A stretch of DNA of 64,000 nucleotides, taken from NCBI GenBank assembly GCA_024275955.1, contig JAJRYD010000031.1:2501-66500 (forward strand), read 5' to 3'. The notes under the pieces were generated by a model that was not told where the DNA came from, did no database searches, and was given only the letters and a program-made list of their open reading frames with translations. Numbering within the stretch: position 1 is the first letter of the stretch; every line of letters begins with the position of its first letter. This document shows positions 1 to 64,000 of this stretch, piece by piece. The stretch is from Nitrospirota bacterium. Its GTDB lineage: Bacteria; Nitrospinota_A; UBA7883; JACRGQ01. The position numbers and the translations under genes are program-made.

Positions 1-1690
<1,690 letters not shown>

Positions 1691-1816
1691 TTTTATTTAA
1701 TTACCCAATTACCTTTTGATTAGCCCTTATAAATTTTAGAATCTCAAAGATGATTCAAAGAACAGTTGCGTCAAGTAACCGCCTTTGATAACTCTTAAAG
1801 ATTTAAGAAACTTTTT

Positions 1817-1932
<116 letters not shown>

Positions 1933-1943
1933 TTTTATATTTA

Positions 1944-1990
1944 GGCTGTTGTTGGATTTTGATAAGATTTCCGGCAACAGCCTTTTTTTT
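1944..1990 (+). terminator. Rho-independent terminator of the rRNA operon
   Basis: The arm ggctgttgttgg (1944-1955) pairs with ccggcaacagcc (1971-1982) through 12 positions, two of them G-U, and is followed directly by a run of eight T. It lies 12 nt after the 5S gene, as expected for the end of an rrn operon. Confidence 0.9.
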
Positions 1991-2226
1991 TACCAGTTTA
2001 CTTCAGATAAGTGTCGTTACGCTTCGTTGCCCTCGCTTTTTTATCGGTCACGCACGAAAAGTGCGCTCCCTCTAAAAAAACTTCAGCCGCCTTGCCTAAC
2101 TCCGCTTCCTTCAAAGCCTTGATTCGATAAAAATAGTTGTAATATTTAGGGGGGGGAGTAGTATCTTTCGGAAGGTAGATTTGGGGGCTGTTCTTTTATA
2201 CTAGTTTTGGCTAAGAGGGGGAGTTT

Positions 2227-2406
2227 ATGCAAAAGTGGGGTTTTGGGTATCTGGCATTAGCGCTGTTCGTTTTTATCGTTACACTATTTGCTTGCGGTTC
2301 TGCTGGTGGTGGCCCAAGTTCGACGACAGACACGCCTACCGGACTATCTGCAACTTCTGGAAATTGGCAAAACATGTGGGGGCGGCATGCAACATTCAGC
2401 TATTAA
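2227..2406 (+). CDS. Small lipoprotein, possibly the truncated start of an Fn3-type lipoprotein
   Basis: A 59-residue protein with a good ribosome-binding site (aagaggggga) just before ATG 2227. The first 23 residues form a signal peptide ending in the lipobox LFAC, so Cys23 should be lipidated. The mature part is G/S/T rich and contains TPTGLSATSGN, which looks like the opening strand of a fibronectin type III domain; it then ends after about 13 more residues. This may be the remnant of a longer Fn3 lipoprotein whose body was lost, or a small lipoprotein in its own right. Its 3' end overlaps the next gene by 20 nt in another frame, suggesting coupled translation. No function can be assigned. 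Confidence 0.55.
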   Translation: MQKWGFGYLALALFVFIVTLFACGSAGGGPSSTTDTPTGLSATSGNWQNMWGRHATFSY

Positions 2407-3091
2407 CTTTATCTTGCTTGCGGTCTTATTTTCTAGTTGTGCAACACAGCCGGATAAGATGAGTGGCACCTATGTGTCGCCTTTAATTTTTAAGGATTAC
2501 GACTGTGACCAAGTTACTGAAGAGATGAGACGTCTGAGCCGAAAAATTGGCGAATTATATGGCTCCTTAAAAGAGACAGCAGATACCGATAGCACTCAGA
2601 TGGGCGTTGGAATGCTTATATTGCGGCCGACGCTATTTTTCCTAGACGGAGATGGTGATAAGGCTGTGGAATATAAACGTTTAAAAGGTGAGCAAACTGC
2701 TTTAGAAGAAGTCGCCATTCAGAAAAAATGTAGCAAAGTTTTAAAGCAAATAAGGGAAGCAAGGCCTATTGGAATTTATAAGAAAAGGAAACTCAAGCAA
2801 GTGCTGTCAAAGCCTATTAGCAACTCTTTTGAAGTCACAATGGACATTTTGAGAAATGACCTCGGTGTGAATGTTAAAAGTTCTCGTTTGGAGGGAAAAA
2901 AGGCGAGAATAACAGGTAAATTTGAAGATGGCACTTCATTAACGATTAAGATGAAAAAAATTGGGATATCCACAGAATTTGAAATATGTGTTGGTGCTGG
3001 TGATGAGGAAATGTCGAGATTCGTTATGAGTAAAATTGATGAAAACCTTTTTCCTAGCAGGCTGCGAGGAGACCTTGTCAGAACCCCCTAA
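2387..3091 (+). CDS. Lipoprotein with C-terminal DUF3568-like domain
   Basis: I place the start at ATG 2387, since a 33-codon upstream extension in this frame carries no signal. The signal peptide ends ILLAVLFSSC, a lipobox with Cys about residue 17. Residues about 20-110 resemble a small proteobacterial lipoprotein family with the pattern MSGTYVSP, CDQ, EEMRR and FFLDGDGDKAVEYKRLKGE, often mislabelled as an ABC transporter component. Residues about 150-230 (rapid alternation of FEVTMDILRNDLG, ITGKFEDGTSLTIKMKK and DEEMSRFVMSKI) resemble DUF3568, a periplasmic or lipoprotein fold of unknown role. The combination gives a 234-residue envelope protein, probably periplasmic-facing. Family names are from memory of motifs; no enzymatic function is implied. 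Confidence 0.7.
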   Translation: MQHSAINFILLAVLFSSCATQPDKMSGTYVSPLIFKDYDCDQVTEEMRRLSRKIGELYGSLKETADTDSTQMGVGMLILRPTLFFLDGDGDKAVEYKRLKGEQTALEEVAIQKKCSKVLKQIREARPIGIYKKRKLKQVLSKPISNSFEVTMDILRNDLGVNVKSSRLEGKKARITGKFEDGTSLTIKMKKIGISTEFEICVGAGDEEMSRFVMSKIDENLFPSRLRGDLVRTP

Positions 3092-3266
3092 GGGGTCAGA
3101 CGGATAGCCATTTTTAACCGTTCAGAATAGAGTGTCCTCAAATTAGAAGAAAGTTCTCTTGTGATGTGCAACGCATCCGTTTTGGTAGCATTGAGAGTTT
3201 CATCCGTCGACACATTCTGTCACTTCAAGGAGATATCCCTCGATAATAGTGCTTTAGGTACCAAAT

Positions 3267-3366
3267 GAGAATGTTTCCAAAAGGGTTTTTTGAGCATTTT
3301 AAGGAGAAGTTTATTTTCTAACTTCTCAAAAATAGAGCCTTTAGGGATTGGTAATTTGTAGAAAAA
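3267..3366 (-). repeat. MITE-like element, copy 1 (truncated)
   Basis: This matches about 100 nt of the element repeated at 4373, 10937, 46492, 47763, 54278 and 59878, reading inward from the ggactgtttcc end (here degenerate, gagaatgtttcc). Similarity stops after gtagaaaaa near 3366, where a RelE-like reading frame begins. The gctgttgcc end is missing and no target duplication can be seen. It is in inverted orientation relative to copy 2 at 4373. Confidence 0.8.
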
Positions 3367-3533
3367 TTATCGGCTCAAAAAATAACTGGCGAATAAGAGT
3401 TGGTCTTTATAGGGTCATCTACGAGGTAGTCGAAAAAGATATTCGGATAATGCGTGTGAAGCGTAGAAAAGATGCTTACCGACTAAAGTTTTCCCATAAA
3501 TATGGAGGCAGGCATGGACATTATTTTAGATAG
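3367..3533 (+). pseudogene. RelE/ParE-family toxin, 3' fragment
   Basis: The frame encodes NNWRIRVGLYRVIYEVVE followed by IRIMRVKRRKDAYR, the diagnostic C-terminal half of RelE/ParE toxins (WRIRVGDYRV...I.V..V..R...Y). The N-terminal helices and a start codon are missing: immediately upstream in frame is the end of truncated MITE copy 1. No antitoxin is visible on either side. I read it as a toxin gene broken by a deletion adjacent to the mobile repeat. A short product from an alternative start is possible but would lack half of the fold. Confidence 0.7.
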
Positions 3534-3766
3534 ATAAGGAAGATTACCCGCTTGCCTATTCTCCTAATTCACAAAAAACTTGGTCACCTGCCGACAGGCA
3601 GACTCCATCGATTTTTGTTTGTCCTTCTCGTACTGCTCGCTTCTAAGGATGCATGTTTGTAAGTTGATAATCGTTTCTCTGGATATCTACAGCCACTTTC
3701 TACGATATTTGCGGTAGAATGTAGGTGCCAGACGTAGGCTATTCCCTTTGAAGGGAGGTGATTAGT

Positions 3767-4264
3767 GTGGCGGTTCAAACATTCGAAGCGGGACACTGGC
3801 TCATAACCGAAGGTGGCGTTCCCTCCTACTTTATGCATAAATTGATGAGTGGCACGGTCGGTATATATGAGGATGGACAAAAAATTGCCGAAGTAGAAGT
3901 GAACGATGGTGGGCGGCCCAGATGGCTAGGTTTTGTTTCAACGCTCGGTAAAAATCATCATCACAGGGCATCGGTAAGAACGGAAACCGAAGTTGCGGTA
4001 GATTCCGTGTATGTCGACCATATACAGGGTCTTTTAAGGCATGAGGTTCCAGTCGATATAAGAGAAGATATCGACTTGATGGTGGAAGCTGTCTCGATGG
4101 CCGACCATATAAAAGGCCTTAGAAGAAAACTTGCAAAAATGAAGATGGTAGACCTCATCCCCCCCTCCGACATCGACAAGGAACTTGCTGATGTGTTGGC
4201 AGAGCTTAAGAGGCTTTACGAATCCCTAATGCAAGACGAGGAATGCCGAGACCAGACGGTGTAG
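3767..4264 (+). CDS. Cyclic-nucleotide-binding-domain-like protein
   Basis: I chose GTG 3767 because a strong Shine-Dalgarno sequence (gggaggtga, 3753-3761) precedes it; the GTG at 3758 lies inside that site. Residues 1-95 have the cNMP-binding beta-roll pattern FEAGHWLITEGGVPSYFMHKL, then SGTVGIYEDG and a later WLGFVSTL segment. The rest, from about residue 95 on, is helical and charged, ending in a probable coiled-coil (LADVLAELKRLYESL). There is no DNA-binding helix-turn-helix or enzymatic domain, so it is not a CRP/FNR regulator. It stands alone between two inverted MITE copies. A sensor or scaffold role is inference only. Confidence 0.6.
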   Translation: MAVQTFEAGHWLITEGGVPSYFMHKLMSGTVGIYEDGQKIAEVEVNDGGRPRWLGFVSTLGKNHHHRASVRTETEVAVDSVYVDHIQGLLRHEVPVDIREDIDLMVEAVSMADHIKGLRRKLAKMKMVDLIPPSDIDKELADVLAELKRLYESLMQDEECRDQTV

Positions 4265-4372
4265 CGAGAGCTACCGATGGATGGGGCGGCTATATAGGGT
4301 CGCCTCATTTCAGGATGGTCGTTTAAGCTGATTCCTCTAATTGGGGGAGTTCGCTGTAGGTTCTTCCCTTAA

Positions 4373-4500
4373 GGGGCTGTTGCCCAATGAGATAAATTTG
4401 ATTTTTCTACAAATCACCAAGCTCTAAAGCCTCTGTTTTTACGAAGTTAGAAAATGAACTTTCCTTTGAAACGCTTAAAAACTCTTTTGAAAATAGTCCC
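4373..4500 (+). repeat. MITE-like element, copy 2 (intact)
   Basis: A 128-bp element from ggggctgttgcc to aatagtccc. It is flanked by the perfect 5-bp duplication CTTAA (4368-4372 and 4501-4505). It has no coding capacity and has an internal inverted repeat of the type aagaagtt...aactt. The 4265-4684 intergenic stretch contains nothing else I can identify. Confidence 0.9.
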
Positions 4501-4684
4501 CTTAAGCTTTCGCCCAGCTTTCTTTTTATTGGTGCCTCCCCATTGCTTGAAGAAGAAAGAAACATTGTGGGCTTTACAGCTTTCCAAAATTCCCAAAACT
4601 CAGCAAGGAGAGTGCAAGCCCTGCGCCTGTCTCTTCCTTAGTCTCATATACCCTTACGCACACCGGCAATGCGGGGGCTTTGCG

Positions 4685-6544
4685 TTATTCTCTCAGCCGC
4701 AGTGTAGAGTTACGCCCAGAGATATCTTGATTTTCTCCGGTAACCATTTTGTGCAGTTCGTTCACCACTGCGTTCAAGCTTTCGGACTGGGCATTCAGCT
4801 CTTCACTCGCCGAGGCCGATTCTTCGGCGTTCGCGGCGTTTTGCTGTGTTACTTTATCCATCTGCGTTACAGCCAAAGTAACCTGAGTGATGCCGTTCGA
4901 CTGCTCGGTAGATGCCGATGCTATATCGCTTACCAAGTCGGCCACCTTTTTACTGCTCTTTGCGATAGCAGTCAGCGCTTTGGCGGAACTCTCGACTATC
5001 ACACCGCCTTCATCAGTCTTCTTGACAGAGTTTTCGATAAGCGAGGCGGTATCTTTAGAGGCGGTGGCGGAACGCTGTGCCAAATTACGCACCTCTTCTG
5101 CCACAACGGCGAACCCTTTGCCATGCTCGCCGGCGCGCGCCGCCTCTACAGCGGCGTTAAGGGCTAAAAGGTTAGTCTGGAAAGCGATCTCCTCGATAAC
5201 CTTGATAATCTTCGATATCTCGCCGGAAGATTTTTTTATCGAATCCATAGCGGTTACCATGTTTTCCATAGATACAACGCCGTCCTCGACCATCTTTCTG
5301 CTTTCTACCATCAGCGAATTAGCCACAGTGGCGTTATCGGCATTTTGTTTTGTCATAGAGGCTATCTCTTCAAGAGAGGCCGATGTCTCTTCTAGCGATG
5401 ATGCCTGCTCGGTAGCTCCTTCCGCCAGAGACTGGCTGGAGTTGGATATCTGGCTTGATGCCGAATTCATCTGGGAAGAACCTTCGTTCAAGTTTTCGAT
5501 TATGACATTAATAGGGTTTATCACATTTTTGCCTAGGAACATATTTACAAAAGCAAACAGAATTACCGCAGTCACAAGCATAGTGATATCAAAAATAATA
5601 GAAGCTTTCGCTTTGGACTGTAAAGAATCAGCCGTCTCGGCCGAAAGCCCTCCAATCATATTAGATACAGCAAGGGCGGTATTTATCGCCTTGGTGGCCG
5701 CTTCTATCCATTCGCCGCCCTTAACAGGGTAAGCGCCTCCCGCTTCGCTGGCGGCATAAACTTTTTGGCGAAGTACCTGATATTCTTCCAAAAAGCCTTT
5801 TTCGTACAGGGATATGACACTGGAGAGCTTTTGGGGGGTGGTGCTGAGTTCTTTAAGCGCCAATACCTGACCGGAAGCGTTCTCGACCAGTGCGCGGTAC
5901 TGCTTTAATGTTTCCAGAGTTTTGGAAGGGATAGGCTTTCTGCCTGCGATTATACCTCCAAGCAAGGCGCGTTCGCGTCCGGCATATTCCGCTAAGGTAG
6001 CAACATTGGCCCTTACAACGCTGTTGTAGTAAAGGACAGCTTCTTCGCTACTCTTGGGAGCAAAAGTGGTGTTTCGGATAAGAAACTCATGGGCTATATT
6101 GGCCGATGCTACCTGCACCCATTCACTTTTTTTCATAGAGGCGGTAAGTACTTTCTTTCTGGCATCAGCCAAAGCGCTACGCTTGCCGCCCCAGCTGTTT
6201 ACCTGTGATTTAAGGTCGCTATCGTCTGTTGCTTCCAATAATTTCGCAAGACGTTCACGAGCCAGTTCAATTTCGGCATCGCCTTTTGTGCCAAGTTTTT
6301 TGAATTTGTCCAGAAGGGCTTGCGATGGCTGTTCACTGCCAAGTATGGTCGCCCCCACGCCTCGTTCTATAGCCTGCCAGCCAGCCGCCGCGTTTAAATG
6401 CCCAGCTGTTTTCTGCATAAGATTGTAGCGTGTTGCCAGAGTTCTTTTGTCAAGAGACTCGGATATAAGAATCATTGAGAGAATAAGCGAAATGCCAAGC
6501 ATTAAAAGAATCATCATTAGCATACGAGCACGCAAGCTTTTCAT
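4685..6544 (-). CDS. Methyl-accepting chemotaxis protein with NIT-like sensor
   Basis: A 619-residue membrane chemoreceptor. TM1 is at about residues 9-29, followed by a periplasmic helical domain of about 280 residues whose opening ([17 protein letters not shown], then LGS) resembles the nitrate/nitrite-sensing NIT domain. TM2 is at about 314-337. The cytoplasmic signalling hairpin at 452-493 contains the invariant [20 protein letters not shown] and [16 protein letters not shown] motifs. There is no HAMP domain that I can clearly see between TM2 and the adaptation helices. The C-terminus lacks an NWETF-type CheR-docking pentapeptide. It probably feeds the cheX/A/B/W operon at 33-38 kb. Ligand specificity is inferred only from the NIT resemblance. 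Confidence 0.93.
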
Positions 6545-6653
6545 AATATAACCTCGTTTAAGAATTAATTCCCATGATACCCCTCCGGCAGTGTAACCTA
6601 TTTTATTTGCAGACTATATAAATATTGCACTATTCGATATTTGTTCGGAGAGG

Positions 6654-7355
6654 CTAGCCAAGAGCCGATATGGTACAGCCGATAAATATTAGCGCGAGCT
6701 TTAGTATCCGGTCGTCTTCGTGGTGTCGGTGGAGCCTTCGCAGTAAGTCGCTAGAGCCGATAGCAATAAAGCTACCGACTGAAAAACCGATAGCGATACC
6801 AAGCCATCGCTCGTCGGCACCTCCTAGAAGCAGTTTGGTGCTAACCGCTCCTATAGGAGTAGCGAGAGAAAAAAGCACGGCAAATACGGCGACCTTTCTT
6901 TTATGAAAACCGGCTCCAAGTAGCATTAGGGTAAGCGCGAGCGCCGCCGGCACCTTGTGGGCGGTAACGGCAGTGGCGACCATGTATAGGTCCGGCTTTT
7001 CGGCTATCGCGCCTATCCCGATGCCGTCGGTAAACGCATGGAAAGCTATTCCAAAAAAGGCCATCATCCCAAGCTGGTGAAAGTCGCAGTCTCCCTCTTC
7101 GCAAGGGTGGGTGAGCATAAACTTCTGCGGGATATAGAAAATTGCGAAACCTAATAGTATCGGCCATCCTGTTTTGGCACCAAGTATCTCTATAGATTCT
7201 GGAAGAAGGTGGAAAAGGCTGGTGCCGATAAGGATTCCGGCGGCGAAAAAGACAGCGAGCGGTATAAACTTATCGGTTTTTTTAGCAGATAGCGGCAAAA
7301 GCCCACCGGCGAGCGTAATGCCGAGTATTACCAGTAGAGAGAGATAAAAATCCAT
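6654..7355 (-). CDS. ZIP-family divalent metal transporter
   Basis: A 233-residue inner-membrane protein with about eight hydrophobic segments. It has the ZIP hallmarks: HLLPES in an early helix, FHAFTDGIGIG (the HxxxDG metal site) and AHKVPAALAL (the HKxPA site) in the two central helices. A Cys/His-rich loop (HPCEEGDCDFHQLG) lies between TM3 and TM4, as in zinc or iron importers. It should move Zn2+, Fe2+ or Mn2+ into the cytoplasm. It lies alone on the minus strand between the chemoreceptor and the mot cluster and ends close to the receptor's upstream region. Confidence 0.9.
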   Translation of the reverse strand: MDFYLSLLVILGITLAGGLLPLSAKKTDKFIPLAVFFAAGILIGTSLFHLLPESIEILGAKTGWPILLGFAIFYIPQKFMLTHPCEEGDCDFHQLGMMAFFGIAFHAFTDGIGIGAIAEKPDLYMVATAVTAHKVPAALALTLMLLGAGFHKRKVAVFAVLFSLATPIGAVSTKLLLGGADERWLGIAIGFSVGSFIAIGSSDLLRRLHRHHEDDRILKLALIFIGCTISALG

Positions 7356-7423
7356 AACAGGGGACTATACCACGCTAAGGCAGGTATGCGGGGTGACTAT
7401 CGCTGGTCCGGCTTTTGTAGATC

Positions 7424-7837
7424 TTACTTTCCGGCTCTGTCTTTTTCGGCTCTGGCACCTTCGTTTATGAAGTAGCCTATCATTTTGTCCTGCACTGTGG
7501 GGGAGATAAGCAGGTAGCGTGTAATGCAGAGGAAAACCTTCTTCCCTTTAAGGGTATCGTCCTTAAGCCTCAGCACTTCCGCTACGGAGCTTACAGGGTA
7601 TTTGTCGAACGGAAAGAATACTTCCAGATACATAAGGAAACCTTTTGGGATAGCTTTGCCGATTTTGAAGGCGGCCCCGCCGCCGGAGAAATCGACGCCT
7701 ATTCCTTTAAACCAAGGGGAGAGCTTAAACTTATCACCGAACCGCTTGGCTACCCTGTACCTTACTGTTGTGGCAAGGCGAAGCCTGAAATCGACCCTCG
7801 GTGCCGGTTTTCTTTCCTTACTCTCATTTTCCGTCAC
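7424..7837 (-). CDS. PilZ-domain protein downstream of motAB
   Basis: A 137-residue protein starting at GTG that overlaps the motB stop by one base (TAGTG), so it is translated with the stator genes. It contains basic residues (RVDFRLRLATTVRYRV) followed by GVDFSGGGAAF, matching the PilZ c-di-GMP signature (an Arg-rich segment, then D/NxSxxG). The rest is a beta-barrel-like sequence. Position after motAB suggests a c-di-GMP-controlled brake on the flagellar motor, as for YcgR-type proteins. The Arg spacing is only an approximate RxxxR, so nucleotide binding is likely but not certain. Confidence 0.75.
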   Translation of the reverse strand: MTENESKERKPAPRVDFRLRLATTVRYRVAKRFGDKFKLSPWFKGIGVDFSGGGAAFKIGKAIPKGFLMYLEVFFPFDKYPVSSVAEVLRLKDDTLKGKKVFLCITRYLLISPTVQDKMIGYFINEGARAEKDRAGK

Positions 7838-8532
7838 TATTTTTTCTCGGAATCCATAATAATGATTTCCACCCTTCTATTTTTCGCTCTGTTTTCCGGA
7901 GTTACCATAAAACGCGGCTTGTATTCAGCATACCCTGAAACAATGAATCTTGCTGGATGCATCTTATGTTCTTCTATAAAATATCTGGCTACCGAGGCGG
8001 CCCTCCCTGTGGAGAGTTCCCAGTTGCTTGGGAACATCGCCGTGTGCATCGGCACGTCATCGGTGTGTCCCTCAATCAGTATGGTATTTTCCGATTCCAG
8101 AAGGATTTTGGCAATTCTGTTAAGGAAAAGTTTTGTGTCCGGCAGAATTTCAATGCTACCAGGCTTAAAGAAGAAATCGCCCCTAGAGTATAGAACGATA
8201 CCTCTTGAGTCGGAAGTTACATCTACATCGTTATGCAGGTTGTTGTCCTGTATGATGGTTTCGATTTTCTTTTTCATCGCCTTTTTTTGTTTCGCCTTTT
8301 CCGCTCTGGTATCGGCGATAGATTTTCCGCCCATCGAGCTTCCCACTTCCGATAGCGCTTCGAGATATTTTTCGCTCTCCGGTGCCGCCAAAGCAAGTAG
8401 CATAACGAAGAAGGTGAGCAGAAGGGTCATCATATCGGCATAGGTTGCCAGCCAGCCGGAGTCGGCCATTCCCTCGTCTTCCGCCTCACTTACAAGCCGT
8501 TTTAGTTCGACCTCTCTGTATGTTTTCGACAT
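7837..8532 (-). CDS. motB: Flagellar motor stator protein MotB
   Basis: A 231-residue protein. Its N-terminus contains the stator signature WLATYADMMTLLLTFFVMLL, including the proton/sodium-accepting Asp in YADMMTLL, within one TM helix. A linker follows, then a C-terminal OmpA-like peptidoglycan-binding domain (LIEGHTDDVP, NWELSTGRAASV, NRRVEI). The start codon directly abuts the motA stop. The stator powers rotation by anchoring MotA/MotB complexes to peptidoglycan. Ion choice (H+ or Na+) cannot be read with confidence. Confidence 0.96.
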   Translation of the reverse strand: MSKTYREVELKRLVSEAEDEGMADSGWLATYADMMTLLLTFFVMLLALAAPESEKYLEALSEVGSSMGGKSIADTRAEKAKQKKAMKKKIETIIQDNNLHNDVDVTSDSRGIVLYSRGDFFFKPGSIEILPDTKLFLNRIAKILLESENTILIEGHTDDVPMHTAMFPSNWELSTGRAASVARYFIEEHKMHPARFIVSGYAEYKPRFMVTPENRAKNRRVEIIIMDSEKK

Positions 8533-9342
8533 CTAGGCTATCTGACCCCTTTGTCTTTTAACCATTTTGTCATAATGTTTTCTTCTTTGGTCCGGCGGCA
8601 GGTAGGAGTTCAGCTTTCTTTCGATTATTCTGGGGTTCGCTCCTGCCTGAAGCAGTACAATACCTTCGATTATTATCTGGGTAGTCAAGACCTCATCCTC
8701 AGTTCTAGCCCTCAGCTTTTCTGATATAGGGTTAAAGAAAAGGTTTGCCGCCATAGTGCCGTAGAAGGTTGTTATCAGTGCTACCGACATGCCGACACCA
8801 AGCGTGATGGAGCTTGTTTCGGCCGATGCCGATGCGAACGCCTGCAACATCATAACAAGGCCTATAAGGGTGCCTATAAGTCCAAAGGCAGGGGAGTATC
8901 TGCCTGCAGTTCTGAATATATGTTCGCCCCTTCGGTGTCTTACCTGTATAAAGTCCAGCTCTGTCTCCAGCACCTCCTTTATCAGCTGGCCGGGGTTGCC
9001 GTCTATCACCATCTCGAGGCCGAGTTTTATAAAGCGGTGTTTTTGGTTTTCCATTTCGTCCTCAAGAGCTAGGAGAGACTGTTGTCTAGCCTTAAAAGAG
9101 AGTTTGACTATCTCGGCTATTATGAGATGCGGGCTTTGAAGATCTTTTTTGAATATCTGCAACAGCACTCCAGAAACTTTCATAACTCTAGGGAGCGGAA
9201 AGCTTATAAAGACAGAGGCGACCGTGCCGCCTACCACGATCATCAGCGCAGGGAGGCTTACAAAAACTTCGATACTGCCTTGAGTGACAATGGCGGTAAA
9301 CATCAGGCCGATGCCAACAACAATCGCTATTAATGTGGACAT
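8533..9342 (-). CDS. motA: Flagellar motor stator protein MotA
   Basis: A 269-residue MotA/PomA-type protein with four hydrophobic segments. Two are near the N-terminus and two follow AGRYSPAFGLIGTLIGLV, a strongly conserved block carrying the Pro and Thr of the ion path. A large cytoplasmic loop (residues about 75-150) contains RHRRGEHIFR, the charged surface that contacts FliG. A good ribosome-binding site (ggaggt) lies 8 nt before the ATG. It is the first gene of motA-motB-pilZ and follows fapA by 53 bp. Confidence 0.96.
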   Translation of the reverse strand: MSTLIAIVVGIGLMFTAIVTQGSIEVFVSLPALMIVVGGTVASVFISFPLPRVMKVSGVLLQIFKKDLQSPHLIIAEIVKLSFKARQQSLLALEDEMENQKHRFIKLGLEMVIDGNPGQLIKEVLETELDFIQVRHRRGEHIFRTAGRYSPAFGLIGTLIGLVMMLQAFASASAETSSITLGVGMSVALITTFYGTMAANLFFNPISEKLRARTEDEVLTTQIIIEGIVLLQAGANPRIIERKLNSYLPPDQRRKHYDKMVKRQRGQIA

Positions 9343-9395
9343 TCTCGGCTACCTCCGTTTTCTGCTAAGTAAAAGTAAAAAGATATTTTTGTAAA

Positions 9396-10619
9396 TCATA
9401 GAAACCCCGCGAGTATTTCCCCTTTTTGGGGGTCGTAATAAAAAACTGTGTGGTCGTATTCTTTTAGAAGCCTCAAAGATGTTCCGTGAATTGTGATGGT
9501 AACGCCCGGATGAGCGGTTTTCGTCACCTTAAGTTTCGAGCCTTTCGCCATTGTTTCATCGGAGCTGACATGCTTTAGCTCCTCCTTTAGAGCATCTATC
9601 TCCCCTGCCATTCTCATAAGACGCATCACCCCCGAACCATATTTGTTTAATTGAAACCGCTTTTCATCGCTAAGAGAGTCGCCTTCGTTTTGTGAAACCT
9701 CCGCGGCAGACAGAAGTGCCGTGTCTAAATCCATCCTGTTGAACAGAACAAGTCCGAGCATCTCCTTTTCCATATGCCTTATGCTTAGCTCTACTTTAAC
9801 CATGCTGTTTTGCAGGGCCGTTATCTCTTTTTCGATCCGCTCAATATGGGTGCGCCTGAAAGGGTTACAGCCGAGTTCTATTTCAGTCTGTATAGCTCCA
9901 TCAGTTCCGACCTTTCCGGCATCTATTCCGTCGCGGGCCATAGTCTTGCCTCCGACTAGGAACCCTTTGCCCTTTATAGTTATTTTTTTTCCGCAGAGTA
10001 TTGTGCTGTTCATTATCGATCCCTCTACAAGGAGGTTGCCCATCACTTCAATGTGCGCCTGTTGGGAAAACTGGCAGTATACATCTCCTCCAGCTACAAG
10101 CTTGCCTCCTTCACCGCCGGTTATCCCGCCTTTAGCTATGATTTTGCCTTTGGCTCTTATAGAGGCACTTTCTATCAAGCCCCTTACTTCGACATCTCCG
10201 CCGGAAACTATCTCAACATTGCCACTCACCCCGCCATGCACAAGGACAGAATGCTCTGTTTCTATGTTGCCTGTCCGGTTGTTTACATCTTTAAATATTT
10301 CGTAAACGAGTGAGATGCTAAGCTTGTTATCTACAACGGTAAGAAACCCGTTCTTTTTGGAGATGATTTTCGCGGGGTCATCTTCCGAAAAGGTAAGCTC
10401 GCCCTTAACGACAGTTTCCCTTCTACTCCCTTCAGGCAGTTCCCATGCCACGTTCGAAAGAGATTCTTGCGGTATTGCCGAATCAGGCTCTAGGAAATAA
10501 CCGATTACCTGATTCATTGCTACAGGCACCGGAAGCGGAAGAATTAAGTCCAACTTTGTTTTCCCCACCTTCGGGTTAAGGTACTCTTTGCGTAGATTGA
10601 ACACAATTTTACTAGGCAT
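9396..10619 (-). CDS. FapA (DUF342) family protein
   Basis: A 407-residue cytoplasmic protein. The centre (residues about 120-250) is a repetitive right-handed beta-helix rich in Gly (VHGGVSGNVEIVSGGDVEVRG, then KGKIIAKGGITGGEGG and AGGDVYCQ), the hallmark of the FapA/DUF342 domain. The C-terminal part is a long coiled coil with a final beta segment. Known members bind polymerised FtsZ-like or cell-surface machinery and, in Vibrio, affect glucose-regulated flagellar placement. Position upstream of motAB on the same strand supports a motility or cell-pole role. Confidence 0.85.
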   Translation of the reverse strand: MPSKIVFNLRKEYLNPKVGKTKLDLILPLPVPVAMNQVIGYFLEPDSAIPQESLSNVAWELPEGSRRETVVKGELTFSEDDPAKIISKKNGFLTVVDNKLSISLVYEIFKDVNNRTGNIETEHSVLVHGGVSGNVEIVSGGDVEVRGLIESASIRAKGKIIAKGGITGGEGGKLVAGGDVYCQFSQQAHIEVMGNLLVEGSIMNSTILCGKKITIKGKGFLVGGKTMARDGIDAGKVGTDGAIQTEIELGCNPFRRTHIERIEKEITALQNSMVKVELSIRHMEKEMLGLVLFNRMDLDTALLSAAEVSQNEGDSLSDEKRFQLNKYGSGVMRLMRMAGEIDALKEELKHVSSDETMAKGSKLKVTKTAHPGVTITIHGTSLRLLKEYDHTVFYYDPQKGEILAGFL

Positions 10620-10931
10620 CGCTCTAGTCTATTCCCATTAATCGTTTTTCTGCCAATATTGGCAAATCTTTCGAAAAAATTCCAAACCATCGACTGTGAA
10701 ATCGCAAAAATACCGATCCTCCCTTCAAACGTACCTCAAGATAGAGCTATGCTGTTTATCGGTCAATTTTTTCAAAAAGTTAACCCCTAATTTGGATATT
10801 TTTATAAACAGCCGTTACAATGGGGCCAAAGTAGGGCAATTTTGGGAAAAACGCGCAATATCTCGGTTTCCAGAGACTTTTGGAAAATTCCAACTGTCAG
10901 GAGAGGGATGTTCACGGCATATCGGGTTTAC
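10620..10931. other. Intergenic stretch with no gene recognised
   Basis: About 310 bp between fapA (leftward) and MITE copy 3. It is AT-rich at the fapA side. The fapA promoter presumably lies here, reading left. On the plus strand ttggat, an 18-nt spacer and tacaat around 10793-10822 resembles a promoter, but nothing recognisable follows it. Confidence 0.5.
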
Positions 10932-10936
10932 TTTAG

Positions 10937-11064
10937 GGGGCTGTTGCCCAATGAGATAAGTTTATTTTTCTACAAATTACCAATCCCTAAAGACTCTATT
11001 TTTAAGAAGTTAGAAAATGAGCCTCCTCTTAAAATGCTCAAAAAACTTTTTTGGAAACAGTCCC
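10937..11064 (+). repeat. MITE-like element, copy 3 (intact, on lptD stop codon)
   Basis: A 128-bp element from ggggctgttgcc to gaaacagtccc with the perfect 5-bp duplication TTTAG at 10932-10936 and 11065-11069. The right-hand duplication, read on the minus strand as CTAAA, contains the TAA stop codon of lptD (11066-11068), so the insertion occurred exactly at that codon and left the protein intact. Confidence 0.92.
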
Positions 11065-11065
11065 T

Positions 11066-13303
11066 TTAGATTTTCCTTCCAACTAGCGAGCCGATATCTT
11101 TTCCAGTACTCCCTAACCCGTTAAATGTAAGTATTAGGGCATAATTAATATCCCAGTATTTCTCTCTGCTCCCGTCCTCAAGCCCTCTGGTTTTCTGCAT
11201 TCCTGTAGCGGCAAACGACGCAATGTAGCAACATGACCTGTATTCAAGCTTGAACTGGTGAGCCGGCATTTCTTTTTTATCTTCGTAGTATATGGCGGAT
11301 GCTTCGGCAGAGATCCCATTTCCGACCGTGTACCCTAAAACTCCAGAAAATGTTACCGACTTGGGTTCTCTTCTATAGTTTCTGTCAAAAGAGAGATAGA
11401 CTCCGCTTGAGTGTATGGCACCCAGTTCAGTGAGCATCGAGTCGGTTCTCTTGCCGTAATGGTTGTATGAAAGAAGGTTATTAAGCACTAGCCATGAAGT
11501 GGGGCGTGAATCAAGGTCTATTATCATATTTGAGAAAGGTCTTTTTATGGAGCTTCCTGTTTTCCTGTTTGCCTCGTTGAAGTTGTAGCCTTGAGTTATG
11601 TAAAGGGTTACTATCTCTCTACTAAGGGAATTGGTTTCACTTTTCATCAGCACCCTGTTAATAAGTGAAAGGCTCAACAAGCTTGTCGGCGACCCTGAAT
11701 CTAGGTTGTCGAGCTTTGGAGCCTTTAGTCTGTCCTCTCCATCCACTTCGTAGCCTGGCAGGTAGTTGTAGGTTATTCTTGGAGAGAGGGTGTGCTTATA
11801 GGAGGTCTCCTCTCCTTTGAATATTCTAAATATTTTTGGGGCATCCATCGTTAGGCCTGCTCTGTAGTATTCAGTGGATAAAGATTCGTTATCGCTTTTC
11901 GTTCGGTTGTAGGAATTTAGCCGTCCTTCTAAGAACGGTTTGATATTGAGACCGCTTGAAGGAACAAGCGGTAACGAAAGTCTTGGTCTTAGGTGTAGTC
12001 TTTGGATATCCAGTTTCTCCAGTGGAGACGATCCATTAAGAGTTTCCGAGGAAAAAGTTGTAGCCTTGCCTGTTATATCGCCGACAAGCGGCATGCCGAA
12101 AATTTCGTGGGGCAGTATGCTTCCGGCAACCTCCGGCATTTTCTGGTAGATTTCTTTTCTCTCTGCCTTGGAGCTGGTAATATCTTCGTACGACCTTGCG
12201 AGCATCGAGACTTGGCTGGTCGAATATGTTTTACTGAATTCGACATATGAATCGGTGAAACGTTTTGACCTGACGCTCTTGTTCAGTGAAAATTCCTTTG
12301 AATAGCTTACATCGCTTTCTTTTTCGAGTTTAACGCGGTTCTCTATCCCGTATTTCAGCCTGTCCCTATGCGCCCAGTCAATACTCCACAACTTGCTGTT
12401 AGTCAGCTTGTCGTTTATATAATTGACATCAAGTTTGCCGTACCGCCTTTTAGCGAAGGCGTAATTGTATTCAAGCCCATGTTTTATGCCTCTCAAGTTT
12501 AAAAAGCCGGGGCGAAATGTTATGTCGTGCTGGTCGGAAAGCGCTATGAAATACGATGGGTTGAAGTAGGTTCCGTTTATATTGGAATAGCCGAATTCAG
12601 GGAAAAGAAAACCTGTCTTTCTTTTTGTTACCGTAGGCATTCCCCATTTTGGAAAGTAAAAGATAGGGAGTTTTTTGAAGAAGAATTTTGCGTGATCGAA
12701 GGTGGCGTAGTTCTCCGTTCTGAAATCGGTGGAGCTACTTTTGAACAGCCAGTCTGGGTCTTTGGGGTCACATGTTGTTATAGAGCTGTTTTTGAGTATG
12801 TACCGGAACTCCTCTATTCTCGTCGCCTTGTCGGCAGTAAAGTTGTAGCCGCCTTTCGTATATCCCACGGCATCGTCCAGTTCGCCAAGCCCTGTGTCTA
12901 TGTCGAATTCAAATCTGCTTCCGTAGACGGTTCCCCCGGGGTTCACAAGCTTTACATCTTCTTCCATTATTCCTATGCCGGTATTGTTATCCAGATAGCA
13001 TCTCTTTCCGTAAAGCGTCGCACCTGTATATTCGATAGCGACATTGCCGGTAGCGGTGGCAGTGCCAGCTTTTTTATTTTGAGTTATATTGTCGGCCGAT
13101 ATTGTCACAGGCCCCTTTAGTTCGCTTCTATCGAACTCCCGCTTTGGAGTGGCTCTTTTTTTAGTTTCGTCTGGAGCTTGTTCGGCCGCTATCGCCTCCG
13201 GTTTAGGCGAAAGCGCGAGGCAGAGGATAACAGCGAAACCGGCAGAAGAAAGAATCAGGTTTTTAATCAATTTGTCCGCTAAGCCTCTCTTCCGGTTTTT
13301 CAA
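11066..13303 (-). CDS. lptD: LPS-assembly outer membrane protein LptD
   Basis: A 745-residue protein. A basic N-terminus and hydrophobic stretch form a signal peptide cleaved near residue 41 (AIAA/E). Residues about 60-190 are the OstA/LptA-like jellyroll (VTISADNITQNKKAGTATATGNV). The long remainder is beta-barrel sequence with alternating aromatic strands. Cysteines occur at SSITTCDPKDPDW (N-terminal) and YRSCCYI (C-terminal), compatible with the disulfides that lock LptD. It inserts LPS into the outer leaflet together with LptE, not seen here. It lies 5 bp after the arginine decarboxylase gene. Confidence 0.92.
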   Translation of the reverse strand: MKNRKRGLADKLIKNLILSSAGFAVILCLALSPKPEAIAAEQAPDETKKRATPKREFDRSELKGPVTISADNITQNKKAGTATATGNVAIEYTGATLYGKRCYLDNNTGIGIMEEDVKLVNPGGTVYGSRFEFDIDTGLGELDDAVGYTKGGYNFTADKATRIEEFRYILKNSSITTCDPKDPDWLFKSSSTDFRTENYATFDHAKFFFKKLPIFYFPKWGMPTVTKRKTGFLFPEFGYSNINGTYFNPSYFIALSDQHDITFRPGFLNLRGIKHGLEYNYAFAKRRYGKLDVNYINDKLTNSKLWSIDWAHRDRLKYGIENRVKLEKESDVSYSKEFSLNKSVRSKRFTDSYVEFSKTYSTSQVSMLARSYEDITSSKAERKEIYQKMPEVAGSILPHEIFGMPLVGDITGKATTFSSETLNGSSPLEKLDIQRLHLRPRLSLPLVPSSGLNIKPFLEGRLNSYNRTKSDNESLSTEYYRAGLTMDAPKIFRIFKGEETSYKHTLSPRITYNYLPGYEVDGEDRLKAPKLDNLDSGSPTSLLSLSLINRVLMKSETNSLSREIVTLYITQGYNFNEANRKTGSSIKRPFSNMIIDLDSRPTSWLVLNNLLSYNHYGKRTDSMLTELGAIHSSGVYLSFDRNYRREPKSVTFSGVLGYTVGNGISAEASAIYYEDKKEMPAHQFKLEYRSCCYIASFAATGMQKTRGLEDGSREKYWDINYALILTFNGLGSTGKDIGSLVGRKI

Positions 13304-13308
13304 TTCAG

Positions 13309-13857
13309 CTACATTAAAAAGACGGCTAGCGCGACAACCGTGTGATGCTTATGGCCCTTTACAATCGCAGTTTGTGTTATGTTTCTGGTTTTTACTATCT
13401 TGTTGCTTATCTTATATATCTGTCTTCTCTCATCCCAGCTTTGGTCTTCGTCGAAATCAATTCCAAGCGTCGAGGCGAGCATAGCCGCCGCCAAGTCTTC
13501 CGCATAATCGCCGGCGGTTTTTTCGGTTTCTCCAAAGTCGTGATGCTCGCTAAGGTAGCCGTACGAATTTTTGTCGGCCGGTACGGCGCACCCGATACTA
13601 GCGGCGATAAGCCTGTGCGGCTCGTTGCTGGATAGCCTTGCCTGAACGCAAAAAGTTATCATGCCTGCCGAGATCTGTTTGAGCCCTTCCCTTTTGCTTA
13701 TTATTTTCGCTTTTGGGGGGAGTATGGAAGAAACATTAACAAGATTACATTTCTCTACTCCAGCTTCCCTAAGGGCTAGCTCGTACGACTGGAGCTTGTG
13801 CTTATGCACGCCTACCCCTTTTGTAAAGAAAACTTTTTTAGGCACCCATTGTTTCAT
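13309..13857 (-). CDS. Pyruvoyl-dependent arginine decarboxylase
   Basis: I prefer ATG 13857, giving MKQWVPKKVFFTKGVGVHKH, over an in-frame TTG 21 nt upstream. Family members start in this way and aaagga lies 12 nt upstream of the ATG. The 182-residue protein contains VNVSSILPP, the serine self-cleavage site that creates the pyruvoyl cofactor. HRLIAASIGCA and the later EHHDFG segment match the PvlArgDC fold. It converts arginine to agmatine plus CO2, a route to polyamines. It is the penultimate gene of the kamA-to-lptD block. Confidence 0.92.
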   Translation of the reverse strand: MKQWVPKKVFFTKGVGVHKHKLQSYELALREAGVEKCNLVNVSSILPPKAKIISKREGLKQISAGMITFCVQARLSSNEPHRLIAASIGCAVPADKNSYGYLSEHHDFGETEKTAGDYAEDLAAAMLASTLGIDFDEDQSWDERRQIYKISNKIVKTRNITQTAIVKGHKHHTVVALAVFLM

Positions 13858-14027
13858 TATGTTTTTTGTTCCTTTCAAGCCTTCCAGCTGTCAGCCGGCA
13901 AGACGGTTTTTCAATGCTTTAGACACTATATCCGAGCGATTTTGTCCCTTCAATGTTTTTTAATCATCTGTTCTGTTTTCAATGTCTTATGTTTTAAGAG
14001 AGCTTTAATCGACGATAGCTCGATACG

Positions 14028-14819
14028 CTATTCTTTTCTGATTATCGTCAGGTCTACGCCTTCGTACTCTACAAGCGAAATAACAACAGAACCAAAAAAG
14101 GAGTCTAGCCTCATCTGGACAGGAGCTTTGTATTTATCATCTGAAAACCAGACGTAAAGCTCCCCTCTTGAGCGGAACGCGCCCTCGAACTTTACTTTTA
14201 CAATCGCCAGTATGGTGTCTATCTTGCCGCCCATAATATTTATCCGTTTTTTTCTAATAGCTTTTACAGCCATGTCGTAGCTTTTATCGTCTTCAAAGAT
14301 AGGGGAGTAATAGGTTTTTTGGATTTCAAGCGGGAATGTCCTCGCGAAATGTCCCGCCGTAAAGAAATCGTTGGAGCCTTTTTTTATTTTGAACTCTTTG
14401 GGTTCTTCCTCATTTTTTATTGATATCGCGGTGCCATTCTCATGGTCAAAGAAAACCTCTTTGTCTTTTTTATATGTACTTTCCCTTATTTTTATCTTCA
14501 GCCGCTTTACCGCTCTAATGTTTACATCCCAAAAGGAATCGAAGTTGTCATCCATAGTCCAGATAGAGGCCATAAGGTTGGTGGTTTTTGTATGCAGGTT
14601 GAAGCGCATAAGCTTGGAACCGTCTTCATCCGGCGCGTCTGTTATGTGCGAGACGATTCTGCCGGCATCCATAAAAAGCCACTTCGCGTTGTAGACAAGC
14701 TTCTCGCCGGTTTTAAACGGCAGTTCTTCCGCCTTCGCGTCCGGCAGATAGAAGAAAAGGGAGACGATGGCGAAAAGTGAAGCCGTTATTTTGTGTTGGT
14801 GGCGAAAACTATTGACCAT
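14028..14819 (-). CDS. DUF3108 periplasmic protein
   Basis: I use ATG 14819 because it is followed directly by a signal peptide (MVNSFRHQHKITASLFAIVS, cleavage near DAKA/EE); an upstream in-frame ATG at 14846 adds nine polar residues. The mature protein has the DUF3108 pattern: an N-terminal FKTGEKLVYNAKWLFMDAG, a middle with repeated short beta strands, and a late GGKIDTILAIVKV...YVWFSDD segment. The 264-residue protein should be periplasmic or outer-membrane associated; the family's molecular role is unknown. It overlaps the upstream methyltransferase gene by about 34 nt, so the two are co-translated. Confidence 0.8.
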   Translation of the reverse strand: MVNSFRHQHKITASLFAIVSLFFYLPDAKAEELPFKTGEKLVYNAKWLFMDAGRIVSHITDAPDEDGSKLMRFNLHTKTTNLMASIWTMDDNFDSFWDVNIRAVKRLKIKIRESTYKKDKEVFFDHENGTAISIKNEEEPKEFKIKKGSNDFFTAGHFARTFPLEIQKTYYSPIFEDDKSYDMAVKAIRKKRINIMGGKIDTILAIVKVKFEGAFRSRGELYVWFSDDKYKAPVQMRLDSFFGSVVISLVEYEGVDLTIIRKE

Positions 14820-15403
14820 AGGTCTATCTTTTTCATCCGTATGCATGAATCGGCTTCGAGGTTTGCCTCTTTTAAAAGCTCGGGCAGTTTGACATTCATT
14901 CTCCAGCCAAGCTTTCTTAAAAAAGGGTCGGTAAACTTTTCGGTTCTTGCTACCAGTTTATTATCACTCATAAAGTGATTCACTATCACGAGAGAGTTTC
15001 CTTTTTTGCAGACCCTTTTCATCTCCGAGAGAGCTTTTACAGGGTCCGGCACAACCGTAAGCACAAAGGTGGCTATAACATGGTCGAACTCGTCATCGTC
15101 GAATTTTAGGTCGCACGCGTCCATCTCTATAAGTGAAACATGCTCAAGCTTATGCTTGTCCTTTTTTTCGCGGGCCTTTTCAAGCATCGAAGCGGAAAGG
15201 TCTATTCCTGTAACATGGCAGTCGCTCGGGTAGCAAAGAAGTGAGAGACCTGTGCCTATTCCAACATCCAGCACCTTGTCCCCGGGCTTAATGTTCATCT
15301 CACCGATGGCATATTTTTGTCTGGGGAAGAAAACCTGCTTAAACAGAAAGTCGTAAAAGTTGGAGTAGTTGTGGTATATCTTCCGCACGCTTTCGTACTC
15401 CAT
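14786..15403 (-). CDS. SAM-dependent methyltransferase, PmtA/UbiE-like
   Basis: The start at ATG 15403 is chosen because aaaggag lies 8 nt upstream. The 205-residue class I methyltransferase has motif I VLDVGIGTGLSL, an acidic motif II end (GIDLSASMLEKA) and DACDLKFDDDEFD. The opening YDFLFKQVFFPRQKYAI and CYP after motif I resemble bacterial phosphatidylethanolamine N-methyltransferase (PmtA, Rhodobacter type). A phospholipid-headgroup substrate would fit the envelope genes around it, but a quinone or other small substrate cannot be excluded. Confidence 0.78.
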   Translation of the reverse strand: MEYESVRKIYHNYSNFYDFLFKQVFFPRQKYAIGEMNIKPGDKVLDVGIGTGLSLLCYPSDCHVTGIDLSASMLEKAREKKDKHKLEHVSLIEMDACDLKFDDDEFDHVIATFVLTVVPDPVKALSEMKRVCKKGNSLVIVNHFMSDNKLVARTEKFTDPFLRKLGWRMNVKLPELLKEANLEADSCIRMKKIDLWSIVFATNTK

Positions 15404-15528
15404 AGTTCCAACTCCTTTTGATTTAGACACAGCCCAAACAGTCTATAACAGTTAAGCGGTAAAAACATTTAGTTTTTTTCCTTTTTGTTTTTCTGTCATC
15501 GTCGGCTTGGTTGGTCTGTTACAATTTT

Positions 15529-16716
15529 CTAAAATAGTGCTTCGTTCGCGTTTTCGTAGTCGTCCAGCCAGAATGCTTTGCTATTTCTTGGCAGTACCGC
15601 TATATTTTTGCCAGCAAAACCTTTTGGAACCCTGTGATATTTCATAAAAACATTTTCATCCGAAATACCTACGATCTCGATTTTTCCAGAATGGTGCGAC
15701 ATCACAAACCTTGCACGCTTGGCAAGCCCGGAACATCTGCTTTGAGCCTCCTGAAATATGGTGAATGCTTCTTCCATAGGTACCGCGAACATTTCGTTTC
15801 CCTTGGTGGGGCGGCACTGAAAGACGTAGTATGGAGGAACTCCGGCGAAAGATAACTTCTCAAACAGTTCTGAGAGAGCTTTTGGATCGTCATTTATTCC
15901 TCTTAGTAGCGGGGTCTGGTTTATCGTTATTACTCCTGCTTTTTGCAAAAGGCTTAACGCCTCCACAGCCTCTTTTGTCAGCTCTTTTGGATGGTTGAAG
16001 TGCGCCATTAGGTATATTTTTCTCTCGTTTTCAGAATATCTGGAGAGCATTTCAAGAAGTTTGGGATCTCCGGTAATCCTCATAGGGTTGAAAGCCGGCA
16101 TTTTACTGCCGATTCTGACTATCTTTACATGGTCCACTTCCCTTAGCTGTGCGATTATTCTTTCCAGATTGCCGGTAGAAAGCACCAGTGGGTCGCCGCC
16201 CGTAAGAAGGACGTTCGATATTTCCGGATGGTTTTTTATGTAGTCGAGTCCTTTGGAGATATCTTTGACCACTTCGTCGCCGTGGTCTATAAAAAGTCTT
16301 TTCCTAAAGCAAAAACGGCAAAAACCACCGCAAACGTCATTTACAAGCAGAAGCGCTGTCGATTTGTACTTGTGCTGAAGGCCTGGAACCTGCGTATAGC
16401 TTTCCTCACCAGAGGCATCAAACGCCCAGTTGGAACTTTCTAAAAATTCCCCTTCGTTTGGTGTCGATATTTTTCTTATCGGGTCGTTTGGGTCGCCCCA
16501 ATCTATAAGTGATTGATAATAATCATTAGATCTGAACCTGAAAATTCCGGAAAGGTTTTCAAGTTTTTTTCTTTCGGGGCCACTAATCCCTTTTATCTGA
16601 GCAATCTTGGTAATGTACTCAGGGTTTTTTACTGCTTTTCTTCTGTTTCCTTCCAAAAGGAGCTTTTCCATAAGGCTTTCCTTACTTATGATATTCACAA
16701 AAGGTAGATTTCGCAA
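15529..16716 (-). CDS. kamA: Lysine 2,3-aminomutase (radical SAM, PLP)
   Basis: A 395-residue radical SAM protein with the cluster motif DVCGGFCRFCFRKR (CxxxCxxC) at about residues 130-140. NVLLTGGDPLVLS follows, then NQTPLLRGIND and a late HHSGKIEIVG segment, all typical of KamA/YodO. A PLP-binding Lys is expected near the C-terminus (AKRARFV). It interconverts alpha- and beta-lysine. The N-terminus is longer than in EpmB, favouring a true KamA over the EF-P modification enzyme. No acetyltransferase partner (AblB) is nearby. Confidence 0.85.
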   Translation of the reverse strand: MRNLPFVNIISKESLMEKLLLEGNRRKAVKNPEYITKIAQIKGISGPERKKLENLSGIFRFRSNDYYQSLIDWGDPNDPIRKISTPNEGEFLESSNWAFDASGEESYTQVPGLQHKYKSTALLLVNDVCGGFCRFCFRKRLFIDHGDEVVKDISKGLDYIKNHPEISNVLLTGGDPLVLSTGNLERIIAQLREVDHVKIVRIGSKMPAFNPMRITGDPKLLEMLSRYSENERKIYLMAHFNHPKELTKEAVEALSLLQKAGVITINQTPLLRGINDDPKALSELFEKLSFAGVPPYYVFQCRPTKGNEMFAVPMEEAFTIFQEAQSRCSGLAKRARFVMSHHSGKIEIVGISDENVFMKYHRVPKGFAGKNIAVLPRNSKAFWLDDYENANEALF

Positions 16717-16879
16717 TATTGCAAAATCAGAGCTATCTTCTCCACTTCCTCAGTAGCGTTCAGATAATATCGAAAAAATATCATGTTTACAACCACGGTA
16801 GAGAGAGCTTTTCGTATTTTTTTCGCTTTGGGCAGATTTGGTCTATGGGGGAAATATCTACTAAATTTTTTAAAAAAAG

Positions 16880-16908
16880 TTGACCCAGTAGCCAAGTTCA
16901 GGTAGATT
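16880..16908 (+). promoter_or_regulatory. Sigma70-type promoter of rpmH-rnpA
   Basis: TTGACC (16880-16885), a 17-bp spacer and TAGATT (16903-16908) are close to the consensus. The predicted transcription start, about 7 nt after the -10 box, falls near 16915, only about 3 nt before the rpmH ATG at 16918, and no Shine-Dalgarno sequence is visible. Confidence 0.65.
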
Positions 16909-16917
16909 ATCGTGCTT

Positions 16918-17052
16918 ATGAAAAGAACATATCAGCCCAGCAGAACAAGGCGGGCAAGAACCCACGGGTTTTTAAAAAGGATGAGCAGTGCCAGTGGCCG
17001 TGCGGTTCTAAAAAGGCGAAGGCTAAAGGGCCGCGCTCGCCTTGCCGTATAG
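16918..17052 (+). CDS. rpmH: Ribosomal protein bL34
   Basis: A 44-residue protein, exactly the usual bL34 length, beginning [18 protein letters not shown] and continuing with the normal [19 protein letters not shown] pattern. It is short and highly basic, so it is easily missed by ORF length cut-offs. It is the first gene of the conserved rpmH-rnpA-yidD-yidC-jag block, with rnpA beginning 3 nt after its stop. Confidence 0.97.
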
Positions 17053-17055
17053 CTT

Positions 17056-17400
17056 TTGGGAAGCCGACTAAAGAGACTACGTCTAACCGGAAAGCATCAA
17101 TTTGATTCTGTTTTTTCCGGCAAGAAGATAGTTTCTCCAAATTTGGTTTTTTATTTTGCTCCAAACGGCCTTAATGATGGCCGACTTGGTATTATTGCTG
17201 GCAAGAAGGTTATTGCCGGCTCTGTTGAACGTAATAGGTTTAAACGGAGGATAAGGGAGCTTTTTTGGCGTAGTAAAAATTTGTTAAGCGGTACTGATAT
17301 TGTGGTTCTTGCCCGTAGAGGATGCTGTTTAAAAAGTTTTTGCACGGTCGAAAAATCTTTCCAAAAACTGCTTGGGGGCTTTAGTCCGCGCGCCGGATGA
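17056..17400 (+). CDS. rnpA: Ribonuclease P protein component
   Basis: A 114-residue basic protein. It has the RNR motif in [15 protein letters not shown] (residues about 57-72) and an early [14 protein letters not shown] segment matching RnpA. It binds RNase P RNA and the 5' leader of precursor tRNAs. The start is TTG 17056, immediately after rpmH; no better start exists before the conserved block. The last residues overlap a frame leading into yidD. Confidence 0.93.
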
Positions 17401-17422
17401 CCCAACCCGCGGTTTTTACGAG

Positions 17423-17632
17423 ATGAAGAGAATATTACTGTCGCTTATAGGTTTCTACCAGATGGCTCTCTCGCCGTTTCTGCCGCCTGCGTGCCGTTTT
17501 TTACCTTCATGTTCTCATTACAGCCTTGAAGCGATTCAAAAATACGGTAGCTTGAGGGGCGGCTGGCTTATGGTGAAACGGATATTAAAGTGTCACCCGT
17601 TCCACCCCGGCGGGTTTGACCCAGTGAAATAG
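17423..17632 (+). CDS. yidD: Membrane protein insertion efficiency factor YidD
   Basis: I place the start at ATG 17423; the ORF could extend 17 codons upstream but without conserved sequence. The 69-residue protein shows the YidD signature: [15 protein letters not shown] with its paired cysteines, then [19 protein letters not shown]. It is a small inner-membrane-associated basic protein that helps YidC-dependent insertion. It sits between rnpA and yidC, with two bases between its stop codon and the yidC ATG. Confidence 0.95.
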
Positions 17633-17634
17633 TT

Positions 17635-19311
17635 ATGGATAGAAATACAATAATCGCTCTCGTTCTTTCCTTCCTTGTGCTAGCTGTATGGAACATTTGG
17701 TACTCTGCCCGCTACGGCGAGGTTATGGAAGTCAACAGGCTTCAGGCTCTGGAAGAGGCGGAAAAGAAACCATCGGTAGACGGCGCCGTTTCGCTTCCCG
17801 AAAAAGAGATAAAACTATTTGACGCGAAAGAGAGCGGTGATGGCAGGTCTGTAGAGCTTCGCCCGATAGACCCGACAGCCGCCCCGCCGGCTAAGAGAGG
17901 TAAAGATGGAATAGGCCGCAGTGTTTCATCTCTTGAAGGTGAGCGGTTGGTGATGGTCGATACCGGCAGTACGGAGATAACCCTTTCCAATGTCGGCGGT
18001 GTTATTAAATCGTGGAAGCTTACCGGCTACAAAAACGACGAAGGGGAAACAATAGAGCTTGTAACTCAAAAACCGATATTAAAACCTCTTTCGCTTGAAT
18101 TTGCTTCGCCCGAGGCTACGGAAAAGATAAACAGTTCCATTTTTGAAATAATGGGAAGCCGCAAGATAACGCTTACCGAGAGCAGGCCGACAGCGACGGT
18201 CGCTTTTACCCATACACTAGATACCGGCTTTAAGCTGGATAAGAGAATAACTTTCCATTACCAATCCTACGCGGTCGATATAGAAATAGTTCTAAGCCAT
18301 GCCGGTTCTTCCGTTGCCGGCTCTACCTTCGCCGTAGGCTGGTACGGGTTTGGAGATAATATCTCCTCTATCTATTCCTATAACGGGCCGGTGATTATGG
18401 TTGACGGCGAAAGAGTCGCCGAGAAACCGGACGATGACGAGAAGGAAACGTATGAAGGAAAGATAGAATGGGCGGGGCTTTCGAACAAATACTACACCGC
18501 GGCGTTTTTCCCGGAAGAGATGAACACCAAAGTTACCACAAGGCTCGCGACGGAAGGGGCATACTCGACTTCGCTTAGGATAGCCTCGGCCGGCAACGGC
18601 AAGCCGATACGGCTTGCGCTTTACGCCGGGCCGAAAATAGTAAAGGATCTAAAGGATCAAGGCAGAGGCTTCCAGCGTATGATCAACTACGGCTGGCTTG
18701 ACATAATAGCAAAGCCTATCTATACCGTTCTTATATGGATTTACGGTATTACAGGGAATTTCGGATGGGCGATAGTCATTATAACGATTCTTGTTAAGGT
18801 GATATTTTTTCCTCTTACGCAGAAAAGTTTTAGATCTATGAACAAAATCCGAAAAATCCAGCCTCAGATGAAGATACTTCAAGACCGCTACAAAAACGAC
18901 AAAACGAAAATGAACGAAGAGCTGATAGCTCTTTACAAAAAGCATAAGGTAAACCCGATGTCCGGCTGTTTTCCCATGCTTTTGCAGATACCTGTGTTCA
19001 TAGCTCTTTATAAAGTACTGCTCGATTCGATAGAGCTAAAAGGAGCCGACTTTATTTTTTGGCTACACGACCTTTCCGCCAAAGACCCGTATTACATAAC
19101 ACCTGTAGTTATGGGCGCGTCGATGTTTTTGCAGATGAAACTTTCTCCGCAGGCAACCGACCCTATGCAAAAGAACTTGATGCTTTTCATGCCGGTAATT
19201 TTTACGGTTATGTTTGTTAATTTTCCATCAGGGCTGGTGGTTTACTGGCTGGTAAACAACCTGCTGTCGATCGCCCAGCAACATTATGTTAATAAAGAGA
19301 AAGAGGCTTAA
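17635..19311 (+). CDS. yidC: Membrane protein insertase YidC
   Basis: A 558-residue Gram-negative-type YidC. It has an N-terminal TM helix (residues about 6-22), a periplasmic P1 beta-supersandwich domain (about 60-340), then the conserved five-helix insertase core starting at GWLDIIAKPIYTVLIWIY. The C1 cytoplasmic hairpin has RKIQPQMKILQDRY and NPMSGCFPMLLQIPVFIALY. The short basic tail binds ribosomes. It inserts membrane proteins alone or with SecYEG. Confidence 0.97.
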   Translation: MDRNTIIALVLSFLVLAVWNIWYSARYGEVMEVNRLQALEEAEKKPSVDGAVSLPEKEIKLFDAKESGDGRSVELRPIDPTAAPPAKRGKDGIGRSVSSLEGERLVMVDTGSTEITLSNVGGVIKSWKLTGYKNDEGETIELVTQKPILKPLSLEFASPEATEKINSSIFEIMGSRKITLTESRPTATVAFTHTLDTGFKLDKRITFHYQSYAVDIEIVLSHAGSSVAGSTFAVGWYGFGDNISSIYSYNGPVIMVDGERVAEKPDDDEKETYEGKIEWAGLSNKYYTAAFFPEEMNTKVTTRLATEGAYSTSLRIASAGNGKPIRLALYAGPKIVKDLKDQGRGFQRMINYGWLDIIAKPIYTVLIWIYGITGNFGWAIVIITILVKVIFFPLTQKSFRSMNKIRKIQPQMKILQDRYKNDKTKMNEELIALYKKHKVNPMSGCFPMLLQIPVFIALYKVLLDSIELKGADFIFWLHDLSAKDPYYITPVVMGASMFLQMKLSPQATDPMQKNLMLFMPVIFTVMFVNFPSGLVVYWLVNNLLSIAQQHYVNKEKEA

Positions 19312-19314
19312 ACT

Positions 19315-20013
19315 ATGGAGTGGATGAAAGCTGAAGGAAACTCATATGAAGAAGCGGTAAACGTACTGCTTGTATCTTTGGGCGCAGACCGATCCGAGCT
19401 TGAAATAGAAGAAATGGGAGAGAAGAAAAAACTATTCGGCTTTGGCAAGAAAGCTTATTGCGTAAGAGGCAGGCTTAAAGAGGAGTCGTTTGACGCTGGA
19501 GACAGCGATGTTTCGCTAGAATCGCTTTCAAGCGAAATAGCGAAAATCGGCGGCGGAGATGTTTCTGATTCCTCAAAGGAAAGCGGTGAGTTTCTTAAAA
19601 AAATCCTTAACGGTATCGGGGTGTCCGGCGCGGAAGTGAAGGTTGACGAACGTTCCGATATTACCGTTTTTGATATCGAAAGCAGTGCCGGAGGCCTTGT
19701 GATAGGGCGTAAAGGTGAAACTCTAGAAGCACTTCAAACTATACTGGAAATCCACGCGACGCGCAAAAAAGGCTCTCGTGCCAATGTTATGGTAGATACG
19801 GAGAATTATCGCAAAAGGCAAGATGAAAAAATAAAACAGCTTGTTGTCAGTTTCTCTAACGAAGCGATTGAGAAGCAAAAGAAGGTAAAGCTAAAGCCGA
19901 TGCCGTCTTCAGAAAGGAAAGCGGTACACGCGCTATTGCAGGACAACCCGAAAGTTGAAACCCAGAGCGAAGGGCGTGGAGAAAACCGCAGGGTAGTTAT
20001 AATACCTGTTTGA
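19315..20013 (+). CDS. jag: RNA-binding protein Jag/KhpB
   Basis: A 232-residue protein with three parts. The Jag-N domain (residues 1-52: [17 protein letters not shown] and [11 protein letters not shown]) is followed by an acidic linker. A KH domain at about 115-165 contains [19 protein letters not shown], and an R3H domain lies at about 175-232 ([15 protein letters not shown]). It is translated directly after yidC. Known Jag/KhpB proteins bind many RNAs and affect cell elongation or division. The usual mnmE downstream is replaced by gatB. Confidence 0.93.
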
Positions 20014-20023
20014 TGATGTGCCT

Positions 20024-21463
20024 ATGAAGTATGAAACAGTTATAGGGCTGGAGGTGCATGCCCAGCTTAATACAAAATCCAAGATTTTTTGTTCTTGTTC
20101 AACTACGTTCGGCGCGGAGCCTAATGCCAACACCTGCCCGATATGTCTTGGGATGCCTGGCGTACTGCCGGTGTTCAATAAAAGAGTTGTCGAAAAGGCG
20201 GTCGAGGCGGCGATTGCTACCAACTGCGAGGTGGCCGAGGTCTCCCACTGGGCCAGGAAAAACTATTTTTATCCCGACCTCCCAAAAGGGTACCAGATAT
20301 CCCAGCTCGAATTTCCACTGGCGCTAAACGGCTGGCTGGAGATAGTGGTAGATGGCAAGCCTAAAAAAATCCGCCTCAACCGTATCCATATGGAAGAGGA
20401 TGCCGGAAAGTCTATTCATGGTGAGAACTTTAATCACCCAAATAAAAGCTATGTAGATCTCAACCGCACAGGCGTGCCTCTTATAGAGATAGTAAGCGAG
20501 CCTGATATAAGCTCCTCTAAAGAGGCTAAGCTTTATCTGGAAAAGCTTAAAAGCATTCTCGAGTATCTTGAGGTTAGCGATTGCAATATGGAGGAAGGCT
20601 CGCTGAGGGCCGACGCTAACATATCTATTCGGCCTGTCGGCCAAAAGGAACTCGGCGCTAAGGTAGAGATAAAAAACATGAACTCGTTTCGCTACCTGCA
20701 ACAGGCTGTCGATTACGAAGTAGAAAGACAGGCCGAACTGCTGGGTGAAGGCGGCAGGGTGTTGATGGAAACAAGACTATTTGACCCCAAAAAGGGGATA
20801 ACACTTCCGATGAGGAGCAAGGAAGAGGCTAACGACTACCGCTACTTTCCATGCCCGGACCTTGTGCCGCTTGTAGTAAGCGGTAAATGGAGAGACGAGA
20901 TAAAATCGAAACTGCCGGAACTGCCGGACCCCAAACGCTAAAGATTCGTATCCGATTACGGCATTCCTCTTTACGACGCGGAGGTGCTTACCGCCGACAA
21001 AAATGTGGCGGAATATTTCGAATCGGCCATAACAAATGGGGCAGACCCGAAGTCGGCATCTAACTGGATAATGACCGCGGTAATGCGGATGTTGAAAGAT
21101 AGGAACTTGGGCATAACGGAGTCGCCCGTAACCGCCGCAATGCTCGCCGAGATGCTAAAGCTGGTTGCGGATGGAACAATATCGGGCAAGATAGCCAAAA
21201 CCGTTTTTGCCGAAATGGAAAAAACAGGCAAAGAGCCAAAAGTGATAGTAGAGGAAAAAGGGCTGGTACAGATTGCCGACGAAGGGGCTATAGAAAAGTT
21301 CGTCGACGACGCGATAAATGCCAACCTACGGCAGGTAGAGCAGTATAAAGGCGGCAAAGCCTCACTGCTTGGCTTTTTCGTTGGTCAGGTAATGAAGGCA
21401 TCCTCCGGCAAGGCCAACCCTGCCGTTGTAAATAAGCTAATAAAGCAAAAACTCGGCCAATAG
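20024..21463 (+). pseudogene. gatB: Asp/Glu-tRNA amidotransferase subunit B, interrupted by an in-frame TAA
   Basis: The frame encodes GatB throughout: [15 protein letters not shown], then [12 protein letters not shown], the [12 protein letters not shown] block, a helical middle, and a C-terminal YqeY-like tail ending in VVNKLIKQKLGQ. One stop codon (TAA, 20939-20941) interrupts it after PDPKR; reading resumes in the same frame with RFVSDYGIPLYDAEVL. Relatives have a charged residue here, often Glu, so a single G-to-T change of GAA would explain it. A GTG at 20984 could restart translation of the tail but has no clear ribosome-binding site. GatB transfers ammonia-derived amide to Glu-tRNA(Gln)/Asp-tRNA(Asn). 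gatA and gatC are not in the window. Sequencing error, real nonsense mutation or readthrough cannot be separated here. Confidence 0.88.
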
Positions 21464-21557
21464 CAGGCCTTGTCTTACCCGATACCATATAGTAAAGTTG
21501 CCTCTTGGACACTGAAAATCTTTACAACTAGCTAAACCGCAACCTAGGATACTACAG

Positions 21558-22997
21558 ATGAAGACAAAGATTCTTTTTGCCATTTCGCTTTTGCTGTTTT
21601 CCGCGTCTCTTATTATGGTTTCCCCTGAGTTTCTTTTTGCGCCAGGCAAGCTCCATGTCAAACATCAAAAAGTTGGGAAATGCTCCACATGCCACGAACC
21701 TTTCACTAAACCGACCGGAGATACCTGCACATCTGAAGGCTGTCACGATTCTGCTTTTTGGGGAAAGTATAAAGGGCTTAGCACCGGGCATCTTGAAAAA
21801 AGCGGTTGTATTAAATGTCACACAGAGCATAAAGGCATTGACGGGCCTATAGCGCCGGAAAACTATCACCGAAATGTTCCGCCAGGCAGTAACTGTCTTG
21901 AGTGTCACAGGCTCGGCAATATCCATTCGCCTGTAAAAAACAGAGACTGCAAGTCCTGTCACGGTATGGAGAAGTGGCGGCCGGCCAAGTTCGACCATTC
22001 GCGGACAGCCGATGGACAGCTTTGCGAGTCGTGCCACAAACTGCCGCAAAAACATATAAAAAGTACGAGCGGCTGTAAAAGCTGTCATTCCACAGAAAAC
22101 TGGAAGGTAAAAAAGAAGGTAGACCATGCTCTTTTGAATAGCAGTGATAACTGTACAAATTGTCACAAGCTTGAGCGCAAACATTTTAAAACCGATAAGA
22201 ACTGCGGCGGTTGCCACCTCCTCGACAAGTGGAAACCGGCAAAGCTGGATCATAAACTTATAAGAAAAGAGGACGACTGCAACTCCTGCCACAAAATAGA
22301 TGAAAAACATTTCCCGACTAAAATAAGCTGTGCCGATTGTCACCTGCTCGACAAATGGAAGCCGACTACTTTTAGCCATAAACTTGTGGAAGGGGAGCCG
22401 TGTAGCGTCTGCCACAAGTTTGACCATAAAAAGGTAAAGGAAACCGATACATGTATCGCCTGTCATAAGCTGGACGAAAAACAGCTAAAAGGAAAAAAAC
22501 ATATCAAGACAGAAAAGAACTGCGGCGACTGCCACACCATAACAAAATGGAAACCGGCAAAGATAGATCATAAGCTTATAAAGACGACAGACAGTTGTGT
22601 CGGTTGTCATAAGCTTGAGCGGAAGCATTTCAAAACCGAGAAGAACTGCGGTGACTGTCATACGCCGGATAGATGGAAGCCATCAACGTTTAAACACCGC
22701 TTCCCTATAAACCACGGAAGCAGAAGAGGGAACGATTGCAAAACCTGTCACCCCGAGTCGCTCAAAAAGTATGATTGCTATTCCGGCTGTCACGAACATA
22801 CGGTGATGAATGTCAGACGCGAACATCTGGAAGAGGGGATCTTTAGGCTGTCCGACTGCGTGAAGTGCCACCCTACAGGAAGAGAACATGAAAATAGGCG
22901 TGGAGGCTCTCGCAGAGGGTACGATGGAAGAGACAAAGACAAAGACAAAGACAAAGACAAAGACAAAGACAAGGATAAAGACAAAGATGACGACTAA
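21558..22997 (+). CDS. Secreted multiheme cytochrome c, 17-19 heme sites
   Basis: A 479-residue protein with a signal-anchor N-terminus (MKTKILFAISLLLFSASLIM). I count 17 canonical CxxCH heme-binding motifs, plus one CxxxxCH (CTSEGCH) and one CxxxCH (CYSGCH). The middle is made of about 35-45 residue repeats built on CxxCHKLERKHF, KTEKNCGDCH, and WKPAKLDHKL, each giving two hemes; the spare His residues suit bis-His ligation. The C-terminus is an Asp-Lys repeat tail (nine DK units then DDD). It probably conducts electrons in the periplasm. The next gene, a membrane cytochrome b, starts 11 bp later and is the likely partner. Confidence 0.93.
   Translation: MKTKILFAISLLLFSASLIMVSPEFLFAPGKLHVKHQKVGKCSTCHEPFTKPTGDTCTSEGCHDSAFWGKYKGLSTGHLEKSGCIKCHTEHKGIDGPIAPENYHRNVPPGSNCLECHRLGNIHSPVKNRDCKSCHGMEKWRPAKFDHSRTADGQLCESCHKLPQKHIKSTSGCKSCHSTENWKVKKKVDHALLNSSDNCTNCHKLERKHFKTDKNCGGCHLLDKWKPAKLDHKLIRKEDDCNSCHKIDEKHFPTKISCADCHLLDKWKPTTFSHKLVEGEPCSVCHKFDHKKVKETDTCIACHKLDEKQLKGKKHIKTEKNCGDCHTITKWKPAKIDHKLIKTTDSCVGCHKLERKHFKTEKNCGDCHTPDRWKPSTFKHRFPINHGSRRGNDCKTCHPESLKKYDCYSGCHEHTVMNVRREHLEEGIFRLSDCVKCHPTGREHENRRGGSRRGYDGRDKDKDKDKDKDKDKDKDKDDD
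22932..22985 (+). repeat. GACAAA hexanucleotide microsatellite
   Basis: Six perfect GACAAA units (22932-22967) are followed by three degenerate ones (gacaag, gataaa, gacaaa), all inside the cytochrome gene and encoding nine Asp-Lys pairs. Changes in unit number would keep the reading frame, so length variation would alter only the charged tail. Confidence 0.95.
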
Positions 22998-23007
22998 GGA
23001 GGTTTGA

Positions 23008-23610
23008 ATGGGGCTGACTCCGACAGCTAAAGTGTTTGGGCGGGTGGCGATACTTGCATCGCTTATCACAATCATTACGGTTATCTCCGTATTGACCGAG
23101 ATATTTATCGACAGTCTTACCGTCCAGACGAGGGAGCTGAGGCATCTTTTTAAACATTCGTTCGGCAACGTCGGCACCTTGATGATTTTCCTTTCGCTCG
23201 CGGGCTACATGATAAAAAAAAGGTGGAGGCCTTTCCCAGGCAAGCTGAAAGACTACCTTTATCTGCATCAGTCGTTCGCCGCCATAGCAGGGGTTCTGAT
23301 AGCTGTACATTCGGGGGCGCATTTCAAGGCTGGCGTTCCGGTGTTAACCTCGGTTTTTATGGTCATCTGCGTTGTTAGCGGTTTTATGGGACGGTTTGTT
23401 TACTTAAAAGCAAAAAAAGATATAGCGGCCCGCAAGGTAGAACTTGCCGACGCAGGAATAGAGAGCGAAGAGGTCGAAGAAAAACTGGCGATAGCGACAG
23501 CTGCCGCAAGTTCGCTCTCAAACTGGCGCAAGTTCCACCAGCCGGCATCAGCGGTACTGGTTCTCCTCATAATCGTTCATGTAGTATCTGCCCTCTTCTT
23601 CGGCGGCTAA
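23008..23610 (+). CDS. Membrane cytochrome b-like subunit
   Basis: A 200-residue protein preceded by a strong ribosome-binding site (aaggagg). There are four hydrophobic helices (about residues 10-32, 50-68, 84-100 and 110-130 with a further one at 178-198). Histidines in membrane positions (LFKHSFG, YLHQSF, AVHSGAHF, KFHQPAS, IVHVVSALFF) suit bis-His b-heme binding as in ferric-reductase-like or b561-type subunits. It follows the multiheme cytochrome gene directly. A role in passing electrons between the quinone pool and the multiheme cytochrome is inferred from this pairing. Confidence 0.75.
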   Translation: MGLTPTAKVFGRVAILASLITIITVISVLTEIFIDSLTVQTRELRHLFKHSFGNVGTLMIFLSLAGYMIKKRWRPFPGKLKDYLYLHQSFAAIAGVLIAVHSGAHFKAGVPVLTSVFMVICVVSGFMGRFVYLKAKKDIAARKVELADAGIESEEVEEKLAIATAAASSLSNWRKFHQPASAVLVLLIIVHVVSALFFGG

Positions 23611-23663
23611 CCCACTGCGTGGGAGGCGGCTCTCACAGGTCGCCACGCAGTGCATGGCACCTG

Positions 23664-24515
23664 CTAGGTGGTGGCAGATTTGTAGGCGGTAAGCGTGTTT
23701 ACCATCAGCATAGCGATAGTCATAGGTCCAACGCCGCCCGGTACCGGCGTTATGTAGCTTGCTACATCTTTTACGTTTTCAAAGTCTGCATCGCCGCAAA
23801 GTCCGTTGTCGGTACGGTTTATGCCGACATCAATGACGACCGCTCCGTCCTTTACCATATCTTTTGTAACGAACTTTGGTTTACCTATGGCGGCGACTAT
23901 TATGTCGCCTCGTCTGCAAATCTCTTTTAGCCCTCTTGTGCGCGAATGGCAGATGGTAACGGTACAGCTTTCGTGAAGAAGCATGGTAGCTACAGGCTTA
24001 CCGACTATGTTTGAGCGTCCGAGGATGATTACCTTTTTGCCGGAGAGTTCTATGCCGGTTCTTTTAAGCATTTCTACTATGCCTGCCGGCGTGCATGGCC
24101 GAAGGCCAGGCGTGTTTGCCACTAGCCGTCCGACGTTTACAGGGTGAAACCCGTCTACATCTTTTGTCGGGCTTATCTTTTCCAGCACTACATGTTCGTG
24201 CAGTTTTCCCGGTAGCGGTAGCTGTACAAGGATGCCGTCTATATCGGGGTCGTTATTTAATTTATCAATAAGGGTTATCAGCTCTTTTTCTGATATCTTT
24301 TCGTCGAGTATATGTTCAATGGAGGTTATGCCGGTTTTGTGGCACGCTTTCTTTTTGTTGTTTACATATATTTCCGACGCTGGGTCTTTTCCTGCCAGCA
24401 CTACGGCAAGCACTGGCGCTCTTTTGCCAGAGGCGACTATTTTTGCCACTTCTTCTTTCACTTCACCGCGAATCGCTTTCGATATAGCTTTGCCGCTTAT
24501 AAGTTCTCCAGCCAT
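23664..24515 (-). CDS. folD: Methylenetetrahydrofolate dehydrogenase/cyclohydrolase FolD
   Basis: A 283-residue bifunctional enzyme. KDPASEIYVNNKKKACHKTG contains the catalytic Lys and Tyr, DGILVQLPLP the substrate site, ILGRSNIVGKP the NADP-binding loop, and PGGVGPMTIAMLMVNT the C-terminal signature. It oxidises 5,10-methylene-THF and hydrolyses the methenyl product to 10-formyl-THF. An agagga site precedes the ATG. It is downstream of gmk and yicC on the same strand. Confidence 0.97.
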   Translation of the reverse strand: MAGELISGKAISKAIRGEVKEEVAKIVASGKRAPVLAVVLAGKDPASEIYVNNKKKACHKTGITSIEHILDEKISEKELITLIDKLNNDPDIDGILVQLPLPGKLHEHVVLEKISPTKDVDGFHPVNVGRLVANTPGLRPCTPAGIVEMLKRTGIELSGKKVIILGRSNIVGKPVATMLLHESCTVTICHSRTRGLKEICRRGDIIVAAIGKPKFVTKDMVKDGAVVIDVGINRTDNGLCGDADFENVKDVASYITPVPGGVGPMTIAMLMVNTLTAYKSATT

Positions 24516-24562
24516 TTTTCCTCTTCTTGCGTTAAGCGGACGTTTGCTCCGCCCTTTTGTTT

Positions 24563-25144
24563 TTATTGCCGTTTCATTCTTTCAGAGAAGATTATATCTT
24601 CCACCTCTTTTTTCGCATCATCCAATATGTCGTTAACCACAACATAGTCGTATTCACTCTTTCGCTCAATCTCTTTTTTTGCTTCTAGAAGTCTTTTTTT
24701 TACGGTAGCGCCGCATTCGTCGCCCCTGCCGCAAAGCCGCCGTTCCAGTTCTTCCATCGAAGGAGGCACAATGAATATGGAGACTTGGTCGACATCTTTT
24801 CCCCGTATTACTTCCGCTCCTTGCACGTCTATTACAAGGAGAATATCTTTTCCCTTTTCTTTTGCTTCCAGTAAAGGCTTGAGTGCCGTTCCGTAGCAGT
24901 TTTCATGCACGCAGGCATGTTCTAAAAAGGCGTTTTCTTCAGACATTTTATCGAAAGCGGCCTTATCTATAAAATTGTAGTCGATGCCGTTGGTTTCCTT
25001 TGCGCGTCTCGGCCGTGTAGTGTAGGAAACCGACCTTGTTATGTTGGGGATGTTCTTTACGATATGTTCCGCGATGGTAGTTTTTCCGGTACCAGACGGC
25101 GCGGAGAGTATAAGGAGCATCCCTTTTCCTGAGTCAGTCAGCAT
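24563..25144 (-). CDS. gmk: Guanylate kinase
   Basis: A 193-residue enzyme with P-loop LILSAPSGTGKTTI near the N-terminus, the GMP-binding SVSYTTRPRRAKETNGIDY, and the ENAFLEHACVHENCYGT segment. DILLVIDVQGAEVI and the C-terminal SEYDYVVVNDILDDA also match. It phosphorylates GMP to GDP. The gene follows yicC, a gene order common in bacteria. Confidence 0.97.
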   Translation of the reverse strand: MLTDSGKGMLLILSAPSGTGKTTIAEHIVKNIPNITRSVSYTTRPRRAKETNGIDYNFIDKAAFDKMSEENAFLEHACVHENCYGTALKPLLEAKEKGKDILLVIDVQGAEVIRGKDVDQVSIFIVPPSMEELERRLCGRGDECGATVKKRLLEAKKEIERKSEYDYVVVNDILDDAKKEVEDIIFSERMKRQ

Positions 25145-25158
25145 CTTTTATCCTTGTG

Positions 25159-26037
25159 CTACTCTATGTTAGCCGCCTGCTCCCTGATTTTTTCCATGTT
25201 GCTTTTCATTTCTACCACTTCGCTGTTTATGCCAAAGATATTGCTTTTGGAGCCTATGGTGTTTACCTCGCGGTTCATCTCCTGAACCATAAATTCCATT
25301 TTACGGCCGGCCACGCCCCCAACTGTAAGGAGCTTTCTCGCCTGCTTTATATGGCTCTCAAGCCTAGTCGCCTCCTCGGCTATATCGGAACGGTCGGCCA
25401 TTATAGCCGCCTCGGTCAGCACTCTTTGTTCGTCCACGTCTACATCGGCAAACATCTCGACAATCTTTGCCCTCACCTTGTTTGCTATCTCTTTGCCTTC
25501 TCTATCTCTTGTCTTTAGTATTTTTGCCGTACTATCTTCTATCCCTTTAAGACGGCTAAGGATGTCGTCTTTAAGGTTTTCCCCTTCGGCTTTGCGCATC
25601 TCAAGCAGCATGTCGAGCGCTTTGTCCAAAGTTTCTGTTATAAGCGTTATCCGTTCTTCCCTGTTATCTTCCGGCTCTTCGTACTTGAAAATATCTTTAA
25701 GGGAAAGGAGCGTGAGCAGGTCTACCTCTCCGTAAACAGGGTGTTTATCGGTAATGCTTTTTGCGGCGGCTAGATACTGTTTTATCATCTCATCATCTGC
25801 CACAAGGTGTCGTTTTCCGTTTTCGGCATCGTTAAGCGAGATTGATATTTCTATAGACCCTCTGGCGAGCCTTTGGGAAGCTGTATCTTTTATAGCTTTT
25901 TCAAGGACAAAATCTTTGGAGCCGATTCTTGTATTTATATCGAGGAACCTGTGGTTCACGGAGCGTATTTCCACGACGCACTTCCTCTCTGCGTTCTCCG
26001 TTTCGGCACGGGCGTAGCCGGTCATACTGCTTATCAT
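25159..26037 (-). CDS. yicC: YicC-family endoribonuclease
   Basis: I choose ATG 26037 (MISSMTGYARAE) since aggag lies 5 nt upstream; the TTG just before it is inside the spacer. The 292-residue protein starts with the invariant SSMTGYARAE, has EIRSVNHRFLDINTRIG, and ends in EMNREVNTIGSKSN and VVEMKSNMEKIREQAANIE, all YicC/DUF1732 hallmarks. Known YicC proteins form a hexameric clamp that cleaves RNA. A TATACT box on the minus strand (26071-26076) may be its -10 element but has no good -35. Confidence 0.95.
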   Translation of the reverse strand: MISSMTGYARAETENAERKCVVEIRSVNHRFLDINTRIGSKDFVLEKAIKDTASQRLARGSIEISISLNDAENGKRHLVADDEMIKQYLAAAKSITDKHPVYGEVDLLTLLSLKDIFKYEEPEDNREERITLITETLDKALDMLLEMRKAEGENLKDDILSRLKGIEDSTAKILKTRDREGKEIANKVRAKIVEMFADVDVDEQRVLTEAAIMADRSDIAEEATRLESHIKQARKLLTVGGVAGRKMEFMVQEMNREVNTIGSKSNIFGINSEVVEMKSNMEKIREQAANIE

Positions 26038-26252
26038 CAAAGCTCCTAAAAATCGGTCAATGTTCGGGTAAGTATAGTCGAAATAAAAGCGGTTTGCGAT
26101 AGCTAGGAGCGGTTATCCGGCCGGTAATCGCGCGAATCGGGAAACTTTACATAAAATCCACCTTTTGAAAAAAGGAGCGGTTTTAAAACCTGCGAATCAA
26201 GCATTTATCCCGCATTGTCTACGCGCGGTTCCTGATGTACACTATCCCGCTT

Positions 26253-29009
26253 ATGGATTACAAAGATACGCTCAACCTGCCAGAGACTTCGTTCCCTATG
26301 AAGGCGGGGCTTAATAAGCTGGAACCGCGTCTTTTGGACGAATGGAAGGGCCTTTACGCCGAAATACGAAAGTCAAGAGACGGCGCGCCGAAATATGTTC
26401 TTCACGACGGCCCGCCATACGCCAACGGCGACATTCATATGGGCCACGCGATGAACAAGATACTAAAAGATATGATAGTTAAGATAAAGACTATGCAAGG
26501 CTTCGACGCTCCGTATGTCCCGGGGTGGGATTGTCATGGCTTGCCGATAGAGCTACAGGTTGATAAAAAGCTTGGAAAGAAAAAAAACGAGATAACAAAA
26601 AAGGAAAAGCGTCAGCTTTGCCGCGACTACGCGCGGGAGTTTGTGGATAAACAGAGAGATTCATTTATACGGCTTGGGATTTTTGGCGAGTGGGACAACC
26701 CGTACCTGACGATGAACTACAGGTACGAAGCCGACACTGTGCGGGAGCTTGCGAAGTTTATGGACAACGGCTCACTTTATCAGGGGCTAAAGCCTGTCCA
26801 TTGGTGTACGTCGTGCCAGACAGCTTTGGCGGAGGCCGAGGTAGATTACGAAGATCATAAATCGCCATCCATATATGTAAAGTTTACGCTTGGGCTGGGC
26901 GAGGCCGAAAAGCTTGGGCTTCCACCGGATAAGGAAAGCTCGGTTATCATCTGGACTACGACGCCGTGGACAATCCCCGCTAACCGCGCGGTCTGTGTTC
27001 ACCCCGGGTTCGAGTATTCGGCTATCGAGTACGATGGCGGTATCGTAATCGTCGCTTTGGAACTTGCCGAGAGCGTTATTAAAGCTATCGGCGGCGAAGA
27101 GGTTGTCGAGGTCAAGCGGTTCAAAGGTGAACAGCTCGAAAATATAAGAACAAAGCATCCGCTTTACGACAGGGTATCGCCTGTTATTCTAGGCCTTCAT
27201 GTAACGCTGGAGCAAGGCACAGGTGTTGTCCATACAGCGCCAGGGCATGGTGCCGACGATTATAATGTAGGCCTTAAATATGGCTTAGAGGTTTTTAACC
27301 CTGTTTTATCTAACGGGAAGTATGTTGACGACCTAGAGTTTTTCGGCGGCCTTAAAGTGCCGGCCGCCAATAGCGAGGTGATAGAAAAGCTTACCGAGTT
27401 TGGGCGTTTGCTAAGCTCTAAAACTGTTACCCATTCGTATCCGCACTGCTGGCGTTGTAAAAAACCGATAATATTTCGCGCAACTGCCCAGTGGTTTATC
27501 AGCATGAAAAAAAACGACCTTAGGGAAAACGCTCTTAAGAGCATAAAGAAGGTTGAGTGGGTGCCGTCTTGGGGACGCGAGCGGATACACGGCATGGTGG
27601 AGAACCGGCCCGACTGGTGCGTGTCGCGCCAACGGTCGTGGGGCGTTCCTATTACCACACTGTTTTGTAAAAAGTGCGAAGCGCCGCTTATTAGCGGCGA
27701 TGTTGCCAGAAAAGCGGCGGATAAAATGGACAAGCTTGGCGCCGACGCATGGTTCGACCTTGATGTAGCCGATTTTTTGCCGGATGGCATTAAATGCGGG
27801 GAATGCGGTTCTGCCGAATTTGAAAAAGAAAACGATATACTCGACGTATGGTTCGATTCCGGCGTTAGCCACGAGCTGGTGCTTAATAGCTATAGCGGTC
27901 TTGCTTCACCGGCAGATCTTTACCTTGAAGGTAGCGACCAGCATAGAGGCTGGTTTCAATCTTCTTTGCTGGAATCTGTCGGCACCGGCAAAGGGGCTCC
28001 TTACAAAGCTGTGCTTACGCATGGTTACGCTGTAGATAAAGACGGCAAGAAGATGTCGAAATCTGTCGGCAATGTTATCTCTCCCAAAAAGGTTATCGAC
28101 CGATACGGCGCGGAGGTTTTGAGGCTTTGGATATCGTCGGAGAACTATCAGGAAGAGGTAAGAATATCGGAAGAGATTCTAAAAAGAATCTCGGAGGCGT
28201 ATAGGAAAATAAGAAATACTTTTCGCTTTATGATAGGCAACATATACGATTTTGATGAAAAAACCGACAGGGTGCCTTTTGAAGAGATGGAAGAGATAGA
28301 CCGCTTTATTCTCGACAGGGCGCACGCCTTGCAGGATAAAGTGCTAAGAGCGTTTGACAGGTACGAGTATCATTATTTTTATCATTCCTTCTACAGCTTT
28401 TGCGTTGTCGATTTAAGCTCCTTTTATTTTGATATTATAAAAGACCGCATATATACCTACCCAAAGAAGTCCAAAGGCAGAAGGGCGGCGCAGACGGCGC
28501 TTTACGACCTTTGCCGGCAGATGGTGCGGCTTATCTCCCCTGTCCTTAGTTTTACGGCAGAAGAGATATGGCAAAACATTCCCGATTACAGGCAAGGCTC
28601 ATCCGTGCATACCGAGCAGTTTGCCGATAGCTCGTCGTTTAAAACCGATGATGCTCTAAGAGATGCTTGGGAGTATCTATGGGATATCCGCAAAGATGTG
28701 TTAAAACTTCTTGAAGATAAAAGGCGTGATAAAGAGATAGGCCATTCTCTTGACGCTAAGGTTTTTCTTGAGGTGAGCGAATCCGACTTTGGCAAGCTTG
28801 AGCTATATAAAAAGGAGCTTCCATTTATATTTATAGTTTCGCAGGTGGAGCTTATAAAAGGCGGTTCCGGAGATGAGATAAAAATTTCTGTCGCCAAGGC
28901 GGACGGACAGAAATGCGAGAGATGCTGGAACTACAACACCGATGTAGGTGAAAATAGTGAGCACCCCAACGTATGCGGCAGATGCGTTTCTCATTTGGCG
29001 CAAGGCTGA
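26253..29009 (+). CDS. ileS: Isoleucyl-tRNA synthetase
   Basis: The frame is open from 26235; I prefer ATG 26253, since [17 protein letters not shown] matches normal IleRS starts. The 918-residue class I enzyme has the HIGH-type motif [10 protein letters not shown], the editing CP1 domain ([13 protein letters not shown]), [12 protein letters not shown] and a tRNA-anticodon domain. It ends in a zinc-finger tail with two Cys pairs (CERCWNY and CGRCVSH). It charges tRNA-Ile and edits valine. No T-box leader is visible upstream. lspA begins 11 nt after its stop. Confidence 0.96.
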
Positions 29010-29019
29010 TACAGAGAAG

Positions 29020-29529
29020 ATGGAACCAAGCCGTTTTTTTAAAAAATACGGCCCTCTTTTGGTAAGCGTCGCCGTGATGCTTTTTCTGGATCAATATACC
29101 AAGATGGTCATCCGTAGCTCTTTTAGTCTTGGCGAGTCTGTTTCGGTTATAGATGGATTTTTTAATCTCACCTATATCCTTAATTCCGGCGCGGCATTCA
29201 GTTTCCTTGCCGATACAGGTAAGCCGTGGGTAGGCAGGTTTTTTATAATCGCTTCCATAGCGGCGATTGTTATCATTATCTTTATTTATCGGGAGGTTGA
29301 AGATAACAGGCCTCTTAAAATAGCTCTTACGCTGATAATGGGCGGGGCTGGCGGCAACCTTATTGATAGAGTTTTGGCGGGAAAGGTTACTGATTTTCTT
29401 GACTTTCATATAGCCGGACACCATTGGCCGGTTTTCAACGTGGCCGATTCGTGCATAACGATAGGGGTGACGATAATTATCGTTCAATCGGTTTTTGAGC
29501 AGTACGGGGCGGAAAAACCCGACAGTTAG
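29020..29529 (+). CDS. lspA: Lipoprotein signal peptidase
   Basis: I start at ATG 29020 (MEPSRFFKKYGPLLV), not at the upstream in-frame start that lies within ileS. The 169-residue inner-membrane aspartyl protease has four TM helices, LDQYTKMVIR near the N-terminus, the catalytic GGAGGNLIDRV and NVADSCITIG motifs (one Asp in each), and FFNLTYILNSGAAFS. It cleaves prolipoproteins before the lipidated Cys; the window encodes lipoproteins at 2.2-3.1 kb. ileS-lspA is a common pair. Confidence 0.96.
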   Translation: MEPSRFFKKYGPLLVSVAVMLFLDQYTKMVIRSSFSLGESVSVIDGFFNLTYILNSGAAFSFLADTGKPWVGRFFIIASIAAIVIIIFIYREVEDNRPLKIALTLIMGGAGGNLIDRVLAGKVTDFLDFHIAGHHWPVFNVADSCITIGVTIIIVQSVFEQYGAEKPDS

Positions 29530-29565
29530 CGGTCAAATTTTCCCCTGTTTCGGCAAAATTTTCCG

Positions 29566-29593
29566 TAAAGCTTTTTCCTTTTTTCTCCGATAA
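29566..29593 (+). promoter_or_regulatory. Possible sigma28 (FliA) promoter
   Basis: TAAA (29566-29569) is followed after 17 nt by CCGATAA (29587-29593). The FliA pattern is TAAA-N15-GCCGATAA, so the match is good at both boxes but one base longer in spacing, with T for the first G. It lies 36 bp before the first of two FliX-like genes. Confidence 0.4.
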
Positions 29594-29628
29594 TTAGTCA
29601 AGGCAGGTAATAAAGGAGGCACGATTTT

Positions 29629-29856
29629 ATGAAAGAGATTAGAGGGTGCGGGAAAATTAAAAGAAGCGGTACGCTTAAACGCAAGAAAGCTGTAAAAGCA
29701 GAGGAGGCAGGACCCTTTGCGCGTCTTTTAGGCGATATGTTCGATAAGACGCGGAGTGATGAGTCGTCTCAGTGGAAAGCCCCTGAAGTATCGAATTATG
29801 CCGCCTATGCCGAGATGTTTGGTTTGACCGACTCTTTTAAAAAGGATACTCTTTAA
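29629..29856 (+). CDS. Small FliX-like protein, short paralogue
   Basis: A 75-residue basic protein with a very strong ribosome-binding site (aaaggaggc). Its N-terminus (KEIRGCGKIKRSGTLKRKKA) parallels that of the next gene (MKIDGTGKIGPSGEIPEKKK), so the two share a motif of the form K-I-x-G-x-GKI-x-x-SG, followed by a short FARLLGDMF segment. The second half has no counterpart. No enzymatic motif is present. Because the sister gene resembles the flagellar regulator FliX and a FliA-like promoter precedes it, a flagellar role is plausible but unproven. Confidence 0.6.
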   Translation: MKEIRGCGKIKRSGTLKRKKAVKAEEAGPFARLLGDMFDKTRSDESSQWKAPEVSNYAAYAEMFGLTDSFKKDTL

Positions 29857-29895
29857 AAAACAGCGTCGCGACATGCTGTTTGAGGGAAATTTACA

Positions 29896-30330
29896 ATGAA
29901 GATTGATGGAACAGGAAAGATAGGCCCCAGCGGAGAGATACCGGAAAAGAAAAAAGGGGAAAAAGCAACAGGCGATTCCTTTGCGTCCCATCTCGATAAC
30001 GCAATGACAGGGAAGCCGGAAAAGAGTTCTGCCGTCGGGCCGCCTATGCCGGTATCTTCTTTGCGTCCGGTAGGTAAAGTCGGCGCCGCTTTTACCACAA
30101 AAGCTATCAACCAGCTCGAATCTATGCTGGGCGACCTCGATATCTATAAAAACTCGTTAGCTAATATCGACATCCCAGAAGACCAGCTAAAACCGCTTGG
30201 TGATGCGCTTATGAAGAAAAAGGATAACCTTGTTTCTCTATTGAAAATGGTCGACGATCCCGAACTAAAAGCGATGATTACCGATGCCGTGACGATAGTT
30301 CTCAACGAGAACTCCCGCTCACGCCACTAA
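29896..30330 (+). CDS. FliX-like flagellar assembly protein (putative)
   Basis: A 144-residue protein opening MKIDGTGKIGPSG, followed by a disordered basic/Pro segment (to about residue 65) and an all-helical C-terminal half (LESMLGDLDIYKNSL, DNLVSLLKMVDDPELKAM, DAVTIVLNE). This layout and length match FliX, the class II flagellar assembly regulator known in Caulobacter. There the N-terminus is short and conserved and the C-terminus ends in DP-x-L-x-x-I-V/D. The resemblance is by pattern only; a profile search would be needed to prove it. It lies in one unit with the short paralogue. Confidence 0.5.
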   Translation: MKIDGTGKIGPSGEIPEKKKGEKATGDSFASHLDNAMTGKPEKSSAVGPPMPVSSLRPVGKVGAAFTTKAINQLESMLGDLDIYKNSLANIDIPEDQLKPLGDALMKKKDNLVSLLKMVDDPELKAMITDAVTIVLNENSRSRH

Positions 30331-30800
30331 CCCTTCTGCTTCGACAGACTTAGCCATACTTCGTCGAACATCGCATCGTGCTTAGTCCACGTAGGTTTAC
30401 CTACGCTCCCTGCACACTCGCTCGTCCTTCTTGTCTGGCGTTGTCTCTCTGTGCAGACCACGCAGACTCGTGGAGACAGTGGTCGCTCGCGATAGATTAC
30501 CTTTTTATAACTTTAGGAAATATTCGCATCGCTCCGCTGTCGCCTACGGCGAGGCACTCATTGTTTAAGATAGGTTTCGTTGAACATCCCATCGTGCTTG
30601 GTCACGCAGATAAGCCCGCATCCCCTCGCCAAAAGCTTTAGGCTCCTTGTCTTACTCGCTTTTCCTGTGCGGTCTACTTCGGCTAAGCGTAGAACTTGAG
30701 TAGTAAGCACCCCACCGCAGGCAACAGCGGTGCATCATCTGAGGGGTATAGAGTTCATTTGCCGCGTTGCGACTGTCGCCTCCACATGCCACGTGGTGGC
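30331..30800. other. Gene-free stretch with a direct repeat
   Basis: About 470 bp between the FliX-like gene and a leftward secreted-protein gene. It contains two 30-nt direct repeats (30361-30391 and 30577-30606, sharing gaacatc[g/c]catcgtgctt) about 215 bp apart and several short palindromes. No credible ORF is present on either strand. Confidence 0.6.
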
Positions 30801-31463
30801 TTAGAATTTCTCTTGGGCTTTCTTTTCTAGGTTTCTTATGTATGCCCGCCAAGCGTAGTAGACTTCGTGGAACAGTTGGTTGTCGGAGACTGTGATAACA
30901 AGCCCTGCTTCCCCTTTTTTGTTGGAGAGAGGTTTTACGCGTACCTCGTACCGTTTTTTGACATTAAGGTATATATGCTGGTTTCTGTCGTAGTCTTTGG
31001 TATTGTAGTTTCCGTATTTTTGGATATACCTTTCCAAAAGTCTTTTGGGGCTTATCTTCCCTTCGCCGGCGCAGATAAAATATTCGTAAGAGTGCATGGC
31101 AGATTTTTCTCTGTTTTTGGTTTTTAGCGGGTATTTTAAAAATGTCGCGCTCTGTACGGAGCCGCATTCAAGCGGTTTTTGCGCGTGAAAAACGGTTGTA
31201 GGTATTTTTTTTACATATATGTCGAAGATATCGCTACTGTCGGGCCGTTCCACCTGCATAGAAAAATCGGAAAAGGATAAAGTTTCCATTTCGGAAAAAC
31301 TTCCAGACCTGTATTTTGCAAAGCCTTTGAACCTGTTGTTGAAATGGAAAAGCCTAAGGCCTGTTTCCAGCTCTGCGTATACGGTTCTGTTTTCGTGAAC
31401 TTTCGGCTGGGACGCGCCTATAAGTGTCGCGAAGATTAATGGTAAAAGCTTTAAGGCAGTCAC
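30801..31463 (-). CDS. Predicted secreted protein, unknown function
   Basis: A 220-residue protein with a short N-terminal hydrophobic stretch (ALKLLPLIFATLIGAS) that looks like a signal peptide. The mature part is beta-rich with many aromatic and charged residues (GLRLFHFNNRFKGFAKYRSG, HSYEYFICAGEGKI, HIYLNVKKRYEVRVK) and ends in a basic helix. I do not recognise the family. The next gene upstream on the same strand is another small secreted protein. Codon use looks like the rest of the window. Confidence 0.65.
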   Translation of the reverse strand: MTALKLLPLIFATLIGASQPKVHENRTVYAELETGLRLFHFNNRFKGFAKYRSGSFSEMETLSFSDFSMQVERPDSSDIFDIYVKKIPTTVFHAQKPLECGSVQSATFLKYPLKTKNREKSAMHSYEYFICAGEGKISPKRLLERYIQKYGNYNTKDYDRNQHIYLNVKKRYEVRVKPLSNKKGEAGLVITVSDNQLFHEVYYAWRAYIRNLEKKAQEKF

Positions 31464-31486
31464 GCTGATATTCTATTACGAATTTG

Positions 31487-31858
31487 CTATTTGGAAAAGC
31501 GGATAGGGGCATCGTAGATAATAAGCCCGTACTTTTCTATTTTCATCTTGTAGACCGGCACTTTAAAGGCATACAGCATCTTCTTGCCCGGCTTGTGGCC
31601 TCCATGCCTTATCTTTACCGCTTGGATATGACGGTTCGAAACCGGAATGAAATTATAAGGCTTTTCATCTTTGTACCTGTAGACGGAGCCGTAAATAGCT
31701 TCTATTCTGTATCCGGTCTCGTTGGTTATAGGAAATACAACCCAGCCGGCCCGCCGTAGTTTTACCTCTTCGTCATGTATCGTCAGATATCCGGCTGATG
31801 CCGGAGAGGCGGCAAAGATAACCGTAAAAAATATTGCTGTGGCGACAGGTATTCTCAT
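31487..31858 (-). CDS. Small secreted protein, unknown function
   Basis: A 123-residue protein with a clear signal peptide (MRIPVATAIFFTVIFAASPASA/GY). The mature 101 residues are beta-rich and basic, with short motifs GWVVFPITNETGYRI and GSVYRYKDEKPYNF. There are no cysteines, so it is neither a lipoprotein nor disulfide-bonded. It precedes the 220-residue secreted protein on the same strand and may be co-transcribed with it. No family recognised. Confidence 0.65.
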   Translation of the reverse strand: MRIPVATAIFFTVIFAASPASAGYLTIHDEEVKLRRAGWVVFPITNETGYRIEAIYGSVYRYKDEKPYNFIPVSNRHIQAVKIRHGGHKPGKKMLYAFKVPVYKMKIEKYGLIIYDAPIRFSK

Positions 31859-32282
31859 ATCATCCTTTTCGGCAGTTTGCTATGAATGCATTAGCGGTGG
31901 AGGATATCTGAACAGGTAGAACAGGCTGTTTTTGCTTAATATTTCTTATTGTATAAAAAAGGATACATTGGTAGCAGGAAGGCATCTCGCTCTATTGATA
32001 ACTTATTGATATTAATCGGCTAGTAATTGAAAGAATAGGCATGAGATATGCGTTCTATTTAGTATGATAGGCGTATAAGCATAAAAATAGGAAAGTTATC
32101 ATGTTTTGGAAGTTTATTTATAGCTGAGCGGTTTGGCACAGGTCAGGCCGGAGCTGTCATCATTTTTTCATTTTTGGAGTGCCGGCTGTGACAATGGCTT
32201 TTTCGTCAAATCTTCTCGCGTTCCGGCCTGTACCGCTAGCGGTTATCACCGGAAATATGGAAAGATATATAATGGTGGTATT
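31859..32282. other. Intergenic stretch between divergent genes, no gene recognised
   Basis: About 424 bp between the leftward secreted-protein gene and the rightward DUF1573 gene. It is AT-rich around 31930-32110 (runs such as ttgtataaaaaagg and ttttggaagtttattt), as expected for promoters in both directions, but I cannot define -35/-10 pairs. A tiny frame atgttttggaagttt... at 32101 (8 codons) is not supported. Confidence 0.5.
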
Positions 32283-33032
32283 GTGAAATTGAAACTTAAA
32301 AGAGACCTGCCGTTGGCGGTTCTGATTTTTTCTGCCTGTGCGTTTATTGCTGTTGGTAATGCTGTTTCGACTAAAGGCGGTTTGGTTTTTTTAAATACAC
32401 ATTGGAATATCGGCAAGGTTACATCTCTTAAGGAACAAAAGCATATTTTCAGCTTTATCAATAGTGGAAAGAAAAGCGTTGCGATACAAAAACTTGTATC
32501 TTCGTGCGGCTGTACGGCGGCTGTAGTATCGGATAAAAAAATGTTTTTGCCGGGTGAAAGGGGGGAGATTCTCGTTACTTTCAATCCGGTTGGTCATTAC
32601 GGAAAGCTGGAGACAGCTGTAAGAGTTTATACCGACGACCTTAACGCGCCGCCTATAAAGCTCTATCTCAAGGGTTCTCTGCCGAAAGCTAGAAAAGGTC
32701 CTATCGAGGTAACAATTCCGCATCCTCGTATATCGGTTACTCCGGCAAAAGTTAATCTTGGGAAGTTAAAAAAGGGGCAAGCCGCCATATATAAGGTAAA
32801 GGTTTACAATAGGGGCGAAGGGGAGTTGAGAATCATAAATTTTGACACGATGAGCGAAAAGGGAAACCAGTCGCTAAGACAAAAAGCGATTAAAAAGGAT
32901 AAGGGAGTCGAGTTGACCGCCTTTTATAAAGCGACCGATACCGGCAAGTTCAAGGAGTATCTGGTTATCAGGTCTAACGACCCGCAAAAGCCTATAGTCC
33001 GGCTGGAAGTTACAGGCGTAGTAGTAGAGTAG
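32283..33032 (+). CDS. DUF1573 periplasmic protein
   Basis: I choose GTG 32283, the first start followed directly by a signal sequence (KLKLKRDLPLAVLIFSACAF); the upstream open frame has no conserved features. The mature 249-residue protein shows the DUF1573 signature HIFSFINSGKKSVAIQKLV then SSCGCTAAVV, and a second Ig-like domain (PAKVNLGKLKKGQAAIYKV). It is probably a periplasmic Ig-fold protein. The family's role is unknown; in other bacteria it often accompanies envelope or gliding proteins. A ggtgg site precedes the start. Confidence 0.8.
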   Translation: MKLKLKRDLPLAVLIFSACAFIAVGNAVSTKGGLVFLNTHWNIGKVTSLKEQKHIFSFINSGKKSVAIQKLVSSCGCTAAVVSDKKMFLPGERGEILVTFNPVGHYGKLETAVRVYTDDLNAPPIKLYLKGSLPKARKGPIEVTIPHPRISVTPAKVNLGKLKKGQAAIYKVKVYNRGEGELRIINFDTMSEKGNQSLRQKAIKKDKGVELTAFYKATDTGKFKEYLVIRSNDPQKPIVRLEVTGVVVE

Positions 33033-33193
33033 CCTCACAGCCTGCCTGCTTGCCGCATTTAGAAAATCTGGTCTACAGTCTGCTTGGGGGTAGGTTTGCT
33101 TTGGAAGGTAGGATTTCGTAAAATTTCGGGAGGGTTGTTTGTTCGTCTGTTTTGGAAACAGTTTTTTAATGTTCCTCATTATTTGGAGATACC

Positions 33194-33655
33194 ATGAACG
33201 CCGCTTTTGTTAATCCATTTTTGTCCGCGACCATGAATGTTCTGGAAATGATGGCGTTTGTAAAGCCTGTAGCGGGCAAACCGTTCCTTAAAAAGGACAA
33301 AAAGGCGACTGGAGACATCTCCGGCATAATAGGGCTCACTGGAGCTACCAGAGGGGTTGTAATTATTAGTCTTTCTACAGGGGCGGCCTGCAAGATAGTA
33401 GGCTCTATGCTTGGCGAGGAATACACCGAGCTTACAGCCGATGTAAGCGACGCTGTTGGAGAGCTTACAAACATGATTTCTGGCGATGCTAGAAGGGTAC
33501 TCGCCACTAATGGGCATAATTTTGAGGCAGGTCTGCCGAGCATAATAAAGGGGGTGGGACACGAAATAGAGTCGATGACCTCTGGTCCTACCGTGGCAAT
33601 CCCTTTTACCGTAGACAAGTTTGACTTTGTCGTGGAGACCAGTTTCGAAAGCTAG
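33194..33655 (+). CDS. cheX: CheX-like chemotaxis phosphatase
   Basis: A 153-residue protein with ggag 5 nt before the ATG. It has the CheX/CheC fold pattern (FVNPFLSATMNVLEMMAFV at the start, SGIIGLTGATRGVVIISLS in the middle) and the catalytic ExxN motif in DAVGELTNMISG. It dephosphorylates CheY-P, helping terminate signals. It is the first gene of cheX-cheA-cheB-parC-cheW. No cheY, cheR or cheZ lies in the window, so those act from elsewhere. Confidence 0.88.
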   Translation: MNAAFVNPFLSATMNVLEMMAFVKPVAGKPFLKKDKKATGDISGIIGLTGATRGVVIISLSTGAACKIVGSMLGEEYTELTADVSDAVGELTNMISGDARRVLATNGHNFEAGLPSIIKGVGHEIESMTSGPTVAIPFTVDKFDFVVETSFES

Positions 33656-33698
33656 GCAGAGCCGGTCTGTGGCTGGGTCATTATGGACAGGTAGGTGA

Positions 33699-35960
33699 AT
33701 GGCTGAAGAACATAACGAGATGCGGGAAATCGTAGATAGTTTTGTTATCGAAATAGGAGAACTCCTAGAGTCTATAGACAGAAATCTGCTTGATCTTGAG
33801 AGCGATCCCTGCAACATGGAAATAATAAACAGGCTTTTCCGCGGAGTTCACACCATCAAAGGCGCCGCGGGTCTTTTCGGTTTTGTGAAGATAGTTGATG
33901 TCGTCCACGGCACCGAAAACATTCTCAATAAATGTCGAAAGGGAGAGCTTCGCCTTACTCCCGCGATAAATGAGGCGATTCTAAAGTCTACAGTTATCAT
34001 TAAAATTTTTCTCGACAACATCGCCGATAAAGAGGAGTTGACCGCCGATATCAGCCCGCTTCTTTTAGAGCTAAGGGACTGCCAGCAAGACGAAACAGCG
34101 GAGGCAAGGGAGGTCGAAAAAGAAGCAATGGCTAAAGATAATATCTGCCTGCTTCCAAACAGTGGAGAGCTTGTAGTAGAAGAGGTCAAGCTGACTGACG
34201 AACAGTTGCGAGCTGAGCTTGGTTTTGAGCCAAAAGAGCCGGAAGCGGCTAAAAAAGCAGAGGCAGGGCTAAAGGTTTCCTCTAGCCTCGAAAGCCCAGA
34301 AAATTATGAAGAGAGCGGTGTCAGCTCTTTCGCCAACGGAGAACAGACGATACGTGTCGATGTTGAACGGCTCGATACTGTTATGAATCTTGTCGGTGAG
34401 CTGGTGCTTGGAAGAAACCAAATAACGCAGATAGGCTCCGAGCTTGAGAAGAGGTACAGGTCAGACAACAATGTGCAAAACTTAGCGGAGGCTATGGCGC
34501 GTATAAAGATAATAACTACAGATATCCAGAGTGCCGTAATGAAAACAAGAATGCAGCCTGTCAAGAAGGTTTTTAGCCGTTTTCCACGGATGGTGAGGGA
34601 TATCGGCAAACTGCTGGGTAAAGAGATATCGCTTAGGTTTGAAGGTGAGGAGACGGAGCTGGATAAGTCTGTGATTGAGGAGATAGGAGACCCTCTGGTC
34701 CATCTTATAAGGAACGCCGTTGACCACGGGATAGAGGCGCCCGATGTTCGAGAGGCGGCAGGTAAGCCGAGGGCAGGAGAGATAGTTATCTCCGCGTTCC
34801 ATGACGGCAACAGTATTGTTGTAGAGGTAGGTGATGATGGCGGAGGTATTGACGTAGAGGCGATAGCTGTAAAGGCTCTGGAGCAGGGGATTATCGAGAA
34901 GAGCGAACTTGAGCGCTTAAACGAACGGGACAAGCTAAACTTTCTTTTTACTCCCGGTTTTTCTACCGCAAAAGTAGCAACAGATATCTCTGGCCGTGGT
35001 GTAGGCATGGATATCGTGAGGAATAATGTGGTTAAACTCAACGGAACGATAGCGATATCGACAGAACTCGGCAAAGGAACGGTTTTTTCCGTCAAGTTTC
35101 CTCTTACCGTCGCGATTATTCAAACGCTCAGAGTCGGCGTGGGAGAGGAGTCGTTCGCCCTGCCGTTGGTATCGGTTGTCGAAACGGCGCGTATCTCGGC
35201 CGATACCATCCAGCATGTTGAGACGCGTGAGGTGATGCAGTTTCGTGGTGATATTCTGCCGCTCGTAAGGCTCGCAAACCTGTTTGACGTGGAAGCAGGC
35301 CCAGAAGCCCCCGATGCTTTAGGGAAGGTTTGGTTTTATGTTGTTGTAATAGCGATAGCGGAAAAGAAAATAGCTTTAATGGTAGAAAAACTGTTCGGGC
35401 AGGAAGAGGTTGTTATAAAACCACTCGGTGAATATATAAAGCCAAAGGGGATTGCCGGTGCCACCATACTTGGTGATGGAACGGTAACGCTTATAGTAGA
35501 TCTTGGAGCGGTTATCGGGATGATAGAGGAAGACTATTACAGCTTCGATAAAGCTTATAACGCGGAGCATGGTTTAGCCGGCGAAAAACAGAATAATCTG
35601 AAAAAAATCCTTATAGTCGATAGCTCTGCTCCGTCAAGAAAAATTCAGAAAAAGATTCTTGAATCTGGAGGCTTTACTGTGCTGGAGGCTGTAAACGGGC
35701 GCGAAGGTTTTGAGATTTTAAATAAGCACCCAGAAATAGACCTTATCGTAACGGAGATTGTTATGCAGGGCATGGACGGGATAGAAATGACGAAAAAAAT
35801 CAGGTCAGAGCCGAAATTAAAAGCGATTCCGATTATTGCCCTTACCGCTTCAAAAGGGCAGAAAAATAAAAATGCGGGGTTCAAAGCAGGCATAGACCAG
35901 TTTTTTCATAAAACCGACACAGCCGGCATGATAGGCTCCATCCGCCGGCATTTTAACTAG
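33699..35960 (+). CDS. cheA: Chemotaxis histidine kinase CheA with C-terminal pseudo-receiver
   Basis: A 753-residue hybrid kinase. The Hpt domain has phosphoacceptor His51 (LFRGVHTIKGAAG). An acidic linker, a P3 dimerisation helix pair (VMNLVGELVLGRNQI), the ATP-binding N box (HLIRNAVDHGIE) and G boxes (VGDDGGGID, GRGVGMDIV), and a CheW-like P5 domain follow. Residues about 630-753 are a response-regulator fold, but the phosphoacceptor is Glu686 (LIVTEIVMQGMDG, where Asp is usual), and one of the acidic pair is Ser642 (IVDSSAPSR). It phosphorylates CheY and CheB in response to receptors such as the one at 4.7 kb. The altered receiver is probably not phosphorylated. Confidence 0.95.
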   Translation: MAEEHNEMREIVDSFVIEIGELLESIDRNLLDLESDPCNMEIINRLFRGVHTIKGAAGLFGFVKIVDVVHGTENILNKCRKGELRLTPAINEAILKSTVIIKIFLDNIADKEELTADISPLLLELRDCQQDETAEAREVEKEAMAKDNICLLPNSGELVVEEVKLTDEQLRAELGFEPKEPEAAKKAEAGLKVSSSLESPENYEESGVSSFANGEQTIRVDVERLDTVMNLVGELVLGRNQITQIGSELEKRYRSDNNVQNLAEAMARIKIITTDIQSAVMKTRMQPVKKVFSRFPRMVRDIGKLLGKEISLRFEGEETELDKSVIEEIGDPLVHLIRNAVDHGIEAPDVREAAGKPRAGEIVISAFHDGNSIVVEVGDDGGGIDVEAIAVKALEQGIIEKSELERLNERDKLNFLFTPGFSTAKVATDISGRGVGMDIVRNNVVKLNGTIAISTELGKGTVFSVKFPLTVAIIQTLRVGVGEESFALPLVSVVETARISADTIQHVETREVMQFRGDILPLVRLANLFDVEAGPEAPDALGKVWFYVVVIAIAEKKIALMVEKLFGQEEVVIKPLGEYIKPKGIAGATILGDGTVTLIVDLGAVIGMIEEDYYSFDKAYNAEHGLAGEKQNNLKKILIVDSSAPSRKIQKKILESGGFTVLEAVNGREGFEILNKHPEIDLIVTEIVMQGMDGIEMTKKIRSEPKLKAIPIIALTASKGQKNKNAGFKAGIDQFFHKTDTAGMIGSIRRHFN

Positions 35961-35977
35961 TGGCTTAGCTGACTACT

Positions 35978-37051
35978 ATGGAAGTTTCTAGTTTGAAGCC
36001 GATTAGAGTGCTTATAGTGGACGACTCGGCGTTTATCCGTTCCACCCTTTCTAGGGCTGTCAGCTCTGGTGAAAACATGAAAGTGGTCGGGGTGGCTGTG
36101 AACGGTCAGGAAGGTGTCGAGATGGCGGAGGAGCTTCAGCCAGACGTAATAACTCTTGATATCACAATGCCGAAGATGGACGGCCTAGAAGCACTGAAAA
36201 TCATAACCAAAAAAACATCGAGCAAGGTGTTGATGCTAAGCTCGCTTACAGAAGAGGGAGCCAACGCGACATTTGAGGCTCTCTCGCTCGGCGCGGTCGA
36301 TTTTATCGGCAAGAAGCTTGGGGATACAGCTTTTAGTATGATGAAGATTCAAGAAGAAATAGTCGGCAAAATAATGCTGGTTTCCGGCAGAAAAAGCTTA
36401 AAACAAAAAGAGTATCTTCCTTTGCCTGTCAAAACCGAGGATAGCTATAAAGGGAATGTAAGGAAGGGGCGGATAGAAATTTTGGCTATAGGTTCCTCTA
36501 CCGGCGGGCCGGCGGCGCTTCAGGAAGTTTTGTCCCGTCTGCCGGCAGATACCCCTGTTACTGGTGTTGTGGTTCAGCATATGCCAAAAGAGTTTATATC
36601 TCCTTTCGCGGAGAGGCTTAACCGTTTGAGCAGTGTCTCTGTGATGGTTGCCCGGCACGGACAGTTGCTTGTTCCGGGGCAGTTTCTTATCGCCCCGGGT
36701 GGCGCACATTTAAAAGTAGCGAGAAAAGCGAGCGGTACTGGTACCGCCAAGGTTGTTCTCGATAGCGAGCCTGTTGATTCGCTACATCGGCCAAGCGTGG
36801 ACGAGCTGTTTTTATCTGTCGCTAGCTGGTTCCCAAGTTCCGCGCTTGGCGTGATAATGACAGGGATGGGGCATGACGGTTTTGTAGGCGCAAAGGAGAT
36901 GAAGAAGACAAACTCACACCTTTTTGCGCAGGATGAGAAAAGCTCTGTTGTCTATGGCATGCCGAGGGCTATAGTGGATGGCAACCTCGCTGACAAAGTT
37001 GTGCCGCTAAATCAAATGCATCTTGAAATATTGCAAGCGCTCAACGGCTGA
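35978..37051 (+). CDS. cheB: Chemotaxis methylesterase/glutamine deamidase CheB
   Basis: A 357-residue protein with an intact N-terminal receiver (VLIVDDSAFIRS, with phosphoacceptor Asp in ITLDITMPKMDG) and a C-terminal methylesterase. The catalytic residues are visible: Ser in AIGSSTGGPAAL, His in VVQHMPKEF and Asp in MTGMGHDGF. It removes methyl groups from chemoreceptors when phosphorylated by CheA. It lies 17 bp after cheA, in the same operon. Confidence 0.96.
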   Translation: MEVSSLKPIRVLIVDDSAFIRSTLSRAVSSGENMKVVGVAVNGQEGVEMAEELQPDVITLDITMPKMDGLEALKIITKKTSSKVLMLSSLTEEGANATFEALSLGAVDFIGKKLGDTAFSMMKIQEEIVGKIMLVSGRKSLKQKEYLPLPVKTEDSYKGNVRKGRIEILAIGSSTGGPAALQEVLSRLPADTPVTGVVVQHMPKEFISPFAERLNRLSSVSVMVARHGQLLVPGQFLIAPGGAHLKVARKASGTGTAKVVLDSEPVDSLHRPSVDELFLSVASWFPSSALGVIMTGMGHDGFVGAKEMKKTNSHLFAQDEKSSVVYGMPRAIVDGNLADKVVPLNQMHLEILQALNG

Positions 37052-37061
37052 AAATCTGCTC

Positions 37062-37822
37062 ATGAGATAAATCGCGTTCGTCAACGAAAAAGGGGGAAAC
37101 GGCAAAACTACCCTCTCTGTAAATGTGGCGGCATCGCTGGCAAGACAGGGAACGCGCGTGCTTATTTTAGATATGGACCCGCAGGGAGATGTCGGAAAAT
37201 CACTCGGTATAGATATTCATTCGGTAGAGAAAACGGTTTTCGATCTTTTGCTGTATCTCGAAGTGAGGGCCGAGGATATTATGATCCCCACAAGGTATAA
37301 AAACCTTTTCGTCATTTCTGCCAACAAGCTTCTTAACCGATGTGCTGGTAAACATTTCTACTCATGCCGATAGAGATGCCAAGCTTAAACAGAAGGTGGA
37401 AGATATTAACCGGTTCGACTTTTTGCTGATAGATTCGCCACCTTCGCTTGGGCTTCTTACGGTCAATATTCTGCTCGCTACCACAGAGGCGGTGATTCCG
37501 GTTTCACTTACATATCTTGCCCTAGACGGATGCGCCGAAATACTTGATACGATTAACGTCGTGAACCGGAATTTTGGTCATAACTCACTGCGTGCAGGGC
37601 TTTAGCGTGGCTACTTTTTTCAAAGATACCATTCTGGTACAATCAATAATAAATAAGTTAAGGAGCCACTTTGGACGCAAACTGTCCAAAACGGTTATAA
37701 GGTACGATATGAAACTCGATTAGGCTCAGAGTTTCGGGAGGACTATTTTCGACTTTGCTCCGGATTCGCTTGGAGCTGTGATGATGGGTGATGTCGACAA
37801 GGAGGTGCTGGAAATTGTCTGA
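37062..37822 (+). pseudogene. ParA/Soj-type ATPase (ParC-like), decayed
   Basis: The sequence reads as a ParA ATPase in pieces: IAFVNEKGGNGKTTLSVNV (Walker A), then VLILDMDPQGDVGKSL, DFLLIDSPPSLGLLTVNIL, and a C-terminal VMMGDV segment. Lesions are a TAA at codon 3 (37068-37070), a +1 insertion near 37336 (an extra A in cttcttaaccg), a further frame change with a TAG near 37604, and a TAG at about 37720 in the distal part. Several independent lesions make a real pseudogene more likely than sequencing error. The place, between cheB and cheW, matches ParC, the ParA that positions chemotaxis arrays at cell poles in Vibrio and Shewanella. Confidence 0.8.
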
Positions 37823-38552
37823 TGATATTTTAGGACGTAACCCTCTTGAGGGCGGGCTGGACAGTGTCTGGAAGATTCCTAAGAAAATACCTGAAACCGA
37901 GAAACCTATGGTAGAAGCGGAGCCGTCGAGCATCTTCGCCCCTTCTAGTCAAGCGGGAGAAGCTTTAGAAACAGCCGAAGAGTGGTCCCCCGTTCTTGGC
38001 AGTGAGGGAGATGGCGAAGGAGCTGACGGTTCAAATGATGTCTCGGACATATTCAGCAGTTATCCCATTTTGAATATTGATTCTGCTAAAGATGAAAAAC
38101 CTATTGAAAGCAGTGTTCAGCTTGTAGGGTTTAAGCTTGGCGATGAACTTTTCGGCATCGACATTATGCGTGTACAGGAGATAATCCGTGTCGTCAATAT
38201 CACCAGAGTTCCAAAGACAGCGGAGTCCGTTAAGGGAGTAGTCAACTTAAGAGGGAAGGTGCTTCCTGTTGTAGACCTTAAAAATAAATTTTCGTTCGAT
38301 TACCACGGTTCCATAACCGGCAGTGAGCGTATAATAATCGTGAATGCCGATGTAGGCACTGTAGGTTTTTTGGTGGATGAAGTGATAGAAGTTTTGAGCA
38401 TGCCTGAGAGTATAATAGCTCCTCCGCTTCCATCCTATACCAAGCTCGATTCAAAATTCATTACAGGTATAGGCAGGCTGGAAGAACAGCCGCTTGTTAT
38501 ACTCGACCTGAACCATCTCGTGTCATCGAGCCAGCTTACTGCTGATATGTAG
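37815..38552 (+). CDS. cheW: CheW adaptor with long acidic N-terminus
   Basis: I choose TTG 37815, since aaggagg lies about 8 nt upstream and the protein then begins MSDDILGRNPLEGG; an upstream in-frame ATG at 37788 would read through that site. The 245-residue protein has a disordered acidic first 95 residues, then a full CheW domain: QLVGFKLGDELFGIDIMRVQ, VVNLRGKVLPVVDL, and a final KFITGIGRLEEQ. It couples CheA to receptors. The extension and position next to the ParA gene recall ParP, which anchors arrays, but the domain is a canonical CheW. Confidence 0.88.
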   Translation: MSDDILGRNPLEGGLDSVWKIPKKIPETEKPMVEAEPSSIFAPSSQAGEALETAEEWSPVLGSEGDGEGADGSNDVSDIFSSYPILNIDSAKDEKPIESSVQLVGFKLGDELFGIDIMRVQEIIRVVNITRVPKTAESVKGVVNLRGKVLPVVDLKNKFSFDYHGSITGSERIIIVNADVGTVGFLVDEVIEVLSMPESIIAPPLPSYTKLDSKFITGIGRLEEQPLVILDLNHLVSSSQLTADM

Positions 38553-38621
38553 TCAGCCGCTGTATGGTTCTTTTTTTATAAACGGTGCGGCCTTTGATAG
38601 CGGAGTGGGGGGTTAAGCAGA

Positions 38622-39353
38622 TTGAAAAAACTTGTAGCGATACCGATATATAACGAGAAACCTTATATAGAAGCTGTTCTTGAGTCTGTCAGGCGGTATC
38701 ACGCGGGTGGAAACATTCTTGTGGTCGACGATGGCTCTACCGATGGTTCCGCGTCGATACTTTCCGGCATTGAATCAATAAACGTCATTACGCATCAGAA
38801 AAACCTCGGCTACGGCAAGTCGCTTATCGACTCGTTCGCGTACGCTATCGAAAACTCGTACGACCAGATTGTTACCATCGACTGCGACGAACAGCATGAG
38901 CCGCATCATATACCAGAGATGTTTGACGGCCTTGGCGGTTGCGATGTCTATTCTGCTTCGCGTTACCTAAAGGAGATGGATGGAAACGATAAACCACCGG
39001 AAGACAGGTACAGGATTAATATGACGATTACCCAAAAGATAAACAAGATTACAGGGTATAGTCTTACCGATGGTTTTTGTGGCCTTAAAGGGTATCGTGT
39101 CGATGCCTTGAAGCGGATGGAGCTTGGGCAGTGTTGCTACGCTTTTCCGATAGAGTTTTGGATACAGGCGTACCATCTTGGGCTTAAGGTGAAGGAGTTT
39201 CCTGTAGAGCGGATTTATAACAACCTTAACCGGACATTCGGTTCTCAGCTGGATAACCCGGAAAAGAGGCTGAAACATTATGAAAATATTCTTAGCAACG
39301 AGGTGAAGCGTTGGCAAATATCCTTGCCGTCGGGGCCCATCCAGACGATATAG
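38622..39353 (+). CDS. Family 2 glycosyltransferase, DPM-synthase-like
   Basis: A 243-residue GT-A protein starting at TTG with a ggggg site upstream. It opens LVAIPIYNEKPYIEAVLES, has the nucleotide-binding ILVVDDGSTDGSASIL and IVTIDCDEQHEP (the metal-binding DxD-type motif), then TDGFCGLKGYRV near the C-terminus. There are no TM helices, so it is a soluble or membrane-associated DPM1-like enzyme. Donor and acceptor are unknown. It overlaps the next gene by 43 nt, so its product probably acts in the same pathway as the deacetylase. Confidence 0.88.
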   Translation: MKKLVAIPIYNEKPYIEAVLESVRRYHAGGNILVVDDGSTDGSASILSGIESINVITHQKNLGYGKSLIDSFAYAIENSYDQIVTIDCDEQHEPHHIPEMFDGLGGCDVYSASRYLKEMDGNDKPPEDRYRINMTITQKINKITGYSLTDGFCGLKGYRVDALKRMELGQCCYAFPIEFWIQAYHLGLKVKEFPVERIYNNLNRTFGSQLDNPEKRLKHYENILSNEVKRWQISLPSGPIQTI

Positions 39354-40003
39354 AAATAGGAATTGGCGGAACGGTAGCCTCGCTTATAGCGAGGGGTGAT
39401 AATGTTACCCTTTGCGATGTCACCAGCGGAGAACCAACCCCGTACGGCACCCCCGAAAAGCGAAGAGAGGAAACGGCGAACGCGAACTCCATACTAAAGG
39501 TGGAGAATAGAATCAACCTCGGGCTTGAAAATAGATGGCTGAGAGATACAAAAAAAGCGAGGGTAGCTCTCGCGGAAGTTTACAGGGAAACAAGGCCCGA
39601 TATCATTTTGATACCGTATTACGACGATTCGCACCCCGACCATGTAGAGGCATCGAAGATAGCCCAAGCGGCGCGCTTTGTCGCCAAGTACACCAAAACC
39701 GATATGAAAGGGGAGCCGTTTTATCCACCGAAGATTTTTTTCTACTTCTGTGTTCACCGCAAGAAGTTTATAGAACCTTCGATTATTTTTGATATCTCCG
39801 ATACCATCGAACAAAAGCTGAAGGCGGTTAGCGCCTACCGATCCCAGTTTTTTGCCGGCGGAGAGGAAATGGGCGAAAAAAAAATAGAAAACTTTAAAGG
39901 CAAGGCGGCCTACTTTGGTTCCTTTATCGGCGCTTCTTACGGAGAACCTTTGCTAAACCTTGAGGAAATAGGGATAAGCTCTTTCGACGGCCTTCTTCCA
40001 TGA
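39311..40003 (+). CDS. PIG-L/BshB1-type deacetylase
   Basis: A 230-residue LmbE-fold deacetylase beginning at TTG with aggtga just upstream. It has the zinc-binding AVGAHPDDIEIGIGG and IPYYDDSHPDHVEAS motifs and the CDVTSGEPTPYGTPEKR segment typical of BshB1 (GlcNAc-malate deacetylase). It removes an N-acetyl group from a glucosamine-containing substrate. In bacillithiol synthesis this precedes BshC; here a BshC-like gene follows with an ATGA overlap. GlcNAc-phosphatidylinositol-like substrates remain possible. Confidence 0.85.
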   Translation: MANILAVGAHPDDIEIGIGGTVASLIARGDNVTLCDVTSGEPTPYGTPEKRREETANANSILKVENRINLGLENRWLRDTKKARVALAEVYRETRPDIILIPYYDDSHPDHVEASKIAQAARFVAKYTKTDMKGEPFYPPKIFFYFCVHRKKFIEPSIIFDISDTIEQKLKAVSAYRSQFFAGGEEMGEKKIENFKGKAAYFGSFIGASYGEPLLNLEEIGISSFDGLLP

Positions 40004-41484
40004 TTGAAATTCCTGCGCGGGGGGAGGCTGTCTGCCAGCCGGCATCTCGGCTTTGGGCCGGTTTGGCCGAAAATAATAAAAAAATAACAGCAGGCATCCA
40101 CCCTTCGATAGACCGATTAGAATTCAGGAAAGATATGTTTGCTATCTCAAGCGAGTATATGTCGTCAATAGGGCTTGATGCTCCAGAGTTCAAAGAGGGC
40201 TATCCGATAATTCTATCCGGCCACCAGCCGCACCCGTTTCACTTAGGGATACTCTACAAATACAAGATGCTTGCGCAAATATCGAAAAAGAACCTGAATG
40301 CCGTATGGGTTTCTATTGATACAGATATTTGCGAAGGTTTCCCCCTGAAAATACCGTCGATGAAAAACGGCTCCCAGCTTTTGTCGAGGCGGATGCTTCC
40401 CCGCAGTACGGCAGAACTTTACAGAGACGCAAAAACCGATATCGACGCGATAGCCGCTTTTCGCCGTGAGCTGGAGGAAGATATATCTTCGCTTCCAAAC
40501 CGTGTCTATCAAGATGGGGTACTGTTTTTGAATAAGAATACAGGTTCCCCTCTTCCATATTTTATGAGCGACCTTATGGTTTCTTGGAGGAGAGCTTATG
40601 CCTCTTCGCTTCCTTCCTCGGTTTTCGAAATCCCTCTTTCGAGAATTTGCGAGACGAAAAATTTTTACAGGTTTGCTTTCGGCATGCTGTCGCACGCGCG
40701 CGAAGTCGCCGGTCTGTTTAATTCAACTCTCCATGATTATCGAAAAAAGCACAAGGTAAGGTCTAAAGCAAATCCGTTCCCCGATATTACCGAGAACGGT
40801 CCGTTTGTGGAAACGCTTTTCTGGAGGGTAGAAGAAGGTAAAAGGGTTCCGCTTTTCGTAGAAAGCCAAAGCAGGGGGAAAGTGGTATTGCTTTTTGGCA
40901 AGGAAACTGTGGAGGCAGATTCTGCCGAGGCGCTCAAATCGGCATGCGACGCGAACGGGGTAAAGGTTTGGCCCAGAGCGGTGGCGCTTTCTATTTTGCA
41001 AAGGCTTTTTCTTAGCGATTTTTTTATTCACGGCATAGGAGGTGGCAGATACGATAGAATAACAGACACCTTGATAAGGAAGTTTTACGGGATGGAGCCG
41101 CCGGAGTTTGCTGTCGCTTCGTTTACGCCTGGGATACAGGTGATGGAAGACCGATCGGAAAAGCTGGCTACTGCTAGGCAGGTTTTGAGAGAAATGGTCT
41201 TTCACCCTGAGGATTATTTAGAAAAAACAGCTCCAATAGTTGAAATGATTAAAAAAAAGGAAGATATGGTTTCTGCCATAAAGGAGCAAGGGGCCGATAA
41301 AAAGAGGCTTGGAGGTTTAATTTCTGCTCTAAATAAAAAACTGCTGGCAGAGCTTGCTCCCAAACAGGAGAAGCTTAAAGAGGAAATAGAACAGCTGGAG
41401 GCAGAGCTTTCAAGTTTTCATGCACTTGAGAGCAGGGAGCTTCCTTATTTTCTTTATCCACCTGAAACTTTTTTTGGTGTTTAG
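40000..41484 (+). CDS. BshC-like protein (bacillithiol synthase-related)
   Basis: A 494-residue protein whose ATG overlaps the deacetylase stop. The N-terminal IILSGHQPHPFHLGILYKYK parallels the BshC GQQ-x-GLF-x-GPLY block (here HQP), and FFIHGIGGGRYDRITDTLIR parallels the HGIGG-KYDxITD motif seen in this wider family. A C-terminal coiled coil (PKQEKLKEEIEQLEAE) also recalls BshC. Sequence beyond these motifs diverges, and BshA (GT4) is missing. I assign it to the broader BshC-like family, not to bacillithiol synthase itself. It would be expected to join a thiol or amino acid to the deacetylated sugar. Confidence 0.5.
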   Translation: MIEIPARGEAVCQPASRLWAGLAENNKKITAGIHPSIDRLEFRKDMFAISSEYMSSIGLDAPEFKEGYPIILSGHQPHPFHLGILYKYKMLAQISKKNLNAVWVSIDTDICEGFPLKIPSMKNGSQLLSRRMLPRSTAELYRDAKTDIDAIAAFRRELEEDISSLPNRVYQDGVLFLNKNTGSPLPYFMSDLMVSWRRAYASSLPSSVFEIPLSRICETKNFYRFAFGMLSHAREVAGLFNSTLHDYRKKHKVRSKANPFPDITENGPFVETLFWRVEEGKRVPLFVESQSRGKVVLLFGKETVEADSAEALKSACDANGVKVWPRAVALSILQRLFLSDFFIHGIGGGRYDRITDTLIRKFYGMEPPEFAVASFTPGIQVMEDRSEKLATARQVLREMVFHPEDYLEKTAPIVEMIKKKEDMVSAIKEQGADKKRLGGLISALNKKLLAELAPKQEKLKEEIEQLEAELSSFHALESRELPYFLYPPETFFGV

Positions 41485-41587
41485 CTATTTCTCGATAATG
41501 CTTGTTTTTCTATCTTTAGGTTTGTGGTGTTAAAATGCCGTGGTTAAGGGGGTAGAGGTTTTTGCATTACAACAAAAGAGGACAAGT

Positions 41588-44356
41588 TTGACTGACAAAG
41601 ATAGTTTTACGCGGCATATTTCGAAGGAAGAGCTAAAGCTTCTAGCGAGGTTTCCAGAAGAAAATCCCCATCCGGTTTTCAGGGTCAGCAGAGATGGTAA
41701 GGTCTGTTACGCTAATAAGGCTAGCGTCAAACTTCTAAAAGCGAACGGGGTTACTTTAGGCTCTTACGTTCCAAAAGAGTGGGAGAGCGCCGTAAACGAT
41801 GTTTTTATGTCGGATTCGGCACGCGAGATTAAAGTTGCCGTTGACGGAAGGGTGTTTATGCTCTCTTTTACACCTATTGAGGGAGACGATTTTCTCTACG
41901 CCTATTCTACCGATGTGACCGATAGAGTTGCCGCCGAGAACGCGATGCGCAGAAGCAGTGAAAGCCTTGCAAGGGCCCAGAGAATAGCAAAGGTAGGAAG
42001 CTGGGATTGGAATATAGCTACCAACGACCTTGAATGGTCTGACGAAACATATAGAATCTTCGGCGCGAACCCTGTCGAGGTCGAGGCTACATACGAAGGG
42101 TTTCTTTCGTTTATTCACCCTGACGACAGGGACAGTGTTGACAAAGCGGTGAACAACTGTCTTGCTACTGGCAGTCCCTGTGCCATCGAACACCGTGTTG
42201 TTACTTCAAAAGGCGAAGAGAGAATAGTGAAAGAATATGGCGAGCTGTTTTTAGATTCGTCAGGTAAGCCGGAAAAGATGGTCGGCACGGTTCAGGATAT
42301 TACCGATATGCGTAAAACAGAAGAGAGCCTTAACAAGGCCCAGTCACTCAGCCATACCGGAAGCTGGGAATGGGATATCCCCTCAGGAAAAGTCGTATGG
42401 TCGGACGAGCATTACCGGATTTTCGGCCTTGAACCGCAAAAAACAGAGGCTACATACGAGCTGTTTATGAAGTATGTCCACCCAGATGATGCCGGCTTCG
42501 TAGTCAAATCTATAGAAGACGCTTTTAGCGGCAAGAAGAAATATGAAGTAGAGCATAGAGTGATAAAGGAAGGCGGGGAGCGGCGGGTCTGTCGCGGGCA
42601 GGGAGAGGTTCAGTTCGGCGACGATGGCAAGCCCAGAAAAATGGTCGGCACCATTCAGGACATTACCGATATGCGCAAATCAGAAGATAGCCTCAAACTG
42701 GCACGTACCATTTTCGAAAGCGCCCATGAGGGAGTGGTGATTTGCGGTGCCGACGTGAATATTGAATCTGTAAATCCGGCATTCACAAAGATAACAGGGT
42801 ACGCAGAAGAGGAAGTGATAGGCAAAAACCCCAGTTTTTTGCAGTCCGACAGGCATTCGGCGGAATTTTATAAAGCTATGTGGGCAGAAATAGAAAAAAC
42901 CGGCTATTGGAGCGGTGAAATATGGAACAGGCGTAAAAACGGCGAGGCCTACCCTGAGCTTCTTTCCATCACTGCCGAGAAGAACAGTTGTGGAGGGGTG
43001 GAACATTACATAGCGGTCTTCACCGACCTTACCGGAGCCGCGGGCAGAGACGATAGCCGCTACAAGGAAAACTATGACCCATTGACAGGCTTGCCGAACA
43101 GAATACTTTTTGCGGACAGGCTCAACCAGTCGATAGCGCATACGGAGAGATCCGGCGGGATACTCTCTTTAATTATTTTGGGACTGGACGGTTTTGTAAA
43201 AGTGAACAACAGGTTTGGATATGCCGCAGGGGATAAAGTTTTGCAGGAGGCTAGTAAAAGAATTATGCGGTCAGCGAGAGATGTCGATACCGTTTCCCGT
43301 TTTGGGTCGGATGAGTTTGGGCTTATTCTTGGCGATATAAAAAATTCCGGCGTGGCGGCAAAGATGGGTTCTAAAATCATGGAATCTTTCTCGGAACCGT
43401 TCAAGATAGGCGGCGAAGATATTTTTCTTACCATTAGCGTCGGGATAGCTCTTTACCCGAACGACGGCAGGGTGGGGCAGTCGGTTATAAAAAACTGCGA
43501 TATAGCTATGCAAAGAGCTAAGGAGCTTGGCGGCGACAGGTGCCAGCTTTTCACCTCCGAGATGAATGAAAAAGCGATGAAACGGCTTACGCTCGAAAAG
43601 GAATTACGGCTAGCACTTAGAAGGGAGGAACTGCTCCCCTTTTTTCAGCCAAAGGTAAGCATTGGAACAGGAAAGATGATAGGCATGGAAGCTCTCGCAA
43701 GGTGGGATCATCCGGAAAAAGGGTTGGTTTCTCCTGCTGAGTTTATACCGATTGCGGAGGAGACCGGCCTGATAGTGCCTATGGGAGAGCATATTCTCCG
43801 CGAATCATGCCGCATCAACAAAGTTTTTCAGGACGCGGGGTACCCGCCGATGATGGTCGCGGTAAACCTATCCCCAAAACAGTTTACGGAGAGCAACATA
43901 GTTATGATGGTCGAGTCTGTTCTTGAGGAGACCAATCTTTCGCCGGAATACCTAGAGATGGAGATAACCGAGAGCATGGTTATGGAAGATGTCGAAAATG
44001 CGATAGCAACATTGAAAAAACTGAATGAAATGGGGATAACACTCTCTATAGACGATTTCGGCACCGGCTACTCGTCGCTTGGCTACCTGAAAAGATTTCC
44101 TATAGATGCCTTGAAGATAGATATGATTTTCATCCGCGACATGACTGTCTCTAGTGACGACGCGGAAATAGTATCGGCGATAATTTCGATGGCGAAAAGC
44201 CTTAACCTTAAGGTAATAGCCGAAGGAGTGGAAACAAAGGAACAGCTTGAATTGCTAAGAGAGTACGGGTGCGACCAGATACAAGGGTATTATTACAGCA
44301 AGCCCCTTAACAAATCGGTTTTTGAGCTGTTGCTAAAGAGAGGTAAAAAGTTATAG
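41588..44356 (+). CDS. PAS-GGDEF-EAL c-di-GMP signalling protein
   Basis: I use TTG 41588 (MTDKDSFTRHISKEE), which has agagga 6 nt upstream; the frame extends to GTG 41540. The 922-residue soluble protein has an N-terminal PAS, two PAS_3-type domains (VGSWDWNIATNDLEWSDE and TGSWEWDIPSGKVVWSDE), and a fourth PAS (ANVESVNPAFTKITGY-like). A GGDEF domain follows with RFGSDEFGLIL (GSDEF, not GGDEF), then an EAL domain with MEALARW, ITESMVMED and DDFGTGYSSLGYL. EAL residues look intact, so net phosphodiesterase activity is likelier than cyclase. No TM helix is present. Confidence 0.93.
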   Translation: MTDKDSFTRHISKEELKLLARFPEENPHPVFRVSRDGKVCYANKASVKLLKANGVTLGSYVPKEWESAVNDVFMSDSAREIKVAVDGRVFMLSFTPIEGDDFLYAYSTDVTDRVAAENAMRRSSESLARAQRIAKVGSWDWNIATNDLEWSDETYRIFGANPVEVEATYEGFLSFIHPDDRDSVDKAVNNCLATGSPCAIEHRVVTSKGEERIVKEYGELFLDSSGKPEKMVGTVQDITDMRKTEESLNKAQSLSHTGSWEWDIPSGKVVWSDEHYRIFGLEPQKTEATYELFMKYVHPDDAGFVVKSIEDAFSGKKKYEVEHRVIKEGGERRVCRGQGEVQFGDDGKPRKMVGTIQDITDMRKSEDSLKLARTIFESAHEGVVICGADVNIESVNPAFTKITGYAEEEVIGKNPSFLQSDRHSAEFYKAMWAEIEKTGYWSGEIWNRRKNGEAYPELLSITAEKNSCGGVEHYIAVFTDLTGAAGRDDSRYKENYDPLTGLPNRILFADRLNQSIAHTERSGGILSLIILGLDGFVKVNNRFGYAAGDKVLQEASKRIMRSARDVDTVSRFGSDEFGLILGDIKNSGVAAKMGSKIMESFSEPFKIGGEDIFLTISVGIALYPNDGRVGQSVIKNCDIAMQRAKELGGDRCQLFTSEMNEKAMKRLTLEKELRLALRREELLPFFQPKVSIGTGKMIGMEALARWDHPEKGLVSPAEFIPIAEETGLIVPMGEHILRESCRINKVFQDAGYPPMMVAVNLSPKQFTESNIVMMVESVLEETNLSPEYLEMEITESMVMEDVENAIATLKKLNEMGITLSIDDFGTGYSSLGYLKRFPIDALKIDMIFIRDMTVSSDDAEIVSAIISMAKSLNLKVIAEGVETKEQLELLREYGCDQIQGYYYSKPLNKSVFELLLKRGKKL

Positions 44357-44368
44357 CCGGCATCATCG

Positions 44369-44382
44369 GGCCGACAACGGCC
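44369..44382. terminator. Weak hairpin between convergent genes
   Basis: ggccg (44369-44373) and cggcc (44378-44382) form a perfect 5-bp stem with a four-base acaa loop, between the convergent ends of the GGDEF-EAL gene and the anti-sigma-like gene. It is followed by ttt on the plus strand only, so termination strength is doubtful. Confidence 0.3.
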
Positions 44383-44389
44383 TTTGCCG

Positions 44390-45259
44390 CTATTCAGTTA
44401 CTCTAAACTTAAGCTTCCCTACGAAGTATCTTTTCTCCGGTAATCCTCCGGCAAGAATCCATAGGTATTTGCCATCTTCGGCGAACTCCTTACTGTCTAT
44501 CGTTACCGAGTTCTTTTTTGTTTCGATACGCATTACCGTTTGCGGTGCTATGCCGGAGATGTTTTGCAGTACGAAGTTGTAGCGGTCTGCCTCTTTAACA
44601 TCTTTCCAGAGGAACTTTATAGTTTGCCTGCCAGCCTCGACTTTCATCTCTGCCGGCCGACTGCCGATTTTCTCTCCGCTTTTGCCAAGATAAAAAAGAG
44701 GCTGTTTATTTGCGAGGTTCGCGAATATCGAATATTGTGAACCTCCAGTTATTTCTGAAACATGAATAGCGTCTCTTTCTATAAATATAAATAGAAAAAG
44801 GATAACCGCCGTAGCAAAAGCAGGTAAAGGTGCCGTTCTAAAACTGTTTCTAATAATATCCCATACGGTCTTGTTTTCACTAGTCGGAGCTATCATGGGG
44901 AGCGTCAGGTTTATCGCGGTTTTGAGATATTTCTCTGGCGCGGATGGCAGTTCGTCGGTTTTCATAGCTGTCGATTTAGCATGGTAATAGGCGGCACTCT
45001 CGAAGCAGTAACAGCAGTTTTGTATATGAAGCTGTTTTTCGCTTACACTTTTAGTTTCTTCGTTGTCGATAATGTTTGCTATATCTTCTTGGGATAGGCA
45101 GTCTTTTTTCTTTTTACCCATCAAGATAGCACTGCCGGAAACTGCCGACTGAAACTCTTTTAAGAGAGCTATTCTATCTGCACAGCTGTCACAAAGATGG
45201 CCGGGCATTTTTTTGCTGTTAACCGCCTCTAGTATCTCGGCTGAATTAAGGTGCTTCAT
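44390..45259 (-). CDS. Membrane protein, anti-sigma-factor-like, with zinc-binding motif
   Basis: A 289-residue protein whose ATG overlaps the stop of the region-4 gene. The cytoplasmic N-terminus (residues 1-145) has two Cys clusters, GHLCDSCADR and HIQNCCYCFES, resembling zinc-binding anti-sigma modules. One TM helix lies at about 147-167 (PAFATAVILFLFIFIE) and a beta-rich extracytoplasmic domain of about 120 residues follows. Its arrangement after the split sigma genes suggests it tethers and inhibits the sigma factor until an envelope signal releases it. This is inference; it shows only loose similarity to the ZAS family. Confidence 0.6.
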   Translation of the reverse strand: MKHLNSAEILEAVNSKKMPGHLCDSCADRIALLKEFQSAVSGSAILMGKKKKDCLSQEDIANIIDNEETKSVSEKQLHIQNCCYCFESAAYYHAKSTAMKTDELPSAPEKYLKTAINLTLPMIAPTSENKTVWDIIRNSFRTAPLPAFATAVILFLFIFIERDAIHVSEITGGSQYSIFANLANKQPLFYLGKSGEKIGSRPAEMKVEAGRQTIKFLWKDVKEADRYNFVLQNISGIAPQTVMRIETKKNSVTIDSKEFAEDGKYLWILAGGLPEKRYFVGKLKFRVTE

Positions 45260-45858
45260 GTAGCCACCCCTGTTTCCGAAAGAACCGATTTCAACGCTTT
45301 AACCGATAAATTGTTATGCCCGATAGTTGCTGTATTTTTCATTTTGGCCAAAAGTTTTTTTAAAACCGTTTCCACAGACCGAAAAACCCCGCCGACGCTC
45401 TTAGGCATCTCTGCCCCGTTCATTCCTGTCTTTTCGTAAAATCGTAATATCTCCCTGCCTGTCATTCTTTGGTGAAAGAAAAGATGCAAAAGTTTTCTGT
45501 CGTCGTTCTCCATGCCGGATATAGCTTTTTCCAGCGATGTTAAAAATGTTTTTAAGGCCAAACGGTCTTCCGGCGAAATTTCTACAGAGAGAGGTTCCAT
45601 CCTGCCGCTGTTGTCAGCGTCTATTGATATCATTAAAGGGTCGGTAATTATGTCGTATTTTCCGTTTGCTATAAGCGTACGTTTTACTTCGCTCGAAAGC
45701 TTAGAAACTTTCGAGAGTGGGAAACCTGTTTCGACAGCTATCTGTTCTTCGGTTTTTCTGAGACGCAGAAATATACAGACGCTTTGGGTGTCGCGCGATA
45801 GCTTCTTTATTTCCGATGGAAGCCTTTGGTAAGCGGTATTGCTAAAAAACTCGTCCAT
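45256..45858 (-). CDS. Sigma factor region-4-like protein (second half of split sigma)
   Basis: A 200-residue protein. Residues about 10-60 (YQRLPSEIKKLSRDTQSVC, LRKTEEQIAVETGFPLSKV) and about 115-165 (ISGMENDDRKLLHLFFHQRM, TGREILRFYEKTG, SVGGVFRSVETVLKKLLAKM) have the helix-turn-helix character of sigma region 4. Its ATG (45858), with aggtgg upstream, lies inside the last codons of the region-2 gene. Deleting one T from the T6 run near 45845-45850 would fuse the two into one reading frame. Either a two-subunit sigma or a frameshifted single sigma is possible. Confidence 0.6.
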   Translation of the reverse strand: MDEFFSNTAYQRLPSEIKKLSRDTQSVCIFLRLRKTEEQIAVETGFPLSKVSKLSSEVKRTLIANGKYDIITDPLMISIDADNSGRMEPLSVEISPEDRLALKTFLTSLEKAISGMENDDRKLLHLFFHQRMTGREILRFYEKTGMNGAEMPKSVGGVFRSVETVLKKLLAKMKNTATIGHNNLSVKALKSVLSETGVAT

Positions 45859-46264
45859 ATTTCCACCTAAGCCAGTCTATATAAAATTCCCTTGAGTTAA
45901 GGATTCGCCAAACGAATGTGGAGAGCTTGCTGTTATTGCGAGCGGAGTAGCGGACGACCCGCTTTTGCAACTGCTCGAATATCCAGATATATATTTCCAT
46001 ACCGTCATCGCATTCATCCTCGCGCCTCTCTGTTGTTCTCCCTTCCATTTTGGAATGGAGCAGTGCCAGCCCGCAGTTCGCGCAAGGCTTGCCACAGTGC
46101 CGTTCGCACCATTTTCGCGCTCTGTAAAGCACCCAGCTGGAATAACCGAGGACGAACCTCTCCCATGCTTGGGTATCGCCTTTTGCTATTTTGGATACCA
46201 GCTCCAGATCGGCTTTTGGAAGCTGTTTTTGCTCTTTCCCGCTCTCTGCAATAGGTTTTGTCAT
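45842..46264 (-). CDS. ECF-like sigma factor region-2 protein (first half of split sigma)
   Basis: A 140-residue protein. LVSKIAKGDTQAWERFVLGY at residues about 22-41 matches ECF region 2.1, and SARNNSKLSTFVWRILNSR followed by DWLRWKYGRV matches regions 2.3-2.4 that melt and read the -10 box. Between them is an insertion with four Cys (CERHCGKPCANC) that could bind zinc. There is no region 4; the gene ends at TAG 45842, just past the start of the region-4 gene. No other gene lies between here and the upstream MITE. Confidence 0.65.
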   Translation of the reverse strand: MTKPIAESGKEQKQLPKADLELVSKIAKGDTQAWERFVLGYSSWVLYRARKWCERHCGKPCANCGLALLHSKMEGRTTERREDECDDGMEIYIWIFEQLQKRVVRYSARNNSKLSTFVWRILNSREFYIDWLRWKYGRVF

Positions 46265-46491
46265 AAAGTGAACCTATTTTAGCTGAATATACAGCTTTTA
46301 GGGGCATTTGGGCAGTTTGGCCTTTTATATTTTCCATCACTAATAGTTAGACGGACAGGTTATTCTGGTTCTTACAGGTAGAGCAGATATTTTTAAAATT
46401 TTGAAAACCGGCCGCGCCGCGCCGTTGCCGTCTTGCCGGCGGGGCGCGTAGTGGCGGTAACAGAAAAAGCTAGAGTCAGCCTGTATCTTAT

Positions 46492-46621
46492 GGGACTGTT
46501 TCCAAAAGAGTTTTTAAGCGTTTTAAAGGAGAAGTTCATTTTCTAACTTCGTAAAAACAGAGGCTTTAGAGATTGGCGATTAACAGCAAAATCAAATTTA
46601 TGCTATTCGGCAACAGCCCCC
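46492..46621 (-). repeat. MITE-like element, copy 4 (intact)
   Basis: A 130-bp element in reverse orientation (gggactgtttcc to caacagcccc), flanked by the perfect 5-bp duplication CTTAT (46487-46491 and 46622-46626). It occupies most of the 46265-46669 intergenic stretch between the sigma gene and mtnP; I see no gene in the rest. Confidence 0.9.
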
Positions 46622-46669
46622 CTTATAGAGGGGAGAATCAGCCAGATCTCACCTCTGCGCAGAAAGCAA

Positions 46670-47557
46670 TTAACTGCTAAAAGAGCGTATTTCCGCCAAA
46701 AGGTCGTCGCCTATCTTTCCATTTTTTCTATAGCGTTCCATAGCTTTTCCGCAGTCGCAGGTTCTCTTGGCACCGGAAAGTTTTTGAAGCGTTGTCTCTA
46801 GTATCTCAGGTAGCAGGGTTATAGACCGCTCTACCTTATTCTTTTCATCTTCTCTCAGCATTCCCTCAAAAAGTTCGCCTTCTTTAAAAGACCGCTCTTT
46901 TATCCCTTCGGCAAAGTTGCTTATAAGGCATATTGATGAATAGCAGATTTCAAGCTCGCGGGCGAGGAACGCTTCGGTAGCAAGAGTCATCCCTACCATA
47001 TCGGCTCCCCACTTTCTGTACATCTTTATCTCTGCTGGTGTTTCCAGCCTCGGCCCTTCCGTGCATAGGTACACTCCGTCGTTGTGATAATCGCAATTAC
47101 CGGCAGAGTAAAGGGCTGTTATCAGCTCTTCCCTTATTTCTGGGCAAAAAGGGTTGCTCATCCTGATAAACCCAAGCCCCGAGTTTTTGTAATAGGTAGA
47201 TTCCCTTTTCGTACTGCTGTCTATTATGTCATCGGGAATTACGAGGTCGCCCGGGTTTAGTCTTTGGTTCAAGGAGCCGGGTTGCGACCAAGAGATTATC
47301 TGTTTTATCCCCAGCTCCGCCATAGCCCATATATTCGCGCGGTAGTTCACAAAGGGCGCTGTTACCTCGTACCCCTCCTCGCCGTGACGGGAGAGGAAGC
47401 GGTAGCTGTAACCATCTTTTTCGAATAGATGTATAGGCGCGCTTTCGCCAAACGGAGTGGTGACAGGATTAGTAGCTCTCACCGTGCCAAAAGAGTTTTG
47501 CGCCAAAAGGTCGTAAGCTCTGCTACCGCCGATAACGCCGAAAGTGGGTTTAGCCAT
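46670..47557 (-). CDS. mtnP: S-methyl-5'-thioadenosine phosphorylase
   Basis: A 295-residue PNP-family enzyme. FGVIGGSRAYDLL at the start, TPFGESAPIHLFE, FLSRHGEEGYEV, and ALGIKQIISWSQPGSL then CTEGPRLETPAEIKMYRKWGADMVGMT are MTAP hallmarks. It phosphorolyses methylthioadenosine, a by-product of polyamine or AHL synthesis, to adenine and methylthioribose-1-P; the window's arginine decarboxylase makes polyamine precursors. It is bracketed by direct MITE copies 4 and 5. The C-terminus carries a Cys-rich extension (RTCDCGKAM). Confidence 0.9.
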   Translation of the reverse strand: MAKPTFGVIGGSRAYDLLAQNSFGTVRATNPVTTPFGESAPIHLFEKDGYSYRFLSRHGEEGYEVTAPFVNYRANIWAMAELGIKQIISWSQPGSLNQRLNPGDLVIPDDIIDSSTKRESTYYKNSGLGFIRMSNPFCPEIREELITALYSAGNCDYHNDGVYLCTEGPRLETPAEIKMYRKWGADMVGMTLATEAFLARELEICYSSICLISNFAEGIKERSFKEGELFEGMLREDEKNKVERSITLLPEILETTLQKLSGAKRTCDCGKAMERYRKNGKIGDDLLAEIRSFSS

Positions 47558-47762
47558 TCGTCTATTCTAGCTTTTATCCGGCAGATTTTCTTTGAGAAAC
47601 TTATAGTTCTATTCGGCGGGTAGGCTTCGCTTTAGTATTGTTCTCGACTGCTCTGTAGCCCTTCACGGCTAGCAGGTTTTTTTATTTTGCCGCAAAAGCG
47701 CAAAGAAGAACAGCAAGCTCCCAGCCTGTAAGGCGGTAACTGCGCTATGTGAATAGCTTGAA

Positions 47763-47891
47763 GGGACTGTTTCCAAAAGAGTTTTTTGAGCAGTTTAAGG
47801 GAAAGTTTATTTTCTAACTTCTTTAAAATAGAACCGTTAGAGAGTGGCAAGTTGTAGCAAAATCAAGATTGTCTTATTCGGCAACAGCCCC
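47763..47891 (-). repeat. MITE-like element, copy 5 (intact)
   Basis: A 129-bp element in reverse orientation (gggactgtttcc to gcaacagcccc), flanked by the perfect 5-bp duplication TTGAA (47758-47762 and 47892-47896). It is the main content of the 47558-47948 gene-free stretch; the remainder shows nothing recognisable. Confidence 0.92.
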
Positions 47892-47948
47892 TTGAAGTGT
47901 CGTCTATATTTGCCGCTGGCGGCTAGTCGTCCTGCGCCGTTCGCGTAG

Positions 47949-48743
47949 CTACCAGTCTTTTTCCAGTTTTCGTTCGCGGAATTTTTGCCGCCGGACATCT
48001 TTTTGAATATTTTTTTCGTCTTGCTTTAGCGCTTCAAGCACTCTTTTCATTTCATCAGGTTTCATCTTCCCCGGCTTTCTCTCTTTTTGAGCGGATGATT
48101 CTCTTTTTTGTTTATCTTTGCCTTGCTTAGGTTTTCCCTGTTTGTCTCCGTTTTTTTCATCTTTTTTGTTCTGCTCACTTTGTTTATCGTTCTCTTTTTC
48201 CTTCTTATCTTTTTTATCTTGTTTATCTTCGTTTTTTTTGTCTTTCTTTTCTTTATCTTTGTCGTCTTTTTTCTTTTGTTTTTTTAGCTCTTTTAGTTTT
48301 TGAAGGGTATGTTCAAGATATTCTTTAGCGGTGCTATTGGAAGGTTCTTTGTAGAGTATTTTCCTGTAGCTTTGAGCGGCATTGGTAAGTTTTTCTTCTG
48401 CCGGTTTGATATCGCCTTTTCCAAGTTTTTTAACTCCAGCCCAGTAGCTTGCGTTGCCGAAATTTAGAAGAGATTTCTCGGCCAGTTCTTTTTTTTTGGA
48501 TCTCAGCAAAGGCTCATACAGTTCAGCCGCCTTATCGTACTCTTTGAGCCTGTAAAGAGCGTTCGCTTGGTTGTATTTTGCGACTTCCGAATCTTTTTGC
48601 TCTCTTGCCGCCGAGTATTGCTCCAAAGCTTCCTTGTAATCGCCTTCACGGTAAAGCTTATTGCCCTCTTCAATTCTTGAAAAATGTTCATCGCCAAACC
48701 CTAGAAGAAAAGGGACGGCAAAAAGCACGGCAAGCTTTTTCAC
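47949..48743 (-). CDS. TPR protein, BatC/BatE-like
   Basis: A 264-residue protein with a signal peptide-like N-terminus (KLAVLFAVPFLLGFG). TPR repeats follow at residues about 20-140 (FSRIEEGNKLYREGDYKEAL, NQANALYRLKEYDKAAELY). Then comes a Lys/Asp/Glu-rich low-complexity region (about 145-220) and a basic C-terminal helix. The pattern resembles the aerotolerance-operon TPR proteins (BatC/BatE), but no MoxR or VWA genes are present. It starts at GTG, overlapping the Ppx gene stop (GTGA). Confidence 0.65.
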   Translation of the reverse strand: MKKLAVLFAVPFLLGFGDEHFSRIEEGNKLYREGDYKEALEQYSAAREQKDSEVAKYNQANALYRLKEYDKAAELYEPLLRSKKKELAEKSLLNFGNASYWAGVKKLGKGDIKPAEEKLTNAAQSYRKILYKEPSNSTAKEYLEHTLQKLKELKKQKKKDDKDKEKKDKKNEDKQDKKDKKEKENDKQSEQNKKDEKNGDKQGKPKQGKDKQKRESSAQKERKPGKMKPDEMKRVLEALKQDEKNIQKDVRRQKFRERKLEKDW

Positions 48744-49705
48744 AAAGTTGTCCCCTTAAATAGGCCGTCATTCACCGCGAGCAGTATCCCTTCCCTCAGT
48801 CCCGCGTCACTTACTGTAAGTAACTCGGCATCAAAATTTTCCATAATAGAAAGGATTATGCCGAATCCGGGGATTATGAGGTCTTCGCGTCCGTTTTTGA
48901 GAGAAGCTATTTCGCCTAGCTCTTCAATGGTCATTTCGGCTACCTGCTTTAGAAGGGTCTCCACGTCGTTTCTGCCGAGAATCGCGTTGTTTATCAGGCT
49001 GTGGTCGTACTTTTTTAGATTCAACTGCATCGCGGCGATAGAGGTTACACTGCCGGCCGTTCCTACAAGCATGAACGGCTCTTTAATGTCTAGTTTTTTC
49101 TTTACCGTTTCTATTTCGCCTTTAAGGTATTTCTTCAGGTTGCCGAACTCATCTCTTATCAAAGGAGCTTTGCTTATAAAAGTTTCGGCAAGCGGTACAA
49201 CCCCAAGGCTGGTACCTGCCTGCCGTATATCGCCGTCGCCGTTTTTGTAGATAAACTCGGTGCTGCCTCCGCCGATATCGAAAAGAAGCATGCTCTTGCC
49301 TTTAGTCTCTATTACTGTCTCCACCCCTTTGAGCGAAAGCTCGGCCTCTGTTTCCCAGCCGATTATATTCAGGTCAAGCCCTGTTTTTTCTCTTAAAAGT
49401 TTTTGAAAGTCCGCTTTGTTGCCGGCATTTCTTACCGCATGGGTAGCTACTGCCGCGAGCTGGTACGGTTTCATTTTCGACGCTCCGTCGATAAGGCTCT
49501 CTATCCCGTCAACCGCTCTTTCCATCGCTTTGTCGGCAAGCAGGCCTGTGCTGTGCATCCCCTCGCCAAGCCTTGTTATAATTTGCGACGAGTGCAGAAA
49601 TTTAAGCCGGTCTCCGTCCAGTTCCGCCACAAGTAGCCGGATGGTGTTAGAGCCTATGTCGAGCGCTCCCAGTTTTTCAGACGGCATAGCTTTTTTTAAA
49701 AACAT
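48740..49705 (-). CDS. Exopolyphosphatase/guanosine pentaphosphatase family protein
   Basis: A 321-residue Ppx/GppA protein. The ASKHA signatures are visible: GALDIGSNTIRLLVAEL, LLFDIGGGSTEF (phosphate site) and MLVGTAGSVTSIAAM. The length matches the short Ppx form with no HD domain. It hydrolyses polyphosphate or pppGpp. The first ATG (49705) is used; an in-frame ATG at 49687 is an alternative. It is divergent from the GHMP kinase, with a 58-bp spacer. Confidence 0.9.
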   Translation of the reverse strand: MFLKKAMPSEKLGALDIGSNTIRLLVAELDGDRLKFLHSSQIITRLGEGMHSTGLLADKAMERAVDGIESLIDGASKMKPYQLAAVATHAVRNAGNKADFQKLLREKTGLDLNIIGWETEAELSLKGVETVIETKGKSMLLFDIGGGSTEFIYKNGDGDIRQAGTSLGVVPLAETFISKAPLIRDEFGNLKKYLKGEIETVKKKLDIKEPFMLVGTAGSVTSIAAMQLNLKKYDHSLINNAILGRNDVETLLKQVAEMTIEELGEIASLKNGREDLIIPGFGIILSIMENFDAELLTVSDAGLREGILLAVNDGLFKGTTL

Positions 49706-49763
49706 TTTTTCTTTTCATCAGTTTGAATATAGACTAAAAGCTGAATTTCAATCAATAAGAGAT

Positions 49764-50738
49764 ATGAAGATAATTGTAAAAGCTCCAACAAGGATAGATA
49801 TTGCCGGTGGCACGCTGGATATACAGCCTCTCTCGGCGGTTTTTGCTCCTTCGGTATGCGTTAATGTAGCGGTTAACCTTTATGCTACGGTCTCTGCCGT
49901 TAAAGGCAAAAAGGGGAGGGCTGTGGTTCATTCGTCCGCGCTTGGGAGAACTATTGTCTATTCAAAAGTTCCGGAGAAAAGCAAGACGCTATTTCATAGA
50001 CTGCTTGATATATACCCTGCCGATGGCTGGGAGTTTACGGTCGATACTCTCTCGCCAGCGGGCGCAGGGCTTGGCGGTTCGTCGGCTATGCTTATAGCTT
50101 TCATAAAGGCTGTGCTAAAGGCTACCGGCAGGAGGGTAGGAAAAATGGAGGTGCTGGAGATAGCCAAAAATATCGAAGCGAGGCATTTGGGCATACCTAC
50201 CGGAGTGCAGGATTATCTGGCGGCGCTTAACGGCGGGCTGAACGTGATAGAGTCTACAACCGCCGGTTTTGTGTATGGAAGGCCCAAGCTTGACGGCAGT
50301 GAGATAGAAAAAAGGGTACTGCTTTTTTACTCTGGAAAATCGCGGATTTCGGGCGATGCCAACTGGGCGATGTTCAAAAAAGCGCTCGATGGCGATAAGG
50401 CTATGGTGAATGTTTTTAGAGGCATCGCCAGAAACTCGCTGAAAGTTCTAGAGGCGTTGGAAAAGAACAGCTGGAGCAAGGTAGGAGCTTGCTTGTTAAA
50501 GGAAAACGGTTTAAGGGAAAAGCTGGGGCGGTTGGTAGTTCCGCCATCGCTTGCAAAGATTTTTAAAAGCACACAAAAGCTTGGCGGTTATTCTAAAATA
50601 TGCGGCGCCGGCGGCGGCGGATGTTTTATCGTCTGGTGCGGCCCGAAAAAAAGGGAGGCGATAAAAACCTTTATGCGGGAAAAAGGGATGACGCACCTAG
50701 ATTTTAAAGTAGGCAGAGCGTCTGTCTCTACGCGCTAG
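49764..50738 (+). CDS. GHMP-family sugar or mevalonate-type kinase
   Basis: I start at ATG 49764 (MKIIVKAPTRIDIAGGTLD), although an open frame extends upstream, because family homology begins here. The 324-residue kinase has the ATP motif LSPAGAGLGGSSAMLIAF, GIPTGVQDYLAALNGG, and a GAGGGGCFIVW C-terminal motif 3. It most resembles heptose-phosphate (HddA-like), galactokinase-like or mevalonate-pathway GHMP kinases; substrate not assignable. It is divergent from the Ppx gene and convergent with the PQ-loop gene, which it overlaps by 11 nt. Confidence 0.8.
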   Translation: MKIIVKAPTRIDIAGGTLDIQPLSAVFAPSVCVNVAVNLYATVSAVKGKKGRAVVHSSALGRTIVYSKVPEKSKTLFHRLLDIYPADGWEFTVDTLSPAGAGLGGSSAMLIAFIKAVLKATGRRVGKMEVLEIAKNIEARHLGIPTGVQDYLAALNGGLNVIESTTAGFVYGRPKLDGSEIEKRVLLFYSGKSRISGDANWAMFKKALDGDKAMVNVFRGIARNSLKVLEALEKNSWSKVGACLLKENGLREKLGRLVVPPSLAKIFKSTQKLGGYSKICGAGGGGCFIVWCGPKKREAIKTFMREKGMTHLDFKVGRASVSTR

Positions 50739-51003
50739 CTTCGCTTTTTGTCTCTACGGGAAAATAGATAAATTTTAGAATAACAAGGCAGACAAGGAAG
50801 TTTATTATAAGGTTTGTCATCAGCGGCCAGTCCCACCCAAGCTCGAAAGGAACGTAGAGAAGGAACGACAGTTCGCCTATGAACCATAGCCAGATAAATA
50901 GCGGCGGGAGGCCTTTGCTATGCCCGTCTTTATACGATTTGACAGCTTGCGGCAGGCCACACGCGGCGAAACAAAAGAAGCCTATCCGCCCAAAAACGGT
51001 AAT
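50728..51003 (-). CDS. Small PQ-loop membrane protein with ATT start
   Basis: A 91-residue protein with three TM segments and the pattern GRIGFFCFAACGLPQAVKS, FIWLWFIGELSFLLYV and LIINFLVCLVILKFIYF, matching short PQ-loop/MtN3-type transporters. There is no ATG, GTG or TTG before the conserved part. A strong ribosome-binding site (taggagg, overlapping the CBS gene stop) lies 5 nt before ATT 51003, so initiation at ATT is the best reading. It ends the six-gene operon starting at 54030. Confidence 0.65.
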   Translation of the reverse strand: MTVFGRIGFFCFAACGLPQAVKSYKDGHSKGLPPLFIWLWFIGELSFLLYVPFELGWDWPLMTNLIINFLVCLVILKFIYFPVETKSEASA

Positions 51004-51012
51004 GCCGGCCTC

Positions 51013-51417
51013 CTATTCGTTTAAAGGCCCTTTATTATCCGCCAGCGACTTTACAAGGTCGGTAAGTGATATTATGCCGAGAAGGCTGTTTCCTTCTGTT
51101 ACCAACAGCCTTGATACGCCTATATCGGCCATCTTTTTTGCCGCGTATTTTATATCAAGATGCTGATGCACGTTGTAGCAAGGTTTGCTCATAGCGTCGA
51201 ATACGTTTAGCATTTCTATCTGTTCTTCCCCGGCTATAACCTTTTTCGCTATATCAGAAAAAGTAAGTATGCCAAACGCGTCGCTCTCCTTTCGCGGCAG
51301 GATTATCAGCGACTTGACATTTTTCTCAAGCATAAAGTTCATCGCGTCCATCAGCGGTGCCATAGCGTCTATCGTAATAACGTTCGTGACCATTAGGTCT
51401 TTTACCTGCACACTCAA
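51013..51417 (-). CDS. CBS-domain pair protein
   Basis: A 134-residue protein made of two CBS domains and nothing else (VKDLMVTNVITIDAMAPLMDAM, FGILTFSDIAKKVI, then MSKPCYNVHQHLDIKYAAKKM and LGIISLTDLVKSL). CBS pairs bind adenine nucleotides and gate partner proteins. Here the neighbours are a P-II-like protein and DUF1538 membrane proteins, suggesting regulation of transport, but no assay-type evidence exists. Confidence 0.85.
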   Translation of the reverse strand: MSVQVKDLMVTNVITIDAMAPLMDAMNFMLEKNVKSLIILPRKESDAFGILTFSDIAKKVIAGEEQIEMLNVFDAMSKPCYNVHQHLDIKYAAKKMADIGVSRLLVTEGNSLLGIISLTDLVKSLADNKGPLNE

Positions 51418-51429
51418 AACGTTTTCTCC

Positions 51430-51774
51430 TTATATAAATTCTTCGGCTTCTTTCCTTAAAATCGAAAGCTGGCTTTCAAGCCCCACTACCGAATCTATAG
51501 GAAGCGAAAAGCATATTCCGTGTCCAGGTTCCTTAAGGTTTCCGGCATCGTAAATAGCTTTCATTATTTCGCCACATTTGTGTTTTTCTACCAGCATAAC
51601 AAGCGCTTCCTGCGGTTTATCTAGTGCTAGACCAAGAAAGGTTTTTGTCTCTTTGTGGCCTGTTCCTCTCGCGGAGAGTATAGTCGCTCCCGTCGCGCCA
51701 TGCTCTTTTGCCCCGTCAATTATCCCTTGCATATGTTCTATCGGGCATATGGTAAAAATCATGTTAAAACGCAT
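51430..51774 (-). CDS. P-II-like regulatory protein
   Basis: A 114-residue ferredoxin-fold protein. It has a P-II-like start (FTICPIEHMQGIIDGAKEHGATGATILSARG) with GTGHKE in the T-loop position, and an ILKRE-type C-terminus, but the T-loop Tyr and B-loop motifs of GlnB are missing. Such P-II-like proteins are often found next to DUF1538 membrane proteins. It may sense a nucleotide and gate the transporter. Confidence 0.7.
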   Translation of the reverse strand: MRFNMIFTICPIEHMQGIIDGAKEHGATGATILSARGTGHKETKTFLGLALDKPQEALVMLVEKHKCGEIMKAIYDAGNLKEPGHGICFSLPIDSVVGLESQLSILRKEAEEFI

Positions 51775-51795
51775 TTATTATCACCTCCTTTATTA

Positions 51796-52514
51796 TTATT
51801 CTCTTTTTATTAGTTTGGCAATGATTGAATAACTCAGTACAGATATCATCGGAAAAACAGAAGCAAAAGCTATAAGACCAAAACCGTCTATGAGCGGGTT
51901 CCTTCCCGGAGTGTTTGTGGCCATACCTATGCCGATTGCCGTTACCAGCGGCACAGTGATGGTAGATGTGGTAACGCCGCCGGAATCGTAGGCGAGCGGT
52001 ACTATCTCCTTCGGGGCGTAAAAAGTGAGAACAACAGCTATCAGGTAGCCGATTAGTATGTAAAGCCAAAGCGGGTCGCCGGATAATATACGGTATACCC
52101 CAAGCGTAAGGCCGACAGCGACACCGATGGCGACGGCGTTGCGCAGGTAAAAGCTTGGCAGAGCGCCGGCGCTTATCTCTTCGGCTTTTCCGGCTACCGC
52201 GAGTAGCGCCGGCTCTGCCATTGTAGTGGAGTAGCCTATGCAAAAAGCGAAGGCGAGAGCCCAGCCCTTAAGTTCCGGGCGCGAAAGCTTTTCCGCCATA
52301 GATTCGCCTACAGGGAAGATCGCCATATCGAGCCCTAATAAAAAGAAGTATAGACCTGCCACAACCGCCGCAAAGCCGATTATTATTTTTTTGGGTTTGG
52401 GAGGCTTTGCTTTAGCACCGCGAACTGGAAGAAAAGGACGACAGCAAGCACCGGAGCAACATCACGCAGGATAATTAGAAAGTCTGCTACCAGTGTGTTC
52501 AAAAATTCAATCAT
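51796..52514 (-). pseudogene. Second DUF1538 membrane protein, frameshifted in an A7 run
   Basis: The upstream piece begins at ATG 52514 (overlapping the previous gene's stop) and encodes MIEFLNTLVADFLIILRDVA, which matches the N-terminus of the first DUF1538 gene. It ends at TAA 52383-52385 after PKK. Reading on in the next frame from the same A7 run gives IIIGFAAVVAGLYFFLLG and then the whole DUF1538 core (FPVGESMAEKLSR, EPALLAVAGKAEEI, VTTSTITVPLVTAIGIGMA, NPLIDGFGLIAFA). One extra A would restore a single 239-residue protein. A 188-residue piece starting at GTG 52362 could still be made. Predicted inner-membrane transporter of unknown substrate. Confidence 0.8.
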
Positions 52515-53203
52515 AGTACCGCTATTCCGTATGCCATTACGGTAATCATCGGGGTTGGCGCGGCGAACGCTATCAGGCCGAATCCATCCACAAGAGGGTT
52601 TCTTCCGGCTATAGAGCTGGCAAGGCCTACACCGAGCGCGGTAACGAGCGGTACCGTTACGGTAGATGTGGTAACGCCGGCTAAATCGTAGGCGAGGCCT
52701 ATTATCTCGTTTGGCGCAAAGAGAGTCATTATCATTACCAGTGTGTAGCCGGTAATGACGTAGTAGTGAACAGGGTGTCCTAATATTATTCTCATCGTCC
52801 CAACCGCTATTCCGCTAGCGACACCTATCGCCACGGTGTTTCTTAGCGTAAAGGCAGAAAGCTTACCTTCAGTTATTATCTCCGCCTTGTTGGCGATAGC
52901 TATCAGAGCCGGCTCTGCTATTGTCGTGGCGTATCCTATAGATGCCGCGAAAATAAGTAGCCACCATATATTTCCTTTTGCGGCGAACGAGTGGGCCATA
53001 GATTCGCCCAGAGGAAAAAGCCCTGCCTCCAGCCCCCGCATAAAAAGGAAAAGGCCGAAGACAACAAGAAAAAGGCCGAGTAGATATTCAAGAGGATGCT
53101 GGAAGCTCTCGCCTATCACGAAAATCTGAAAAAAGAGCAGTACCGATACAAGCGGCACCACGTCGAGGAACGATTTGAAGAAGAGGTAAAAGAAGTTTTT
53201 CAC
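52511..53203 (-). CDS. First DUF1538 membrane protein
   Basis: A 230-residue intact protein starting at GTG, overlapping the hydrolase stop (GTGA). About seven hydrophobic helices, with GLFPLGESMAHSF, EPALIAIANKAEII, GVTTSTVTVPLVTALGVGLA and GRNPLVDGFGLIAFA. DUF1538 proteins are predicted transporters that occur as a pair or duplication. It is paralogous to the frameshifted gene directly downstream, and the two are normally complementary halves. Confidence 0.85.
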   Translation of the reverse strand: MKNFFYLFFKSFLDVVPLVSVLLFFQIFVIGESFQHPLEYLLGLFLVVFGLFLFMRGLEAGLFPLGESMAHSFAAKGNIWWLLIFAASIGYATTIAEPALIAIANKAEIITEGKLSAFTLRNTVAIGVASGIAVGTMRIILGHPVHYYVITGYTLVMIMTLFAPNEIIGLAYDLAGVTTSTVTVPLVTALGVGLASSIAGRNPLVDGFGLIAFAAPTPMITVMAYGIAVL

Positions 53204-54030
53204 TTCCCGCCTTCCGTAATACCAGCGAAATCTATGATGCTTCCGTAATAGAGAGAAGGGTCGGATTCGTACATATCGACATGTCCGGCATTTTCGAATG
53301 TTACAAACTTTTTTGGTTCGTTTGCTTCCTCAAACAGTTTTAGCGAGTGGCGGTAATTTATTACGTTGTCGTTTTTGCCGTGAATGAGAAGAAGAGGGAC
53401 CTTTAGTTTTTTTATTTCTAGCCCGTTATTAAGGGCGGATGATGCCAGTATCCATATAGGCAGAGGCGAAAAGATATCTTTTGCAATTTCTTTAATGGAG
53501 TAGAAACAGCCTTCCATTATTACTCCGGCAGATTCGCGCATATTCGCAAGCTTTAGCGCCGGCGCGCCTCCGAGAGACTGCCCGATGATGATTATATTCT
53601 CAGGCCCAACCCCTTTTTTGTTTATCATAAAATCGTACGCCGCTAAACTATCTTCCACTATCCCGTCTTTAGTGGGGTTTCCTTCGCTTTTTCCATAACC
53701 GCGAAAGTCGAAAATAAAGACTGCGAAGCGGTGTTCAAGATACCCTTTTATTACGGGAAGCCTGTCGGAGATGTTTCCGGCATTGCCATGAATGTAGAGA
53801 ATCGTTTTGCCGTTGCTGTTTGCCGAATTGAAAAACCAGCCATGTATTTTTTCTTTATCTGTTCCGACTTCAAGAAAGATATCTTCCGCCGTAAGGCCGA
53901 TATCTTTAGGCAGGATGGTAAAATCTTTATCGGGGTAGAAAAGAGCTTTCGACTCGTACCATCTGCCGAAAATGAACATAAGAGTGACAGCAATAAAAAT
54001 AGCCGAGATAGTATCTACTCCGTACCGCAT
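53200..54030 (-). CDS. Alpha/beta hydrolase, BEM46-like
   Basis: A 276-residue membrane-anchored hydrolase: an N-terminal TM helix (ISAIFIAVTLMFIFG) and then the alpha/beta core. It has ILYIHGNAGN (oxyanion HGNAGN), the nucleophile elbow IIIGQSLGGAPALK, a catalytic Asp region (HGKNDNVI) and the catalytic His in FENAGHVDMY. It may hydrolyse an ester or amide of a lipid. First gene of the operon reading left through the DUF1538 pair. Confidence 0.88.
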   Translation of the reverse strand: MRYGVDTISAIFIAVTLMFIFGRWYESKALFYPDKDFTILPKDIGLTAEDIFLEVGTDKEKIHGWFFNSANSNGKTILYIHGNAGNISDRLPVIKGYLEHRFAVFIFDFRGYGKSEGNPTKDGIVEDSLAAYDFMINKKGVGPENIIIIGQSLGGAPALKLANMRESAGVIMEGCFYSIKEIAKDIFSPLPIWILASSALNNGLEIKKLKVPLLLIHGKNDNVINYRHSLKLFEEANEPKKFVTFENAGHVDMYESDPSLYYGSIIDFAGITEGGK

Positions 54031-54277
54031 CCGTCAATAGTACTCCATTCCACACCTGCATTGCGGGTTTGCTTCTTGCAGGCGGCCACGCAAGGGCGTG
54101 GAGCGAGTAGTCGCAATGCGGAAGATATGGTTTGTAGAAATTCTATAGAATCTTTGGCAACCGCACAGTCGCCGCCTTTGGCTCTGTTCTCTCTGGTTTC
54201 TCGCCTGCGAGATGCGCATCACCTGCAAGGTGTCAGGAACAGGTAGAATTGCCAGCCTGCTTATCGTTAGGCTATAG

Positions 54278-54407
54278 GAGCCTGTTGCCGAATGAGATAA
54301 ATTTGATTTTTCTACAAATTACCAATCTCTAAAGGCTTTATTTTTAAGAAGTTGGAAAATGAACTTCTTCTTAAAATTCTCAAAAAAACTCTTTTGGAAA
54401 CAGTCCC
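54278..54407 (+). repeat. MITE-like element, copy 6 (intact, upstream of proB)
   Basis: A 130-bp element from gagcctgttgcc to gaaacagtccc with the perfect 5-bp duplication TATAG (54273-54277 and 54408-54412). It lies 93 bp before proB and may affect its transcription. The remainder of 54031-54499 contains two small palindromes (ccacgc..gcgtgg at 54086-54101 and cacctgcaaggtg at 54220-54232) and no gene. Confidence 0.92.
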
Positions 54408-54499
54408 TATAGGTATAGTCTTTGTCGGCAATGACAAGATAGAGCGTTGCCTCATTCACCAGCGCCTCACCTGTGAGGTGTGTGGTAGGCTGTTTTGTT

Positions 54500-55645
54500 A
54501 TGAGTATGGAAAAAAGGCTCGGTATTCTGGAAGGGATAAAGAGGGTCGTTATAAAGATAGGGAGCGGCGTTTTAAGCTCTGGCGATGGGAGAGGCCTGTC
54601 GGTTGAAACTTTGGAGAGACTTGTAGGCGATATCTGCCACCTAGAGGCGGATCGCCGGTTTCAGGTTGTTCTTGTTGCCTCTGGGGCGGTGATGGCAGGT
54701 TCCCGCATGCTTAGCCTTAAACAGGAGCATCTCTCTATCCCTATCAAACAGGCTTGTGCGGCGGTAGGACAGGTGAAGCTGATAAACAGTTTCGATGCCG
54801 CTTTTGCAGGGAGAGGCAAGAAGGTAGGGCAGATACTTCTTACCCACGATGATATTTCCAACAGAAGGCGATACCTGAACGCTAGAAATACGATGACCTC
54901 TCTTTTTAACCTCGGCGTTTTGCCGGTTATAAATGAAAACGATTCGGCGGCGGTGCATGAGATAAAGTTTGGCGACAACGACACACTCGCCGCTATGGTT
55001 ACTTCTATAGCCGATGCCGACCTTTTGCTGATACTCTCCGACGTTGACGGCCTTTTTGACAGCGACCCGAACAAAAACAGCTCTGCGAAACTTATCGAAG
55101 ATGTCTCGGACATAGACGACGATATAAAATTGATTGCCGGAGAGAGCAGTTCTACCACAGGCGTTGGAGGAATGAAGTCTAAAATTATCGCGGCGCAGAC
55201 AGCTTGCGTCTACGGCATCCCTACATGGATTATCAGCGGGAAGGCAAAAGACTCCATAGCACGCGCGCTTAGGGAGGGGAAAGGTGGAACCTTTTTCCAT
55301 CCGCGTGAAAAGAAAGTTGCCAGACGAAAGCATTGGATAGGGCATATACTAAAACCGAGCGGCAGGCTACTGCTGGACGATGGCGCGAAAAAGGCTGTAA
55401 TAGACAGCGGAAAATCGCTACTGCCTTCCGGCATTAAACATGTTGATGGAAGGTTCGAATCGGGCGAGTCGGTTTCGCTTATAGGGGAGGATGGAAAGGA
55501 GTTTGCTAGGGGGCTTGTAAACTACCATGCTTTTGAACTGGAGAAGATAAAAGGAAAGAGGTCGGATAAAATAGAGGCTCTGCTCGGCTACAAATCGTAC
55601 GACGAGGTTATACATAGGGACGACCTTGTGCTGACAGGTTTTTAA
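54500..55645 (+). CDS. proB: Glutamate 5-kinase
   Basis: I choose ATG 54500 (MSMEKRLGILEGIKRVVIKIG); the frame is open from 54473. The 381-residue amino-acid kinase has VVIKIGSGVLSS, LVASGAVMAG, INENDSAAVHEIKFGDNDTLAA and LLLILSDVDGLF, then STTGVGGMKSKI, and a C-terminal PUA domain (about 290-370). It phosphorylates glutamate in proline synthesis. proA follows directly; no proC seen. No strong ribosome-binding site is visible; the leader is altered by MITE copy 6. Confidence 0.96.
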   Translation: MSMEKRLGILEGIKRVVIKIGSGVLSSGDGRGLSVETLERLVGDICHLEADRRFQVVLVASGAVMAGSRMLSLKQEHLSIPIKQACAAVGQVKLINSFDAAFAGRGKKVGQILLTHDDISNRRRYLNARNTMTSLFNLGVLPVINENDSAAVHEIKFGDNDTLAAMVTSIADADLLLILSDVDGLFDSDPNKNSSAKLIEDVSDIDDDIKLIAGESSSTTGVGGMKSKIIAAQTACVYGIPTWIISGKAKDSIARALREGKGGTFFHPREKKVARRKHWIGHILKPSGRLLLDDGAKKAVIDSGKSLLPSGIKHVDGRFESGESVSLIGEDGKEFARGLVNYHAFELEKIKGKRSDKIEALLGYKSYDEVIHRDDLVLTGF

Positions 55646-55665
55646 GTAACAGCTTGGAGACAGGT

Positions 55666-56907
55666 ATGGATATTGAAGAGGTAGGGAAAAAGGCTAGAAA
55701 GGCGGCGCGCCTGTTGGCGCTTCTTGATTCCAAAGCGAAAAATAGGGCGCTGGAGCTTATGGCCGGCTCGCTTGTAAAAAATGCTGAAACTATAATATCG
55801 GAAAACGGCAAAGATATAGCCCTAGCCGAAAAGAATAACCTTACCCCCGCGATGATAGACAGGCTTATCCTGAACACGAAGAGAATAGAAGATATCGCCG
55901 AAGGTATACGGCAGATAATATCTCTTGCAGATCCTGTAGGCAAGGTTTATGACAAGAAGGTTAGGCCCAATGGGCTAAAGGTTGCGAGGGTTAGAATACC
56001 TATAGGTGTTTTTGGGATAATTTACGAGTCTCGTCCGAATGTTACCGCCGATGCCGCCGCGCTTTGTCTAAAGTCCGGCAACGCAGTTATTTTACGGGGC
56101 GGGAAGGAAGCGTTTCACTCTAACATGGCGATAGCCTCTGCTCTTTCCTCTTCGCTAAAGGAGGCTCGTCTGCCGGAAGATGCTATACAGTTTATAGATA
56201 CGACCGACCGTAGCGCCGTGCTTGGCATGTTGAAGATGAACAGGTATATAGATATCATAATTCCGCGCGGCGGATCTGAGCTTATACGCTTTGTTTCGGA
56301 AAACTCTACCATTCCTGTAGTGAAGCATGATGCTGGCATCTGCTCTGTTTATATAGACGAAGGGGCCGATTTTGAAAAGGCTAAAAATATAGCGGTAAAT
56401 TCTAAGGTACAAAGGCCCGGTGTCTGCAACTCAGCCGAAACTTTGCTGGTGCATTCTGCTTGGGCATCTAATCTGCCGAAACTTATGGAAGCTTTTGAGG
56501 CCGAAGGGGTAGAAATCCGAGGATGCGAAAGAACGGTAGAAGCATACCGATCCGCAACGCGCGCGACAGATGAAGATTGGGATTCCGAATACCTTGCGCT
56601 TGTGATGGCGGTTAAGATGGTCGATTCGATGGAAGAGGCTATAGACCATATCGAAAACCACGGCTCGCATCATACCGATGTGATTGTCACCGAATCTGAT
56701 GAAAGGGCCGAGCAGTTTGTAAAGGCTGTAGATTCATCGGCGGTAATCGTGAACGCCTCTACAAGGTTTAACGATGGGGGGCAGTTCGGTCTTGGTGCCG
56801 AGATGGGGATAAGCACCCAGAAACTGCATTGCAGAGGCCCTATGGGGCTTGAAGAGCTTACCACCTACAAGTTCGTCGCTACCGGCAACGGGCAGGTTAG
56901 GGGCTAG
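55666..56907 (+). CDS. proA: Gamma-glutamyl phosphate reductase
   Basis: I choose ATG 55666, with ggag 6-8 nt upstream, over an in-frame TTG at 55654. The 413-residue enzyme has KVARVRIPIGVFGIIYESRPN, VILRGGKEAF, IIPRGGSELIRF and the catalytic Cys in QRPGVCNSAETLLVH. It reduces gamma-glutamyl phosphate to the semialdehyde. proB-proA is a normal pair; nadD follows with two bases between. Confidence 0.96.
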   Translation: MDIEEVGKKARKAARLLALLDSKAKNRALELMAGSLVKNAETIISENGKDIALAEKNNLTPAMIDRLILNTKRIEDIAEGIRQIISLADPVGKVYDKKVRPNGLKVARVRIPIGVFGIIYESRPNVTADAAALCLKSGNAVILRGGKEAFHSNMAIASALSSSLKEARLPEDAIQFIDTTDRSAVLGMLKMNRYIDIIIPRGGSELIRFVSENSTIPVVKHDAGICSVYIDEGADFEKAKNIAVNSKVQRPGVCNSAETLLVHSAWASNLPKLMEAFEAEGVEIRGCERTVEAYRSATRATDEDWDSEYLALVMAVKMVDSMEEAIDHIENHGSHHTDVIVTESDERAEQFVKAVDSSAVIVNASTRFNDGGQFGLGAEMGISTQKLHCRGPMGLEELTTYKFVATGNGQVRG

Positions 56908-56909
56908 AT

Positions 56910-57563
56910 TTGAAAACAGGCATCTTTGGGGGGATGTTTGATCCTGTCCATCTGGGGCATATCAACTGCGCGGAATATTCGGCATCTCTTTTTAATCTCG
57001 ACAAGGTGATATTTATGCCGACAGCCAATCCGCCTCACAAGTATAGCTCTTCCGCCAGCGGTGAGCAGAGATACGAAATGTTAAAGATAGCGACTGCCGG
57101 CAACAGGTTGTTCGAGGTATCAAAAATGGAGCTGGAGAGGGGGGGAACGAGCTATACTATCGACACAGTAGAGGCGGTTTTGAAAGATAATTCGGGTGAG
57201 CTTTTTTTTATTCTTGGGATAGATGCCTTTGGTGATATCTGTTCGTGGAAAAAGTCTGATAAGCTTTTGAAGCTGTCCAATTTTATCGTTATGGCAAGGC
57301 CCGGATGGGAAGAAGGAGAGATAATGGCAAAACTTGAGAGTGGTTTTAATGTTGATGTACCGCGGTTCACAAAAACTACAAAGAGCAGATGGCCCGCCTT
57401 TCAGTACGAAGGTTCAGGTTTTTCAATATTTTTTTGCTCGCCTTTTTGGCTTGACATTTCTTCGTCGATGGTCAGGAAGTTTTTAAAGAGAGGCGACAGC
57501 GTGAAAAAAATTGTTCCAGAAGCGGTAGAACAATATATTATAGACGCAGGAGTGTATAGTTAA
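56910..57563 (+). CDS. nadD: Nicotinate-nucleotide adenylyltransferase
   Basis: A 217-residue nucleotidyltransferase starting at TTG. GIFGGMFDPVHLGHINCA carries the HxGH motif, ANPPHK lies before the substrate site, ELERGGTSYTIDT and FFILGIDAF follow, and SSSMVRKFLKRGDSV carries the ISSTxxR-type motif. It makes deamido-NAD. The stop overlaps the rsfS ATG (TAATG). Confidence 0.95.
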   Translation: MKTGIFGGMFDPVHLGHINCAEYSASLFNLDKVIFMPTANPPHKYSSSASGEQRYEMLKIATAGNRLFEVSKMELERGGTSYTIDTVEAVLKDNSGELFFILGIDAFGDICSWKKSDKLLKLSNFIVMARPGWEEGEIMAKLESGFNVDVPRFTKTTKSRWPAFQYEGSGFSIFFCSPFWLDISSSMVRKFLKRGDSVKKIVPEAVEQYIIDAGVYS

Positions 57564-57970
57564 TGCAGGCGGTTACTGCGACGGGAGAGCCTGACAGTAA
57601 GCGAGTCGCTTGCTTGAGCCTTTGCCGTAACGCGCTTTTAGAGAAAAAGGCCGAGAAAGTCGTAGTTCTCGACCTTCGAGGGGTTTCCTCTATGGCAGAT
57701 TTTTTTATAATCTGTCATGGGTCGTCCTCGCGGCAGGTGACGGCGATTTCTGATAGCTTGGAAAAGGCTGTCCGAAATAGCGGTATGAAAAATTATCATA
57801 CCGAGGGTCAAAGAGGCGGCAGATGGGTGCTTGTTGATTTAGGTGATATAGTAGTGCATGTGTTCAGCGAGGATGCTCGGGAGTTTTACGCGCTCGAAAA
57901 GCTGTGGGTTGACGCGCGGGAACTTAAGAGCAGTGAAATGAACGGAATTGGAGTGAATGATGAACAGTAA
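57563..57970 (+). CDS. rsfS: Ribosome silencing factor RsfS
   Basis: A 135-residue protein with KAEKVVVLDLRGVSSMADFFII, the HTEGQRGGRWVLVDLGDIVVHVF signature and FYALEKLW. It binds uL14 and blocks subunit joining under nutrient stress. It sits in nadD-rsfS order, as in many bacteria. Confidence 0.95.
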   Translation: MQAVTATGEPDSKRVACLSLCRNALLEKKAEKVVVLDLRGVSSMADFFIICHGSSSRQVTAISDSLEKAVRNSGMKNYHTEGQRGGRWVLVDLGDIVVHVFSEDAREFYALEKLWVDARELKSSEMNGIGVNDEQ

Positions 57971-58331
57971 AGAACTGAGCTTTTTAAAGTCTAAGCTTCT
58001 TACCGCGCGAAGGGAGCTTCTTGAAGGTGTTGCAAAGGTGCAGGAACATTCTAACGAAGAGTTTAAGGGCGATCTGCCGGATCTTACCGACGAGGCTTCC
58101 CGCACTTATAACCGGCAGGTAATGCTTTCGATAGGCGAAGTTGACAGACAACAGATTAAGCTGGTCGAGGAGGCACTAGAGCGTATCGAGAGCGGATCGG
58201 ACGGAGGCTACGGTGTCTGCATAGACTGCGAGGAAGATATCCCATACAAAAGGCTTGAAGCGGCTCCTTATGTAAAGCGCTGTGTGGAGTGTAAAGAGGC
58301 CTGGGAGGAGAGTCTGAAGGCGGAGCAGTGA
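57957..58331 (+). CDS. TraR/DksA-family zinc-finger protein
   Basis: A 124-residue protein with a coiled-coil N-terminal hairpin and a C-terminal zinc finger made of two Cys pairs, GVCIDCEEDIPYKRLEA and KRCVECKEAWEE. Two ATG codons overlap (57957 and 57960); the ribosome-binding site suits either. It probably binds RNA polymerase through its secondary channel and tunes transcription. It overlaps the rsfS end by 14 nt. Confidence 0.88.
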   Translation: MMNSKELSFLKSKLLTARRELLEGVAKVQEHSNEEFKGDLPDLTDEASRTYNRQVMLSIGEVDRQQIKLVEEALERIESGSDGGYGVCIDCEEDIPYKRLEAAPYVKRCVECKEAWEESLKAEQ

Positions 58332-58344
58332 CTCTAAGGAGTAG

Positions 58345-59655
58345 ATGATTTTCCGTTTACTTGTTCCTCTAATTCTTGCTTTTTCTTTTATCCTTTATCT
58401 GGGGTACCTTAATCCATCGCAGGTTACATTTATCTACGCGCCGGGCCGTTCGATGGAGATGCCTTATGTAGTGCTACTACTCTTGTCGGCTTTTGCCGGA
58501 GTTTTCTGCCTTGGCCTGTTTCTCACTGTAAGCACGCTTGGTGAATTTTTGCGCGACATCGGCAGACGGCTGAACAGGAGGAAGCAGGAGAAGGTCGAAA
58601 AACTGCTTTTCGATACGAGGATGAAAGTAGAGAGCGGCGAGATGGAAAAGGCTCTTAAAATAGTGGAAAAAGTTTTTTCAAAAGACTCTAAAAACCTCGA
58701 AGCGCTACTGCTTAAAGGAAAGATTCTAAGAGATATAGGAAAAACAAAAGAAGCTGTAGCTGTCCATTCTCTTGCCCTTGCCCTGTACCCCACAGAAACA
58801 GACCTGATACTTCAGCTTAAAGAGGATTATATCTCTGTCGGTCATCTGGATGCCGCGTACAAAATGCTTGAGATGGCAAGAGGAAGAAAGCCAGATGATG
58901 CCGGCATAATAATTCAGATGAGAGAGATTGCCGAAAAAAAATCGGATTTAAAGCATGCCGTCGTTCTACAAAGAGAGGCTCTCAAACGCTTAAAGGGGAC
59001 AGAGCGGATTGGAGACGAAAAACGGAAACTGGCAGAGCTTTACTGTGTTCACGCCCGCTTTCTTCTTGGCAAGGGCGATGTGAAAGGCTCTAAGGCCGAG
59101 CTTCATCTTGCGATGAAATCTTCTCACGGCTTTATTCCCGCTTCTGTTATGCTCGCGCGTCTGGCTGTGGAGGAATCGAAAATTAAAGATGCGGAGAAAG
59201 TATTAAAAAAAGAGTTCAAGCAGAGTTATTCAATCGCTTTGCTTAGAATACTAGAGGCTATCTATCGGTCAAACGGGCAGGAAGAAAAGATAGAAGATCT
59301 TTACGATTGGGGCAGATCGGTTATGGCCAACAGCCCCGATGCCAAGTACCTTCTTCTTTTTATCGCTATGGCGCAGATAGAAAAAAGAGATTTCACGCAG
59401 GCAAACGGCACGCTTAGCCGTGCCGGCCGGTTTTTTTCCGAGACTGTTCTATTTCACCTAGCGCTGGGGGTTGTAGAGGCTGGGATGTCGGAAAACGGTT
59501 CGCAGGCTCCAGAGCAGTTTGTGAAAGCTCTTGAAATTGAGTGGGAACGGTTTCTTGAATTCAGGTGTGACAACTGCGGATACGAATCTGCCGATTATTT
59601 TATCGTTTGCGATTCATGCGGTAAGTGGAGTAGCGGCGTGGCAAAGTTTCGGTAA
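58345..59655 (+). CDS. LapA-LapB fusion: membrane TPR protein with zinc ribbon
   Basis: A 436-residue protein. Residues about 1-70 match LapA/DUF1049: a first TM helix (LLVPLILAFSFILYLGYL), NPSQVTFIYAPG, a second TM helix, then a TPR array (about 75-400). The end is a rubredoxin-like zinc ribbon with CDNC...CDSC (residues about 411-430), as in LapB. LapB regulates LpxC degradation by FtsH and so LPS synthesis, usually with a separate LapA. Here the two parts form one chain, in the same operon as proB/A. Confidence 0.8.
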   Translation: MIFRLLVPLILAFSFILYLGYLNPSQVTFIYAPGRSMEMPYVVLLLLSAFAGVFCLGLFLTVSTLGEFLRDIGRRLNRRKQEKVEKLLFDTRMKVESGEMEKALKIVEKVFSKDSKNLEALLLKGKILRDIGKTKEAVAVHSLALALYPTETDLILQLKEDYISVGHLDAAYKMLEMARGRKPDDAGIIIQMREIAEKKSDLKHAVVLQREALKRLKGTERIGDEKRKLAELYCVHARFLLGKGDVKGSKAELHLAMKSSHGFIPASVMLARLAVEESKIKDAEKVLKKEFKQSYSIALLRILEAIYRSNGQEEKIEDLYDWGRSVMANSPDAKYLLLFIAMAQIEKRDFTQANGTLSRAGRFFSETVLFHLALGVVEAGMSENGSQAPEQFVKALEIEWERFLEFRCDNCGYESADYFIVCDSCGKWSSGVAKFR

Positions 59656-59877
59656 AGAAGAGGATGCTATAAAACTCCATATCCTTCACGATAGCGGAGG
59701 GACAATCTCCCGCTTAGGGTGGTTCTTGTTGGCAACCGTTCCGTCCCCACCGGCGCGGGAGGCGCTTCCCGCGGGCGGTAAACAAAATTAAAAAAAATCC
59801 AAAGCTGTATGCCATTCACGGGCGGTAGTTGCAAGCTCTGCAAAGGCCGCCTAAAGAAAAGGGTTTTTATGTTTGAT

Positions 59878-60006
59878 GGGGCTGTTGCCCAGTGAGATGA
59901 ATTTGATTTCTCTACAAGTCGCCAACCACTAAAGGCTCTATTTTTCAAAAAGTTAGGAATGAACTTCCCCTTAAAATGCTCAAAAAACTCTTTTAGAAAC
60001 AGCCCA
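59878..60006 (+). repeat. MITE-like element, copy 7 (intact)
   Basis: A 129-bp element from ggggctgttgcc to aaacagccca with the perfect 5-bp duplication TTGAT (59873-59877 and 60007-60011). It fills the intergenic space between the LapA-LapB fusion and the sulfite reductase, whose stop is 2 bp beyond the duplication. The remaining 59656-59872 stretch shows no gene. Confidence 0.9.
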
Positions 60007-60012
60007 TTGATG

Positions 60013-60660
60013 CTAACGGGCTTTTAAAAACTTTAGCAAGTGGTCGATGCCGTTTTTCTCCAACAGCCGTCCTAGCCGCACAGACTGCCTGCCGTCTTTT
60101 TTAAAATAGGCGATAACTTTTTCTACTATCTCTATCGTCTCCTCTTCTGTTTTGAATGTGCCTATGCTTTTGGCTATCATAGGTCTCAGGCCGGCGGCGC
60201 CCCCGACCATAATTTCGTATCCGTCAGTACATGCCATTATGCCGATATCTTTTGTAGCCGGTTCACTGCACGAGCGGTGGCACCCGGCTACACCTATTAC
60301 CAGCTTCGAGGGAACCGGAGCTTTGCGGAATTTTTCGTCGAGTTTAGCCGCTAGGCTTATTACCGGCTGTTTGAAGTTTTGGCAAAAAGTTTCGGCAGAG
60401 CAGAGCTTTACAGGGCGTATATGCTTTGCCTTAAAGTCGTTTGCATCCCACCTTAGCTTTTCGGCTTTTTCGCCGCTTAAAGGGCCGGTTTCATCCCATA
60501 CAAAAACCATCTCCCCGCCCAGCTTTACCGTTTTGGCGCCTTCGTTTTTAAGCGTTTCCACAAGCTCTAAAAGCTCTCCTATAGAGAATACCCCTTGCGG
60601 AATGTAGGGGGAGTAGGTAGTTTTTCTGCCTGTTTTTTTATCTTTTTTATTTTCGTCCAT
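60013..60660 (-). CDS. Small assimilatory-type siroheme sulfite reductase
   Basis: I choose ATG 60660 (MDENKKDKKTG), with an aaggc site upstream; the frame is open earlier. The 215-residue protein is only the size of the low-molecular-weight sulfite reductase known from Desulfovibrio. The siroheme-[4Fe-4S] ligands are visible: Cys87 and Cys93 (KLCSAETFCQNF) and Cys127/Cys131 (VAGCHRSCSEP). GIMACTDGYEIMVGGAAG matches the siroheme pocket. It reduces sulfite to sulfide. No partner reductase subunit or siroheme synthesis gene is nearby. Confidence 0.85.
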   Translation of the reverse strand: MDENKKDKKTGRKTTYSPYIPQGVFSIGELLELVETLKNEGAKTVKLGGEMVFVWDETGPLSGEKAEKLRWDANDFKAKHIRPVKLCSAETFCQNFKQPVISLAAKLDEKFRKAPVPSKLVIGVAGCHRSCSEPATKDIGIMACTDGYEIMVGGAAGLRPMIAKSIGTFKTEEETIEIVEKVIAYFKKDGRQSVRLGRLLEKNGIDHLLKFLKAR

Positions 60661-60897
60661 TTTTTTGCCTTGAGATAATCTATACGGAAAACAGCACAAA
60701 AGGAATGATTTATGTCATTTGGGTGGTTTTGGTTGATGTAAGAGCCTCGCTTTAACCCACAATTTTTTTGCCGTCTGATTGATTTCATTTAAAGAAATAT
60801 TGGTTCAAACCGTATCAGTGCGGCTTAAGCTCATCATAGATTTTTCGACAAAAACAGTTTGAGGAGCGACTGATAAGGTGCATCCCTTTTTATCGGC

Positions 60898-60936
60898 AAG
60901 GAACTTTAGTTCCTTAATCATAGGCTCTGGGAGCCT
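60898..60936 (-). terminator. Two hairpins downstream of hisS
   Basis: On the minus strand after the hisS stop, a perfect 6-bp stem (60922-60936, aggctc..gagcct) and then a perfect 8-bp stem (60898-60915, aaggaact..agttcctt) follow. Neither has a long T run on that strand, so Rho-independent termination is doubtful; transcript 3' end stabilisation is also possible. Confidence 0.35.
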
Positions 60937-60942
60937 GAGCGG

Positions 60943-62223
60943 TCACCCCTTACCAGACCATCGTTTAATACGCAGAGCCTTTACCGCGTCATTAATTTTA
61001 CTTAACGGACACTCTTCCTGCTCTCCAGTAGATAGGTCTTTCACTGTAGCTATGTTTCTGGAAATTTCATTTTCGCCCAGTATCACGCATACCCCCGCGC
61101 CGGATTTACCGGCATTCGCTATCTGTTTTTTTATGCTGGTCTGTTTGTAGAGGCAGGCGGTTTTAATGCCAAGCTCTCTCAGCCCGCCGGCAATTTTAAA
61201 TGCTTGGGCCAAAGCATCTTTGCCCTGATGAACTATATAAACATCGGGCGATTCATCTTCGCCTTTCAGCGAATCGCCGATAGAGCTTATAAGCCTTTCT
61301 ACGCCGATAGCAAAGCCGATAGCCGGTACCGACGGCCCGCCGGAATCCTTTACAAGCGAGTCGTACCGCCCTCCGCCGGCTATAGAATTCTGCGCGCCGA
61401 GGTTTTCGCCTATCACTTCGAACACTGTGCGGTTGTAATAGTCTAGCCCTCTTACCATCTTGAGGTTTAGCTCAAACTCAAGCCCGAGGGTTTTTAAGTT
61501 TTCCCGCACGCTTGTGAAGTGTGTCCGGCAGTCGCCGCACCAATATTTGTCTATTGTAGGCGCGTCGGCTATCACCTTAGCGCACGATTCACTTTTGCAG
61601 TCTATAACCCGAAGCGGGTTTGCCTTGTACCTCTCCTTACAGTTGTCGCAAAGAGATTCCTTTTTACCGGAGAGATATTCTACCAGCCCTTTTTTGAACT
61701 CCGGCCTACAGTCGCCGCAACCGAGGCTGTTTATAAAAAGTTTTTGCTCTTTGATGCCTGCTTCTTTTAGTAAAAGCGTGAGAAGGTGTATCACCTCCGC
61801 GTCGGCTGTCGGCTCGCCTATGCCGAACAGCTCCGCGCCTATCTGGAAAAACTGGCGGAAGCGTCCTTTTTGCGGCCGTTCTCTACGGAACATAGGGCCG
61901 AAGTAGAAAAGCGGCGTTACAGCGCCTTGCGGGTGGTACATCGAATGTTCTATGTATGCCCTTACGCACGATGCCGTTCCCTCTGGCCTGAGGGTTAGCG
62001 ATTCGTTGCCTTGGTCTGCAAATGTGTACATCTCTTTTTGTACTATGTCGGTTGTCTCGCCGACACCTTTGATGAAAACTTCGCTTTTTTCGAATATAGG
62101 CAAAACTATCTCGCGGTAGCCGAAGCGTCTGAAGACGGAGCGCGCCTTTTTCTCCAGCATGCGCCACTTTGCCGTGTCGCCAGGGAGTATATCTTTTACA
62201 CCTTTAACCGCTTTTATAACCAT
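60943..62223 (-). CDS. hisS: Histidyl-tRNA synthetase
   Basis: I place the start at ATG 62223 (MVIKAVKGVKDILPGDTAKW), because the open upstream frame carries no homology. The 426-residue class II enzyme has motif 2 FYFGPMFRRERPQKGRFRQF, LRPEGTASCVRAYIE, and the HisRS signature LVRGLDYYNRTVFE then AGGGRYDSL. The C-terminus is the anticodon domain. It lies downstream of zapA, 190 bp apart. Confidence 0.97.
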   Translation of the reverse strand: MVIKAVKGVKDILPGDTAKWRMLEKKARSVFRRFGYREIVLPIFEKSEVFIKGVGETTDIVQKEMYTFADQGNESLTLRPEGTASCVRAYIEHSMYHPQGAVTPLFYFGPMFRRERPQKGRFRQFFQIGAELFGIGEPTADAEVIHLLTLLLKEAGIKEQKLFINSLGCGDCRPEFKKGLVEYLSGKKESLCDNCKERYKANPLRVIDCKSESCAKVIADAPTIDKYWCGDCRTHFTSVRENLKTLGLEFELNLKMVRGLDYYNRTVFEVIGENLGAQNSIAGGGRYDSLVKDSGGPSVPAIGFAIGVERLISSIGDSLKGEDESPDVYIVHQGKDALAQAFKIAGGLRELGIKTACLYKQTSIKKQIANAGKSGAGVCVILGENEISRNIATVKDLSTGEQEECPLSKINDAVKALRIKRWSGKG

Positions 62224-62414
62224 TGGGCAGTTATTAAAGCAGATAGCGGTGGTGAAGGAAAGCCTATTACTAGGTGCGAGTGGTTTTAGGCTTGATACGC
62301 GTTTACGGCATAGATAGTATTTGGCGTGTGGGCCGTATACGAGCATGCAGGGTATGCAGAGCCAAAGAAAATTAGTTTACTGCGAGCGATTGCCAGCTTG
62401 CGCCTTGCGGGTGG

Positions 62415-62729
62415 TTACTTTTCGGCAAGAGAGATCTTTTCCAGCTCTTTTTCGGTTTTTTCTATCGACTTGATGATTTTAGCGATTTCAGACTCGATTT
62501 TTATATTTGGAATATCTTTCGCCTCTTGCGCCTCGAAGTAGCTGTGCGTGATTTGCAGAAGGCTTAATATCATTATGTTAAGGTGATCGCTGGAGCCTGT
62601 GCCTTCCTCGATGGTTGTCATTACCTCGTCAACGTATCGTGCCAGCTTGCGGGCGTAATCGGCATCTTTAAAGCTTTTAAGGCGGTACTCCCTGCCTCGA
62701 ATGGTAACGGAGACTTCTTGCGAATTCAT
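62415..62729 (-). CDS. zapA: Cell division protein ZapA
   Basis: A 104-residue protein with EVSVTIRGREYRLKSFKDADYARKLARYVDEVM, matching ZapA, followed by a long C-terminal coiled coil. ZapA bundles FtsZ protofilaments. It overlaps or abuts the ZapB-like coiled-coil gene directly upstream, matching the pheT-zapB-zapA order seen in other bacteria. ATG start is clear. Confidence 0.93.
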   Translation of the reverse strand: MNSQEVSVTIRGREYRLKSFKDADYARKLARYVDEVMTTIEEGTGSSDHLNIMILSLLQITHSYFEAQEAKDIPNIKIESEIAKIIKSIEKTEKELEKISLAEK

Positions 62730-62730
62730 T

Positions 62731-62997
62731 TCATTCCTCGTAAAACTTTTCTAGCTTGGAGGTCATTTTTTCCACTTTGGCTTTAATAACTTTGCGTTCA
62801 CTTTTATATTTTTCTATCTGCCTGCTTAGGTCAAGTATTCCGCCAGAGGTTTCGCTTTTGCCGGAAAGCTTTTTAACCTTGTTTTCAGCCGCGAGCAGAA
62901 GCCTTTTTAGACGAGCGGTCTCGTTTTTAGAGGAGATAAGCTCCCCGCACAGGCTATCGACTTTCTTTTTTAGTTCGTCGATAGCTCTACCTGCCAC
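62731..62997 (-). CDS. ZapB-like coiled-coil protein
   Basis: An 88-residue protein that is coiled coil for nearly its whole length (AIDELKKKVDSLCGELISSKNETARLKRLLLAAENKVKKL and LSRQIEKYKSERKVIK). There are no other motifs. Position between pheT and zapA, and size, fit ZapB-type cell division proteins that work with ZapA, but coiled-coil similarity alone is not decisive. Confidence 0.6.
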   Translation of the reverse strand: MAGRAIDELKKKVDSLCGELISSKNETARLKRLLLAAENKVKKLSGKSETSGGILDLSRQIEKYKSERKVIKAKVEKMTSKLEKFYEE

Positions 62998-62999
62998 TT

Positions 63000-64000
63000 C
63001 TAGTTCCTTAGTTTCGCGTTGTGGCTTTTCTCTACGTTATCAAGAATACGTTTTATCACTTCGTCGCCGGTTTCGTCGGTGAGCGTTTTTTCATCGTCCT
63101 GAAAGTAAAGCCGGAACGCGATAGATTTTTTACCGTCAGTGAGCTGTTTTCCATGATAGAGGTCGAATACCCTGCAGGAACGTATGATAGCTTTGTCCGA
63201 TCCAAGGATGGTCTTCACTATATCTCCTACCTCAGCCCTTTCATCAACTATTAAAGCCAAATCCCGCTTGATGCCCGGAAACTTTGGAATCGGCTTAACA
63301 ACCGTTTTCCCAGATGCTGATTCTATCAGACTGCTTACCGAAAGTTCAAAGCAGTATATATCGCCGGTTATTTCGAACGGTTCTTTTGAGAGGGTATGTA
63401 CCTGCCCCATAAAGCCTATAGTCTCTCCCAAAACCGTTATCTCCAGCTGTCTATGTGTGTAGAGAAACCGCTTTTTGACGGCAGGTTTTATAAATTCCGG
63501 CTCTGTTCCGGTTGCTTTTTTTACCATGTTTCCCAAAATTCCTTTAAGGCGGTAGAAATCGCGCGGTATGTCGGCTCCAAATAGTTCCTCTTTTCCGCCG
63601 GTCATCACCCCTGCCGTGAGGAACTCCTCTACCATCTCGTTATCATGGTCGATTGAGTAGACCGACCCTGTTTCAAAGGTGGAGACCTGTTCCTCTCCAT
63701 GCCGTATGTTGAAGGAGGCGTTTTGCATAAGGCCCGGCAGTAGCGATATTCTTAGTTCCGACTGGTCGGCGTTTATCGGGTTTTCCAGCTGTGCCGGTTT
63801 TTTTTCGTCTAGGCCGAAATCTTCCCGCCATTTCGGGTTGATAAAAGAGTAGTTAATTACCTCGCTAAGCCCGCCTGCCGCCAGCAGACCGCTTATTTCA
63901 CGCCGTTTGTAATAGCTTTTACCGCTACCGCTTGCTTCATGTTGGGCCAGTCTTGGCGTTGTCGGTTTTATATTTTCGTAGCCTATTACTCTGGCAACCT
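63000..64000 (-). CDS. pheT: Phenylalanyl-tRNA synthetase beta subunit, C-terminal part (runs off the window)
   Basis: The minus-strand frame is open to position 64000 without a start codon, so the gene continues beyond the window. It reads RVIGYENIKPTTPRLAQHE at the edge, then YKRREISGLLAAGGLSEVI, NPINADQSELRISLLPGLMQ, the B5/core region, and the FDX-ACB domain (PKFPGIKRDLALIVDERAEV). It charges tRNA-Phe with PheS. An internal ATG at 63728 is not the start. zapB-like and zapA follow. Confidence 0.96.
   Translation of the reverse strand, partial: VARVIGYENIKPTTPRLAQHEASGSGKSYYKRREISGLLAAGGLSEVINYSFINPKWREDFGLDEKKPAQLENPINADQSELRISLLPGLMQNASFNIRHGEEQVSTFETGSVYSIDHDNEMVEEFLTAGVMTGGKEELFGADIPRDFYRLKGILGNMVKKATGTEPEFIKPAVKKRFLYTHRQLEITVLGETIGFMGQVHTLSKEPFEITGDIYCFELSVSSLIESASGKTVVKPIPKFPGIKRDLALIVDERAEVGDIVKTILGSDKAIIRSCRVFDLYHGKQLTDGKKSIAFRLYFQDDEKTLTDETGDEVIKRILDNVEKSHNAKLRN

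Follow-up and report, generated by a model that had tools for sequence, protein, structure and literature searches.

Three overlapping genes in the window, by which we mean the whole 64,000-nucleotide stretch analysed here, encode the proteins P1, P2 and P3 (Table 1), and it is probable that P1 and P2 pair up as the subunits of a single alternative sigma factor that, with P3 as its anti-sigma factor, reads a bipartite promoter. A preliminary description of this DNA had left open a two-subunit sigma factor, a slippage-controlled sigma factor and a fresh frameshift; the first of these is supported by the conserved split, by a P2 frame that varies between lineages and by an AGG signature at the P2 start site, and we also observed a promoter motif that is associated with sigma-bearing genomes. 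The open reading frames, their positions and their overlaps (17 nt between P1 and P2, 4 nt between P2 and P3) are as that description gave them, as is the T6 run at the junction. P1 ends in ...DWLRWKYGRVF followed by TAG, and P2 begins MDEFFSNTAYQRLPSEIKKL in the +1 frame relative to P1, with its ATG 14 nt ahead of the P1 stop codon. The locus is single-copy in the 2.45 Mb genome.

Table 1. Features of the P1/P2/P3 locus, in window positions
Feature	Position	Strand	Remark
P1: sigma region 2 subunit, 140 aa	45842..46264	-	
P2: region 3-like domain and sigma region 4, 200 aa	45256..45858	-	
P3: membrane anti-sigma with two zinc-finger-like motifs, a single TM segment and a periplasmic part, 289 aa	44390..45259	-	
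Shine-Dalgarno AGGTGG for P2, within the Arg-Trp codons of RWKYG	45863..45868	-	
T6 run at the P1/P2 junction, slippery site not kept in relatives	45844..45849	-	
C53-H56-C57...C64...C85 Cys/His cluster inserted between regions 2.1 and 2.2 of P1	46010..46108	-	
Promoter element GTCCGTCTAA	46347..46356	-	common to gspC promoters
AAGAACC, -35-like part belonging to this element	46367-46373	-	

P1 was detected in 20 of 24 Nitrospinota genomes, and in all 20 carriers its frame stops straight after WKYGRxF or an equivalent sequence. Four Nitrospirota genomes show the identical split, the sigma family being present in only 4 of the 346 genomes sampled from that phylum. The same split in relatives, which the preliminary description had named as a point to check, is found in both phyla with both halves conserved and the stop at the same place. 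This is far beyond chance, and the split is conserved, old and real.

An AF2 model of P1 (pLDDT 83.7) has region 2 of sigmaE/SigW as its best PDB folds (Foldseek probability 0.96 but E 0.3), with nothing at E ≤ 0.001 in the fold search against the PDB, and P1 alone matched no sigma model in Pfam. Its NCBIfam sigma matches are weak; the best family is the type III-E CRISPR-associated RpoE-like sigma factor (NF041236, E 3.7e-5, residues 81-136), although the score of 23.8 bits compares with a curated cut-off of 100 bits, and the neighbouring genes that were read include none of CRISPR type. P2 matched the NCBIfam models FliA_WhiG (E 4e-4) and Sig-70_gmx1 (E 1.4e-4), its profile found FliA in the PDB (E 1.5e-4), its fold search returned SigB, FliA and sigma32, and Pfam Sigma70_r4 was matched by 7-8 of 15 P2 members. 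Residues 15-137 of P2 align to FliA positions 80-197, and its model contains a predicted extra HTH domain ahead of region 4. Since P1 corresponds to region 2 and P2 to FliA/WhiG-like regions 3-4, the break lies between regions 2.4 and 3. The pair belongs to the sigma-70 superfamily, by Pfam and the PDB profile for region 4 and by fold and fused homologues for region 2. P2 had been called a region-4 half, and it does contain region 4, but together with the region 3-like domain indicated by NCBIfam, the PDB profile and the model. The label ECF-like was for the same reason half right, as ECF (group 4) sigma factors have regions 2 and 4 only and lack the FliA-like region 3 of P2.

The four-Cys insertion CERHCGKPCANC noted earlier in P1 is a real and conserved cluster, but the ligand-like set is C53, H56, C57, C64 and C85 rather than those four cysteines, because C61 is not conserved. 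In every member, whether from Nitrospinota, from Nitrospirota or among the fused relatives, C57, C64 and C85 are unchanged, and C53 and H56 are invariant in Nitrospinota. The cluster could bind zinc.

The reading of P3 as a membrane anti-sigma factor is upheld by a conserved HxxxCxxC motif, in which H78, C82 and C85 are invariant, and by the zf-HC2 model (PF13490), which matched 13 of 14 P3 members, the window's own P3 giving no match to it at E ≤ 0.1. A similar motif near the start has nearly invariant H21, C23 and C26, and P3 also has a TM-like segment, read off the sequence and not taken from a prediction tool, and a predicted outside part. P3 thus has the features of ZAS anti-sigma factors, including a gene that adjoins the sigma genes in most members, but not in G062. 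On contig C173 of that genome (L113, L144) some 18 kb separate the sigma genes from the anti-sigma gene, which has kept the promoter motif.

This motif, approximately TTCAAA-N12-TGTCCGTC(A/T)AAT, is bipartite and goes with the sigma family. GTCCGTCTAANTA has only two sites in the whole genome of the window, one 83 nt upstream of P1 and the other just ahead of gspC, which heads a gspC-gspD-gspE type II secretion operon (by Pfam). The strict motif occurs about one to two times per genome in the window's family, with the examined sites at the sigma operon or gspC, and each of the 19 Nitrospinota gspC promoters that were read has GTCCG(T/A) directly ahead of the gene. In a count made outside the lineages of discovery, TGTCCGTC(T/A)AA gave 11 matches in 19 sigma loci (300 kb) against a mean of 0.3 and a maximum of 3 for 200 permuted motifs, nine of the 11 falling in Nitrospirota and the phylum with the fused sigma factor. 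With 35 sites aligned, the second block TTCAAA appears at a fixed distance, with A in 30 and 29 of the 35 at its best two columns. All four Nitrospirota with the split genes, G062 included, have the motif ahead of the anti-sigma gene, its first base 17-31 nt from the start codon, and in this phylum it also precedes genes for LPP20-type lipoproteins and other exported proteins. The sigma and anti-sigma genes are followed there (L068:8353-16566, L115:508-8378) by genes for an M48-type peptidase with TPRs, LPP20 lipoproteins, a trypsin-like protease and WD40-like proteins, several of which carry the promoter motif.

Autoregulation across the whole class was considered and rejected, as only the window's family has the motif ahead of its sigma operon, whereas in families f2-f6 the operon itself is without it. 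In many members of f2-f5 the P1 start is instead immediately preceded by TTGACC-N17-TATAAT. At loci L011-L014, L016, L018 and L019, all outside the window's family, only about 5 nt separate the end of this textbook promoter from the start codon of P1, a spacing that suggests a leaderless P1 mRNA.

One rival reading is that the genome's ordinary ECF sigma factor reads the TGTCCGTCTAA promoter, with P1/P2 acting otherwise or on other genes. One RpoE-like ECF sigma factor is present (L109), and the gspC promoter (L066:3073-4018 (-), contig C7 of G000) reads GGAACTT-N15-GTCTAA, 12-20 nt from the gspC start, which we take to be close to the classic sigmaE promoter, so that an ordinary ECF factor could read such a site. 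Three genomes (G001, G004 and G018) moreover keep the gspC motif with no P1 detected in the assembly, which may reflect incompleteness or another reader of the motif; these genomes and the presence of the ordinary ECF factor are what make another reader possible. That sigma-bearing G060, G273 and G385 lack the strict bipartite form likewise counts against P1/P2 as the readers. Against the rival, the sigma loci of three phyla, those of the fused form included, show a clustering of the motif, and its strict bipartite form has six sites in sigma-bearing G096 but one in the other 345 Nitrospirota genomes, nearly all of which are without this sigma factor. On balance we regard reading by the ordinary ECF factor as unlikely and retain P1/P2 as the probable readers.

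In overlapping members the RWKYG codons AGG TGG AAA TAT GGn supply both a Shine-Dalgarno sequence and the ATG of P2, so that AGGTGG-AAAT-ATG precedes the window's P2. The Arg codon of RWKYG is AGG in 17 of 20 overlapping members, compared with 20% of other Arg codons (p about 1e-9, a nominal value as the members are not independent), and in G008, G009, G010 and G017 it is the sole AGG in the compared stretches of both genes. In the five members whose genes are separate (with no start there) or fused, the codon is CGN and never AGG, and the ribosome-binding site proposed earlier for the second gene is thereby supported. G011 keeps the ATG at RWKYG with a CGC codon, but just past its P1 stop there is a second ATG together with an SD-like AGGGAA, which we read as one more case of a shifted P2 start.

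The alternative that a fused single sigma factor arises by +1 ribosomal frameshifting or transcriptional slippage at TTTTTTAG draws on the TTT TAG of the window and about half of its relatives, which could slip +1 with perfect re-pairing, and on the fused reading GRVFSNTAYQRLP, whose linker would be nearly equal in length to that of natural fused proteins. However, the frame of P2 varies by lineage: it is +1 with the ATG at -14 in most members, 0 after TAA in G012, -1 (TGATG) with GGGAGG upstream in G021, and +1 but after an intervening TAA in G019, with a TTG start and its own GGGAGG; each P2 outside the usual arrangement has its own start codon. Neither is the T run conserved, the junctions in relatives reading GTA TTT TAG, GTC TTT TAG, ATA TAG or TTC TGA. 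The SD-like AGGTGG lies 15 nt from the slip codon, a spacing for initiation and not for +1 shifting, and the AGG signature tracks the ATG. The locus thus has neither the conserved slippery site nor the constant relative frame of a programmed frameshift gene; the variable frames rule out slippage or +1 frameshifting as the general mechanism, and we consider it very unlikely to explain the window's genes either. A recent frameshift, pseudogene or assembly error, under which a one-base change would fuse the frames, is practically excluded by the stop shared by 20 Nitrospinota and four Nitrospirota genomes with both halves conserved, the carriers including G011, whose assembly is 100% complete in 4 contigs.

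In our working model of the two-subunit sigma factor, P1 would provide region 2, for core binding and -10 recognition, and P2 the region 3-like domain and region 4. The two would be translated separately from a single mRNA, P2 initiating at an ATG with a Shine-Dalgarno sequence inside the last P1 codons. We infer that P1 and P2 assemble on RNA polymerase into a holoenzyme that would read TTCAAA-N12-TGTCCGTC(A/T)AAT promoters, and that zinc-finger P3 keeps them inactive until an envelope signal is received. The putative regulon comprises, in the window's family, this sigma operon and the gspC-gspD-gspE operon for type II secretion and, in Nitrospirota, the anti-sigma gene, which would form a feedback loop, and exported proteins. 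A more ambitious version, which we put forward as speculation with the odds against it, is a phylum-wide, obligate two-subunit sigma factor that acts as an AND gate, in which one subunit, with region 2, senses metal or redox state and the other reads the promoter, each possibly held by one zinc finger of P3 and both dedicated to type II secretion in Nitrospinota, the pair having arisen by splitting (or having later been re-fused) from a one-chain sigma factor that still exists. If this were true, the value of splitting would be directly testable, as the one-chain sigma factor still exists.

The closest system in mode of working is SigO-RsoA, the two-subunit sigma factor of Bacillus (PMC8103513, PMC10028694, PMC10141391), in which regions 2 and 4 lie on two polypeptides that are both needed. 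An integral membrane protein regulates that pair as well, and its own operon is likewise among the targets. In contrast, the gene order here puts region 2 in front, overlapping the second gene by 17 nt; the region 2 subunit, which has 140 aa and a conserved Cys/His cluster, exceeds in size the 9.0 kDa partner in Bacillus (PMC10141391); the regulator is a zinc-finger anti-sigma factor; and there are fused homologues. With the Pfam and NCBIfam models available, the scans brought up none for SigO or RsoA and showed no sequence relation to that system. FliA/WhiG (group 3) factors resemble P2, which aligns to their regions 3-4, but FliA is one chain, lacks a zinc-finger membrane anti-sigma factor and uses another promoter. 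ECF (group 4) factors with ZAS-type anti-sigma factors (RsiW class) share the operon layout, an HxxxCxxC anti-sigma factor with a TM segment, an ECF-like promoter and, in sigmaE/SigW, the best folds for P1; they differ in being single-chain and without region 3.

As far as the literature searched shows, Bacillus has the one known system of two-subunit bacterial sigma factors; no further natural split sigma factor was found in it, nor a paper joining Nitrospinota with sigma and anti-sigma control. A second case, separately built, phylum-wide and with one-chain relatives that have the same motif at their loci, would make the question of why a sigma factor is split approachable. For Nitrospinota, to which the marine nitrite oxidiser Nitrospina belongs, it would also supply a candidate regulator of protein secretion and a candidate binding site.

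Two homologues, 331 aa and 341 aa long, are single chains that read ...RWKYGRVDENDEKRLPVAIKKL and occur in a small other phylum (nine genomes), and a distant one-chain version of 305 aa is present in one Nitrospirota genome. The tree's outgroup branch is too long for it to polarise the change between the split and the fused form. A Nitrospirota-type P1/P2 copy in the other phylum (L045, G065:C30:21200-24550) looks decayed, with P2 broken over two frames, and is perhaps a transferred, dying copy. In both genomes with a one-chain sigma factor beside its anti-sigma factor, a caspase-like (Peptidase_C14) gene lies next to the pair (L067:1988-3430, L112:3519-4907).
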